DNA from: Paracyclopina nana
Lineage: Eukaryota > Arthropoda > Copepoda > Cyclopoida > Cyclopettidae
Direction of reading: 5' to 3'
DNA length: 64,000 bases
NCBI GenBank assembly: GCA_019096065.1
Contig: JAGUCH010000006.1
Coordinates: 20,001 to 84,000, forward strand
Made by a program: the position numbers and the translations under genes. A model generated the notes under the pieces. It was given only the letters and a program-made list of their open reading frames with translations. It searched no databases and was not told the origin of the DNA. Of the stretch, positions 1 through 64,000 are shown piece after piece. Numbering within the stretch: the stretch's first letter is position 1; every line of letters begins with the position of its first letter.

Positions 1-567
1 TGATGAGATATATCAAATGTCTTTACTGATAAATGATCACTGTCTTATGGGCTATTGGAAAGTGGCATTAGATTTTATCACAGCTCAGCTGGTTCTCTGC
101 TGAGCAGGGTTTTATGCTGAGCATATCTGGCTAAATAACTCCGCTGCTGAGCTGCTGAGCACCAAATCCTTTGGTGTGCTGACTCATGGCATCTAGTAGA
201 TCATTTATGTCAAGTCTCAGCCCAATCGGAGAACTCAGCCAAAAAGTGCACTTTTTCTGGGGGCTCAGCAGCAGTAAACTTTGACGATCGATATCTCAGC
301 AACGGAGCATCTCAGGAAGGATCTATTTACTATTCTGAAGTCGTGCTGAGCTCCTCTACCACTTTGTACTTCAAAGCCAAGTCCACAAGTCCACTTCCAA
401 GTCCGCTTACTTGTACTGCTGAGCGCTCAGCGCTATCTCAGCTCGTAATTCTCCGATTTTAAAACTCTTTACGGCTATGGAATCCTGAGACTCAGCTGAT
501 CATTTTTTCATTTCATAGCAAAGTTCATAAGTCCACTTTTACTGCCGCTACTTCTTAACGAAAAGCC

Positions 568-589
568 CTATGTACTACGTAGTACATAG
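568..589. repeat. Perfect 22-bp palindrome, copy 1
   Basis: The sequence is self-complementary around a central ACGT and reads CTATGTACTAC followed by its reverse complement. An identical copy lies at 1383-1404 in the next 815-bp unit. It could form a cruciform or bind a dimeric protein, but nothing nearby shows a function. Confidence 0.9.
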
Positions 590-1382
590 AGCTGCGTTTC
601 ATCCGTCTATTCAATACGAAAATTCGAAAAATGCTCCGATTTTGGAACTTTTTACAGTTTTGGAAATGGGAGACCAAACTGAACACTTTTTGCTACATAG
701 TAAACAAGATATCTCAGCTCCTTGTCTCCGTAAAACTCAGCAGACGGATGCTATTAAGCGGTAAACTTTGGCGCGCGATATCTCCGGTTCTAGACCAGAT
801 ATTTTGCCCCAATTTGATGCTATGAAGTCAGGGCAATCAGCTCTACAAGGTCTATTAGTAATCAAAGGCCGTAGACCGACTTTAATTTGATCGGCGAAAA
901 TTTGACGCGATCCGTTTTTCGCGGAAAATTCCACTGTAGAATGCAATAAAGTCATCAAATTCATGAAAAAGTCCAAGAAAACAATAAGTAGAAGACTTGG
1001 CACTAAGAATCGCCGCATTTCGAGTAGTTTTAGGCCCCAAAACAGGCCAAATTCGGGCCCAAAATGAAAAGTAAACAAAGTCTATAGTAGTAAACTTCGG
1101 GGAGCTATATCTCAGCAACGGAGAGCCTCAGATCACTTCTTTTTGCACCCAGAGATTCGTCTTGACATTCTCTATCACTTTTATAAGTACTCAAAGTCCC
1201 TCAGCGCATTTTCGTTTACGAAGTTCTGTACTGCTGAGCGCTCAGCGCTATCTCCGCTTGTATTTATCCGATTTTAAAACTGTTTACACCTATGGAATCC
1301 AGAGACTCAGCAGAAACTACTTTTACTTAATAGCAAAATTGATATCTCCACTTTTGCGCCCGCTACTTCTTAACGAAAAGCT

Positions 1383-1404
1383 CTATGTACTACGTAGTAC
1401 ATAG
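1383..1404. repeat. Perfect 22-bp palindrome, copy 2
   Basis: Identical to the palindrome at 568-589 and exactly one repeat unit (815 bp) away. The immediate flanks differ slightly (AGCACTG against AGAGCTG), so the palindrome is better conserved than its surroundings. Confidence 0.9.
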
Positions 1405-2020
1405 CACTGTGCTTAAAACTCGTTAAGCATGCGAAAATTCGAAAAATGCCCCGATTTTGGAACTCTTTACAGTTTTGGAAATGGGAGACCAAACTGAACA
1501 CTTTTTGCTACATAGTAAACAAGATATCTCCGCTAGAAGTCTCCGTAAAACTCAGCAGTTAGGCTGCTATTAAGCGAAAACTTTGGCGCGCGATATCTCC
1601 GGTTCTAGACCAGATATTTTGCCCCAATTTGTTGCTATGAAGTCAGGGCAACCTCCTCTACAAGGTTTCAAGGTGTCAAAGGCCGTAGACCGACTTTAAT
1701 TTGATCGCTCGAAATTTGACGCGATCCGTTTTTCGCGGAAATTTCCACTTTAGAAAGCTATAAAGTCCTCAAATACTTGAAAAAGTCCAAGAAAACGATA
1801 AGAGGAAGCTTAGGAGGAAGAATTGACCCATTTCGGGCAGTTTTAAGCCCCAAAACAAGCCGAATTCGGGCCCAAATGGAAAAGTAAACAAAGTCTCTAT
1901 ATAGTAAACTTCGACCCGCGATATCTCAGCAACGGAGAGTCTCAGATCACTTCTTTTTGCACCCAGAGATTCGTCTGGACATTTTCTATCACTTTTATAA
2001 GTTAGTAAACTCAGCATCTC

Positions 2021-4070
2021 CGCTTCATGTCTCCGTAAAACTTACCCGCTAGGCTGCTATTAAGCGGTACCGGCGGCGCGCGATATCTCAGCAACGGAGA
2101 GTCTCAGCTGACTTCAATTTAGTGTTTTGAAGTCGTGAGCTCATTCTCTACAACTTTTGGTTCATAATCATCTTCATATCTCAGCGTTTTCTCCCGATCG
2201 ATCTCAGCACTTTTACGCTGAACTTTGACAGTAACTTATTAGAAAAAACATAGGTAAAATCAAAAACTTTACTAATAAAAGTTCTAGAGCATGGCTTAAT
2301 GTATTAATGATTCAAAGGGCAAGGCCAGGGGGCAACCCGTTTGCGAGCAATCAATGGAAGGGACATTTTTCACTACAATGAACTTTGCGCATCAATATCT
2401 CAGCAACGAAGCGTCTCAGCACACTTCAATTTAGTGTTTTGAAGTCAGGCTGAGCTCCTCTACAACTTTGCATATCATGGCCAAGTCGATTCGAGGACTT
2501 GGGAAAAAGTCGAGTTTTCCCAAGGCCAGGGCCTTAGGGATTTTTCGACAATTTCGTCAAAAGCGGCCTAGCTCAAAAATAAGACCAGTTTTGAACTCAG
2601 TGATTTATTTGCAACAACTTTTGCTTCAATGACTTTGCTGTATCTCTCTGTTTTGGGGTGCTGAGTCGCTTTACTGAGATGCTGAGATTCGGTATGTTTA
2701 CATATTTTGGGGTGCTGAGCAACTTTTGCTAAATAAGTTTTTTGATATCTCTTACCGTTCCGGCTCTACCGAGTGCTGAGAAAATGACTCAGCAGTTTTG
2801 AAATCAGCTGACTGTGCTGAGTAGGCTCCATAGAGGAAATGGCTGGGAGCCAGAATCCAAAGTCTCATCAAATTTGGGTGAAAATTGAGCCATTTAGAGC
2901 GGGTTAAAGTTTTGGGGTGACGCCCCAAGTCGGGGTAGCGGACCGGGTCCTCGTAGCCCAAATCTAAGTCCAGAATCGGGTTCAGCACCCCCAAAAACCT
3001 TACCAAGGACACCGAGCACGCCCCGATATCTCTTAGTATGGCCAAGTTGCCCCTGAGCCCCGGGGTACACCCGAGAGGGCAAAATGCCCTTTTTCGCTAT
3101 TAGCGGTCGGATCGGGTCGTGCGATATGTCAAACGAAAGCTGGGGTCAAGGGGAGTAACTTTTATTAATGGGTCATCGGGGTCAGACCCGCCCATGATGG
3201 AGTTGGGGTACACAGGGTACCACATTTGGGACCCTTCGGGTACTAGGAGTGGAGCTAGCGCCAATCTGACTGCAGATTTGGATTCCCCACCCCTGAAAAC
3301 CTGACCAAGGACACCTCAGCCGACCCGAAAGGCCACTCCACGTAGAAGTTGACCTCCACCTGGGGGGTGGCATTATGTCAAAAAGTGCAGTTCACTAATA
3401 AAGTACCCCCAAATCGGGTCCTAACCCGATTTTGACAACTGATTGGGGTTGCCAGACCCAAAGTTTCATAATAAGAATGAGAGGGTGTGGCCCCTGGGCC
3501 ACTCCTTCTGAATCTTGGCGGGGTCAGGCTGTCCAAAATTGATGTCCCTTCCAACCCTGGAGGGCAAACGGCTTGCCCCGAGAACACGGGACCAATGCCA
3601 TCGGGTTCCCAACAAAATAATTAAGTTTACGTCTTTTTTTTCAGACCACCCCACCTACCCGTTTGGCCTCACCCTGGCCTCAAAGTTGAAAATGGAGGCC
3701 AAAAAGTGAAAAATCGGGTTCAAACGATGATACTTATGAAGCGAGCGGGCCCAATGGATAGGTGGATTGAAAAATTTCATTAATAAAAGTTGAAGGGCGT
3801 GGCATGAATAGGCCAGGATATAAAGGGCAGGGCCCTGGGGCCACCCCCGGGCCCGTGGGCCTTGGAAGGGACACCTTTTTCCACTAAACATTAGGGAAAA
3901 CAACAAAAAGGACGTTTGCTCAAAAACGAATAGGTAGAATGAAAAACTTCATTAATATCAAATGTAGGGCACAAAAATCGGGTCCTTTTGTATTAATGAC
4001 ATTAGCCCCTGGGGCAAGGCCCCTGGGCGCTAGGGGCGGAAGGGACATGTATCATCACCTTGGTTAGCTT
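2021..4070. other. Gene-free, subtelomere-like repetitive region
   Basis: No credible gene is visible. Fragments of one module recur at about 2263, 3777 and 3949: an ATTAATAAAAGTT-like segment followed by GGGCAAGGCC- or GGGCGTGGC-like stretches and a GGAAGGGACA segment. The part from about 2880 to 4060 is GC-richer than most of the window and full of CGGGTC and GGGGTC words. The block ends directly at the TTAGG array, so it may be telomere-associated sequence, but no reverse transcriptase reading frame is visible. Confidence 0.6.
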
Positions 4071-4950
4071 AACCTAACCTAACCTAACCTAACCTAACCT
4101 AACCTAACCTAACCTAACCTAACCTAACCTAACCTAACCTAACCTAACCTAACCTAACCTAACCTAACCTAACCTAACCTAACCCTACCTAACCTAACCG
4201 ACCCTCACCTAACCTAACCTAACCTAACCCAACCTTACCTAACCTAACCTAACCTAACCTAACCTAACCTAACCTAACCTAACCTAACCTAACCTAACCT
4301 AACCTAACCTAACCTAACCTAACCTAACCTAACCTAACCTAACCTAACCTAACCTAACCTAACCTAACCTAACCTAACCTAACCTAACCTAACCTAACCT
4401 AACCTAACCTAACCTAACCTAACCTAACCTAACCTAACCTAACCTAACCTAACCTAACCTAACCTAACCTAACCTAACCTAACCTAACCTAACCTAACCT
4501 AACCTAACCTAACCTAACCTAACCTAACCTAACCTAACCTAACCTAACCTAACCTAACCCAACCTAACCTAACCTAACCTAACCTAACCTAACCTAACCT
4601 AACCTAACCTAACCTAACCTAACCTAACCTAACCTAACCTAACCTAACCTAACCTAACCCAACCTAACCTAACCTAACCTAACCTAACCTAACCTAACCT
4701 AACCTAACCTAACCTAACCTAACCTAACCTAACCTAACCTAACCTAACCTAACCTAACCTAACCTAACCTAACCTAACCTAACCTAACCTAACCTAACCT
4801 AACCTAACCTAACCTAACCTAACCTAACCTAACCTAACCTAACCTAACCTAACCTAACCTAACCTAACCTAACCTAACCTAACCTAACCTAACCTAACCT
4901 AACCTAACCTAACCTAACCTAACCTAACCTAACCTAACCTAACCTAACCT
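4071..4950 (-). repeat. Arthropod telomeric repeat array (TTAGG)n
   Basis: About 176 uninterrupted 5-bp units read AACCT on the + strand, so TTAGG on the - strand. The register is kept over the whole 880 bp. The few variants are point changes clustered near 4181-4235, with isolated ones near 4560 and 4660. TTAGG is the ancestral arthropod telomere unit. In this orientation a chromosome end would lie to the left, yet 4.07 kb of other DNA precedes the array. It is therefore an interstitial array, a telomere with an insertion, or an assembly join. Confidence 0.97.
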
Positions 4951-5141
4951 ACCTTTCATTTTTTTAAAAGCTAGGACTGGAAAAAAGTTCTACAGACACA
5001 TGTGTCACTGTTTTTACATCATCCTCATTTTATTAATGTCATTGCTTCAACAATCCATTTTTACAAATAATGATTCACGGACATGACATGCATTACATTG
5101 TGATGACCTCATTAACATCCTGCTCCATGTTTTGCTTGACC
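4951..5141. other. Intergenic, nothing recognised
   Basis: AT-rich single-copy-looking sequence between the telomeric array and a truncated transposon copy. No open frame, RNA gene or repeat was recognised. Confidence 0.5.
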
Positions 5142-5380
5142 CAATGGTAGAACAGCCATTTTTGTGCATTGTTTGGGCAGCCATAACTTTTGGTTGGAAT
5201 CAAATGAAATTTTTCTTTAATGAGAGGTCTCCCCATTCAATGATTATTCATCAAAATTGGTTGTAGATATTTGTGGAATTGGGAGCTCTGAATGTTCGTT
5301 TTTAGCTTGTGGCCCGAATTGACTCCAATGATTTCATGAGTTTTTCCCAGTGTGTCAAGATGGCAATTTGAGCCACTGTG
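5142..5380. mobile_element. Truncated copy of CACAGTG-ended MITE
   Basis: From the ATGGTAG at 5144 to the terminal CACTGTG at 5374-5380 this aligns with the right half of the complete element at 10964-11421, including the CCATAACTTTTGGTTGG and GATTATTCATCAAAATTGG segments. The left half expected at about 4940-5140 is absent, so the copy is 5' truncated or was broken close to the telomeric array. It carries no coding capacity. Confidence 0.75.
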
Positions 5381-5552
5381 CATGAGTTTTCATTTTATGA
5401 CATTCATAGTCAGGTATCAATAAGTAGAAATGTAGCAACATAGTGTTGCACACATAATTTACAATAATGAAAAATTGACCAGAGAAAATGTAGTTTACTC
5501 CAAATGTTGCCAGTGCACTTTTTGGTAGCTATATGAAAACACAAAAACCCAG

Positions 5553-5597
5553 CATTCTTTCATTCATTCATTCATTCTTTCATTCATTCATTCATTC
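5553..5597. repeat. (CATT)n microsatellite
   Basis: CATT units with two CTTT interruptions run for about 45 bp. Simple sequence, no further function seen. Confidence 0.9.
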
Positions 5598-6339
5598 AAA
5601 CAAAATTGATTGCATACTTTGACTCAATATTAGGCCTGAGGAGGAAAATTTAGAGCGGTTCAGTAATATTGATAATGGAAGATCGCAATTTTCCTTTGCC
5701 TTCCAAGCCTAAACATCTAGTTTGAGACCAAATGGTCAAAGGTACTGATGAAGAGGAACTTGCAAATTATTTTGTACACTTGGGTATACATCAAGTCTCC
5801 TTGATTTTGCACATTACATGGGCTTTGAAAGTTTTTGGGGATTGTTTTCTTGTTGGGCTACTCCTCAAGTTTGGAAGCTTTGTGCGGCTCACAAGTTTTT
5901 GGTATTGATAAACATGAAAGCGTCTGATGTTTTTCAAGTAAGCAATAATAGGTGAGAAATTGTACCAAAGAACACATGGGTGATTGTTATTTTTTTTTAA
6001 ATGTCCTAGATTGGGTAGATGATGGATGGATGGTGGTGGCCGAAAGAGAGATTTTGAAAGTACATGCTATGAGCCTTTGAAAAGTTTTACCTAGGTCAAT
6101 CGGAGTAGAATTTGGATCTTGGCTCCAGAAGCTGTAGATCTTAGCACACGCCATATCAATTTGATTCGGTCTCAATATTGGCATCCATTAATGCAATCGT
6201 TGGAAAAATTTCGAGCTCATTTATTTGCTTTTTGCTGCCAATTTTTGCCATTCTTGCATAATTGTACTACATTAATTTTTAAAATCCTTTTCATGGATTC
6301 ACATTTTGTTTGATGGCCATCAAATGCCTCATAGTTATA

Positions 6340-6729
6340 CAGTCTGTCCGTTCAAAATTGGACGGTATGGGAATCTAAACTTTGTGTCACATATTCAAGA
6401 AATACAGGACTTATAAATGATATCATTAGAAAGATTGAGTCTTTCCCCATCTTTTTTGTAGAAATAGAAAAAATCAATTTTAACGGGAAAAAACCGAGAA
6501 AATTCAATTTTCCCAAGGCAACCCAAAAAATTGTCACGAAAAAAACTGATGAATCATTTCTTTTTTGCTTTCACGCGGAATTCATATACATATTTTTCAT
6601 TTTGTCAGAAAACAAAAAAGATGTCCAAAGGTTCAATCTTTCCAATGATACCCATTACGCTTCGAAATTCTTGAATTTATAACACAAACTTTTGATTCCT
6701 TCACCGTCCAATTTTAAACGGACAGACTG
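6340..6729. mobile_element. Tc1/mariner-type MITE, 390 bp, TA target duplication
   Basis: The ends are 27-bp inverted repeats (6340-6366 and 6703-6729) that start CAGTCTGTCCGTT and differ at one position. TA dinucleotides flank both sides (6338-6339 and 6730-6731), the target duplication of the Tc1/mariner superfamily. The 390-bp length and lack of a transposase frame make it a non-autonomous element. Its right end lies 75 bp upstream of the ATG of the PAN-TSP1-kelch gene, so it probably forms part of that gene's promoter or 5' region. Confidence 0.88.
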
Positions 6730-6804
6730 TATAGGAAATCAATAGCCATATAAAGTGCTATTTTTAGGGCATTCTGAAAACATAAAAACCTTTTTAGTTT
6801 CAAT

Positions 6805-8586
6805 ATGGACATGAAAGTGGCAATAGCAGCCTACTTTATTAGCCTTCTTTTCAGCTCTGCTGAGCTTTCCAGCATTCAAGTTGAAAGATTTGTCCAGGCT
6901 CCACTTGCAGCAACAAACTATGTTCCATTCATTATGGAAATGAAGGAAAACGTTCTCTCCACTATTCAGTGCGGTTTAATTTGCAAGTTGAGAAGCCCTA
7001 GCTGCGATGGTTACAAGTTTTTACAGTCTTCTCAGACTTGCCATCTGGTGGACTTTGATGGGGTTTCCAACGCAGAAAACTCTGCAGATGGATTTGGCAA
7101 AAATGGCTTGATGATAAAAGGCAGTAAGATTGTTAAATCCAGCGGATTTTGCAATGGTAATCATGATGGTACAGGAACTGAGTGCTTAGGAGTGTTAACA
7201 ACCAGAACTACCAAAAGGTCCTCATTGCAAGGAATAAACGCTGGCTAGCTCTTAACACAATGCGTTCAAAAGTATAGCAAAAAACTTTGCTTAAAAGAGG
7301 GAATGTTTTGACAATTCAGTAGTAGCCTCTATTATTATCTAGCTTGTGTTTATGTCCAGCCCACCAAAATTATTCAATCCGTCTCACTTGGTATATAGGT
7401 GGTGTGTGGACAAAATGGTCAAGTTGGTCTTCCTGTGATGGGGCCGAGATACCAACCAGTACAAGGAACCGAACTTGCATCACCCCATTTATTGGTGACA
7501 GTCATTGCTCCACTGATGTAGGAGAGGCTTCAAGCATTGACACTAAAACCTGTGGTCATTTAAATAATAGTGCTGAAGCATCATCGACAATAACTTTGAT
7601 TCATTTCAGTGCTTCATTTGCTGGTTGTGGGCGGACTTGTTGAAGACTTCTCCCTGGATCCAATCAATTCTCCTGCGGTGACCACCTACCCAACTTCCTT
7701 CCCCAATGTAGGCCCGTACAGTGGCTACATGATGACCACTGATCGTGAGTTGCACATGCTTGAAACTCTGGGCGGAAGCAGGATTTACAGGTGGGGCTTT
7801 GACAGCCAATTGCCAGTGGAATTGGCCACCACAATACCATTTCACGGGGACTACCCCGGAGTCACATCAACAAGCCGAGCAATTTATGCTTTTGGAGGAG
7901 AAGGAAGTAGCTAATTTGAACATTTTGCTCAGACATGATTCAATTCAATTCGATTGTTGCAGATATTTATGGGATTGATGAGTACGTGCCTGGTGGTGAG
8001 CCTTTTTCAACAACGTTTGCTGATGGCCTTACTTATGGTTGTGCAGCAGCTGTTCCTCAGGATGATTCAGTCATTTATATTGGCGGTGGGGTAACAAATG
8101 GCTCAAGAACTAATAAGGTATGGACCTACGACACATCCACCAAGGCCTTTTCGTATCGGACAGCGATTCCAACTCGAGGTGGTTATGGCATTTCAAGCCA
8201 CGGTTGCGCTGGTGTCATTGCTGCAAATGGCCAAAAGGTAAAAGTGTTGATCACTCATAATTTTCATTGAAAGAGAACAGTTTTGTTGAGCGCAGGCTTA
8301 TGTGGTGCTCGGAGGTTACAACCAAAACTATGGTATGGGTAACAATGTCCACATGTATTACATTGATAGCGACCAATGGACTAATCTGGCCTCATTGCCT
8401 GCTCCTCGCTACCATTTCACAACCATTTTCCATGGTGGATACATGTACATAGCAGGTACTGGGGGCTCCTATGCTTCCCGTTTGGTGCTGAGGATGCAAC
8501 CCGATCCTGCTCTAGCCTCGTGGGAGACAATTGGAAGCATCAGCGACTTGGCATGGAAACCCATTGTGCAGCCTTACTATGTATAG
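6805..8586 (+). CDS. Secreted PAN/apple - thrombospondin type 1 - kelch protein
   Basis: Five exons in compatible phase give 456 aa: 6805-7156, 7399-7554, 7610-7906, 7963-8237 and 8296-8586. The protein starts with a signal peptide (MDMKVAIAAYFISLLF). Residues about 20-115 look like a PAN/apple domain (CGLICKLRSPSCDGYKF). A thrombospondin type 1 repeat follows (WTKWSSWSSC, with RNRTC and a closing TKTC), carrying typical C-mannosylation tryptophans. The rest is a run of kelch-type beta-propeller blades, for example VVLGGYNQNYG and MYIAGTGGSY. No membrane segment is visible, so it should be extracellular, probably binding glycans or matrix. The first donor could instead lie 12 nt downstream (7168), adding four residues; the second donor (GTCATT) is weak. 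The domains are clear; the function is not known. Confidence 0.82.
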
Positions 8587-8589
8587 TCA

Positions 8590-8595
8590 AATAAA
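8590..8595 (+). promoter_or_regulatory. Poly(A) signal AATAAA of the kelch gene
   Basis: A canonical AATAAA begins four bases after the TAG stop at 8584-8586 and overlaps a second AATAAA. Such a short 3' UTR fits the compact genes of this window. Confidence 0.6.
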
Positions 8596-9147
8596 TAAAC
8601 TTATGTTGATTTCCAAACAATGACCTTTTTAGGGGATGGTTGCAACGAGAATTATTCTCAACTTTTTTCAGAATGATTTCAGCCATTCAAATGAATGTCT
8701 CATTGCAATCACAGAGGAATGATGAGAGCAAAGTATAATATTTAAGTATGAAAAAAAAATCGCACATTTCCTAGCATAAGGCATATCTGTTTAAATGCAT
8801 AACTTAGTATTCAGAGCCATGATACAACCAATGTTTCTGGCAAACCAGGTCCTACTAGTCACGAAGCATACATACTACATTGGGAGGTTTTTCGTCTACA
8901 TTTTCAGCCTTTTTGAAGTTGGGCTCAAACCTTTGTAGCACAGTAGCAATTATAGATCAGACACACAATTATCGAAAAATTTAAGGCATGTTTGAACGGC
9001 GGTCAGAATTTGAGTTTCCAAAGCAACCATTATTTCCCACACAGGCTATATTGAGATATCAATAGCAATTTTAGGCTGTTTTTCCTAAATGTAGCCCTTT
9101 TTGTTTTCATAATGAATGACATGCTATAACCTTGTTTGATACGCTCC
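8596..9147. other. Intergenic, nothing recognised
   Basis: AT-rich DNA between the kelch gene and the 3' remnant of the GMPPB pseudogene. Decayed 3' parts of that pseudogene could extend into it, but no hexapeptide-repeat coding is recognisable. Confidence 0.5.
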
Positions 9148-10087
9148 TCAACTTTCATATGAGGTTGAGAGATTTGTTAAGGCTCCTTTTGCTACAACAA
9201 GTACAAAAATGTTCATGCGCGCATTGATTTTGTTTGACACAAGCTTCACCTCGGACTTTTCAATTTGCCCAGACTTGGGGCTGGAAACAAACACTCCATA
9301 CTTGCTTGGCTCCCCAACTTTGGTGACCTGCAAAACATTTTTTAAAAGTCATTTGACGACATTAGCCACCTGTCCGCTTCGATCCGGATTTGAAGACTAA
9401 TAAGTCAAAGTATATCTGCGGGAATTGATGATTACCGCAATGGTCCCTTTGTGGCCATGGACCATTAATTTCCTTGAAGGGGAAGTTGCAAATGACATTG
9501 GAGTTGAGGAAATAAAAGGGCTCATCATTTGAGGCTAAGACTTGATGCGACAAGGCCAAAGGCCCTGCTGTGCCCAGGGGCTCCTTCTCATGGGCAAAGC
9601 TAATCTTGATGCCGAGTCTGTCGGCCTCCAAGGCCATTTCAACCTCCAAAGTATCAGCATGATAGGACACAGCAATGACAACCTGAAAGTGGTCAATCCG
9701 GATTTAGTGCTCAGTTCAAAGAGGAAAATCTTGACTAATTAAATACTATTCTATTATGACTTGGCCATTTTGACTGAGACTTGTTCATTCAGGCCTCAAA
9801 TTGTACTCATGCTTGACTTGACTTGGTCTCCCCTCTGATTCAACACTGAATCAAATTTGACCCAACTTTAAATCAACTTTGATTCAACTTTGACTCAACT
9901 GGTCAGGTTAGGCTAACTCATTTTTGACCCAACTTGATTTAACTTTGACTTTATGTTGACCAAGCTTGAACTCAACCTTAAGTCATAACATTGGCTAGTT
10001 GGCGATTTCCACCAAAGGCTTTGACCAGGAGAGTGTCAAAGGCCGCAGCCGATTTCCATAGCCCCCAACCAAGATCAAGGCCTTCAT
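9148..10087 (-). pseudogene. GMPPB: Mannose-1-phosphate guanyltransferase beta pseudogene
   Basis: GMPPB makes GDP-mannose from mannose-1-phosphate and GTP. The first segment (from ATG at 10087) reads [19 protein letters not shown], the nucleotide-binding signature [13 protein letters not shown] with one change. Segment 2 (about 9685-9437) holds LGTAGPLAL and FYFLNSNVICNFPF; segment 3 (9342-9148) holds VTKVGEPSKYG and VSNKINARMNIF. Intron borders remain (TTTCAG before GTTGTCATTGC, TTTGCAG before GTCACC), so this is a DNA-level duplicate, not a retrocopy. It is broken: the conserved Asn-Lys-Pro site has TAG in place of Lys, an indel near 9468 shifts frame between FPFKE and the VHGHKGTIA part, homology ends after NIF, and the C-terminal hexapeptide-repeat half is missing. 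Confidence 0.85.
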
Positions 10088-10621
10088 GTTTGACAGCTTT
10101 TCCTCTGAAAAAACAGTGAGATGATTAAAATTGATTTAAGTAAAGAGGCTTCATTTTGGCTTTTTATCGAAATCAACCGGAGGTTTACAAAGCATTTGTC
10201 ACTGTACCCATTTGTTAACCACAAGAATTCGCCTGAAATTTTCTGACCCGCCTTGAAGTTGCACCAATGAAGCAAGCAATTTGTCGAGCCTTTTTGTAGC
10301 AGCTGACTGCTTGCCAGTCTCTCTAAATACTGGTGAGGCATTGCTTTTTTTGTTAGCTAATCGGCGCCCAAATTTTTGTTGCTCAGACCTTCACTAGTCC
10401 CTTGGGGTTGCCAAAACACCAAAGATTTGTCCGCTGCGTGGCCGGGAAGTGCCTCTAAATCGACTTTTTTTATCAAAAGTGAACAATCTTTTATTTGACC
10501 AAGTCCAGTTTTGCTTGGTCTTGGATGACTAGGACTTGCTAGATCTGCCAAGTCCTGTTTCTTTGTTGCTCAAAATTGGGAAAAGCTTGCCTCAAGCTTT
10601 GATTAATGCCAAATCATACCT
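10088..10621. other. Intergenic, nothing recognised
   Basis: Sequence upstream of the GMPPB pseudogene. A splice-acceptor-like TTTTTTCAG on the - strand just before the old start codon suggests the parent gene had a 5' UTR intron. Nothing else was recognised. Confidence 0.45.
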
Positions 10622-10837
10622 AGATGGCGCTGCACTCGTACACAAAGGGCACTTCAGATCAAAATGACGTCATAATTTGGGCGCGACTAAAAGCGGGTGC
10701 GCGATTTCATCAACGCGGGCCGGCGTTTCAACCTCGCACATTGTGTGTGTTAACGGATGACAGATTCCGCATTAGGCCGTTTGATTCCGAAAAAAGCCCA
10801 CAAACAGAGTTATTTCAGAATGCAACTAGCGCCATCT
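10622..10837. mobile_element. Possible 216-bp element with AGATGGCGCT ends
   Basis: A 10-bp perfect inverted repeat, AGATGGCGCT at 10622-10631 and its complement at 10828-10837, encloses DNA that is GC-richer than its surroundings. It might be a small transposon, or the ends may simply be two inverted CTCF-like motifs. No target duplication is clear. Confidence 0.35.
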
Positions 10838-10963
10838 GAACCGACTTTGTAGCATTAATCTAAGCTCTAGACAAGCTTTTCGCAATTGGAATAATATTTT
10901 TGTTTACAAAATAATTTTTAGTAAGTGTTGCTTTGTAAATCTTGCTAGGTAAATTGCACACTT

Positions 10964-11421
10964 CACAGTGGGTCAAAAAGCCATTTTCACGCGCACGAGA
11001 AAATCCGCCAAATCGCCCAAATTTTCATTTAACCACCAATTTTCAAATTCTAATTGGGTTGACTTCTAGGCAATGAAAAGAGCCAAAAATGGTTTGAATT
11101 GACAGATACATATTCAAATTTGACTTCGAAATCAAACTTTGCCTGAAAAAGTGTTCAGCAAGAAAAATGGTAGAATAGCCATTTTTGGCCATTTTTTGGG
11201 AATCCATAACTTTTGATTGGAATCGAATTGAATTGTTCTTTTATGACTGAGAGGTCAATCAGACCCCATTTAATGATTATTCATCAAAATTGGCTGCGGA
11301 AATTTGCGGACTTGGGAGCCCAGAATGATAGTTTTTAGCTTACGGCCCTATGAAAATTGACTCCTACGATTTCGCGAGTTTTTTTCCCGTGCGCGTCCAG
11401 AAGGCATTTTGAGCCACTGTG
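10964..11421. mobile_element. CACAGTG-ended MITE (Transib-like), complete, 458 bp
   Basis: The element starts CACAGTGGGTCAAAAAGCC and ends with the inverse of a similar terminus (GGCATTTTGAGCCACTGTG). It is flanked by the perfect 5-bp duplication CACTT (10959-10963 and 11422-11426). A second complete copy at 34390-34855 has the same ends and its own 5-bp duplication, and a truncated copy lies at 5142-5380. CAC-type heptamer ends with 5-bp duplications are the hallmark of Transib transposons, relatives of RAG1. No coding frame is present, so it would need a transposase made elsewhere. Confidence 0.82.
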
Positions 11422-12015
11422 CACTTGTAGCTTCTCTGAGTGATAACAATAATAAATATGACTTTGGAAGCTAAATCACATTTAAGGAAAAATTCGTTTT
11501 TTCAGCCTAATGCATAATCAAAATAATATGTACAAATGGAATCAAGATTGTGGAAGCCTCAATTTTTGCATAATTTGGGCTAAATAAGCCCTGCATTTGA
11601 GCGCGTTTCCCGCTTTTCAAAAATGATCTGAGGACCTCAAAGGCAGCATCATTTCCTATTATTGCTTAATTTAAAAAATGAAGATATTATTGTAGCCTAT
11701 AACCATGACATGGCCAAGATGATCTATAGTATAAGGTGAGCTCTATGCGCAGCTTTACTATAGCACGTCATCGGACTATGCTATGGTAGGGTGCAGGACA
11801 AAATTTCTATTTAAATCTGTGGATTCTTCTTTGTGTTAGAATATATGGATTCAAAATTATCCCCAAGAACCCATAAAAACAGCCAGAATTTATGTTATGA
11901 AGAGCTAAAGTTTGAAAAAGGCTGGTAACACTTTCAGGCATGTGATGCGAGCAAGCGTGAGCGCTCACTCTCATACTGGTTTATCCAGTTCTTGAATTTG
12001 AATTTCGCGCTATTT
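11422..12015. other. Intergenic, nothing recognised
   Basis: AT-rich DNA between the MITE and a possible exon remnant. No repeat or gene recognised. Confidence 0.5.
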
Positions 12016-12384
12016 TTATGTACTAGCGCTACTGGAGCGCTCCCTTGCGGAGGACAAAATAACTATCATAGTTTCGTGATTCAAAAGTAGAATTGTTCCG
12101 TCAGGATTGCTCGATAGAGATGCCCCTGGACATGGCCAGCCATTTGATGACGTTCGTAAAATATTATAGATCATCTTGGAAATTCCATTGTTTCCCATCG
12201 TACTATTTTCATAACATTCCACATCTGCATAAAAGCTGAAAAGTTTGTCACAATCTTGGCAGAAATTGCTTGAAAAGAGGAGCCACAGAGCCAGCCTATA
12301 ATGATGGGTAAATGCACAGGTGAAATCTACCTTGTGTTCATCTACCTGTAAAAAACAGAGGAGTGCAGTAGATGAGCAGAGCAT
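12016..12384 (-). pseudogene. Possible orphan exon or gene remnant
   Basis: An open frame of 122 codons on the - strand has protein-like composition, with several Cys residues and segments such as NFCQDCDKLFSFYADVEC. Its upstream edge carries an acceptor-like TTTTTACAG followed by GTAGATGAACAC. No start exon, downstream exon or family was recognised, and it lies directly in front of the laminin gene. It may be a remnant of a secreted-protein gene or a chance open frame. Confidence 0.25.
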
Positions 12385-12572
12385 GCACTGCAGTCAGGTG
12401 ATCCTGGCTCAAACTCTCAACTTGGCTGAGGATTTCAGCTGGAATCATTTAGTGTCAGTGTTCAGTGTGGTGCCACATGTGTTTGGCAGATGTTGACACA
12501 TGATTCAGAGCAATTGTAAAACTTGAACTCTGCTGCTGTTTGTAGTTAGAAGATGCTGCTGCAGGAGTAAGC

Positions 12573-15500
12573 ATGAAGGACAAAAACTTGCTCAAAGTGG
12601 GGATCTGCCTCCTGTTGGCCCTCCATACTTCAGGTAAGCCAGACAGTCAAATACACTAGCTCTCTCAAAATCAGGTTCAAACATGTCCAAACATGTTTTA
12701 GGCATTCCCTTGGCCCAGTCGAGCAGTCGAAATGACTTTTTTTCTAGGCTCACAAGCCAAGCAGATCCTAATTGTACGTATCATCATCATCTAAAAAACT
12801 GAATGGCAAGCAAAAGCGAGGTGAAAAACAATTTGGAGCAACCATGGTTTTTTGCTGATCCCCATGAGTTAAAGTCACTTGCCTAGCTTTGCTTGCCATT
12901 CAAAAGGTTGATCTAAGCTTGGATCAACTATGCAAAGTCACACTTATGGTAGACCTAGCTTAATATTAAATTGGGCGGTGATGGTTCAGGTTCAGGTTCA
13001 GGTTAAGGCTTAGTTTGAGTATTATGGTGATGGCTTTGTAATAATGGTGGTGTTGGTCATGCTCTTCTTTCCCTACTAACTGTAGAGGCGTACACGCCTG
13101 TGGGTCGAGGCTGCGATGAGCAGAGCTGCTACCCAGCAACTGGAAACCTCCTGATTGGCAGGCAAGACAAGTTGAGCGCCACTTCAACATGTGGATCCAA
13201 AAGAAAGGAACGTTACTGCATATTGTCTCACCTTGACGACACCAGCCTCGACTCGCAAAAGTGCTTTTGGTGCGACTCATCACCAGAGGGACTCAGGGCC
13301 AACCCCAGGACCTCCCACAGGGTGCAGAACATTGTGTACAGGTGGGAGCCTCCAGAGGAGTCCAGGGTGAACCAGTACCGCACTTGGTGGCAGGCGGAGA
13401 ACAGTGTTCAGAATGTCACCATTCAACTTGACCTCGAGGCTGAATTCCATGTGACCCATCTGATCATAACGTACAAGTCCTTCAGGCCAGCTGCTATGTA
13501 CATTGAAAAGTCCTATGACTGGGGCAAAACTTGGAAAATCACCAGATACTTTGCTGCTGAGTGTGACAAGTCTTTCCCTGGAGTCTCCCAGGTATCAACT
13601 CAAAATCTAGTGGAGAGGATTGTATTATAACTGATCTTTTCAGGGCAATTCCGTCAACTTGAATGACACAGTGTGCCAGTCCAGGTACTCCAGGATTGTG
13701 CCAAGTACTTTTGGTACAGTGATCTACAGAGTGCTGCCCAATAACATCAACATCAACAGTGCAGGATTCAACCCTTACTCAAGGGAAGTTCAAGACTTGC
13801 TCAAGACAACAAATTTGAGGATCGTCATGACCCAGTTGCACACAATGGGAGATGAAAACTTGCTTGAAACAACTCGACAAGATGTTAGGGTAAGTTATCA
13901 TGCAGTGACTCTTATAGATTTAATCTTCTTTGAGCTTAATTCTTAAAAAAATAATTTCAACCAAGCTATAAAAATTACAGCCCTTTTCATTATTTAGTAA
14001 AAGTAAACATATTTTCATAGAAGAAAATTGAGACTGTGTTATTGCTACTTGCAGGAAAAATACTATTATGCCATCTATGATATGACAGTCCGAGGCTCCT
14101 GCTCGTGTTATGGCCATGCCCAAGAGTGCTTACCAGAAAAGGAGGAGCATGCCAAGATCATTGGCATGGTTCATGGCAAGTGCAACTGCACTCACAACAC
14201 CATGGGCAATAACTGCGAGTATTGCCTACCAGACCACAATGATGTCCCATGGAGGCCAGCAACAGGCAAAAAGAAGAATGAATGCAAAAGTATGGCTTAA
14301 TATTAATTCAAAAAGTCCATCAAGTGTCAATTCTTGGCAATTTCAGAGTGCAACTGCAATGACCATGCGGATACATGCTACTTCAACCCTGCTGTGTACA
14401 CAGCCTCTGGCAACGTTTCGGGGGGAGTGTGTGACAATTGCACCCACAACACTGAGGGAATCAAGTGTGAATACTGCAAGGACGGCTTCTTCCAGGATCC
14501 TACCCTGCCCTTGAACCACCCAGAGATCTGCAAACGTAAGATGCCAATGTATTGAGAAAGCTATTCAAAAAAGCAATTCATGTTGTTCTGGCTGCTGTAT
14601 ATGGATGATTTGATTTTCAGAATGCGATTGTGAGCCTGATGGCACAGTGGATGAGGGCCTATGCGATGGTCGCACCGATGAAGAAGAAGGACTGATTGCA
14701 GGACAATGTCACTGCAAGACTTTTGTTGATGGGCCCAGGTGTGACAAGTGCCTGAATGGCTATTGGAACTTCACTGCAGACAACCCGGATGGATGCCAAG
14801 AGTGCACTTGCGAAATAGCTGGTATTGTGTCCAATGATGGGTGTGATCAGAACACGGGTGATTGCACCTGCAAGAGGTTTGTCATTGGCAGAGATTGTGA
14901 CCAGTGCATGGAGGAGCACTATGGCTTGGCTCAGGAAGATCCCAATGGGTGCAAGCCTTGTGACTGTGACATTGGAGGCTCCTATGACAACAATTGTGAC
15001 ATCATCACTGGACAGTGCAAATGTAGGCCTCAGGTCACTGGCAGGAGGTGCGATGAAGTGGCTGATGGCTATTTCACTGGAGCCTTGGACTATCTCCTCT
15101 TTGAAGGTGAACTTGCCAGTGGCAGCCAAAATCCAGTAAGTAGCCAGGCCATTTTTGTAAAGAAACGAGTCATATCATTGTATTTTAGCCAACAACTGTC
15201 ATCAAGAGGCAACCAAGCAAAGATCCCAATGGTAACACTTGGACAGGCTTTGGCTTCATGCAAGTCAATGAAGGCTCCACTCTGACCTTTGACATCCCTG
15301 CCATTTTCACTGACATGGACTATGATTTGGTCATCAGGCATGAGCATGTGGCCAACTCTCCCAATACATGGGACAATGCCAATGTTGAGCTCATTCGCCT
15401 GGATGGACCAGTAAATCCTGCTGGCAAGTGCAATGAGACCCAGGATGGAAAGGTCCCCTTCAAAATGGCACCAGAGCAACTGTACACTGAAATTGGCTCC

Positions 15501-18500
15501 TTGTGTCTGGAGGAGGGCCAAAGGTACCAGCTCAAGTTTACCTTTGATCGCTATGACTCTGGAGCACCTGACCCCAAAAACAACATTCTGATTGATTCTG
15601 TAAGTTCAGGCAGCTAAATAATCATTGCATATATTCTCTCTTACAAAAAAGGGCATACTTTCAGATTGCCCTTCTGCCAAAGACTGAGAGTCTTGGACTA
15701 TTTGATGACCAAGAACCAGCATTGTCGCTAAGGCAAGCCTATGAGGAGAACAAGTGCAGGGATGTGTTTGTGGCTGGCCAAAGACCAAGCTCTTTCAACC
15801 TGACTGAACCCTGCAGAGATGTCCTCAAGTCAATTTCCATGTATTCCTTTGAGGGGGGCTTTGAAAAGAAGTGTGAATGCGACAACACTGGGTCCCAGTC
15901 GAGTCTTTGCGACAAGTACACTGGCCAGTGCCCCTGCAAGAAAAATGTGGCGGGTCGCAGGTGCAACCGCTGTGCCCCTGGCTTCTACGGGTTTGGAGCT
16001 GATGGATGCCTGCGTAAGTCTAAGTTTAAGTGTGCTACATACAACAGTTCTTGGACTATCCTTTTTTAGCCTGCAACTGTCACAATATTGGCTCCCTGGA
16101 CCCCTTCTGCAGGGAGACAGACGGCCAGTGCAACTGTGCTGAAAATGCCTATGGAAGACAGTGCAACGAGTGCCAGCCTGGATACTGGAATTTCCCCAAT
16201 TGCCAAGTGTGTGAATGCAATGGGCATGCACCCACATGCGATGCCTTGACTGGAGAGTGCCTATCCTGTGCTGAATCAACCACAGGGTTTCATTGCGAGG
16301 TGTGCCTTGATGGATACTATGGCAATCCGACCATTGAGGGCAATATTCCCTGCAAAGAGTGTCCCTGTCCCAACACCAAGGCGTCTGGACATTCATTTGC
16401 TGACCGCTGCTATTTGGACACTACAAACAATGAGCCAATCTGTGATTGCCACCCTGAATATGAGGCACCCAGATGCTCGTCTTGTGCTAACAACTTCTTT
16501 GGCAATCCCGAGATCCCAGGGGGGTCTTGTGTTCCCTGCAATTGTAGTGACAACTGGAATGAGGGAGACACTGGCAACTGCAACCCCAGTACTGGAGTGT
16601 GCCTCAAGTGCCTTTTCAACACTGAAGGAGACCATTGCGAATACTGCAAGCCTGGATACTTTGGCAATGCTGTGGGAGATGTGTGCAAAGAGTGCAAATG
16701 CGATGAACTGGGCACAGATCCTGATAAATTTGATTGTGACCGTTCCACAGGAGACTGCCATTGCTTACCTAATGTTGTTGGCCCAGCTTGTGACAAGTAA
16801 GTACTCAACTATGCAATTTATATGCCAGGGGGATTCATCATATTACTTGCCAGGTGTGCTCCGAATCATTGGAAGATTGCCTCTGGGGAGGGATGTGAGC
16901 ATTGCGATTGTGATCCAGTGGGATCTCTATCTGAGACCTGCAATGAGTTTGATGGCCAGTGTGAATGCAAGGAAGGATTTGGGGGCAGGAGATGCGACCA
17001 ATGCAAGGAGAACTTCTATGGCGACCCCCAAGTGGAGTGCTTTGAGTGCAACTGCAACCCTCAGGGATCAATGTCATTCCAGTGTGACCACATAACTGGC
17101 AAATGTGTCTGCCTTGAAGGTAATTCAGTATAAACCTTTTCTTTTTTTTCAGCTAAATGGCCAACAACAGGATTTGCCTTTCAGATTTAGTAGGATTCAC
17201 TTAACTAACAGTCTATCCTAGGTTGCATGCATTGGTGGTAGAGGTTAAGCAAGCTTGTTAAATCAGTCAGTAACATCTGTTCCACTTTCAGGCATTGGCG
17301 GAGAGAAGTGTGACCAGTGTGCAAGAGGTTATGTCCAAGAGGCTCACCTCACTGAAGACCACCCAGTTTTGAACAAGACCATTCCCTATGGGGAAGTTCC
17401 CATGTGCTTACCTTGCGGAGAATGCTTCACCAATTGGGACCGGATCATAGATGAGCTTAAGAACAAAACAGATGCCCAAGTCTCCAAGGCTGAACAAGTG
17501 AAGGTCACTGGTGCAACTGGAGCCTACTCCAGAGCTTTTGAGAAGATGGAGGCCAACTTAAAGGAGATCAAGACAATCTTGGATGGAGCTTCAATCTCTA
17601 ATGAGGAGCTATCCGCTGTGCAAAATGAAATTGACTCCATTTCTGGTGTGCTAACCAAGACCACCAAGGAATTGGAAGGCCTGGACTCAACTCTGGCTGG
17701 TACAAAGCAATCAATCCTGCAAGCTAGGTCAACATTGGATGACTTGAAGAAAGAGGCAGACAAGAGGAAGCGACAAGCCATGGACATGAAGGATAAGATC
17801 ACAAGGTTGCAGGAAGCAAATGTTGAAGGGGCCTTGAACCTCACTCAAGAGGCTAGGGACAAATCCATGGAGGCCAAGAGGAAAGTAGAAATGGTCCAAA
17901 TGGAGGGGGGTGATCTCACCAACTCTGAGGACCAGAGGAAGCGAACAGAGACATTGATGAAGTCGGTGAAGGACCGCTTTGAGGAGACTCAGAGGCAAAA
18001 CCAGCAGACCCTGAGTGACATTGTCACTCAAATAACAAATTTGGAGTCCAAGATCCCAACCTTGAACAAGCAGGTTTGTGATGGACAGACCACAGTGGAT
18101 GCCCCATGCGATTCCCTCTGCGGGGGGGCTGGTTGTGGCAAGTGTGGTGGCATATCATGTTTAAATGGGGCCCTTTCCAAAGCGGAAGAGGCTGTCAGGT
18201 CGGCAGAGTCAGCCAACCTCATGCTTGTTGACAAAGATAGGGATGCTGAGAAGGTTCTGTTGGACATCACCAAGGCTCATGGCAAAGCGGTTAAGGCTGC
18301 CAATGAGGCTCAGGCTGCTCATGACTTGGCGTCTGAGGCTCACAACCGATCAGTTGGAGAGCTGGAAAGGTCTTCCAAGCTTGTAGCAGACATAACTGCT
18401 TTCACCCAAAGGGAAAAGGCTACTCCCGAGAGCATCCAAGCCCTTGCAGATGAGGTGGGACTTTTTGATTTACAATCTAGCTAATCTGTATCAAGCTCAT

Positions 18501-19439
18501 CTGTTGCAGTGTTTGAGTGCTGAGCTCAACTTGAGGGATGACCAGATCCAGCAGTTGGCTGAAAACATCAACAATGCCATTGTTGGAGTTGCTGATGTGG
18601 ACCAGATCATTGCCGACACAGCTGATGACCTTTTGGCAGCTCAAGACCTCCAAAGGAGAGCAGAGGCTGTTCAAGCTGAAGCCAGGGCCCAGTTGGACAA
18701 TGCTGAGAATGTGACTAAAGCTCTGAGCTTGGCAGAGGAGTCCCAGAATGCAGCTGACATTGCCATCACTCAAACCAGGGAGGACATTGACAGGGTTAGA
18801 GCAGACCTTGGACAAATTCAAAATGACATGGAAATTGCTGTGATTGCAGCTGACAACTTGATCATCAATGTCCAAGACTTGGGCCTGAGGCAGAAGAGCC
18901 TTCAGACCGATTTCATCAAGAATGAGAACAGGGTGACCAAGGCCACAAATGCTGCTCTGAATGCCAAGAGCCAAGCAGACAAAGCCAACACTGAGCTGTA
19001 CCAACTCAACAATGGCTTTAAGAATGTCAGTGGAGCTTTGGCTGCCAAGACTGCATCCATTGGAGGCGCCAAAGACCTTGCGTTGGACCTTCAGCGAAGG
19101 GCAAATGACTTGGCGGCCCAGGCATCTAACAAATTAAGCTCATTGAATGGTAAGCTCAGCCTACTTTATGTTAAAGCAGTTGTTTTCAGCAGCCTTGCTT
19201 TTCCAGATGTGGAAATTGAGTTTGAGGAGAATGAGAGGAAACTGGCTGATCTTTCGGAGCAGTTGATCAAACTGAACTGTGACATGATGATCCACCTTCA
19301 GGTGATTGAAGACAAGTCCAACTTCTACCGCACCTGCACACCTCCAGCCACCTGGACTCCAATCTCAACTTGCACCTGTAGTCCAGGTGCCATGGAGCCC
19401 TCTTGCACTGCCAGAAGGGATGTCTCCCTTGACTACTAA
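12573..19439 (+). CDS. LanB1: Laminin subunit beta (beta-1 type)
   Basis: Thirteen exons in continuous phase give 1846 aa: 12573-12633, 13086-13591, 13644-13889, 14055-14289, 14347-14535, 14621-15135, 15189-15599, 15665-16013, 16070-16796, 16854-17119, 17292-18454, 18510-19149, 19207-19439. Laminin beta joins alpha and gamma chains in the basement-membrane heterotrimer. After a signal peptide comes the N-terminal LN polymerisation domain ([20 protein letters not shown]), then EGF-like LE repeats to about residue 550, the beta-specific LF domain (about 550-780), more LE repeats to about 1180, and a coiled coil to the end. The coiled coil is broken near 1430-1455 by the Cys-rich beta loop ([20 protein letters not shown]), diagnostic of beta chains. 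Length fits the family (about 1790 aa). The C terminus continues about 30 residues past the usual final Cys and adds four cysteines. Confidence 0.97.
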
Positions 19440-19587
19440 AGTTATCATTAAAAAAACAACACCTCTCTCATCACAATTTTGTAGTAGTTTTGTAAATAGA
19501 ATATAATCATTTTCACTCTTTGGGTATTTCAGACTTTCTTCTTTTTGTATCCATGGTCACAGATTAAAAAATTGAGTGCTCAGGTGC

Positions 19588-20843
19588 TTACTTAATGATT
19601 GAGTCTTGATTGCGACAAGTGTTCTGGTGCCAGTAGTTTTTGAAGTTACTGTAGCTATTTTGAAATTGGAAGCCTTCATTGATGATATCACACAATTGGC
19701 ACTTGGTGCCTTGCTCCAATTCAGTTGTTTTGACCATGTACTCTGTGTGCCAACTTAGGTAAGCATCAAATAAGTCTGGCTTTGAGGCAATCAACTCCAA
19801 CTCTTTCATGAGTTCACTTGTAGAATTGAAATCTTCAGCATAAATGAAAGAGTTTGGCGGGGCAATTTGCTCATAATCTAGCCTGGTTAGGCCTCCCAAC
19901 ACAACAGGAATGAGTCCATATTTCAGGGCATTGAAGAATTTTTCAGTCACATACTCAAGGCAGAGGGAATTCTCAAAAGCCAGATAGAACTTGTAGTTTT
20001 TGGCTATTTCCTTGTAGGCCTCTTCTCCATCTGGTAGCTCTGTGACTGGTTCATCAGCACACTTTCCATAAGAGTCAATTTTTAAGGTGGAATTGGCCTC
20101 GAGCATGGCCTTGACTAGATCTTCTCTGTGATTCTCTGTCTGACAGTGGGAGACAATCCAGGCAATGTCCCTTGACCGCTCTTTGAGACTGGTTAAGCGG
20201 TTAAGGTGACCATCATCAGCTTTGACCACTGAGCCATAAGGCCTATAGATGTCAGCTGACCTTCTGTAGGTAAAAGTCAGGTTGAAAAAGTCATTCAATA
20301 TAGGGCTGCTCAAATTGGCTCCCAGGGGTGACTCAAACATGAACAAAATGAAGGCTGGCTCCACTCCTTGGTTCAACTTTGGAATTTCATGCCTTCTTCT
20401 CTTCAAGGCTTTGACCTCTGCCAAATCCAGTCCAACTCCATGGAAGAGCACAGCATCAATGAGAACATTTGGGTCAAACAATTTGGACCTCAAAGTTGTT
20501 GTGTAGCAATTCCTCCATTTATTGCAGCCTGTGAGAGGAAAATGAAAATGATTCTTAGTCAAACAATTGATACAGTACCTTTAAATCCTCGATTTCCAAC
20601 TCCCATTTGAAAATGGCGCCAATGCCAGTAAGAGTTCCAAAAGAGTATGGTTCTCCTCTCTGCAGCTTTTGGAGCATGGACTTTTTGTTGCAAGATTTCA
20701 ACCTTATTACTATTACTGGTGGCATTTAAAAGGAAGAAGGTGCAACTTAGCAGGAATGTAGGGAAAATTATTACAGCTGATCGTGGAAGAGGTTGCCACT
20801 TCCACTGCATTCTTCCAACTAAAGTACACATGCACCAGGTCAT
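19588..20843 (-). CDS. Alpha-1,3-fucosyltransferase (GT10 family)
   Basis: Two exons (20843-20579 and 20528-19588) give 401 aa. The enzyme transfers fucose from GDP-fucose to GlcNAc of glycans in the Golgi. The type II layout is visible: a short basic N-terminus, a hydrophobic anchor (SAVIIFPTFLLSCTFFLL), a stem, then the catalytic region. ILFWNSYW opens the family domain, LFMFESP and NLTFTYRRSADIYRPYG match the acceptor-side motifs, and FYLAFENSLCLEYVTEKFF with GLIPVVLGG is the GDP-fucose-binding signature. C-terminal CQLCDI and CRNQ cysteines fit family disulphides. The first ATG (20843) lies inside a donor-like CAGGTATGA, so the internal Met 12 (MQWKWQPL) may be the true start. The gene converges on laminin beta, with 148 bp between stop codons. 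Whether it modifies the N-glycan core or antennae cannot be told. Confidence 0.93.
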
Positions 20844-21190
20844 ACCTGACTAAAGAATAGGAAAGTTTCACCTGGGCTCGCCCATATGGCTTGTTCATTT
20901 TGCATTTTGTTCATACTCTAAATTGTCACTTCTCCTTCGCATTGGATGTTCTTGTCAGTTCTCGCTAAATGAAATCATTTCAACCGTGGAAGTTATAAAT
21001 GCTACTCAGGAGCAATTTTAGAGTTTTACTTTCAGTTCCTATAGGTAAAGTTTTGCTATATAGGCAAACATCTCATGGTGTCATGATTTTTATTGACTTC
21101 ATTGGTAAGCATTGCAATTTGCAAAGAGCGCTATCATGGATCAGCTTTAAGTATATCACTTTTTAGTTTGATAACTCGTTTTTAATTCAA
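20844..21190. other. Intergenic, nothing recognised
   Basis: The stretch lies between the fucosyltransferase start and the 3' end of the next - strand gene. It should hold the fucosyltransferase promoter; no motif stands out. Confidence 0.45.
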
Positions 21191-22468
21191 TTATCTTGTC
21201 ATTAGATCATCTTGGTTTGTGATCGTGGCCAAGAATGCATCATCTTCTACTGACGAGTGTCCTGCAAAATACAAAAAAGAACAGTGAAATACGTTAGAAA
21301 AACATAGATTGACATCAATAAGCTTTTGATGGCCATTAATTAATGAGATCAAAACATTGAGATTAGAGAAAGATGGAAAAAATCTACTACCACATGGTAA
21401 AATTTCATAGGGTCTCCTGGAATGATTATGTACATGAAAATACTCATGAAATTATCAGGTAATCATGCTAAAACTTACGACTTGAACGGTCAGAATCTTC
21501 CATTAGATTGGAGCCACTTCTTTGGCGGCCATTTTTGGCCATAATCTTCTTGGCATTTGAGGTTTCAGTGATGCTCACTGGTAAAGTAGCAGGCTGGAAA
21601 TCCAATGAAAGGCATTCATAGCTTAAAAATGAGAATATGGCAATTACCGAGTTGGCATCAGGGGGTTCTATGGCACCAATTGTCTTTGCACTCACTGATT
21701 TGCTTTGAACCACTTCTTGGTCATCATCTGATGAAGAGTCTTCCACTGTCATGTTAAGGCTGCGGTTTTCAGGGTCAATGCCTTCATCATCAGGGTCATT
21801 GTCAAACTGGTTAAGCGCTGAGTATTGATATGGCACCGACATTCTGAAACATGCATGCCTTTCATTGACACATGTGAGGAAAGCATTTATGCATGCTTAA
21901 TTATGTACGGAAAATCCAATATACTATTCAGTGCAGATGAATTGCAGACATAATTTGAACACGCAATGAACCCATTCATCAAGTATCGAGAGTTGTAATG
22001 ATCAATGTTGGCAAATGAAGTCATGTGAAATCTTGGCTCAATGAAATGAGCGCCTTCCAAGCTCAATTACATTTTAAGGAACTGACAAGAAATCTTGAAA
22101 GTTGCTCCTGTGTTGTATTGAAAACTCAAATGGTTGCAATGATTTTTTTACCTCCATGACTCAGGCTTGAACTTCCTCCATGAATAGACTGACAAGGTGA
22201 TGACACAGCCCACAACAAAAACACTGATGAAGGTGATGACCGATTCCCCAGCCATGGACAGAGGTGTAGTAGCAGCACCTGTCTCTGCCTCACCTGCACC
22301 TGCAGATTGGGCAGCTTCCATCAGGATGCCTTTGGTGGCATTGCTTCTCAGCTCTGGCCTAGCTTTGGTCTCTTCTACTTTGACATCTTTTTGGAAGGGG
22401 TCAGGAGTGGCAGCCTCAGCAATGGTGAAGGTCACTGCCAAAAGTAGCCAAATGTATTCCAATAACAT
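21191..22468 (-). CDS. Unrecognised type I membrane protein with acidic, Ser-rich tail
   Basis: Four exons in phase (22468-22152, 21843-21648, 21593-21479, 21261-21191) give 232 aa. Residues 1-19 are a signal peptide (MLLEYIWLLLAVTFTIAEA). The ectodomain is short (about 57 residues) with one N-glycosylation site (NAT, 43). A membrane helix spans about 77-96 (VITFISVFVVGCVITLSVYS), followed by a basic stop-transfer RKFKPESWR. The cytoplasmic tail of about 135 residues carries acidic and serine clusters (VEDSSSDDDQEVV, SGSNLMEDSDRSS), which resemble casein kinase 2 and acidic-cluster sorting sites. Exon 3 could read through its donor to an early stop, but the strong GTAAGT and an in-frame fourth exon favour the long form. 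No family was recognised. It is divergent with the next gene and shares its promoter. Confidence 0.72.
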
Positions 22469-22706
22469 CTTGGTTGTAGTAGTAGAAAAGTGACATCATA
22501 TGGTTGTGTTTCATGTGTTTCAGCTGAGAGTGAGAGAGAACTTCCACACACTGCACTACACTGGAGAGATAAGTGTGAGTTTTCAGCTGAAATGCTTTCC
22601 CTTGCAAGGGAAAGCTACTGTGCTTCTTTTGGAAGTGTGCTGGACCTCCTGTTGCAGGTTTTGTTGTTTACAATTTTTGTTCCTATTATTTCTACTTGGT
22701 TTTGAG
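22469..22706. promoter_or_regulatory. Bidirectional promoter region, 238 bp
   Basis: The start codons of the - strand type I membrane protein (22468) and the + strand Cys/His-motif protein (22707) are only 238 bp apart and point away from each other. Transcription of both must start here unless there are distant 5' exons. No TATA box stands out. Confidence 0.5.
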
Positions 22707-23755
22707 ATGAATCAATCAAGGCAAAATGACCTAAGTAAGTATGGCCTCAAAACTGTCTTCAACATCAACTGTCAGTACTTATTACATTTTGTTTATTTAC
22801 CTCTTAGTATTTCTTAAAAACATATTAGAATTATTCTCCCAGTAAACATTTCATTTCTCATGTGGTGCATTTTTAAGAATTGTGATATTTTAAAAATACC
22901 ATATGGGACACCTGGCACAAAAGAATTTAGCACCTTTTTTGTTTGCTTTTTGATCTGTCAAGCTAACATTTGGCCCATTCAGGCTTGCAATATTCACCTA
23001 CTTTGAAACACACAAAACCTTTTTTTCATTAAAAAGAGCTGAAATTACGACTCGAAGATCCAATCTAAAAGATCCTGTTAACTGAAAAATACAATTAATA
23101 CAAAAAGTATGAGCAAGCATTTTCAAATTACAAAGCAAAAATTGAGTCAAAAGAGGCAAAAACTGACAATATTTGCTGCATTTCAGTCAATTCAAGCCAC
23201 CAGGAGGAACCAATACATTTCTCTGGTAGTTTGGCATGGTATCACATTTCAATTTGGGGCTGGATTCTCATTTTCATTCCCATTCTGGGGTTCATTGCTA
23301 TATGCTTTACATTGTTGGCTTGGAAATTGACATCAAGCCTCAGCCGAGCCAACAATTCTGAGGCTGATCCAAAAATCAAGTGCCCATTGTGTGTGAAAAA
23401 AGTGAAGACAATCAAATGGAGCAACGGCCAACATCGAGAGAAGTGTGCTAGGAAGTATGAGGCTAAAATGCAGCTTGAGTGGCCCATTTTCGATCCATCA
23501 GTGGCTTGCCCAGTATGCTCAAGAATTTTGAGGAAAATTGGAGGCACATCTTCAAGGCTGTTGAGTTGTCACCAAAATTGTGTTCCTAATTTTATCAGCT
23601 GTTTCCACTGTGATTTCCACTTGTGCCAGCAACAGCTGACTCAGCAGAGAAATTCAAATTTTTTGGCGCCAAAAAGCTATGATGATGCTTTGCCCTCTTA
23701 CCAACAAGCCATTTGCATGGCAAAAGTAAAAAGAAGTATAAATGAAAAATTATGA
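22707..23755 (+). CDS. Single-pass membrane protein with paired Cys/His motifs and LPSY motif
   Basis: Exons 22707-22734 and 23187-23755 give 198 aa. The nine-codon first exon ends at a perfect GTAAGT and its single leftover base fits the second exon's phase. The second exon has no suitable ATG before its hydrophobic segment, which supports this start. A membrane helix lies at about residues 30-55 (GWILIFIPILGFIAICFTLL). Two related motifs follow: CPLCVKKVKTIKWSNGQHRE ending in KC, and CPVC with a similarly spaced SCHQNC; both look like C-x2-C ... H/C-x3-C zinc sites. A third Cys pair follows (CFHCDFHLC). Near the C terminus DDALPSYQQA resembles a PY motif read by WW domains of Nedd4-type ligases. 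No family was recognised; a membrane adaptor for ubiquitination is only a guess. Confidence 0.68.
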
Positions 23756-23758
23756 TGA

Positions 23759-23764
23759 TTTATT
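23759..23764 (-). promoter_or_regulatory. Poly(A) signal AATAAA for the - strand Cys-rich gene
   Basis: An AATAAA on the - strand lies 70 bp past the stop of the Cys-rich secreted protein and only 4 bp from the stop codon of the convergent + strand gene. Cleavage after it would place the transcript end inside the neighbour's last exon. Confidence 0.5.
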
Positions 23765-23833
23765 AAATTAGTTTCATGTTTTAACAATTGGGCACAGATA
23801 GTTCAAGCAGATTTCAATCAATCAAAAAGTGTG

Positions 23834-24411
23834 TTAAATACAGTAGGGTTTCTTGTAGTAGGTACATCCATTGAAGTAGATCCCATTGGCATCACTGCAG
23901 TTCACCTCAAATGGGCCAATTCTTTGTATAGTTTCTGTTATGCATAATCCGCACACCTTACGGTTCATTACATAAGAGCCGCAAGACTGGAAATACAAGA
24001 TACTTTTTTCAAGAAAAAAAATAGTAAAAATAGCTTTCAAATTCAATTTTCGGTTAATTTTTAAGCAAATCTTAAGAAGTAATCAAGCCCGAGAGCAAAT
24101 TTGCTAGGCCGAGCGATGCGAGGGCGCAAAAGAACTCTTACAGCTAGTGAGATGGCTCCGTTGGCAGCTGTGACCTGCTGCTGAGTGAAGGTCACTGAGC
24201 AAATGTCACTGTGCTCAAATGAGACGAGTCCAGAGTTGAGCTGAGACATTGTGTGGTGAGGACAAGTGCCATTCTCATTGGCAGGGAATGGAATGAGCAT
24301 TCCATCCGGGCATTTGCTGCTGCACTCCAGAATGTACTGACTCTCCGTGTAGTAGTCTTGAGCATAAGCAAAGCTAAGCAAGGCAAGAAAGCAGAAAAAG
24401 GAGCTGCTCAT
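23834..24411 (-). CDS. Small secreted cysteine-rich protein
   Basis: Two exons (24411-24142 and 23986-23834) in phase 0 give 140 aa. The N-terminus is a clear signal peptide (MSSSFFCFLALLSFAYAQ). The mature part has ten cysteines, in the order ECSSKC, GTC, DIC, SC, VCGLC, NC, GC, YC, spread over both exons, and one N-glycosylation site (NGT). No membrane segment or GPI signal is seen. The spacing did not match a domain I know with certainty; a small extracellular ligand, antimicrobial or structural protein is possible. It converges on the membrane gene to its left with 78 bp between stop codons. Confidence 0.72.
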
Positions 24412-25639
24412 TCTGTGACTGAATGTGGACTGCTGTGAGTGTTGTTTCCTATGAAATTTTGCAGGTTCTTCTAGCACATGTGTTCATTTTTGCTAAAAAA
24501 AACCAAATTTTTTTTGGCCTAACTTCTGTTTTTCCATAAAAGCATGAATCATTTGAAAATACAACAATGAAGCATTTCTTATTTACAAGAAAGAAAAAAC
24601 CCTTCTATAAATAGTTAAAGATTTTCAAGCAAACTTGTTCAGCAATGTCAGGATTAAGATAATTTAGATTTAAATATTTTGCTGAAAAAAAAAACAAAAA
24701 ATAGTGACGCCTTTTTTCAGGCACATAAACAAGATTGACATCAAATTGACAGCTTTGACCACGTTTCACACCTTATGCAAAGCCAATCGAGCTACAGTTT
24801 TATTTGGTAGAATTGCTATACTTTTTTGCCACAAGTGTGAGTAGTACCAAATATTTCATGTCTCAATATCACAGAGGAAAACTTTAAAAAGTGTACCGAT
24901 CTAAGAATAATCACTATTATTTATCAATTATAGCTTTACATACCTCGCAAGCTCGGCCTGAAAAAGCCAACAGTTTTCCATCAATTCATTACTTTTCCTG
25001 GTAAATTAGTTGATTTTTTGACAATAGGTGTCGCTTTCATCAAATATGGCAAGGAGTCCATTATTTTATGCACCACCTGGTGGCATTTTCGCAAAGCTTT
25101 CAATTTACTACGCCAGAAATTCAGCATTTGTACTGTTCACATAATTACTAATAATTATCCCAAAAGCCCTTGGCAATTGTAAGCAAGACAAAAGAAATGA
25201 AATGCCAATAAAGCCAAATCAAATGCAAATCTCAGTTTTATGGGGGCATTTTAGAGCCATCCCATTTAACGAGAAATTCAGACCAGATGAGAAAGGGGGA
25301 TGTAGTACAACTTTTGTTCCTGCTTTTAAAGATGAGTAAAGTTGAAAAAATTGTAAGTTTTGGAAGAAGCTGACGAAAATAATAGTAATCATTACACTAA
25401 AAAATGAAAGAGATATCTTCTATTAAAAATGTTTCATATTCTTCCCTATCCCCCATCTCGCACCAAGTTTGATGGCTGGTATGTTAATGATATGCAAAAA
25501 TCCTCTCGTGGCTTTCTTTTTCCCAAATGTAAGAGCTAATTTATCCATCAAGTTCTTTTTAAGCTCAACTGGCAGCTTGAAATAACCACTAATATTCACT
25601 GACCTCATTATTCTCATAGTCCCCTAAGGGCTCACTGTC
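24412..25639. other. Intergenic, nothing recognised
   Basis: AT-rich DNA upstream of the Cys-rich secreted protein. No gene, tRNA or strong repeat was recognised. A palindromic ACCACCTGGTGGCA occurs near 25071. Confidence 0.5.
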
Positions 25640-26460
25640 CTCCGTTGCGCTCAAAGTCTTCGCTACGCTCACAGTCCATGTGCGCTCAGGTTTCGTTGCG
25701 CTCGGGCTTCGTTGCGCTCAGGTTTCGTTGCGCTCGGGCTTCGTTGCGCTCAGGCTTCGTTGCGCTCAGGCTTCGTTGCGCTCAGGCTTCGTTGCGCTCA
25801 GGCTTCGTTGCGCTCAGGCTTCGTTGCGCTCAGGCTTCGTTGCGCTCAGGCTTCGTTGCGCTCAGGCTTCGTTGCGCTCAGGCTTCGTTGCGCTCAGGCT
25901 TCGTTGCGCTCAGGCTTCGTTGCGCTCAGGCTTCGTTGCGCTCAGGCTTCGTTGCGCTCAGGCTTCGTTGCGCTCAGGCTTCGTTGCGCTCAGGCTTCGT
26001 TGCGCTCAGGCTTCGTTGCGCTCAGGCTTCGTTGCGCTCAGGCTTCGTTGCGCTCAGGCTTCGTTGCGCTCAGGCTTCGTTGCGCTCAGGCTTCGTTGCG
26101 CTCAGGCTTCGTTGCGCTCAGGCTTCGTTGCGCTCAGGCTTCGTTGCGCTCAGGCTTCGTTGCGCTCAGGCTTCGTTGCGCTCAGGCTTCGTTGCGCTCA
26201 GGCTTCGTTGCGCTCAGGCTTCGTTGCGCTCAGGCTTCGTTGCGCTCAGGCTTCGTTGCGCTCAGGCTTCGTTGCGCTCAGGCTTCGTTGCGCTCAGGCT
26301 TCGTTGCGCTCAGGCTTCGTTGCGCTCAGGCTTCGTTGCGCTCATGCTTCGTTGCGCTCAGGCTTCGTTGCGCTCAGGCTTCGTTGCGCTAAGGCTCAGT
26401 TGCACTCACAGTATTCGTTGCGCTTAAGCTTCGATGCGCTCAAGCTTCGATGCGCTCATT
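25640..26460. repeat. 16-bp minisatellite, unit GGCTTCGTTGCGCTCA
   Basis: More than 40 copies of a 16-bp unit run almost without change from about 25730 to 26390, with diverged units at both edges (for example TTCGATGCGCTCAAGC at the right). Because 16 is not a multiple of three and the unit has no stop in any + frame, all three + frames stay open for over 220 codons; this is a repeat artefact, not coding. The homogeneity of the core against the degenerate edges points to recent expansion. Confidence 0.97.
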
Positions 26461-26529
26461 GTCCATGTGCTCTAGCAGTCCATGTGCGCTCACATTTTAG
26501 TCCCAAAAGCACTCATGATTCCACTTAAT

Positions 26530-26735
26530 GGCTATAAAAAAATTCAACGAAATACCTAGATTCGACTCCAATTATTTTAATTAGATTTGACGCAATTCAC
26601 AACATTTGACTTAAAATACCAGATTTGAGCCAAATTACCAGATTTGACTCAAACTACTAGATTTGCCTCAATTTACCAAATTTGACTTAAAATACCAGTG
26701 TATTATTGCCAGCAGATTTGTCTAGATTCAATTCT
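26530..26735. repeat. Degenerate AGATTTGACTCAAATTACC repeats
   Basis: Irregular units of roughly 20 bp built from AGATTTGA, CTCAAA and TTACCA follow the minisatellite. They look like an old, decayed tandem array. Confidence 0.6.
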
Positions 26736-27381
26736 ATGATTTCCTTTAAGTGCGAACGGCTGACCTTTCATTGCAGTCATAAAAATATTCAATGGATTTT
26801 TCAGCTGAAAACAATTTATCCTGATTAATGCTCTCAAAATAGTTGAAATATAGTGGAAAACTTACAAAAATTGGGATGATCCAGACAATGTTTCGATGAA
26901 ATTGAAAAATTGCCGGTTTGTTGTGGAAAACCGCCGAGTCAGGCACGAGCACAGTGTCGCGTTTACGCGTTGAGGTGAGCAGCTTAGGCAAGCGAACGAG
27001 TGAGCGCGCGCTCGTTTGCTCTGAGTGCTCACTGCGCTCAGCACTGAGCGGATGAGCCAGCGCACCGGCCGGCGCTCATAGAAAAAACAAACAAAACAAC
27101 CTTGTCAAAAACCCAGTGCAGCGTAAACCGCAAGGTTAACGGCAAGGTAAGACAATATTATCCACTTAAAATTCCGCCAAAAATTGCAAAAATTCAGCCA
27201 CTTTATTCCAATCAATCTTTCACCAAAAAAAGTCGGCGATTTTGCAGAAAATGTGAAAATGGCCGATTTTTGCCAAAAATGCCCTTTACTTATTAAACCG
27301 AAAGTGCCCTAATTACCCGTATTTGTCCTTTTATTTTGGGTCATTGTGGCCTTGCCGTGACCTTCAAAGTGGGTATATCTG
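26736..27381. other. Intergenic, nothing recognised
   Basis: No gene was recognised. A GC-rich patch at about 26970-27080 is rich in GAGCGC and CTCACTGCGCTCAG words and shares vocabulary with the adjacent minisatellite. Confidence 0.4.
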
Positions 27382-27838
27382 CCAAACCGCAAATCCACCT
27401 CAACGCAGTTCGCCTCAACGCAGTCAACACCAATACACAGACATGATTATTTCGTACTGCTTGTGAACAAAAAAAGTGATAATAATTTTAATGGTGTCTA
27501 CGAAATCCTTAATATATTAGGTCTACTGGATTTATTACAGCATTGACTTGAAGGTGAATGTAACCCAAATGTTACCAAATTTGAGATTCTGGCCTATGCC
27601 ATTAAATCTTAAAAAATCCTGTCTATCCTGCCATGTTTACTACCTACTCTGTACAAATATCTAACTTTGACCGCTTAAAGATTTTTCTGCATAGGTACCA
27701 CTTCATATGTGCTCACATTAAAATGTTTAATTACTATGCAGAAAGGTTAGTTGCGTTTATGTAGACTGCTTTTAGATGGACTGCGTAAAAGCAGATTTGC
27801 GTAAAAGTGGATTGCGTTTAGGTAGATTTGCGGTTAGG
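27382..27838. mobile_element. Probable MITE with CCGCAAAT inverted ends, 457 bp
   Basis: CCAAACCGCAAATCCACC at 27382 onward matches the complement of the segment ending at 27838 at about 22 of 26 positions. Inside each end, short sub-repeats (AACGCAG, TTTACGCA) recur in the same inverted sense. No target duplication was identified. AT-rich, with no coding frame. Confidence 0.6.
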
Positions 27839-29539
27839 TAGTACATTCTCAAAGTGTTCACTGAAAATCCCATGACATATGATCTTTCTTAATATTTCTG
27901 CACTGTTGTTGGACACTTGGCCCCAAGTGTTGTTATTTATTGTTCAACTTGCAAGTGCATAGCTTGTATTAGTTTCTGTGAGCCCCAACATTTATTCATT
28001 TGCAAACTAGATTCACTCAGACATTCAAACAGCATTTCGAAATAGAGTCTGAGGCATGAAAAAGACTACCTTGAAGTTGAGCCTGATTCATAAAAATGAA
28101 AAAAACATACAATTCCTATGATTCTGGGTAATGGCAAATTTTTGTAAACTTATCCAGTATTTAAAGTATTTAAAAAAGTAGTTTTAGTTTGACGTGCTAA
28201 TTTTGATTCAAATACCTTTTTTTACTGTCAATTTTAGATTATTTTTGCCTAGAACAACTTCAAAAGCCGTTTATTGGCACCAGCTGACTTGTTTTCCTTT
28301 GATGAAGATTTGGCATTATCTCATCTATTGAACCAAGTGAAAATGTTGTAGACATTCTTTAATAAAGGTAAGCATACCTTTATTTTCAAAGATATTTCAA
28401 ACACAATGGCACTAAATTTCGTCTTGAAAAATGTTGCAGGTGAGCAATGTATTAAGTATTTAGTGAAAAAGTAGAGCTCTGTGGATTTCAGGCAGCCTTG
28501 TTATGTCATCCTCTGCTGTGCTGTGACAAATGATATACCCAGGTTAATGCAATTGTCAAGAGTTGTATACCACAATTTCTCTTCTGAATTATTCATTTTT
28601 TAATATTTAAAAAGTAACCAAAAATATAAAGTGTGTTAAAAATATTATTGAGACTGAAAAATAGGCTTCTAAAAAAGTCTGATGCCTTAAAAACTCTAAA
28701 AGATGAAAATTGAGCTTTCTTATTCTAAGTTCTAATTGCAAAATATTGGTTGATTTTTCATGGATCACACTCTACAAAAAAAGATTTTTAAATTACCTAC
28801 TCTAGTTGTCAAATCTTGACATCTGCAGTTGTAAATAATGAACTTTTTCACCATGAAAAAGTTTGGCTCGCTCCGGGGCCCATTCCTTTTTTCTTCAAAA
28901 AACTATAGTAAAAAAGGTAAACAAATATATTTTTTGATGGTCCAGATGATAAATATCTTGTTTTTCTTGAGTGTGCTTCTTTTTCTTCTTTTTGGCCTTA
29001 GAAAAAGAATTCTTTCCGTTTTTTACTGCGCTTACAGTGGAATAAATACAGAGAGGCTCTTCTCTACTTTCCTGGCATTTTGTCTACTTATTGTAGTAGC
29101 AGTAGTAGTGCTTTCCTGAACGTGGAAACGCAGACACTTTTATTGGTTATAGCCAAGGTAAGCAAAATTGCATTTTCTCCCTAAAAATACCATGCAAAAA
29201 GAGTCTGATGCAGTCAAATTATCTTTTATGATTTCAAGCCTCATTGAAATAGTATAACCTAATTTTTGGCAAATTTTAATAGTGAAATAAGTTAATAATA
29301 TGTGAGGCATTTACTGTCACCTGCTCAAAAGTTAGTATTTGTCAAGGCATTGAAATTCATGTTTTTGTGAGTTAAAAATAGTTAATTGCAGAAAAGGACA
29401 GTTCAGCTTTTTGAGGATCACTCTCTACCACAGTAGTAGTAGAAAATTGATTAAGCCCAACCTTTGATCCTTCAAAACCCACAAGTATTCCATTTCTATG
29501 CAAATTGGTGCGAAATACAAGCAAAACAAAAAAAATTTT
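27839..29539. other. Intergenic, nothing recognised
   Basis: Very AT-rich. An open frame at 28838-29119 encodes mainly Phe/Leu/Lys-rich sequence with no flanking splice signals and is most likely chance. No other structure was recognised. Confidence 0.5.
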
Positions 29540-29612
29540 CATCCCTGCCGGGATTCGAACCCGGGACCTTTGGATTAGAAGTCCAACGCGCTATCCACTG
29601 CGCTACAGGGAC
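29540..29612 (-). tRNA. tRNA-Arg (anticodon UCU)
   Basis: Read on the - strand the 73 nt fold into a full cloverleaf. The acceptor stem GTCCCTG pairs with CAGGGAT, the D arm contains GCGCAGTGGATAGCGC, and the anticodon stem TTGGA/TCCAA holds the loop CTTCTAA with anticodon TCT. The T arm is CCGGG-TTCGAAT-CCCGG. A box (TAGCGCAGTGG) and B box (GGTTCGAATCC) promoters are intact, and an eight-T run just downstream is a Pol III terminator. No intron. It decodes AGA. Confidence 0.98.
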
Positions 29613-31253
29613 TTTACTGCTTGTATAGATTATTTCTCAAAATAAAATGAAAATTGGTCTCGCACATTTTGGACTCCTAGCGGAAATAAGCAGTTTATCC
29701 GGGGAAAAGTAAGTGAGGATTTGCACTATAAAATGCTCCTATCTAAGGGCTTTCTTTACCGAGGCAGAATTGTTTTTTCTAGTGACAAACAGCTAGATCA
29801 GTAAATAGAATCGGAATTTGACTGTGGAAAAGAAACTTTCAAAGTCAAACTTTCCCTAATTTAGCCTTTCTCTGTTGGGTGTGGCCAAGCCCAGAAATTG
29901 GCATAATTAGACTTTGCCTTCTCCACTTTATCTAATTTCTGCAGAAAAAAGACATGCAGTTTCTTCAGTATCAAATCTTTTAAAGCATTCCATTTCATGT
30001 GCAATGGCTAATGAACAGTTAGAATCTACAAGGATCTACAAAAACTAATTGACTCAGAATCTGCACTCTTTCTTTTTTTTTGCAATACCTCATAAGGCTT
30101 TTTACAGTCTGAATTTTAGAGGATCATTGCAAATGTGAGCCAAAAAATATAAAATATTTTGGTTCAAAATGATGAGCTTTGTAGACCTGTAAAATTTGTA
30201 GGCTCTAGTTAGTGTCCCACCTTTAAAAAGTGTTTGGGTGAATGAATCCTTCAAGACATCAAAGTGCAGCATTATTTGCATCTGAGTAAGTCCAAGAACA
30301 TCTACAACTTGGCACCACATTCAGTGTAAGAAGACAAAAGACTGCTTGATAATAAAGCATATGGTGACTTATCTCACATCAAGAGAAATATGCTACAATA
30401 TCCATGCTCATTTCATGGAGTCTGCCCCCGAAACAAAAGTACCATGAAAGTTGGAATAAATGTCGTAGTATGTGGAGCAGAATTATTCGTATGCAAATTA
30501 AAGTGAAAGTCGATATCTGGGAAATTTGTGTAATCAAACCATCTGCCTTTTGGAGCCATGTTTCATCAACAAATTGGCATGACTTAGTCCTCCCAACTCT
30601 TGTGCACATTTCATGGCCCTGCTAATTTCAAGGGGATTTCCCATGAAATGCTCAATGAAGCTGGCTTTCATAAGCCATGCCAATTTGTAATGACACCATT
30701 TTTCTAGAAAACAGGTGTATTTCGCTATTTAACTGTTTTAGCGCTCAGCTTCACAAAGACTCTTAAAAAGCAAGTATTTAACAACATAATAAGTAATAAA
30801 ATAATAATACGATACTTTTAATTTTCTGTTGCGCAAAGGCTCACAATGGATTTCTTGAGCACTTAGCAGCTGCCTTTTGTTTCTCAAGGTGATTTTCTTG
30901 TTCACACTGTCAGCTGTTGCTGAAAGTAGTAGATCCTGTTAAAAGCTTTGAGCAAACACTTGTTAAAATAGGCTTTGAGATTTCCTGCATTATGATTGCC
31001 TATAGCTTAGTGTCCTTGACAACCTTATATCATTGTTATGGTAGATATGCAGAAAACATTATTATGCCTCTCTCCAAGTGCCTAGGATTGGCCTTAGTAG
31101 GACTTTTTACAGGACTGTCCTTGCTTAAATCTCTATCTATAGTGAGAATGAGCTATCTGGGCCAATCCAAGTTGGTCATGCATATTATGGAAAAATAATA
31201 GAACAACAATCTTGATAGGCAGACTTTCTTTGGGCTCAATGTGGGCAAATTAT
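29613..31253. other. Intergenic, nothing recognised
   Basis: AT-rich sequence with short open frames only. A 12-bp inverted repeat CAAATTGGCATG occurs near 30573 and 30681, too short to classify. Confidence 0.5.
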
Positions 31254-31985
31254 GGGGCCATAAAATGGCCATTTTTTACCTGTGGCAAGCCTCAGAGGAT
31301 TTGCAACTTTCTTCTTCTTTGCTGCTTTCTAATTTGCACCCCTTCTTGCCAAGAAAATTCTTTCAGATGAATTGATTGTCTATTCAAAGTGTTGACCATT
31401 TGGAAGATTATTGCATGTGTTTCTTGCCCTCATTTCAAATTCAAACTTGAAGTAAATTGCAAATGGCTTTCATCACATGATAAAAGTGCCAATTTTGTTT
31501 GGCTTTCACCTTTGAAGATTGGCATTGTGGAAGAAAAAGGTGTTGAGACATCTTTGTCAGCTTGGAATTGCGTCAAGTTTCCTCTTAAAAATTGGCTTCT
31601 GGGTGAAAAAACAGGGAGCTTTCTTTCCTCCTCTGTCTGAGCTTATTATTGAATATGAGGCACTGAAGAAGCAATTTGATCATCAGTCTATTCTCTGCCT
31701 TGGTAGATGGGAAATTGCCCAAGTTGGTTTGGCAAACTTTTTTGGATATACTACAGATGCACACTGGGTCATCACTCATCCCTTGCAATTTTGCCCAAAC
31801 TTGGCCACTGTGCTTTGCAAAACTCTTTCAAGTGATTAAAATGATATTAAAAGAAATGCTAAATTCCTCTCCTTTTTCTTTAGAGCCCAAAAAAAGATAA
31901 AGTAATATTCAGGAGAGAAAGGAGAAGGAGAGCCAAATGTCATTCTTTTATCATGCCCATAAAATGGGGCATTTTTTATGGCCCC
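31254..31985. mobile_element. Element with GGGGCCATAAAA ends and TTAT duplication, 732 bp
   Basis: GGGGCCATAAAA at 31254-31265 is inverted at 31974-31985, and similarity continues imperfectly inward (TGGCCATTTTTT against ATGCCCCATTTT). The tetranucleotide TTAT flanks both ends, which could be a target-site duplication. Internal open frames up to 106 codons have no recognisable transposase motif, so it is probably non-autonomous. Confidence 0.6.
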
Positions 31986-33300
31986 TTATCATCATTCTGC
32001 TGCACATACTGTGGAACACAATAATTTGTGAAAAAACCTAGTAAAATAGCATGAAGTTCAATGCATCTTCTGTGTACTAGCATGAGTGGGCAAATAAGGT
32101 AAAAGGGTGGCTAACTATTTGCCAAGAAGAACATGGGAAAAAGCAAGCATGATGTAGGTTTATTATAATGGGTTCGTTTTCCCATAATGTTGTTGCACTT
32201 CCCTCTTATTTGCTTTTGCCCAAGCAGTAGTTTCTGCTGTTTATGACCTCACTTTTTCCCTGCCAAGCCTCAATTTGTCTGACCAAGCTAGTTTGATCCT
32301 TCTTCTAGCTGCATCTGATAAATGCTCTCTCTCACTTGGCTGCAAAAATCTGACAAATTGGCCCTATTCAGCTTCTTTGGTTTTCGCATTCCACAAAAAG
32401 TTGTTCGCTCTCATTGCTTCCATAAGGCAGGCAGCAAGCATAGCTTGGCAATTCTACAAGCTTTGAGCTCATCAATTAATGAGACAAGCCAAGACAAACT
32501 TGAACGATAACTTTAAATACCTAATTTGGCATCAATTTCAATCCCATCCAAAAGCCGCAATAGCTTAGTATTATTTATTTGTTATAATAAACAGATAGGT
32601 TGTAAATCAGGCGTGAAAGTTTCAATTTTAGCGAAAATTACCTCATAGGCTGTTTCAAGGCAAAATGTAACAATTGCGAAGGTTTTGGTACCAAGCGTAC
32701 TAATGCTCAGCTACTAAGTGAGATTAGTTACAAACTTGTGCATATTATTTTTTTTTGCCTTGTAGAGCCTTTTGCTGAGATCAATTGATACCTAAACTTA
32801 GGTTTCGTTTCCTTCTCCAAGTGGCTTGAAAAAGTAGTTTTAAAACTCAAATTCATTAAATTCGAGAATTATCGTTAAGGCACTTAAAGACCAGAAATCA
32901 TCAGTGTTTGACGCCGATTAGTTCATTGATTGATGAGCTCAAAGCTTGCAGAATTGCCTAGCTTTGCTTGCTGCCTGCCTTAAGAGAGCAATGCGAATGA
33001 TCTTACTGATAACATCGATGATTTGATTGCTAGGCAAATAGAATCGATCATTGTGAGCTGCATTTCAATCTGTGTCATGACAGCTGTTCATTATTGTGCC
33101 AGATCAGGATCGTCGTCGGCGTGACAGAAAATGTACTACTACAACAACAGCAAATAGAACAGCAAAGCACTATTTTCAGATTGACGTGCACACTGTTGTT
33201 GTTATTATCGAAACCTGAGCTTGACCTTGCAGCTTATGGAGCCTAAAATCTAATCTTTTTATCTGGAGCAATTTTTTGGCATTTTTAAGTGGTGATTTTG
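31986..33300. other. Intergenic, nothing recognised
   Basis: No gene or repeat family was recognised. Short open frames around 32275-32510 overlap in two frames and have no splice context. Confidence 0.5.
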
Positions 33301-33920
33301 CCCATTTAGTGTGCATAGGTGTAAACAGATGGCGCTGCAATATTGAAGCTTCTTCTGGCAAATGGATCAGAGTGTGTTTCTTTCATACTGGATGTTTTGT
33401 TGCACTTTTTAACTTTTAAAAGTTCATTCTCTTCTGTTAGTTGGTTTGATGAAGAGGAAGTCAAAGTCAGTGTAAACATTCATTGAAAAAAGTTGAAATT
33501 TCTCTCAATAACTTAAAGAGTAAATGGAAAATTACCTTAGCTGAAAAATTTTCGTAGACATGTTTGCATATGAAATTTCTATGAATTTCCACAATTTAAA
33601 CGTGATTTTTGATATCCTATTCTTATTCCAATTATAAAAATTTGGATTTAATTCTCGACACCACAAACAGACAAATGTCTCCAACAAAAAGTTGATGCAA
33701 AAAAATTGCTTTTTGCTTAAACACTGCCTAAAGCCTAATTTCTATACAAAACGAAAGCTAAAGTAAATACTTTTTGGGTGATAAGAATTTTTCCAATTGC
33801 AAGCTTGATAAATTGTTAAAGTTTGCAAAGGTTACAGGCAAAGACTCAAATAATTGTAAGCCCTTTGAGGAAGGTTTGGATCAATGCAATGACAAATCAC
33901 ATTTTTTTATTTAGCCCAAA
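33301..33920. repeat. Old direct duplication, copy A
   Basis: CCCATTTAGTGTGCATAGGTG at 33301 and the following 200 bp (AAACAGATGGCGC, GAAGCTTCTTCTGGC, GTTGGTTTGATGAAGAGGAA) reappear at 34931 at a constant 1630-bp offset. A further matching block begins with GTTTGCAAAGGTTACAGGCA at 33821. Copy A has about 310 bp between the two blocks that copy B lacks. Confidence 0.75.
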
Positions 33921-34389
33921 GGCAATCCTGTTGCAAGCTTTCTGATTAAAAAATAGTCTATTTTCCTTAACACCTTGTATGGTGAGTGGAAAGTAGGGTT
34001 GTGAAGTGTTATGAGGAAAAAAACGGGTCAATTTTAAGACTATTGAGAAGTTACACTTAAGTTTCTTTCAATTTCAGTGCCAAACTGGTCACTTCTGAAT
34101 CAAATTGTTTCACACAAATTCTAAAGAACCAGCTCATCAAAAAATGCAGAGTTATTGCAAATAAGATGCAGCTGAAATCATCAAAAATATTCGGAATTTT
34201 GCCCTTAAGTTGTTAACTCGATTCCTGGTCCAACTAGTTAAGAAGCCACTCATAAGTGATTTGATAGGAAATTAAACTCAGTTGCCTTATGACAATTTTT
34301 TACTTTCCGAAAAGCAACTTTGCACATGAACGGGATATAGGGATGCTGAAAATCATGATCATGTTTTGAAATCTGCGAGTTTACCAAGT
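33921..34389. other. Intergenic, nothing recognised
   Basis: AT-rich sequence between the duplication copy and the Transib-like MITE. Confidence 0.5.
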
Positions 34390-34855
34390 CACAGTGGATC
34401 AAAAAGCCGATTTTACGCGCACAAGAAATTACGTCAAATCGCAGATTTCCGATTTTAGCACCCATTTTCAGCTTCTAATTTGTAGGACTTCTAGGCTACC
34501 TAAAGAGCACCAATTAATGTTTATTGATAGATAAAGGTTCAAATTTGGTGAAGAAAACATAATTTTTGGGCAAAAGTTGATTTTGGTGAATTCAGTAGAA
34601 CAGCAACTTTGCACAATTTGAGCAAAAATTGAATCTCCCATAACTTTTGATTCCAAACGACTCCAATTGAGTGACCAAGTCAGGGAAGTCAAGCTTATAG
34701 CATAAATTGATAATCCACCAGAATTGGCTGCTCTTACTTGCTCTCCCGGGTGCCAGGATGGCATATTTTTAGCTTACCGCTAATAAAAAAAAAGGTGCTA
34801 TGTTGATTTCGCGACTTTTTCCGTGCGCGTGAAATCGGCAAATAAACACACTGTG
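34390..34855. mobile_element. CACAGTG-ended MITE (Transib-like), complete, 466 bp
   Basis: It starts CACAGTGGATCAAAAAGCC and ends CACTGTG in inverse orientation. The perfect 5-bp duplication CAAGT lies on both sides (34385-34389 and 34856-34860). The interior resembles the copy at 10964-11421, including the CATAACTTTTGATT and CCGTGCGCGTG segments, at moderate identity. It sits between the two copies of an older direct duplication. No coding capacity. Confidence 0.83.
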
Positions 34856-34930
34856 CAAGTTTATGATGTTGGGTCGATTGTTCAACTGGGTCATAAATCT
34901 AAAATCCAACGGTCACTTTAGCTGAGTTTG

Positions 34931-35240
34931 CCCATTTTGTGCGAATAAGCATAAACAGATGGCGCCTCAAAAATGAAGCTTCTTCTGGCGAATGGAGCAA
35001 AGTGTGTTTTCTCTCATCTATGCTAGATGTTTTGTTGAAAGTAATGATTGCTAAATTAAAAATCTTGGGTTAGTTGGTTTGATGAAGAGGAAAGCTATGT
35101 CAGTTAACACATTCCTTAAAAAAAGTTGAAATTATTGCAACAGTTTGCAAAAGGTACAGGCAAATATTCAAATAATTTCAAGCCCATGAAGCTAGGTTGG
35201 GATTAGTTTCAATTGTCAAATTACGTTTTTTTTCTATGCA
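34931..35240. repeat. Old direct duplication, copy B
   Basis: Second copy of the block at 33301-33920, at a 1630-bp offset. It lacks the internal 310 bp of copy A, so its two homology blocks are nearly adjacent. Identity is moderate with many indels, so the event is old. Confidence 0.75.
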
Positions 35241-35938
35241 GGAAGTTCTAGCTATCGGGTTAAAAAATGAGTTAATTGGTATGTGAGTGCAAGCAAGGGC
35301 TTTGAAGTTTCATGGCCACCGGACCACTCTAGGGTGGTCAAGTGGTCCACCAAATAAGCTGCTACTTCATGTAAGGCAAGGCTGAAAAGGGACCAAGCTG
35401 AAAATCAACAGTATACCCTCAGTTCAGGCCCCAGGGGGGTCTCAGAGAAATGTAGTTCTCAAAAAATGTTAACAAAGGGGCGGAAAATGGGCAAAATTTG
35501 AGTTTTCAGACCTTTTTTTAAGGGAAAATTGCTTCAAAAGTCACCAGATAGAATTTTAATATTTAAGCTCCAGGTGAGACTAAGAGATTCAAATTGACAT
35601 TGGAAAAAAGAAAATTAGGTGCATGTTTGCACCTTTACAAAGATATTTGCCTTGGAGTGGCAATTTTTAAAAGGATATTTTTTTAGCTTGACAGCAGAAC
35701 GATTTAGTTGACCCTAGCCAATTATTCCAGCACCTGCGCGCTCGGCAGAATGAAGCGTCTGAGTAAAATGTGCACTCCATTAAAATTGAGCAGGTTTGGG
35801 AATTTCGCATAAAACTGACTTAGATAACAAGTCAAGCGTGAGCGTTTTCTCAGCTTTTTCTTCGCTTTCTCCCACAAGATCATCAAACCTTTTTGGCACA
35901 CCCAACCATTTCCCCCTGATTCACAATGTACTAATGCC
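35241..35938. other. Intergenic, nothing recognised
   Basis: No gene recognised. A local inverted GGACCAC/GTGGTCC pair lies near 35320-35350. Confidence 0.45.
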
Positions 35939-36078
35939 CACAGTGGATTATTCCCCGCGCATATTCAAAAACTCTATTTTCTAGTCATTTCTCCAAAGGA
36001 ACGAAAAATAATGGAGGGTGATGCAAAAATTATGGGAAATTTTTTTTTGCGCGTTTCATGAATAAATAATCCACTGTG
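35939..36078. mobile_element. Short CACAGTG-ended inverted-repeat element, 140 bp
   Basis: CACAGTGGATTATT at 35939-35952 is repeated in inverse orientation at 36065-36078, and both ends have a GCGC motif a few bases further in. It shares the CACAGTGG terminus with the Transib-like MITEs. A 5-bp duplication is not evident, and another CACAGTGG begins at 36086, so the right side may be rearranged or nested. Confidence 0.6.
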
Positions 36079-37075
36079 GCTCATGCACAGTGGTCATTTG
36101 CATTTGATAAGAACAATGTCTTTTCCGTGTAATGTACTATGAGAAATCATGCAGTATAGCTTCTCCTTTCCGAAATGTCGTCAAATTGAATGGGGGAAAA
36201 GACTTTTAGCAATTGAAATGTTTTGGCCTTTTTAATGCTGAAAGCCTAAATGCAAATGAGGCTTTTTGGCAATGGCGCACCATCATTATTTGATATGTGA
36301 AAAATCACCCGAGTTTTATGCGAAAAAAGGCTTTGGGGACAAAATGCCATTAAAAGGGAATTAAGAGCTGTATTCTAACTTTATTTAAAAGCCACATCTT
36401 TTTAATTCAGATCATTTTTTCGGATCAGACTCTAGTAAATAGTTATTTATTTCGAGCTGGGGCACGTAAAGTAGGGTCATTAAATAGCTGAGCAAGGATT
36501 TTAAAATGGGAAAACTCGAGCACAGCTTTACTAGCCCGAGCCTGCGAGGGCTGAAATTGTACGAGTGTTTTTTCCAACTTCTTTGGAATTTGGATTAGTT
36601 CCATGGAATTAAATTACTTAAAATCCCTCAAAGATTCCAGGGCTGTTAAGTATTTAATATCCCCCAAATTGCTTAGAAAGAACTGTGATCTAAAAGAGCT
36701 GAGCCGGATCGGTAAACTGAATTATAACACGAGGAAATCGTATTACAGTATATAAAAGCATTTTTCAAGCTAAACTCTATATGGTTCTACTTTTTTTAAA
36801 GGAGAAATCTCTATATATTTTCTTATCAGACACATTTCCTAAGCCAATTATATTATTCTAAAATTCTATTATTAAATATATTATTGCTTTCAATGCTTCA
36901 GATAGGCAAAAATTAAAAGAAACTTTATTAATTCGAAGCATTTTAAAGCTAATACCTAAAATGACTGTAAATATTGATAAAAAGCCTTTTTTACTTGATT
37001 TGTCATTTGTTTTGCTAAATTACGTAGAAACGAGCATATGAAGCTTGTGAATGTATAGGCAATGCGACAAAAATG
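36079..37075. other. Intergenic, nothing recognised
   Basis: AT-rich sequence with no gene or clear repeat apart from an isolated CACAGTGG terminus at 36086. Confidence 0.45.
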
Positions 37076-37578
37076 CACAGTGAGAAAATTAACTATAAAA
37101 AGTCCCACTTTTCAAAATTGACCTTTTTAGCGATTCTGGATGAATGAGATAACACTTTTTTCAAAAAAGGGATAAGAAAAGAGCTTTTGATGAGATTTGG
37201 CTTACAGCATTTTTCCTCCACTCCAAAAGAAGACCCAATTTCCTCTCCTTCGAGCACAGTGGGATATTTTCCCTGTAAAACGCGCGTCCACGACATAATT
37301 CGCAAAACGGCCCTTTTTTACATCTAAAGTTGTAATTTGCACGTTTTCACCTTCATCAAATCCACAGTGGACTTTTTTGTCCTAAAATATTCATGTGAAG
37401 AAAACTTCCATTCTGGATTTTTAAAATATTATATTTAAAATATGAAATTGTCCACAGTGCACCAAAAGTGCCCACCTTTCCCGCCAAAAACAAAAAGTGA
37501 GAAGGGATGTACTTTTAAATTGGACAATTAAAGCAAAAAAAGCAGCCAATACCAAATAGATTCCAATTAAGCACAGTG
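37076..37578. repeat. Cluster of five CACAGTG termini upstream of the channel gene
   Basis: CACAGTG occurs at 37076, 37255, 37363, 37453 and 37572, all in the same orientation. Two of them continue like the end of the 140-bp element (CACAGTGGGATATTTTCCC, CACAGTGGACTATTTTAC, each followed by a CGCG core). They look like solo ends or decayed copies of the CACAGTG-ended family and lie just upstream of the first coding exon of the K2P-like gene. Confidence 0.6.
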
Positions 37579-37687
37579 GACTATTTTACTATTATAGCGC
37601 GCATCAAGAAATCAAAGAGTAAAAAAAATAGTTTTTTCAAAATATGTTTTTTAAAAATTGTGTTTATTTTTTTTCAGGAGAGAGAAA

Positions 37688-37711
37688 ATGCTGAAAAGTC
37701 CGCGAAAATGA
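37688..37711 (+). other. Upstream mini-ORF overlapping the channel start codon
   Basis: If the leader begins at the TTTTCAG acceptor ending at 37677, its first ATG (37688) opens a seven-codon frame whose TGA (37709-37711) overlaps the main ATG (37708-37710) as ATGA. Such an overlapping upstream frame would be expected to lower or gate translation of the channel-like protein. Confidence 0.45.
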
Positions 37712-40700
37712 AGGAGGAAACCGAGCATTCTGCAGCACCTGCTGCGAGAAAAGGGAGCAGGTGCAGCAGGTGCACCGCGGTGTTTTGCAGCACCTTCGGC
37801 GCCATTCTCCTCCTGCTTTCCTATGTGGTTTGCGGGGCTTTTGTGTTCTCAAGCCTCGAGACTTCACATGGTAATTTTCAATTTTCATCAGATTAATGGG
37901 AAACGTGACAATCCTGTTTTTTGCCAGACAATGAGGCAGAAATAATTAATTTAGCCAAGACTTCCACCCCTCTACAAAGACTGTTTTTTAATAGAAAGCT
38001 CTCCTCGGTAGGAAAAGAATCCTGTCATTGACCAAAAAAGATAAAGGCAGAGATAAAATGAAAATCCAAGTCCTTTTTTAAAAAAAAAATTCAAAAAGTA
38101 TCATTTTGACTCAAAATGTCTCATTTTGACTCAAAATGTCTCATTTTGACTCAAAAGGTCTCATTTTGACTCAAAATGTCTCATTTTGACTCAAAAAGTC
38201 TCATTTTGACTCAAAAGTACTCATTTTGACTCACAAAGTACTCATTTTGGCTCAAAAAGCCTCATTTTTACTCAAAAAGTCTCATTTTGACTCAATAAGA
38301 CTCATTTTGACTCAACAAGTCTCATTTTGACTCAAAAAGTCTCATTTTGACTCAAAAGCCCGGTTCCAACAAGGAAAATCAGCAAAGTCAGGAGACGTGA
38401 CCTGACTTTTTAGCATAGTCAGGTCACAGCTAGCTCGCGCGCTCAGCTCAACCTGACTTAACTGGTTTACCGTACTATACTATGCTGATATCCCGTGTTG
38501 GAACCGGGCTAAAAAGTATCATTTTGACTCAAAAAGTCTCATTTTGACTCAAAAAGTCTCATTTTGACTCAAAAGGTCTCATTTGACTCAAAACGTTTCA
38601 TTTGACTCAAAATGTATCATTTTGACTCAAAATGTATCTTTTTGACTCAAAAAGTATCAATTTGACTCACAAAGTATCAATTTGACTCACAAAGTATCAT
38701 TTTGACTCAAAAGGTCTCATTTGACTCAAAAAGTCTCATTTGACTCAAAAGGTCTCATTTGACTCAAAAAGTCTCATTTGACTCAAAAAGTCTCATTTTG
38801 ACTCAAAAAGGTCTCATTTTGTCTCGAAAGTTCTCATTTTGACTCAAATAGTCTCATTTTGACTCACAAAGTATCATTTTGACTCAAATAGTCTCATTTT
38901 GACTCAAAAGTACTCATTTTGACTCAAAAGTACTCATTTTCTTCTTCACTTTCTACCAAAAAAACAGAATTTAACTCATTTTATCTCAAACTTACAGACT
39001 ACATACTATTTGCCAAAAATCACAACTTTTATATACTGCCAAAAAAAACCTAGCTTTATGGTACATCATAAATGTAATTCTGCACTTGTTTGCAGGGCCA
39101 GCTCAGGTGAAGGCCAACGAAGTGGTGGTGAGCCTTGGCGTGCAAGAACAGCAGCATCAATTACGTGCTGTCCGCCAGCAAACTGTGGAGAAACTCTGGG
39201 AGATCACGGAGAAGCTCAACATTTTGTACAAAGACAACTGGACAGCTTTGGCAGACAGAGAAATGAGCAAATTCCAGGCTGAACTGCTGCAAAATGTCCA
39301 CCAAGACCAGCTTAAGGATTTGAATAAGAAGCAACAAATTGAAGACAGCAAGCCTAGAAAAAATGAGAGGACATTCGCAGCTTCTTTCCTCTACTCTTTG
39401 ACTCTGATTACCACAGTTGGTAAGTTGTGGCTTAGGTTATTTATGATATCCATACCTAAAAAGTATATTACTGCTAAAACTGGATCAAAAAGTATAATTC
39501 AAGAACTCAAAAGTACTCATTTTGAGTCAAACGTACTCATTTTGACTCAAAAGTACTCATTTTGACTCAAAAAGACTCATTTTGACTCAAAAGTACTCAT
39601 TTGACTCTAAAGGTCGCATTTTGATTCAAAAGTACTCATTTTGAGCCAAAAGTACTCATTTTGACTCAAAAGTACTCATTTTGCATCAAAAGTACTCATT
39701 TTGACTCAAAAGTACTCATTTTGACTCAATTTGACCAAAACAGTCTCATTTTGACTCAAATAGTATCTTTTTTGCAAAAAAGTATCTTTTTGCAAAAAAA
39801 GTATCGTTCTTGCTCAAAAAGTCTCATTTTGATTTAATGAGTTTTAATTTGATTTATGCATTATTTTGACTCAAAAAGTATCATTTTGACTTTAAAGCCA
39901 ACATTTTGACTCAAAAGTAATCATTCTGACTCAAAAACCATCTTGAAAAAATAAATTTATTTTGACCCAAAACTCAATATTTTGCCTCAAATAGTCTCAT
40001 TTTGGCCGGAAAAGTGTCAATTTGACTTTCTCATTCCATCCGAAATGGCTTTTTAATAGAAGCTGGAGAGAAAGCCTACAAAAAAAGATAGCTGAGGAAA
40101 TTAGGGTCAATATGGAAAGGGTCTGAGAGAGTAAACATTGAGAGGAAACATAAAAAGTGGAAGCCCAGATGATGACAGCAGAAGTAGTGTACACTAATAA
40201 AAATAATGGCCAGAGCATGAAATGGCCCGTGAAAAATGGCCTCAAATTGCCTAGCACTCCTATCACTTTCCAGCTTGGCCAGCTAAGGTCAAATATTTTA
40301 CTTAATTCCAGGTAATGGACAAAATGTGCCAGAATCTTCAGTTGGCAAAATTGTGGCCATGGTGGTCATTTCCTTGGGTTTGCCACTCCTGCTTGCCTAC
40401 TTAGCTATGACTGGAGCTGGGCTGGCAAAAGTGGTCAGACAGTGCTACAAACTTGTGGTCTGCCAAAAAGTGGCCAAAAGTGGTCCCCAAAACATTCAAT
40501 TGCAGCCACCCCAAAAGGTGCACGACATTGTGCATCATCGCAATAATGACTGCCAAATGAGCATCGAGAGTTGTGGTCAAGTGGCCCATTTGGACCACTG
40601 CACCGCTGTGCCCATGTGGTTGTGCCTGCTGCTGTTGTTTTGCTACATCTCAGCAGGAGCATCAGTGTTCTGTGTCTACCACCATGGAGAGTGGTCATTT

Positions 40701-41459
40701 GTGGACAGCTTCTTCTTTGCCTTCAACGCTTTGTGGACCATTGGTGTGGTTGATGTGACCACCAATCGGTCCTCGGACATGGGCAATGATGGCCTCTTTG
40801 TGGTCATTTGCAGTGTATATCTCCTGGTGGGCCTCTCAATTGTGGCCATGTGCTTTGCGGTGGTCCAGGACTCGACCACCACAGGTGGTCGCCTTTCCGC
40901 TTGCTTCTTAGGCGTGGACCACAGATGTGGTCGCCACTTGACCACAGGCAAGAATGGCCACTCGTCATGGGTGTACAACGAGGGACCATCCTGACACCAA
41001 TCGCTGTCCAGGGAAACCTCGACTGACCACTTTCCAAGCTTGGTTGAGGCCACTCCGACAAAGTCCACTTTTCCTTCCTCAGCATCCTTGGCGGATGGCA
41101 TCATCACTTCCACAAGTACAACCATTGCCATTGACAGTAGGAGCAATTGTGGGGCAATGCCTAGACCACCACCGCAACCACCCAGACCACCCATGCAAGC
41201 AATGAGCCTACCACGAGGCTGCAAACCATGTGACCACTCACCAAGGGCCACTGTGGTCAACTCGAGACGCTTGTCAGCTGAACTGGACCTGGACAAGTTG
41301 GACCTACGCCAAATTGATCCACTGTTGGCCTCCAAGCTGTTATCTGAGTTGAGGCATGGCACCGGTGGTGGTTGTGGTGCAGTTGACCGCCTCAAGACCA
41401 CCACCAAATCAGACCGGAAAGTGGTCACTTTTGAGGATGAGGATTTGAGTGACAACTGA
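37708..41459 (+). CDS. Two-pore-domain (K2P) potassium channel-like protein, altered filters
   Basis: Exons 37708-37870, 39096-39419 and 40312 onward are in phase. K2P subunits have four membrane helices and two pore loops and form dimeric leak channels. Here TM1 is AILLLLSYVVCGAFVF, the extracellular cap helix follows, and P1 reads FLYSLTLITTVGNGQNVPES; TM2 is IVAMVVISLGLPLLLAYLAM. TM3 is PMWLCLLLLFCYISAGASVF, P2 reads FNALWTIGVVDVTTN, and TM4 follows (LFVVICSVYLLVGLSIVAMC). The canonical GYG of P1 is GNG (AAT for TAT) and the GFGD of P2 is GVVD. Exon 3 can read to a stop at 40994 (389 aa). Alternatively it is spliced, for example from the phase-compatible CAG/GTGGTC at 40884, to the last exon at 41083-41459, giving 478 aa. 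Whether it conducts is unknown. Confidence 0.82.
38090..38960. repeat. Intronic minisatellite, unit TCATTTTGACTCAAAAAG
   Basis: About 40 units of 16-19 bp fill most of intron 1 of the K2P-like gene. Nearly every unit contains TGACTCA. The array is interrupted by a 154-bp inverted-repeat insertion at 38357-38510. The same unit reappears in intron 2. Confidence 0.95.
38357..38510. mobile_element. MITE inserted in the minisatellite, 154 bp
   Basis: Perfect 15-bp inverted ends (AGCCCGGTTCCAACA at 38357-38371 and its complement at 38496-38510) bound a GC-richer insert. The interior includes a perfect 11-bp stem, GTGACCTGACT with AGTCAGGTCAC. Flanks are A-runs of the minisatellite, so a target duplication cannot be resolved. 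No coding capacity. Confidence 0.82.
39490..39990. repeat. Intronic minisatellite, intron 2, same TGACTCA unit
   Basis: Units such as AAGTACTCATTTTGACTCA repeat about 20 times and decay to the right into TTTTGACTTTAA-like variants. The unit is the one found in intron 1 of the same gene, although an exon separates the arrays. Confidence 0.93.
41083..41459 (+). CDS. K2P C-terminal exon, tandem copy 1
   Basis: A strong acceptor (TTTTCCTTCCTCAG) precedes CATCCTTGGCGGATGG. The exon encodes a cytoplasmic tail of about 125 residues with a proline-rich stretch (PRPPPQPPRPP, a possible SH3 ligand), an LSAELDLDKLDL helix and the C-terminal KSDRKVVTFEDEDLSDN, then TGA. It is the first of four tandem copies with a spacing of about 415 bp. 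Confidence 0.65.
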
Positions 41460-41500
41460 AACTCGCTCTATATATTAATTCCACATCTACAATTCCCCAG

Positions 41501-41868
41501 CATCCTGGGCGGATGGCATCATCACTTCCACAAGTACAACCATTGCCATTGACAGTAGGAGCAATTGTGGGGCAATGCCTAGACCACCACCGCAACCGCC
41601 CAGACCACCCATGCAAGCGATGAGCCTACCAAGTGGCTGCAAACCATGTGACCACTCACCTGTGGTCAACTTGAGGCACTTGTCAGCTGAACTTGACCTG
41701 GACAAGTTGGACCTACACCAAATTGACTCATTGTTGGCCTCCAAGCTGTTATCTGAGCTGAGGCATGGCACCAGTGGCGGTTGTGGGGCAGTTGACCGCT
41801 TAAAGACCACCACCAAATCAGACCGGAAAGTGGTCACTTTTGAGGATGAGGATTTGAGTGACAACTGA
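41501..41868 (+). CDS. K2P C-terminal exon, tandem copy 2 (intact)
   Basis: It begins after ACAATTCCCCAG, with the same CATCCTGGGCGG start and the same reading phase as copy 1. The frame is open to a TGA at the equivalent position. Differences from copy 1 are scattered substitutions and small in-frame indels (for example fewer residues after CDHSP). An alternative terminal exon or a recent duplicate; RNA is needed to tell. Confidence 0.6.
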
Positions 41869-41908
41869 AACTCACTCTATAGTTTATTCCACATCTGCAA
41901 TTCCTCAG

Positions 41909-42284
41909 CATCCTTGGCGGATGGCATCATCACTTCCATGAGTACAACCATTGACAGTAGGAGCAATTGTGGGGCAATGCCTAGACCACCACCGCAACCA
42001 CCCAGACCACCCATGCAAGCAATGAGCCTACCACGAGGCTGTGACCACTCACCGAGGACCACTCACCGAGGACCACTGTGGTCAACTCGAGACACTTGTC
42101 AGCTGAACTTGACCTGGACAAGTTAGACCTACGCCACATTGATTCACTGTTGGCCTCCAAGCTGTTATCTGAGCTGAGGCATGGCACTGCTGGTGGTTGT
42201 GGTGCAGTTTACTGCTTCAAGAACTCCACCAAATCAGACCGGAAAGTGGTCACTTTTGAGGATGAGGATTTGAGTGACAACTGA
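41909..42284 (+). pseudogene. K2P C-terminal exon, tandem copy 3 (frameshifted)
   Basis: The acceptor (GCAATTCCTCAG) and start are preserved, but a 14-bp direct duplication of CACCGAGGACCACT near 42050-42077 shifts the frame. The first half reads in one frame (ADGIITSMSTT onward) and the second (LSAELDLDKLDL to DLSDN) in another. If spliced in, this copy would give a different, shorter tail. Confidence 0.75.
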
Positions 42285-42324
42285 AACTCACTCTATAGTT
42301 TATTCCACATCTGCAATTCCTCAG

Positions 42325-42683
42325 CATCCTTGGCGGATGGCATCATCACTTCCATGAGTACAACCATTGCCATTGACAGTAGGAGCAATTGTGGGGCAAT
42401 GCCTAGACCACCACCGCAACCACCCAGACCACCCATGCAAGCAATGAGCCTACCACGAGGCTGTGATCACTCACCGAGGACCACTCTGTTCAACTCGAGA
42501 CGCTTGTCAGCTGAACTGGTCCTGGACAAGTTGGACCTACACCACATTGACCCACTGTGTGCCTCCAAGCTGTTATCTGAGCTGAGGCGTGGTGGTGCTA
42601 GTGCAGTTGACCACTTCAAGACCACTAGCAAATCAGACCGGAAAGTGGTCACTTTTGAGGATGAGGATTTGAGTGGCAACTGA
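42325..42683 (+). CDS. K2P C-terminal exon, tandem copy 4 (intact)
   Basis: The acceptor GCAATTCCTCAG precedes CATCCTTGGCGG and the frame is open to TGA, ending DEDLSGN. It lacks the 14-bp duplication of copy 3 and has its own changes (LVLDKLDL, RRGGASAVDH). It is the last copy; its stop is 167 bp from the stop of the convergent sulfotransferase. Confidence 0.6.
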
Positions 42684-42850
42684 AATACAGAATATATTTC
42701 ACATCTGTTATACAAAATCATCTGTTTACAAGGCCTTTTAATCAAAATAATGAAGGAACCTGATTCTGACCACTTATAATTATACCTCATATAAGTCTTT
42801 CAAGAAAGTGACCACTTTTAGCAAAACAATTATCATGGTTTTTTTTTTGG

Positions 42851-45800
42851 TTAAATGAGATCACTTGGAGTTTGCTTGCACAACTGTTTGAAAGGCTCAA
42901 TGGTGTAGTCAAACATTTCCAGGTCCATTTTGTAGATGGCCTCAAGCTTGAGCAGCTGAGAGCAGGTGACATTGGAGAAGTATTCGGCTCTCAATACATT
43001 TGCTGACAGTCCATGGTTAGGCTTGTAATGGCGATATTCCAGCTGGATGAACTGATCCATTCTTGATTGACTCAGTACATACTTCTCGTCCTCCTCGGAG
43101 CTTTCCAGCTTGATTATCGCGTCATAATCTACCAAGCAGGGTGAGCAGTGCTGCAATACATAAGACTCTTTTCAGACAAATGTCCCAGCACTCCTATAAC
43201 TAATTGCTGGCCATAAAAAGAGCAATCAATTAATGGAGAAAAGTGGCCGCAAATCAACCATTTCGTTCCTTTACCGCCCTCGCTACTGCTCGTACATGAA
43301 ATCTCGCACTCGGCATTTCCTCTAAATCCTCCCCCGCATTTTAACCGTATTAAATGTTGAAAATGTAAAGAGGAAAACCCTTTAATTGGCACCAGGTACG
43401 TAAACTTTACGTAGTTAGGGAAAAATAAGAAGCATTAAAGTAACCGAGCAAATATTTTTCGAGCCGAGCATTGCGCGGTATCATCAAGAAATGATCCCTT
43501 CACTTTTTGCTTACTTCCATCAATCAAAATCAATGGAAAATGGATGGTGTTTTTCCTTTGCAATAAAGTAGTGGTAGTAAAAGAAAGTCGGATGACTTGA
43601 TTGATTCTTTACCTGGTTAACTGACATCCAATGTGGGTCGTGCTCATCGATTTTCTCCACAACATACTGAATGAATTCTTGGAACATGGGAAACGTCTTG
43701 ATGCAGCCAGTGTATTTGTCAAACAGCACAGACGTTCCCAGCCTGACAAGTCTGCAATTATTGAAACTTTGAAAATTAGAAGAAAAATGGACCTAAATCA
43801 CTATTAACAGCACTTATTTGCAAAAATAATTAATTCAAGTCATTATATTGAGGCATTGCAACTTAAGTTGAGTAATGATAACTCATTGGAGTCATTATAA
43901 CTTATTTGAGTCATTAAAACTCATGCGAGTCACTGTAACTCATATTGAGTCATTTTAACTTATTTTGAGTCACTATAACTCATATTGAGTCATTATAACT
44001 CATATTGAGTCATTATAACTTATATTGAGTCACTTTAACTCATATTGAGTCATTTTAACTTATATTGAGTCATAGTAACTCATATTGAGTCATTATAACT
44101 CATATTGAGTCATTATAACTCATATTGAGTCATTATAACTCATATTGAGTCATTATAACTCATATTGAGTCACTATAACTTAAGTTGAGTCACTATAACT
44201 CATACTCGAGTATTAAAATCAATGCTCATGGTCATTGTGGGCCAGTCTTTATTATTTCACCTTGCTCGTGTCCTTGAGAGAATTTGAGGCACGTGGTATT
44301 TTGACTGGTCGGTGCAGCCTCCCAAAATTCGATCACGATAGGCTGAAATGAGTCGATCAAAGGGATGGCGGACCACAGTGAAAGTAAAGTAGTGGCCTGG
44401 GCTCAAAGTGTCCACCAATTGCTGAGAACTGGAAGGTGACATGACATCCACTATTCTGAAAAAAAGCAATTGAAAACCTCAATTTCCTTCAGCCAACATC
44501 TTGAGCTTAGTTACTAATAACTTTTGGCTATAACTTGTAGTCTGAGAATTATTCTGATTAATCAATAAGAATTACAATGCGGCCAATTTGAGGTAATATT
44601 AATTTTCTTTCGCATAAAAGCTAATTGAAGCTTGTCATTGCTTTTGGCCAATTTCATTTTACTGATTTATTAATCCAGCCATGAATTTGAATGACATACT
44701 TTGTAGGGGATCTCATTTGTGTACTCCAAGCAAGAATACTACATTGAGGCCGAATAAACATAATCTATTATGGTATCATGGTATTTTCCCTGGTATTTTT
44801 TGATCAATATTTCCATTTAGCTTGAGGTATTCTCATTATCTTGGTATAACAGTGCAAGTATCAGTAAAGAGATAAAAACATTTAATTAAAAAAAGGCCCT
44901 GAATGTCTGAAAATTAATAACACGACTCGATGCTAAAACACTCAAGTCTCGATGAAAAAACTCTCATCTTTAAACAATTTCTCCGTTCTAAATTACTCTC
45001 CGCTAATAACTTTCAACTCTAAATTACTATCAAAAACAATAACTTTGATCGCTCAGTTTCTAAATAAGTAGCTACCAGGACTAAATTACTCTCTACTCTA
45101 AAAAGTTATCAAATCTAAATAATTTCCAAAAATAAATAGCTCTCAACTTTAAATAATTATCAAATCCCAATAACTCTCAAATCTAAATATATCTCAAGCC
45201 TAAATAACTCTCAAATCTGAATAACTCTCAAAACTGAATACATGTAAATAACTCTTTACTTTACATTGTTATCAAATGTAAATAACTCTCAAATCTGAAT
45301 AACTCTCAAATCTAAATAACTCTCAAATCTAAAAAAACTTTTTTCTTAAAATAACTTTCAAATCTGAATAACTCTAAAATCTAAATATTTCTCTACTTTA
45401 AATAACTCTCAAATCTGAATAACTCTCAAATCTGAATAACTCTCAAATCTGAATAACTCTCAAAACTAAATAACTCCCAACTTTAAATAACTATCAAATG
45501 TAAATAACTCTCAAATCAGAATAACTCTTCTCTTTGAAAAATTATCAAATCTGAATAACTCTCAACTCTGATTAACTTCCAGCTCTTTTCAGCTATTAAC
45601 TTTCATATTATTTCATCCAGATGAAGTTATTTACTTGTAGAAAGTGCCTGAAGCATTGAGCCTTCGGTACTGGTCCATCCCGTGGAGCTTTGCAAAAGTG
45701 GACATCCACGTGGAAGAGGCCACCTTGTTATTGTAGCACAAAACCGTGGGCGGTAAATGTGCAATCAAAAATGAATCCTTGAGGATTTTATGCGAGAAAT

Positions 45801-48291
45801 GGGCTGAACGAGCCCGGTAGAGCTCCCCTGGGACACCACTCACAACTGGCTCAAAAGCGAAATCCGCGCAAACTTTTTTCACTCTTTGCCTCCGATTCAT
45901 CTGAGTCATAAAGGAAGAACCAATTTCATTTTCCACCACCTCCTCGGGGATCCATTTCTTCACCGTGGAATAGACCATTTTCTGCACCTCTGTCAACTCA
46001 TCCACGTGCCGCCTTTGGTTTCTGAAACGGTATATTCACTTTTAATTCAATTTTTGCATAAAGTTTGAACAAATATCAATGGAATTGCATATGCCTTTAA
46101 ATTTCTTTAAAAGTGGCACAAGTGTTACGTAAAGAAATCGTTACGCTATATAACCGTTATGCTATGTAACCGTTACGCTATGTAACCGTTACGCAATGTA
46201 ACCGTTACGCTACGTAACCGTTACGCTATGTAACCGTTACGCTATATAACCGTTACGCTATGTAACCGTTATGTCAGGTAACCGTTATGTCATGTAACTG
46301 TAACGTAATTTAACCGTTATGTCATGTAACCGTTACGTTAAGTAACTGTTATGTCAAGTAACCATTATGTAATGTAACCGTAGCGTAATGTAACCGTAAT
46401 GTAATGTAACTGTTATGCCACAAAAACCATAACCTCACGTAGCCGTTATGTCACGTATGTGACGTAACAGCTTTGTTATGAAACTGTTTTGCCATAAAAA
46501 GCATAATGTCACGTAGTAGTTACATCATGTAACAGTTAGGTCACATTACAATTACATCATGGATTTGTTAAGTCACAGAATCATTAAGTCACAAAACTGT
46601 TACTTAACTATACAATTGAGTCATGGTACCGACATGTCACTGATTGTTGTGTCACAGAGACATCCCGTCTCAGAGCTATTATGTCACGGAACTGCTAGGT
46701 AACGGAACTGATAGGTTACGGAGCTGCTTTGCAACAGTCGCGTCTCAGAAAAGTCATATGTAACGTAACTGTCATGTTACTCAGCCATCAGAACGTTCAT
46801 TTTGCAGAATTGTCATACTATGGAACCGTTACATTGCTGTCATGTAACGGAAAAGTCCCGTTACAAAGTAGTCATGTTCTACAGCTGACTTATTTCAGAA
46901 CTGTCACACCTCCAAGCTAAAATGTTACAGAGCATGTTATGCAACAGTCATGTTACGGAACTATCCGATTATAGAGGTGTCGTGACACATTGTAACGGAA
47001 TTGTCACATTTCGTAAGTTACATGTTACGCAATTCGCAACAATGTAACATACTAGATAACTTTATCATTAAAAACCTGATTAGTTAATTACTCAAATGTT
47101 ATGGTGTCGTCACATGAAGGCTCATCCTCGTTTGTTTGCAATTACGATCGCCGTCAAACTCAACATTTTAGTTAAAAGGCCTGCAACAGATGGCGGTAAA
47201 AGCATTTGCAGATGTGACGTCATCAAACATAAACAAAAAAGCTTGAAAATAATTTTGAGAATTCTCTTAATTCAAAGATATTCAATTTGATAAAAAAGAT
47301 CCTTGATTTACAGTGATTATTTTGGTATGATTTTCTTAAAAATTGGTCATAGTTGAGGCCAATTGGCGGATACAAGCTTCATATCAGTGATGATCTTGAG
47401 CATCGCGCTCATTTTAAGGGGCAGTTTCTTCCCAGCAGCTTGCACTGAGTAGAATAGACGGATCGAAAATGACCTCGATCTGGGATTTATGGAGCCCACT
47501 TAATAGGCATTTGGGTAGATTCTGTTGGAGTCATTGCTCTATTTGAAAAGTCAATGAAACAAAACACCCAAAATTTGACCCTCTGGGTCAGAAAACATTG
47601 AAAAAATGCCATTTGGAACTAAAGAACAACTTTTGAGCTCGAACTTGCTCTTAAAATTGCCCAAACTTTTGTAAGGAAGCTCTCAATTTGATCAGTGCTG
47701 CAGTACGATTCTGTTGATTAATTGATAAAAATGCCAGTTTGACAGCTAATTCAAATTGCCACATCTGGATCCTATGGTAAGCTCCGCCCTCTTAATTTTT
47801 GCGCGAAAATGTCGCCGTGAGTTTGCACGAGGGTTGATACGCCCTCTATTTTGCATTTTTTGTAACTTTTAGCGCTAAATGACGGCGATCGTAATTGGAC
47901 AAGGAAAAACATAAGGAAAGCCAAGACACAAATTGTTGACCTTATTAAGTGTCCTTTTGCCATGACTTTTTGAGCAAGACTACTTAAGTACATTGTTGTC
48001 AGTCATTCATTATATGAGCTGAGAGACCTTTCTCATATTATTGATTGGCCCAAATGACAGCTCCATTAGAAATATCTTAGTATTTTTTTTAATTAATTAT
48101 TCAGCTGAAAAGGAACTACTGTTGGATAATAGTTAAGGTTACCTGATGATGAGATCTTCCAAGCTGAGCACTTTTCTCGTCAAATGATCCAGTTGAGAAG
48201 TGTTGCTCGGTTTCAAGGCCAAAAAGGCCAAAAGGAGGCAGCAAACTAGGGAAACGGTGGCAAAAATGCCCACTGTGTCCTTTGTTTTCAT
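42851..48291 (-). CDS. Carbohydrate sulfotransferase (CHST8-14/HNK-1 type)
   Basis: Five exons in phase (48291-48143, 46021-45635, 44455-44261, 43751-43613, 43150-42851) give 389 aa. The enzyme moves sulfate from PAPS to a glycan hydroxyl in the Golgi. A type II anchor is visible (VGIFATVSLVCCLLLAFLAL), then a stem. VLCYNNKVASSTW is the 5'-phosphosulfate loop (family form PKVAC..W), and FTVVRHPFDRLISAYRDRI is the 3'-phosphate site. Later family blocks are HWMSVNQHCSPC, spanning the last intron, and EAIYKMDLEMFDY. The acceptor sugar cannot be decided; chondroitin or dermatan 4-O-sulfation is typical of the group. Introns 1 to 3 are filled with minisatellites. It is divergent from the Frizzled gene, with 335 bp between start codons. 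Confidence 0.93.
43860..44215. repeat. Intronic minisatellite, unit TTGAGTCATTATAACTCATA
   Basis: About 17 units of 20 bp in intron 3 of the sulfotransferase gene. Most units hold TGAGTCA and its partial mirror AACTCA. Edges are degenerate. Confidence 0.95.
45000..45575. repeat. Intronic minisatellite, unit AACTCTCAAATCTGAAT
   Basis: Irregular 16-18-bp units fill part of intron 2 of the sulfotransferase gene, most uniform at about 45280-45480. The unit is unrelated in sequence to the arrays in the neighbouring introns. Confidence 0.92.
46130..47060. repeat. Intronic minisatellite, unit GTAACCGTTACGCTAT
   Basis: The array lies in intron 1 of the sulfotransferase gene. Units of about 15-16 bp are nearly uniform at 46130-46300 and then decay gradually to the right (TGTCACGTAGC, GTTACGGAACTGTCAT). 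The unit contains the near-palindrome GTAACCGTTAC, so transcripts could form many small hairpins. Confidence 0.93.
47139..47897. mobile_element. Possible element with CAATTACGATCGCCGTCA ends, 759 bp
   Basis: The 18-bp sequence at 47139-47156 is perfectly inverted at 47880-47897 within intron 1 of the sulfotransferase gene. No target duplication was seen. Its right part holds a - strand frame (47954 downward) that begins like a signal anchor (MAKGHLIRSTICVLAFLMFF); that is probably chance, though it could be an alternative first exon. Confidence 0.45.
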
Positions 48292-48626
48292 CTTTTTATC
48301 TTTCATTCCGCATGATAACGAATGTCAACACACTTATCGCTTAAAAAAGAAGTTTGAATTTTCGCGCGCTTTCTTCTTGAAAAGCAAGCGCACGCTCTTC
48401 TATCAAAAGCGCTACCAGATCAATCTATAAAAAAGAAAAAATGTCTTTTTTCCACTAAGAAACCTAAAAAAGCAAAAAAATAAGTTGTTAATTTTCAAAA
48501 GTGGCACTTTTCAAGAGTGTTTGGGGATTTAACTGGTTCTTAATCTGGTAGCGCTTTTGCGTTGCTGCGCATGCGCAGTGAGCTTCAGTCAACAAAACTT
48601 TGTTTACACTACTGAGGGTTGGCACA
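48292..48626. promoter_or_regulatory. Bidirectional promoter of sulfotransferase and Frizzled, 335 bp
   Basis: The two start codons face away from each other across 335 bp. Inside lies a 16-bp perfect inverted repeat, AAAAGCGCTACCAGAT at 48405-48420 and its complement at 48543-48558. The sequence TGCGCATGCGCA at 48566-48577 matches the NRF-1 consensus. No TATA box was seen, which is usual for NRF-1 promoters. Confidence 0.6.
48566..48577. promoter_or_regulatory. NRF-1-type palindromic site
   Basis: TGCGCATGCGCA is a perfect 12-bp palindrome and matches the NRF-1 (insect erect wing) consensus YGCGCAYGCGCR. It lies 49 bp upstream of the Frizzled start codon, a typical core-promoter position. 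Binding is inferred, not shown. Confidence 0.5.
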
Positions 48627-51600
48627 ATGGGGGCATTTTCACGGGTCTTTTTGGCCTTGTTGGCCTTCAAGGCCAGCGTGAAGGCTGTCGATCCCGAGCA
48701 TGCACCTACATGTGAGCCTTTGAAGTCCGACATGTGTCGAACCAAGGACAATATCCCCCTGTACAACTCCACTGGCATGCCCAACTTTGCCAATCACAAG
48801 AGCCAAGCAGATGCCAATTACAACATGGCCACCTTCTTCCCCTTGATTCAAACTGGTTGTGCTCCGGAATTGCAGTTTTTCCTCTGCTCAGTCTACGTCC
48901 CAATGTGTGTAGATCATAGCCCACAAAAGCTGATTGGGCCTTGTCGGCCTTTATGCGAACGAGTGCGGAAAAAGTGCGAGCCTGAACTCGATTCGAGTTT
49001 CAACATCAAATGGCCTCAGGTAAATTGATTACAAGTGTCCTCGTTTGTTGCTCATTTGCCTTCATTGAATCAGATTTCTTCGATTTGGCTTGGGTTGAAT
49101 TGATCATTTACCCAACTCTCAAATAGTATTAACATCTCTAAAACATACATAATTATAAGTTATGATGTTTTAGTTACATTTTTGCTGAACGTTCACATTC
49201 ATGACTTAATGTCTTATGTTTAAATTTGCAAATCAACGGTTTATTGCTTAAAAGACTTTTTCGCATCTACTCATTTCAAAGCAAAGAAATGCCTATAATA
49301 CATACATAATCATAAGTTATGATTTTTCACTTACATTTTTTGCTGAACGTTCATGACTTAACGTCTTATGTTTAAATTTGCAAATCAATGCTTTATTGCT
49401 TAAAAGACTTGGTCGAGTCGACTCATTTCAAACTAAAGAAATGCCTTACAAGCTTGACGAATGTGGATCAATCAAGGCCACTTGTCATCGATTGAGCAAA
49501 AGTCATTTGTTCATAAAACTCCTTTCAGGTGCTCAATTGCTCCAAGTTTCCGGAGACGAATGTACATGAGCACATGTGCATCGATGTCCCCTCTGAACAC
49601 GCCCCTTTCTCAATGGGCTTGCCGCCCTCTTCGCTCAACTCGTTGCAGAGCAACCCCTTGTTCATGGAGAAGGTGAAGCAGCAGCTGGCCAACAACCATG
49701 GGGATGACAACACTTTGAAGCCCTACAAGAACTACATGGAGATCCTCAAGAACAACCTGGACAAACTGGAGCCTGCGAAAGGCGTTAACCTTCAATGCGG
49801 GGACCTCAAAAAGTCCTTCAAGTATGTCCATTCGAAGAGGAAGGACATTTGCATCCCCAAATGTGGCCTTGAAATCACCTTCAGCAAGGAAAACAAGGCC
49901 AACACCAACTCACTCATTGTGGCCTTGGCAGCCTTCTGTTTTGGCCTCAGCCTACTCACCTTTTTGGCCTTTATGGCCAACTCTTGCTGGGACTTGTCAG
50001 CCCCCTCCACAGCCTCCAATTTTGCCCACCAGTCCCCAGCCTTTTTGGCCCTCACCTTTGTGGGCTACAGCTTTGGCTACCTCACCAGCCAAATTGGCCT
50101 TTATCACAACCCTGACTGGCTGTGTGTGGGTGAGCTGCAGGCCCAAGAAGGCCAAAGGTCACAGCCTTGCATTGTCATCTTCCTTTTTGTCTACTTCTTT
50201 GGCCTTGCAGCCTCCTGCTGGTGGACAGTTGTGGCCTTTTCCTGGGCCTTGGCCCAGTACTTCCAGCCTTCAAAGGCCAACATGGCCACCATCTCGAAGC
50301 TGTGCCACTTTTATGCCTGGGGCCTTCCAGCCTTGTTCACTTTGGCCTCCATTATCCTGCACAACATCGAGGCTGACGAGCTGACCTCGGTTTGCCTGCC
50401 AGGGGCCTTGCAAGATGACAGCAGCCTTTTGACCTTTGTTGTCGTACCTGAAGGCGTACAGCTGGTCTTGGGCTCAGCCATGTACTTGTCTGGCCTCTGC
50501 TTGGCCTTTTTCTGCGGCGAGGCCACCACCAGTGAGCAAGCCAGGGGCAAATCCGAGGCCAAACACTTGAGGAGCTTAAGGCTGCGTTACAGCCTTTATG
50601 GGTTTGTCTTCACTTGTGCCAAGGTAACGTAAAAGTCATTTCCATTTCAGTGCAGCCAACTGGAAGAAGACTAAAGATTCTAATTTTAACTGATTTTCAA
50701 AGATTTTGTAATTTTCTCGGGCGGCCGTACTTGGATCGACTAGGACATTCTGTCCCTGGATCGACTGCAACAGATCAGATAGACTAAGAGAACACACTGT
50801 CCTTGGATCGATTGGATCGACTGTCATGTTAGAGAAGGACTTGGGTCAACTAGATCGATTTGTACTTGGATAGACTGGCAGAACATACTGTACTTGCATC
50901 GAAAACTGGATCGTCCTTGGATCGACTGTTATAACAAACAGTCCCTGGATAGACTAGAGCTAACCTGGTACTGCTGGGAAAGACACTATGTCGATCTAAG
51001 GGACGATTCGTTTTGTCGATCCAAGGACTGTGCATTCTCATAGTCGGTCCGTGGACGGTTTGTCTTGTCGATCCAGGTACAGCTCGTTTTTCTAGTCTAA
51101 CTAAATACAGCAAGTTCTGGTCGATCTGAGCACTGTATGTTCTCATAGTCGATCCAAAGACGATTTCTTTTGTCGATCCAAGTCCGGTTCGTTGTAGTCT
51201 ATCCATGGACGATCCGTTGTCGATCCAAGGGTACGAGTTCGAACCAATCACGTCTATATATTTTTCAACTTTTCAGATGGGTGTTTTTGCCACCTGGGTG
51301 TATGAGTATGCGAATCGAAGACAATGGCTCTATGTGAGCTCAAAGGATCTTCCGGATGTCAACATTTTCTGGCTGAGGATCACACTGTCTCATTTAGTGG
51401 GCATTTTGATGCCTTGGTGGATTGTCACCTCACAAACCAAATTAACCTGTTTCTCATTGTGGAAATCAAACAAGCCAACAAATGGCAGCCAAACAAATCA
51501 GTTCCCCTCTGTAGCCTACAGACCACAAGCAACTGTAAGCTCAATTACTATTAATTAAATGAATGACTCATTATGATGATGTTTCAGGAAATGGTGAACA

Positions 51601-51647
51601 TGACAAACACCCAACCTTTGATAGGCCAAAGAAGAGATTACTTGTAA
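48627..51647 (+). CDS. fz4: Frizzled receptor, Frizzled-4-like
   Basis: Exons 48627-49019, 49529-50623, 51277-51534 and 51588-51647 give 601 aa. Frizzleds are seven-helix Wnt receptors. After the signal peptide comes the Cys-rich Wnt-binding domain (about residues 29-150) with ten conserved cysteines; FFLCSVYVPMC and LNCSKFP resemble Frizzled-4 most. A linker holds further cysteines. Helices start at NSLIVALAAFCFGLSLLTFL and end in exon 3 (LSHLVGILMPWWIV). The usual KTxxxW Dishevelled-binding motif just after helix 7 is not intact: the sequence is TSQTKLTCFSLWKSN. Exon 3 could read past its GTAAGC donor to a stop at 51558; splicing to exon 4 gives a tail ending RRDYL. The gene is converged on by lachesin, 66 bp between stop codons. 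Family is certain, subtype likely. Confidence 0.93.
50720..51240. repeat. Intronic array of GGATCGACT motifs with an orientation switch
   Basis: In intron 2 of the Frizzled gene the motif CTTGGATCGACT recurs from about 50730 to 50955 in one orientation. From about 50990 to 51240 it recurs as its reverse complement (GTCGATCCAAGGAC). The halves face each other around a pivot near 50970, so the intron RNA could fold into a long imperfect hairpin. Confidence 0.85.
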
Positions 51648-51678
51648 CCCTCAAGAGCTGTGAAAACACGATACACAA

Positions 51679-51684
51679 TTTATT
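51679..51684 (-). promoter_or_regulatory. Poly(A) signal AATAAA of the lachesin-like gene
   Basis: Canonical AATAAA on the - strand 30 bp after the lachesin stop codon. It lies only about 32 bp from the Frizzled stop codon on the other strand. Confidence 0.55.
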
Positions 51685-51713
51685 GAATCAGTCTTTAGTG
51701 CAATCCTCGATAA

Positions 51714-54030
51714 TTACAATGGTAGCATGTGTAGTATTATTGTCAGTAATAAAATTGAGTGTGGCCAAAGTGTGGCCAAATGAGCTGAACTGTTGAGGTT
51801 GGTGTCTCCACAAATGGGAGGGCAAATGGGAATGGCACTTTTGTACAGCTCCATATGCTCAATGCCTGATCCATATCGGTTGCCAGCTCGACAGCTGTAT
51901 TTGCCGTAATCATTCTCAGTCACGCTGTAAATCTGAAAAAAAATTAAGTTATACTCTGAAGTCATTGAAAAGTTGAGTTAATGTCATTGAAAAAACTAGT
52001 CCCAGAAAAGTTAAGTTAAAGTCACTGAAAAGTTGAGTAAAAGTCATTGAAAAGTTAGTTTAAGTCATTGAAAAGTTGAGTTAAAGTCAGAAAAGTTGGT
52101 TAAAGTCATTGAAAAGTTGAGTTTAAAGTCATTGAAAAATTCAGTTGAAGTCATATAAAAGTTGATTTAACGTCATTGAAAAGTTGAGTCAAAGAAATTG
52201 AAAAGTTAGTTAAAGTTATTGAAAAGTTGATTTAAAGTCAATGAAAAGTTGAGTTAACGTCATCAAAATAGTCATTTGGAGTAAAGGAAAAGTTGAGGTG
52301 AAGTCAACCCAAAACTGAGTTGAAGTCTGTGAAAAGTCTTAAAAGAACCTACTTTCAATGTGGATGAGACAATCTCTTCTTGAGAGGCAAAATGTGATAT
52401 CTTGAAGTTGCCCCCATTGTGAATGTTGGTTTCATTTTTGAGCCATTGAATGGTGGGAGCTGGATAGGCTTTAATGTCACAAACCAAGTTGGCTTCATAG
52501 TGAAGGGCCTGAGGAACCCTTGGAGTTGGCATTTCGATGCTTGGAGGGAATCCCACTTGAAGAGTGATCACTTTACTCTCAGGGGTTCCCACACCATTGT
52601 CAGCAGTGCACACATAATTGCCTAAGATTAAAAGACTGATGAGCCCTAAAAAATTGATTGGGAAAAGGCATGTACCTCGATGTTGCTTTTGGACTTTGGT
52701 GATGACCAATTTGTTGCCAGTGATGCTTTCTTTGCCATTTGGCAGAAGAGTCCCATCTTTCCTCTTCCAGGTGATTTTGGGGTTTGGGAATCCCTCAGCT
52801 TCACAGCTGAGCTCAGCATCCTTGTTGACTTCTGCTGAGACATGTGCCTGGATGTTTTTGCTCAGCACTGGTGGCACTTTGACCTTGACATCCACATCAG
52901 CTGTGATGATGTTGGACACATGGGTCACCACTTGACATTGGTATCTGCCCTCATCAGATTTGACCACCTCCTTGATGATCAGTTTGTAGGAGCCAGCATC
53001 AGGGTCGAAATCCAGGTTGAACCTGGTGTCCCTGACAAACAGGTTAGGCCCAGTGGATATTGGCAGGGTGTTGGCATTCTGCTTCGACTCCAGCCTCATC
53101 CAAAGGATTGGGTACTCATGGCCATTCCTCACTGTGCAAACCAGCTCCACAGTTCCACCTTTTAAGAGAAATTGAGCATTAAAAAGAAACTGAGCTTTCA
53201 GCTGAGCATGTACTGAGCACAAGCTGAGTGCATAATGAGCACAAGCTGAGCACAGGCTGAGCACATTCAAAGCATTACTAAAGTTATTTTACAAAAAAAA
53301 GTACTGAGCACTGTTCCCGAACTAACTGCAAACTTAGCAGGAACTGAGATCAAACATATTACAAACTGAGCAGAAACTGAGCAGAAACTGAGCAGAAACT
53401 GAGCAGAAGCTGAGCAGAAGCTGAGCAGAAGCTGAGCAGAAACTGAGCAGAAACTGAGCAGAAACTGAGCAGAAACTGAGCAGAAACTGAGCAGAAACTG
53501 AGCAGAAACTGAGCAGAAACTGAGCAGAAACTGAGCAGAAACTGAGCAGAAACTGAGCAGAAACTGAGCAGAAACTGAGCAGAAACTGAGCAGAAGCTGA
53601 GCAGAAGCTGAGCAGAAGCTGAGCAGAAGCTGAGCAGAAGCTGAGCAGAAGCTGAGCAGAAGCTGAGCAGAAGCTGAGCAGAAACTGAGCAGAAACTAAG
53701 CAGAAACTGAGCAGAAACTGAGCAGAAACTGAGCAGAAACTGAGCAGAAACTGAGCAGAAACTAAGCAGAAACTGAGCATGAACTGAGCTGAAGCTAAGC
53801 ATAAACTGAGCCAAACTTCAGATTAACTCACATGAAACTGATCCTTACTGAGCAGGTGAGCATTTTATTCAATTTGAGCAAATTATGTCATGATCCGGAG
53901 AATCAGTTGACTTACCAATATCAGCAACTACATCAGGTGAAATGAATCCAATTTCCGGCCTCTCTTGGCCCAAAGTCAGCTGAATGAGGAGGAAGTTCAA
54001 AAGCAGCTTTGTCATCCCACTGGCTGCCAT
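51714..54030 (-). CDS. Lac: Lachesin-like immunoglobulin protein, GPI-anchored
   Basis: Exons 54030-53916, 53158-52676, 52621-52353 and 51932-51714 give 361 aa. Lachesin is a homophilic adhesion molecule of neurons and septate junctions. A signal peptide (MTKLLLNFLLIQLTLGQ) precedes three Ig domains. Ig1 spans GGTVELVC to YQCQVV with PILWMRLESK and RDTRFNLDFD between; Ig2 spans AELSCEAEGFPNPKITW to NYVCTADNGVG; Ig3 spans ANLVCDIKAYPAPTIQWLK to YSCRAGNRYG. The order, the linker PPSIEMPTPRV and ISHFASQEE match lachesin closely. The end is a typical GPI signal: small residues, then a hydrophobic tail (SILLLTIILHMLPL) with no cytoplasmic part. Introns 1 and 3 carry minisatellites. Confidence 0.95.
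51748..51753 (+). promoter_or_regulatory. Poly(A) signal AATAAA of the Frizzled gene
   Basis: First canonical AATAAA after the Frizzled stop (51647). It lies opposite the last coding exon of the lachesin-like gene, so the mature transcripts of the two genes would overlap in antisense. Confidence 0.5.
51960..52335. repeat. Intronic minisatellite, unit AAAGTCATTGAAAAGTTGAG
   Basis: About 17 irregular units of 20-22 bp fill intron 3 of the lachesin-like gene. Variants include AAGTTAGTTTAAG and AAAGTCAATG. Confidence 0.93.
53345..53815. repeat. Intronic minisatellite, unit GAGCAGAAACT (11 bp)
   Basis: Roughly 40 units fill intron 1 of the lachesin-like gene. Two variants, GAGCAGAAACT and GAGCAGAAGCT, occur in blocks rather than at random, indicating block-wise expansion. 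All three - strand frames are open because the unit has no stop and 11 is not a multiple of three; this is not coding. Confidence 0.97.
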
Positions 54031-55822
54031 TTTTTAACTTGGGTAAAAAACTAGTTTTTTTTCACTTGATCTCTTCTTCTGAGCAGCTTGCCTAGAGCAA
54101 TGAGTTGTTGTAGTTCGGCTAGACTTTCCCCATCATTTGTGTAGCTGCTGCTGCAGATTTGTGGCGTCTCTCTGCTTCTCTCCAGCATAATAAAGCTGAA
54201 AGGGGAAGCTCTTTGTTAGCAATAGTACTGCATCAGCTACAGTAGGGGGAATTCTGGAAGCTGAAAGGGGTGACGCAAGCTGAGGATGCCGGCTCTATAT
54301 TGACATGCAACTCTTTTGGGTGCGGTGCCACTAAAAAGCGCACCAAAACGCAAACCACCGCGGTTGCCTCAAAATTGCACTTTCTTTTACATTTCTACTT
54401 TTTTGCCAAGTCTGTAGGCTAGTATTTTCTGTTTTGATGCCACTTTTCTCCTTGCAAATCAATACTAAATAAATAACAAAAAAGAAGCGCTTTTTTAAGT
54501 GGAAAACCAATAAAATCCAAAAAACCAAAGAATGACAGAGGAAAACTTTTTTTTTGTGTATAAGAACAGATATGATTACCTAAAACCCATTTTAGTGCAG
54601 ACCAATATGTAAAAAAGCATGTCAATTCATGTAATACTTTAAAATTAACCACTTTTGAAAAAACCTTAAAAGATGTAAAAGAGCAAATAGAGTGCCAATG
54701 CGCTTTTTAGATGGACCCTCATTACACAAATGCTCTTTGACCCTACTTAAGCCAAGGAGGAACCGAGATGGAAAGTCTTATTAATTTGTGCAAATGCACA
54801 TTTGGGGTGGAAATAAGGCCAATTTCGGCTGTATGCAAGGCTTGTGCATTTACTAATTACACAAAGATTGAGCTTTCACTTAGCAGTCATTTCCCCCATG
54901 TAACTTTCCCTTTTTCAATCACACAACCTCTGATAAGTAGTCAAAAAAGAAATATTCTGAAATACTTGATAACATAAATATAAGTATTCCGAGGCTTGAC
55001 AATTGACATGGTAACTGGACAATTAGCAGATAAATATTTCAATTAATCCTTTAAGAATAATTGTGCAAATTTAAACTGAATTTTACTTGCACCTTTAGAA
55101 AGTTATTACATGCTAAGTGACAACATGTTTCCAACATATGCTTGAAGATAGCAAATTTTTAAGTTTAATAATATTTTTGAAGAAGAGCTGGCTGATGTTT
55201 CTTATTGAAGGTGAGGTATAAAAAGAAGTTATTTTCAATTGAAATAAGGCTTAATTTTAATCTACAACATTTAAACTTTCACTGCAAACAATATTTCATG
55301 TTTTATTTTCTGCTCTGTGTAACTATTCAAATAGATAAAAAATGCATCTTAACAAAAAATATTTTTTAATGGCATGAACTGCGCGCCATCTGTGAACAAC
55401 TTGATAAATCATAGATTTTGAAGGTCCTCCATTAAAAAAACCCGCATTCTTCTTTTTCTTTGTTATCAGGCAAGATTGGCCTGGCCATTATCTTCCTTGA
55501 ACATACCTTGTACCTTTTTTACGCTAAGTAGGCCTGAAAGACATCATCACAAAGGGCCAAATATGTCTATAAGTACGTCACAGTGACCTGGAAGAGGTCC
55601 TAACCCAAAATAGACTTTAAAAAAGGACATAATTTATGATATAGCTATTTAAGAATTACCCTTAATTTAATTAGATTTAGGAAGGTTTCATTTATTCAAT
55701 TTCAATCATTTTGAATATCTCAAACACATAAAAAAATAATTGCACAGTATTTTTGAAAAGAGTAAATTCAATTTCTAGGAGAAATTAAATTAAAGATCAG
55801 TACGGTTTTTTTGCATCAGGCT
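54031..55822. other. Intergenic, nothing recognised
   Basis: The left part should hold the lachesin promoter. The rest is AT-rich without recognised genes or repeats. A GCGCCATCTG motif lies near 55383. Confidence 0.5.
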
Positions 55823-57175
55823 CTATCTGGTTATGTAAGTGGACAAGTCCAAGTGTCTTGCCTCTTCTCGGGCAAATCTGGCCAAATCAGCCATGATTGG
55901 CAAGTTGACATTCTTCCATATGGAGCAGAGCTCAGCATTGACTTGAGCCTCGCGAAACTCCGGCTTGTTCTCATTGATGTAGAACTTAACCAGTCCATTC
56001 CTGATGACAATGGGTTGATTCATAATGTTTGCAATTTCTTGCTCATTTTGAGCATCTTCTTCCCAGAGAGTCCAGGAAATTGTTTGGCCATTCTCATCTG
56101 CCAAGATGAGCCTTCTGGGATCTCTTGCATCCCTCTTGTCCAGGATTGGCACCAATGCAAGGTCCATATAAGCAGGTTCCTCTTGGGCGTCAGCCAACCT
56201 TCCAAGGTTGAACCTTGGCCAACCATTTGACTGAGGTATGCGAACAATTGTGGACAATCCGTCCACTCTGAGCTGCCAAGGTGCATAAGTAGGCTGAAAA
56301 ATAGATGAAAATATGTTTCTTCCATTTTCGTCTTCAACTCATTCGATAAACATTTTTCGGGCATGTGGATGTAAAAAATAACATAAAATGGCTTTCAAGT
56401 ACAACTTCATTACCCGTTGCTGGCCCATCAAGCCAATTTGGGAGTCAAAATCAGAAAAAAATATCAGAAACATGCTTATAACAACCCGTTGATTCTACAT
56501 ATTTTTAATAAACGATATTTCAATTCCCCGTAAAGTTGCTCAATTTTGCCTAACAGTTATACACTAAAAAACTAATTCCAGCGTCTAGAGCCCAGTGGAA
56601 ATCACATGTCCACAGCTTTTACCCAATGAAAAAAAAGTTGTTAAAAGTGGTCAATAGGGGGCGCCAAAGTTATATGTCAAGAGTCTCAGCCTGCTTTAAA
56701 GTCAAAGCCAATGAAATGATGCCTGAAAGCCAAGTTCAGTTGGTTTCTCCCTAATTTCTTGGACATGATGAGCTTGATGGATCACCAAGTGATAATCTTA
56801 TTGCTAACGAAAGCCTAAAAATCTTATTTTTCACATCCGTATGCTAGCAAAATAGATAGAAATCGATGGGACACTCTGCACATGGCATGAACTTACTTCA
56901 TCAGTGTTGAAACGAATCAGGCAATTTTCGACTCTGTAGAATTGGTGAGGGTTGAAGAACTGCTCATCCTCCATGGCGATACAGGGTGTCTCACCAAATG
57001 AGCACAAAATGGTTTTGCCTCTATTGACAGGGTGCTCCACCCAAACTGATTTCTTGTCATTGGTCTCAAAACGTTTGGAAGATGCCAATAGATGAAGGGA
57101 ATAACGTTGATTGGCGCCATTGTCACCAAAAAGTTGGGCCAAACTGTTTGCCTCAAGAGTAGCAATTTCCAACAT
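55823..57175 (-). CDS. Unrecognised protein, possibly OB-fold
   Basis: Two exons (57175-56897 and 56293-55823) in phase 0 give 249 aa. There is no signal peptide or membrane segment, so it should be cytosolic or nuclear. The second half (DLALVPILDKRDARDPRRLI, LADENGQTISWTLWEEDA, PIVIRNGLVKFYINENKPEF) has the alternating beta-strand pattern of an OB fold. The D.NG..I.W.LW spacing recalls replication protein A type single-strand DNA-binding domains. The first half (YSLHLLASSKRFETNDKKSVWV, CSFGETPCIAMEDEQFF) could be a second domain of similar type. This is fold-level inference from the sequence pattern; no specific family was identified. Confidence 0.7.
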
Positions 57176-57879
57176 TTTGATGCTTTGCTAGTTAATGTTT
57201 GACTGCGGTCATTACTCTGCGCGCTTGGGTGCAGGTGCACTCAGTATATCGATTGGGCGTAGCCACGTCGCGAATTCACGTCATTTTCGGACGTATGGAA
57301 AATGACGCTGGTCCAGATGGAGAAAAGTGCATTTTTTTGTGCATTTTTCCCAATCTATTTTGTGCGGAGCGGAGCGTTTGAGCAGAATCTACAAGCTAAT
57401 TTTTCGTAGGATTGCAAAATCTATTTGAGCCTAATAAAAGAGGGTCAAAAATTGGGAAAACCCAAAGGAGAAAAATATTTTTGGATATTGGAAAAAATCC
57501 TTTGAAATTCCTATTTCAATTGCCCGCTCGAATTATTGGAGGCGTTGATGCAACGCTTCCCCGCCTCGGATGTCTATCAATTTCTATAATTAACAAAAGT
57601 TGATATTTATTAGATGAACATAAAAAACATGAATGCTGATGGGTTATAAAAACATCACTAACCATGGGATCATGTTGATCCAAAATCATGGTAAATTCTT
57701 TCTAAAAAACAAAAACACTAAAACCAGGGTAACACGAAAATTCTAGAAAAAAACAGGGAATTAATAGTGCGAATTTACATGGGGGCATCTGATATTGAAA
57801 GAGGCAAGTGTCCCTTTAGGGTCAAACGTCAAATTGACATAGGTCGTAGGCCCAGGGGGAATTGGTTCAAAGAGCACTA
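57176..57879. other. Promoter side of the OB-fold-like gene, otherwise nothing recognised
   Basis: The first 100 bp upstream of the start codon is GC-richer (TGCGCGCTTGGGTGCAGG on one strand) and may hold the promoter. No gene recognised. Confidence 0.45.
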
Positions 57880-59110
57880 ATAGTCCAAATGGACGAATAG
57901 TCTAAATGGTCGAAAAGGACAAATGGTCCGAAAGGACAAATGGCCCAAATGCCCAAATGTTCCAAATGGAGTCTTTATAAATATAGATGCGTTGGTCCTA
58001 ATGGCCAAATGGTCCAAATGGTCCAGATGGACAAATGATCCCAATGGACAAATGGTCCCAATGGACAAATGGTCCAAATGGTCCAGATGGACATATGATC
58101 CCAATGGACAAATGGTCCAAATGGTCCAAATGGTCCAGATGGACAAATGATCCCAATGGACAAATGGTCCAAATGGACAAATGGTCCAAATGGACAAATG
58201 GACAAATGATCCCAATGGACAAATGGTCCCAATGGACAAATGGTCCAAATGGTCCAGATGGACAAATGATCCCAATGAACAAATGGTCCAAATGGTCCAG
58301 ATGGACAAATGATCCCAATGGACAAATGGTCCAAATTGTCCAAATGGTCCAAATGGACAAATGGACTGGTGGTCCAAAGAGGCAAATGGTCCAAATGGAC
58401 AAGTGGTCTAAATGGACTTATTGTCGAAAGAAGCAAATGATGCAAAGAGGCAAATAGTCCAAATGGACAAATGATCCAATTGGACAAATGGACAAGTGGC
58501 TTATTTTCCAAAGAAGCAAATAGACTTATTAGGCCGTTTTCATATTGCCGGAAAAAGCTAAGCTAAGGTGAAAATAGCTAAGCTAAGGTAAAAATAGCTA
58601 AGCAAACGCTCAACATTTCAAGCAAAGTAGCTGCTTTTTGTGAATGTTGAGCGAAATAACCGGTTTTCGTTGCATAATTTTTACCTTAGCTTAGCTAATT
58701 TTACCTTAGCTTAGCTTTTTCCGGCAATATGAGAACGGCCTATTGTCCAAATGGACAGATGGTCCAAAGAGGCAGATGGACAAATGGTCCAAAAACAAAA
58801 CAGACAAATGCAAATGGTCCAAATGGACAGATGGTCCAAAGAGGCAGATGGACAAATGGTCCAAAAACAAAACAAACAAATGCAAATGGTCCAAATGGAC
58901 AAATGGTCCAAAGAGGCAGATGGACAAATGGTCCAAACGGACAAATGGTCCAAACGGACAAGTGGTCCAAATGGACAAAAGGTCCAAATGGACAAAAGGT
59001 CCAAATGGACAAAAGGTCCAAATGGACAAAAGGTCAAAATAGACAAATTGTCCAAATGGACATATGGTCCAAAGAGGAAAATGGACAAATGGACAAAATG
59101 GACTAGTGGT
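57880..59110. repeat. Minisatellite, unit AAATGGTCCAAATGGACA
   Basis: Units of 9 and 18 bp built from AAATGGTCC and AAATGGACA repeat for about 1.2 kb, with higher-order blocks (for example ATGATCCCAATGGACAAATG in the left half and CAAAAACAAAACAGAC blocks in the right). A 213-bp foldback element at 58530-58742 interrupts it. Long open frames on both strands arise from the stop-free unit and are not genes. Confidence 0.96.
58530..58742. mobile_element. Foldback MITE inside the minisatellite, 213 bp
   Basis: The ends are 40-bp inverted repeats with one mismatch, beginning TAGGCCGTTTTCATATTGCC. Inside each end the word AGCTAAGCTAAGGT is repeated, so most of the element can fold into one hairpin. 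A target duplication is not clear. No coding capacity. Confidence 0.88.
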
Positions 59111-60531
59111 CAAAGAGGGCCAAGGGCCAATAATATAAAAGGGTCACGAAGGAAAATCGACAGCCCTTGATTTTTAGCCAAAAAACTCACAGCTTTTGAA
59201 TAAAATCTATGTAATTGATTGCATCTTCACGATGAGGATTCAAGCTAAATGGCAACAGATCCGGTTCAAAAGCCTTGAAATTGAACCATTACAGAGCACT
59301 TTGTTGCTTTATCCTTTGGAAACCAGAAGCTTTAAGGTCATCCTAATTTTACCCTAGTACAATGACCCCATCTAGTGAAACTGGATATTTTGCCTGGTTC
59401 TACAGGCAAAACGGATGTGGAATCTTTCTGATTTCTTGCCTGCATTTTTGGATGGCCTTGAGATAGGTTGAGAGGCAACAGTAGTCAGTTCTTGGAACAA
59501 AGCAGGAAATTCGGCCTTGAAACTGAAAAGTTGTCTGAAATGATTTGAATGCTCCATGCTTCTTTTGTGAAAATGGCAATAAATGATTACAGCAAGATTT
59601 TCCTGCCATCTTTATTAGCTGACATAATTTGAAAAATGGTTCTATTGCTAGCAAAAAGAGGCCTTTTTCATTAATATACATAAAGAGCGGAGCGAGCTCA
59701 TGTGGCGGAGGGAGGGAAGCCAATTCTTCGGAATTTCCTCCTATTTTTGGCTGCCTAAATCCATCTAATAGCTTACCTAATTTAATCATTTCCTGTGTCA
59801 CAAAAGGTCACCAAAAAACGCTTGTTTCTCCTGAAAAGCTGCTGGCTCAAATGATCCGAGTCTGCAAGGTTGGACGCCTAACTGTATTATAGTTAATTTT
59901 GTTCCGCTGAAGCGAGGTAAAAACCTCGGAAGCAACAAAAGTCGCAACAAGGAATTAGCAAGAAGTGTGTAAGAGTTCCAGTGAATTCCTTGGTTGCGCG
60001 CGTACGCAGTTTTTGCGTACACTCGCACGTGAGTGTGAGCGTCACTTTCAAGGGTGAAGTCACATAAAAGTCTGCGTGAATCCGAAACTCCAATTCAGTC
60101 TCTCACTAAGCAAGGTTGAAAAAAGTGCCAAGGGACAAATAGCACATATGGTCTTCTTCTAACAATCACCTCCAATAAACCACAGGTATCTACAATATTA
60201 AATTTTGCTTTATTAGTTAGGTTAAGAGTCCTTTGAAAAACTTTGCAAATATCTTTTAAAAGCAGTGCTATAGAAAAATGCCTTTGGAAACTCTTTTGGA
60301 ATTATGAAATTCCCATGAAAAAGTGTGTAGAGTCAATTAATCTTTGGAAATGATTGGAGGGAAAAAAGAGTGGCCTTCCTCAACCTCCCACATTGGCACA
60401 GTAGTGGGCTGGTATTGACCTTGCTACTGCACTGCTAAAAATAATGTCAGGTGGGTGAGGAGGTGGAAAGTATTGCACACACACAAAAGCATAATAATCC
60501 TGTAAACCTTGACACCACCTATTTAAAAATA
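59111..60531. other. Intergenic, only weak open frames
   Basis: A - strand frame at 59400-59801 and an overlapping one at 59372-59557 have isolated splice-like signals (AAATCATTTCAG, TTAGGTAAGC). Joining them in several ways always met stop codons, and no family was recognised. The right end should hold the promoter of the protease homologue. Confidence 0.4.
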
Positions 60532-60549
60532 ATGCCTTGCAGAACAACA

Positions 60550-63500
60550 ATGCAGGGCAGCAAAACTGCACTCTTGCTTCTACTGGCTCTGATGACCTAC
60601 ATGACAGCTGAAGGCTTCAGGTTCAAAACTGAGACTGAAGACTCAGGCAGCAGACAAGCCAGGCTGGATCAGCAGGTTCTCTCAGCTGAGAACTCAACCT
60701 CAGCTGAAGATCTCAGCTACACTGAGGAGGAGGAGCCAATTGGAACCACTGAGCCTTCTGACATAGATGCCACAAGCACTGAGTCAAGCGAAAGAGCTGG
60801 CAGAAAATTAAGCGAAGAGCAAGTTGAGGGCAGGAACTTCCTCAAGGATAAACTCTGTGCCATTGGTTTGGCAGATGTAAGCACCTCATCATCCAAAGCT
60901 GCAAGGATTCCATTACTAAGTTTTCCCTTTCAGTGCTCTGAAGACAAGACCTTCAAGACCAATGGGAAGCGACACTTGGGCTCCTCTTCGGGTATCAACC
61001 ATGGAAGCATCCAGTATGTCCAGCCTGTCAAAGTAGTCCCTCATGGTAGTCCAATTGCTGCCATTCCCCTCAACCAGGGCTACTCCCCCTCGTCCTATAG
61101 TCCCCCTGCAAGCTCTTATGGAGCCCCAAGTAAGCCCACATACAATACCATCCCTAACTACAACACCAAGCCTACATACAATAACAAGCCCACCTACAAT
61201 AACAAGCCTACCTACTCGGGAACTAACCCCTTCACCAGCACTTCTTATAGTGCACCCAAGCCTAACTACAGCCAAGTCGGCTTGACCTCATCGAATAATG
61301 TTGTTCAACCCATTTCCACAGGCTATCAAGCCCCAAGCGACTCTTATGGAGCACCAACCGACTCATACGGAGCCCCCAAGCCCTCATACAATGCTCCCAG
61401 CGACTCATATGGAGCACCAACCGACTCATACGGAGCACCAACCGACACATACGGAGCCCCTAAGCCTTCCTACAACACTCCCAGCTCTGGATATGGAGCC
61501 CCCAGTGACTCTTATGGAGTCCCGTCCTACAATCCCCCCAAACCCTCCTACAACCCCCCCAAACCCTCCTACAATCCACCCAAGCCATCGTACAATCCCC
61601 CCAGACCATCCTATGGATCATCCGGATTCAACAGGTTTGATGACCTCATTGAGTATGGAGATGATGAGGCAGAGTATGTTGACTACACCAAGAGAGAGGG
61701 GGTAGGACATCAGGATCATGGACATCACCATGACAGCCACAGCAATGCCAATCCCTTCTTGGGCAATTCAGGACCAACCAGTGGACTCCGAAAGGGTAGA
61801 GCTGACGAGTGCTATTGTGTGCCAGTGGCTCAATGCCCCACTGAGAGTGTCTTCTCAAGCTCTGGATTTCAAGACTACAGTGCCCTTGTTGACCCCAGAA
61901 CCTTGCCCCTTGGTATTGAAGCAGATCTGCTTGAGCACGAAGAGTCAGCAAGCCTTGATTTGACTGTGGAGACTCCTTTGGAGCAGGACAAGAAGACTCG
62001 GTCCCGCTCCATCAAGGCCAAGGATGAGGCTGTGGAGGTTGCAGAGGGAGAGGCAGAGAAGGCCAAGACCAATGCTGGCAACGATGGTGTGGACTTTGGG
62101 AAGCTGACCAATGAAGATGCCTCAGAGAGCGAAAAGGCTCACAGGAGGAGGAGACAGACCGAGCCACAAGGCACTGAGGAGCAATTTCCAGATGTTCAAG
62201 GAGTAAGATATTAACCTATCACTTATTAGGGGATGTGAGATTGTTAGTTGGTGGTTGCTCTTAATTAATCATGTATTGTTCCAAACAGCTTAGTGAAGAT
62301 GACAAAGCAAGCCTACAGCTGACAACCGATGAGGAAGATGATGCTGAAGGTGCCACCACCATTGGGCCCGATTCTGAAGGGGTGAGTGCATCTTTTTTTG
62401 AATAGTTTGACTCCTGACAAGTACACACACTATGCCATTATAGAGTAAGAGTGAGTGCCCAGAATACGGCTGTACTGTTGATGCACTTGTCATTGACACA
62501 GACAGTGTTGATGTTGACGACAACACTCCCACAAATCTAGAGAACAATATGACCACAGACAAAACTACTGGCAATGTAATGGATACCTATTGGATATCTG
62601 CCTTTTTGTTCTAAGCCAAAATTCCCTTCCCCTTCCAGAGAATCATTGGAGACATCACCAAGTTGTTTGGCATTGAACTCCCTTCTACAGCTGCTGCAGC
62701 TGGTGGAACTGGTATTGACAGCAAATTGCAGCCAACAGTGGGTATATCGTTTGGATTGCCTAATCAAAACCAGGGCTTCTATGGAGGTCAACCACAAAAC
62801 TTCCTGGGAACTGGAGGTGCGCAAAATCCCTACCCAACCAGTGGAGGCATCTCAATTGGAGCTGTGGACATTGCGCCTTTGGTGTCCTTCCAAGCATCCA
62901 CCAATGAGGCAGGTGAACTGGTGAACAAGCCCTTGATCAACCTCCATGTCACTCCCAATGGCTGCGGTCTCTTTGGCTGCGACTCGGATGACGGTTTTGG
63001 CGGATTTGAGTCAAGCTTCCCCGACTTTTTTGGCACCAGAAGAGAACAAGACAGACCGAAGAGAAAGAATGTTGGGTACCAGCAGCTGACACCTTCTGCA
63101 CCCATCTACCAAGAGGACTTGGGCTACAACTACAATTCCAGACCTCAAGCTTACCCCGAAGACTCTTCTTATGCCCCTTCATACCAGAACTACAATCCTC
63201 AGCAGCAGAGCAACCAATTTTACCAACCCAGCTACCAAGATCAGGATGATTATGACAGGCTCAGCTTTAACCAGCCTTCAAGGCCTTCATACAGCAGCAA
63301 CAACAAGAAACCAGTTAGATTTGTGTCTTCAGTTGAACCAGTTGTGGTGAAGCATGAGCATGTGCATTACCACTATGACAAGGAGGAGGCCACTAGGTAC
63401 AAAAACACCAACAGGTACAATGATGGAGGCATCAATTTTGCCTACAACAGCAAGAGGAACCAGAACACCAACAACTATGAAGGCCCTTACTACAGAACTC

Positions 63501-64000
63501 TCAACAATGGTACTGAAGTTGTTGCTGAAGATGATGTCAATCTTGAGGAGGAAGATAAGGAGAAACCCTTGGTTTTTACTGGAGGTCAAGAAAAGAAGAG
63601 CCAGTCAGAATTCAAGTTTCCCTCAAGGGATGGCAAGACTTTGGCCAAGAGGAGTGCTGATGGTACTGTTGAAAGCGAAGAAATTAAAGCGGTGAGCTTA
63701 GCAATCAAGCAACCACCAGACAGCAATAACCACAGATTAACCCAATGCAATCAATTACATGCACTCAGCTCATCATGGTCCTGGTTTCTAATTCTAACCC
63801 TTTTTCTTACAGAGACAACACAAGCACTTTGGACCTGAGGGATTCAAGCCACCAACTTGTGGAGGACCTGCAAGTGGATATGTTTGCTGCAAAGTTGGAG
63901 TTGTGAGTCTCAACATAAAGTTAACAAAAGGTTTGGTATATTTTTCATATTGCTCTAGGCCCAGAATGGCTTCACTCAGTTTGTGGCTGCTGCCTCAACA
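60550..64000 (+). CDS. Clip-type serine protease homologue with resilin-like repeats, 3' partial
   Basis: Exons 60550-60876, 60934-62202, 62289-62381, 62444-62575, 62639-63691, 63813-63902 and 63959 onward stay in one frame; the gene leaves the window. The first intron (57 bp) is itself open and in frame. The signal peptide is MQGSKTALLLLLALMTYMTA (an ATG at 60532 would add six residues). Residues about 170-340 are Pro/Tyr/Ser-rich with repeated PSDSYGAP and PSYNPP, the first being the core of the resilin elastic repeat. Cys motifs follow: DECYCVPVAQCP, ECPEYGCTV, NGCGLFGC and PTCGGPASGYVCC; the first and last resemble the N-terminal region of arthropod clip and protease-homologue proteins such as scarface. 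The protease-like domain is not in the window, so activity cannot be judged. Confidence 0.75.

Follow-up and report, generated by a model that had tools for sequence, protein, structure and literature searches.

A maintained K2P-derived gene pair with both selectivity filters altered and a likely readthrough tail in the copepod Paracyclopina nana

Among ion channels, the K2P (KCNK) family is defined by its potassium selectivity, and the canonical K2P filter, T-x-G-(Y/F/L)-G, is carried by both pore loops of the chain. The second glycine of the filter and its tyrosine or phenylalanine are normally needed for K+ conduction. In the CNG channels, the filter starts with T-I-G and continues with residues other than GYG. 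The filter of the NaK channel, TVGDGN, departs from TVGYGD at the tyrosine position (PMC9822992), and, as described in excerpts of two articles, it forms only the ion sites S3 and S4 and is non-selective, whereas the TVGYGD version has four sites and is K+-selective (PMC9822992, PMC8689586). As for translation past stop codons, an excerpt of a further study reports abundant readthrough in Pancrustacea but in none of the other groups that it tested (PMC5100048). Among the open-access papers listed, judged by titles and the starts of abstracts, no K2P with both filters altered was found, and those listed on readthrough and potassium channels yielded nothing on the case described here.

The window analysed is a stretch of 64,000 nucleotides (C6:20001-84000) of the P. 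nana genome, an assembly of 92 Mb in 10 contigs. Situated close to the start of contig C6, it contains CCTAA arrays; given these two features, the gene copy that it holds may be subtelomeric. Contigs C2 and C5 also begin with CCTAA/TTAGG arrays, and none occurs in the first 3 kb of C1, C3 or C4; repeats of the TTAGG type fit the telomeres of an arthropod. Rfam at gathering scores returns one tRNA only over the window. An earlier note, made from the letters of the window, had described a K2P-like channel gene with altered filters at 37708..40994, and these coordinates are correct, though conserved coding sequence runs past 40994. The note had left out a paralogue, the coding tail beyond the in-frame stop and the tandem duplication of that tail. 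The paralogue, found by searching the window's own genome, is a second gene on contig C4 (L024 7924-5824, minus strand). In the window copy, three exons joined at two GT-AG introns encode an open protein of 389 amino acids, which begins at the ATG at 37708 and runs to a TGA. The features of the channel gene, in window positions, are as follows.

37667..37677, + strand: probable acceptor site of an intron in the 5'UTR, a short way before the ATG (window TTTTTTTTCAG, C4 copy TTTTCTTTTCAG)
37708..37870, + strand: coding exon 1, N-terminus and M1 (open frame, GT donor, hydropathy peak of M1, exon 1 of the paralogue at L024 7924-7732)
38091..38940, + strand: 20-bp tandem array in intron 1 (repeat scan)
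39096..39419, + strand: coding exon 2, with the extracellular cap region and the beginning of P1, TTV-G (open frame, splice sites, alignment with the C4 copy)
39410..39419, + strand: exon 2 part of the P1 filter, TTV and the first base of the glycine codon (joined exons)
39505..39936, + strand: 20-bp tandem array in intron 2 (repeat scan)
40312..40994, + strand: coding exon 3, remainder of P1, M2, M3, P2 and M4, ending with the TGA at 40992-40994 (open frame; PF07885, E 1.1e-10)
40312..40319, + strand: exon 3 part of the P1 filter, the remaining glycine bases, Asn (AAT, 40314-40316) and Gly (joined exons; identical GNG in L024)
40737..40754, + strand: P2 filter, TIGVVD (joined exons; TVGVVD in L024)

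In the C4 copy, an in-frame TGA, read from the sequence, follows the 5'UTR acceptor, and the upstream part is therefore not coding. That copy has three exons like the window copy, with the junction at the identical position inside the P1 glycine codon, and its filters read TTTGNG in P1 and TVGVVD in P2.

Membership in the K2P family rests on several lines of evidence. The spliced window protein contains two Ion_trans_2 stretches (PF07885, E 1.9e-17), i.e. two pore-loop domains per chain, and its best relatives in the PDB, among the best 60 of 103 sequences at E up to 1, are K2P9 and K2P3, with E down to 5.8e-13. Hydropathy windows above 1.5 peak at residues 32-50, 178-196, 266-284 and 324-342, matching what is expected for M1 to M4, and the phmmer alignment to K2P9 spans M1 (weakly, at 4.6 bits), P1-M2 and P2-M4, so that hydropathy and alignment together give the K2P order M1-P1-M2-M3-P2-M4 and, between M1 and P1, a putative cap region. 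The view that the four helices and the frame are intact was thus well founded. An AlphaFold model of the exon 3 fragment (mean pLDDT 63, six sequences) contains the expected helices, and a structure search with it places TASK and TWIK channels first, at a best E of 8.3e-3 and a TM of about 0.5, with no match at E up to 0.001; the filter region of this model (residues 144-157) has a pLDDT under 50 and is uninformative on conduction. The canonical filter is absent from both loops, which read TTVGNG and TIGVVD, and the gene pair is therefore classed as a K2P-derived variant and not as a K+ channel.

The P1 filter of the window copy is read across the junction of exons 2 and 3 (donor TTG|GTAAGT, acceptor TTCCAG|GTAATGG), and the earlier note's account of a single-base change at a phase-checked junction, AAT where TAT would encode tyrosine, holds when the exons are joined. 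For P2, the note was right that the filter is altered, but its count of three or more changed positions was too high, since two filter residues differ (Phe and Gly, each replaced by Val) and the aspartate is kept; in addition, the last pore-helix threonine of P2 is a tryptophan in the window copy and is retained as threonine in the C4 copy. A splice acceptor hiding a canonical P1 was considered and ruled out, as intron 2 of either copy has no acceptor followed by bases that restore Gly-Tyr/Phe-Gly, and at the level of sequence this also answers the note's own proposal that another junction might bring back GYG. Among the 21 remaining K2P genes, about 13 are broken by an intron just before GYG and at least five are not (read by eye), so that the predicted junction is a common one for the family in this genome. 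T-x-G is thus kept and the aromatic residue lost in both loops of both copies, as in a NaK-type filter, and the outer half of the predicted filter has been rebuilt in each copy, from GYG to GNG in P1 and from GFG to GVV in P2, around a preserved inner T-x-G ring. Judged by these residues, the usual mode of potassium selection has probably been lost in this channel.

Within the genome, the pair stands apart. A PF07885 profile search gave 69 hits, 45 of which were assigned to 23 two-pore genes, the remaining 24 being set aside by eye as single-pore channels; the P1 of the window copy is absent among the hits, and the count would miss any K2P whose two loops both escaped the Pfam search. All of the other two-pore genes recognized (21 of 21) have GYG in P1 and G(F/L)GD in P2. 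In a tree of the K2P genes, the altered pair forms a branch of its own (support 100/100, length 1.57); 11 of the 20 inner branches are open, and the tree gives no sister canonical K2P for the pair. A canonical K2P (C4:6809807-6812955) sits about 10 kb away from the C4 copy, both on one strand, an arrangement that suggests, without proving, a tandem origin.

The two altered copies are old relative to one another. Over 360 aligned codons, they share 64% protein identity, with dS 0.94, dN 0.27 and dN/dS 0.29 (Nei-Gojobori, two sequences only). By part, dN/dS is 0.17 for P1-M2 (60 codons), 0.24 for M3-P2-M4 (84 codons) and 0.56 for the 39 codons between the end of M4 and the stop. The earlier note had judged the protein maintained rather than decayed, and a paralogue at this distance with identical filter changes and a low dN/dS bears that out. 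Two further outcomes that it had named as fatal, a sequencing error and neutral evolution, are argued against by the altered filters of the second locus and by a ratio between the paralogues that is not neutral. Because two far-diverged loci share GNG and GVVD, sequencing error or simple decay is unlikely.

Conserved coding sequence continues beyond the channel, and the corresponding features of the window are these.

40992..40994, + strand: first in-frame stop, TGA and then C, a candidate readthrough codon in both copies (alignment with the C4 copy)
40995..41459, + strand: in-frame tail of 154 codons with its own stop at 41457-41459, holding tandem-repeat unit 1 (identity with C4, dN/dS)
41081..42690, + strand: four tandem copies of the tail and its 3'UTR, with a period of about 416 (repeat scan)
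41418..41432, + strand: KVVTF, a candidate PP1-docking (RVxF-like) motif that is also in the C4 copy (pattern match)

TGA followed by C is a leaky stop context. It is kept in both copies as TGAC, and the C4 copy continues into a tail of 159 codons. The two tails are about 71-72% identical (152 codons), with dS 0.57 and dN/dS 0.33, and the extension has the marks of protein from the first stop to the next. This is clearest directly after the stop. In the first 29 tail codons, dN/dS is 0.165, and 14 nucleotide changes cause four amino-acid changes, against a mean of 9.4 under random placement (a count this low arose in 1 of 5000 draws, P 0.0002; P 0.012 for the first 15 codons). Third positions take nine of these 14 changes and 43 of the 85 in the remaining tail. 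Nucleotide identity between the copies falls from 0.92 in a 60-base stretch spanning the first stop to 0.61 in the last 60 bases ahead of the second; past the second stop at most 31 bases align, and 18 of these differ, six of the 18 at third positions and with no codon pattern. Given this protein-like evolution right after the first stop and its loss past the second, translation past the first stop is likely. Taken together, the substitution patterns of the two copies demonstrate purifying selection on channel and tail alike, and stop-codon readthrough appears to be the best explanation of the tail and its simplest route. The 100 bases that follow the stop show no clear RNA structure (z -1.0 and -0.5), and the two copies fold differently there. 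Selenocysteine at the UGA was also considered and rejected, there being no SECIS family among the Rfam hits (E up to 10) for window positions 40900-43300 and L024 3500-6400.

The tail is proline-rich, ends with KVVTFEDEDLSDN in the window and KVVTFEEDHVMS in the C4 copy, and gave no match against Pfam or the PDB. KVVTF, which we take to fit the PP1-docking RVxF pattern, is the only match to that pattern in the tail or channel of each copy; since such a pattern arises by chance about once per several hundred residues (a rough estimate), its role as a docking motif is a lead only. In the tandem array of the window, the frame is open in tail copies 1, 2 and 4, and copy 3 carries a frameshift. The dN/dS between copies 1 and 2 is 0.19, and these appear constrained against each other; copy 4, at 1.02 against copy 1, does not, and copies 3 and 4 look decayed or relaxed. 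As alternative last exons, copies 2 to 4 are at most candidates.

The best explanation for these observations, at a probability of roughly 40%, is a maintained K2P-derived subunit that would serve as a non-K+-selective cation leak and have a tail isoform made by UGA readthrough. Such a subunit would still fold as a K2P dimer. Because the inner filter parts (T-V/T-G and T-I/V-G) are kept, there could still be two of the canonical four ion sites, and the filter would retain only the inner sites S3 and S4, as in NaK, conducting Na+ and K+ with little selectivity and hence depolarizing rather than hyperpolarizing. A fraction of ribosomes would pass the UGA after ...WVYNEGPS and add a proline-rich cytoplasmic tail of about 155 residues, readthrough thus yielding a short and a long isoform, and the tail may dock a regulator such as PP1 via KVVTF. 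The more sweeping proposal, that a K2P lineage has turned from a K+ leak into a Na+/K+ depolarizing leak via the inner T-x-G ring, under the control of a programmed UGA readthrough that adds a phosphatase-docking tail, is rather unlikely when taken whole.

The leak is favoured only narrowly over a non-conducting regulatory subunit, a tenable if tentative reading in which the protein would dimerize with canonical K2P subunits (at least 21 genes) and silence or retarget them as a dominant-negative leak regulator, selection preserving the fold, the cap and the trafficking surfaces around a dead filter. The valine in place of the second glycine in P2 and the loss of tyrosine or phenylalanine from both loops take away residues normally needed for K+ conduction, that valine has no precedent in NaK and may block the pore, and constraint on the channel overall and on the tail fits a regulator as well. 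A dead filter should drift, however, yet at dS 0.94 GNG and GVVD are identical, and among the three channel parts measured dN/dS is lowest in P1-M2; it is on account of these identical filter residues in two old copies that the non-selective leak is narrowly preferred. That the channel is K+-selective after all, or conditionally so, through an unusual filter geometry or as a heteromer with a canonical subunit, is distinctly unlikely. Each heterodimer would retain one canonical P1 and one canonical P2, and, according to an excerpt of PMC8689586, the two loops of a K2P may carry different filters and take up asymmetric states, but the aromatic residue is absent from both loops and the second glycine from P2, and the partner is hypothetical.

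An artefact is very unlikely, whether a wrong junction or sequencing error masking a canonical filter or a tail that belongs to a spliced isoform instead of readthrough. For splicing, the less probable route past the stop, there are seven phase-compatible GT-AG pairs around the stop common to both copies, five of which would remove it (e.g. 40973-41011, 39 nt, and 40971-41048, 78 nt); these pairs look poor (strength judged by eye only), and the codons right after the stop evolve as protein, with no AG between the stop and tail codon 6. For the filter itself, the want of any acceptor restoring GYG and the altered filters at an independent locus count against a mistaken reading. Least probable of all, and already disfavoured, is a relaxed, decaying gene, in line with which are the altered filters themselves, the frameshift in tail copy 3 and the ratio of 1.02 for copy 4, but against which stand intact frames, conserved splice sites and a dN/dS of 0.29 over 360 codons at two loci.

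In a family defined by potassium selectivity, a maintained pair with both filters changed amounts to a natural experiment on which filter residues selectivity and conduction require, and with two diverged copies and a canonical neighbour in one genome, it can be tested directly by expression. Should the channel prove non-selective, it would be the K2P-derived equivalent of the NALCN sodium leak; should it prove silent, the genome would encode a K2P silencer. The conserved tail past an in-frame stop adds a further case of likely readthrough, here in an ion channel.

Compared with the Pancrustacea readthrough genes, as far as an excerpt of that study describes them (PMC5100048), the locus is alike in its conserved in-frame stop followed by a protein-like extension, and it differs in that the comparison is between two paralogues, not orthologues, and in that no RNA structure was found. 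CNG channels, which belong to another family, resemble the P2 described here in keeping T-I-G and losing the outer GYG part. The bacterial NaK, a non-selective cation channel of which structure 3e83 gives a weak sequence match over P1 (E 0.027), is similar in keeping T-x-G and in replacing tyrosine with a short polar residue (TVGDG, as against TVGNG here), whereas it assembles from four subunits with one loop each and offers nothing comparable to the second loop described here (TIGVVD), and conduction here is putative. The K2P channels themselves, with TASK-1 and TASK-3 as the best solved relatives, share the two pore loops, the four helices and the M1-P1 region where the cap sits, and what sets the present pair apart from them is the alteration of both filters, to GNG and GVV in place of GYG and GFG.

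The tail of the K2P-like channel gene, an in-frame coding stretch that follows the first stop codon and ends at a second, is present together with the 3'UTR as four tandem copies (window 41081-42690), every one of which starts with an acceptor-like TTCCTCAG or TTCCCCAG. Within copies 2 and 4 the frames past the second stop are still open, and these two copies might serve as alternative last exons.

Runs of CCTAA (TTAGG) of at least four units occur in the window from 4073 on (at about 4073, 4208, 4238, 4563 and 4663); the window itself starts 20 kb into contig C6, and the sequence that holds the runs is likely subtelomeric. Long ORFs at 25603-26528 consist nearly wholly of the short repeat ASLRSGFVALRLRCAQ and are probably not genes; all three forward frames are open across them. 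Two further features lie in the window:

29540-29612, minus strand, tRNA gene (Rfam RF00005)
48582-50632, Frizzled/Smoothened receptor-like ORFs (resemblance judged by reading only)

On contig C4, a diverged paralogue of the channel gene lies about 10 kb from a canonical K2P gene on the same strand (L026 1-5000, C4:6809001-6814000), an intron of which contains long AAATGAAGCTTTTT-type arrays. Arrays of 20-bp units (ACTCAAAAGTCTCATTTTG-like) occupy both introns of the window channel gene (38091-38940 and 39505-39936); the introns of the C4 paralogue are short, at about 330 and 181 bases.
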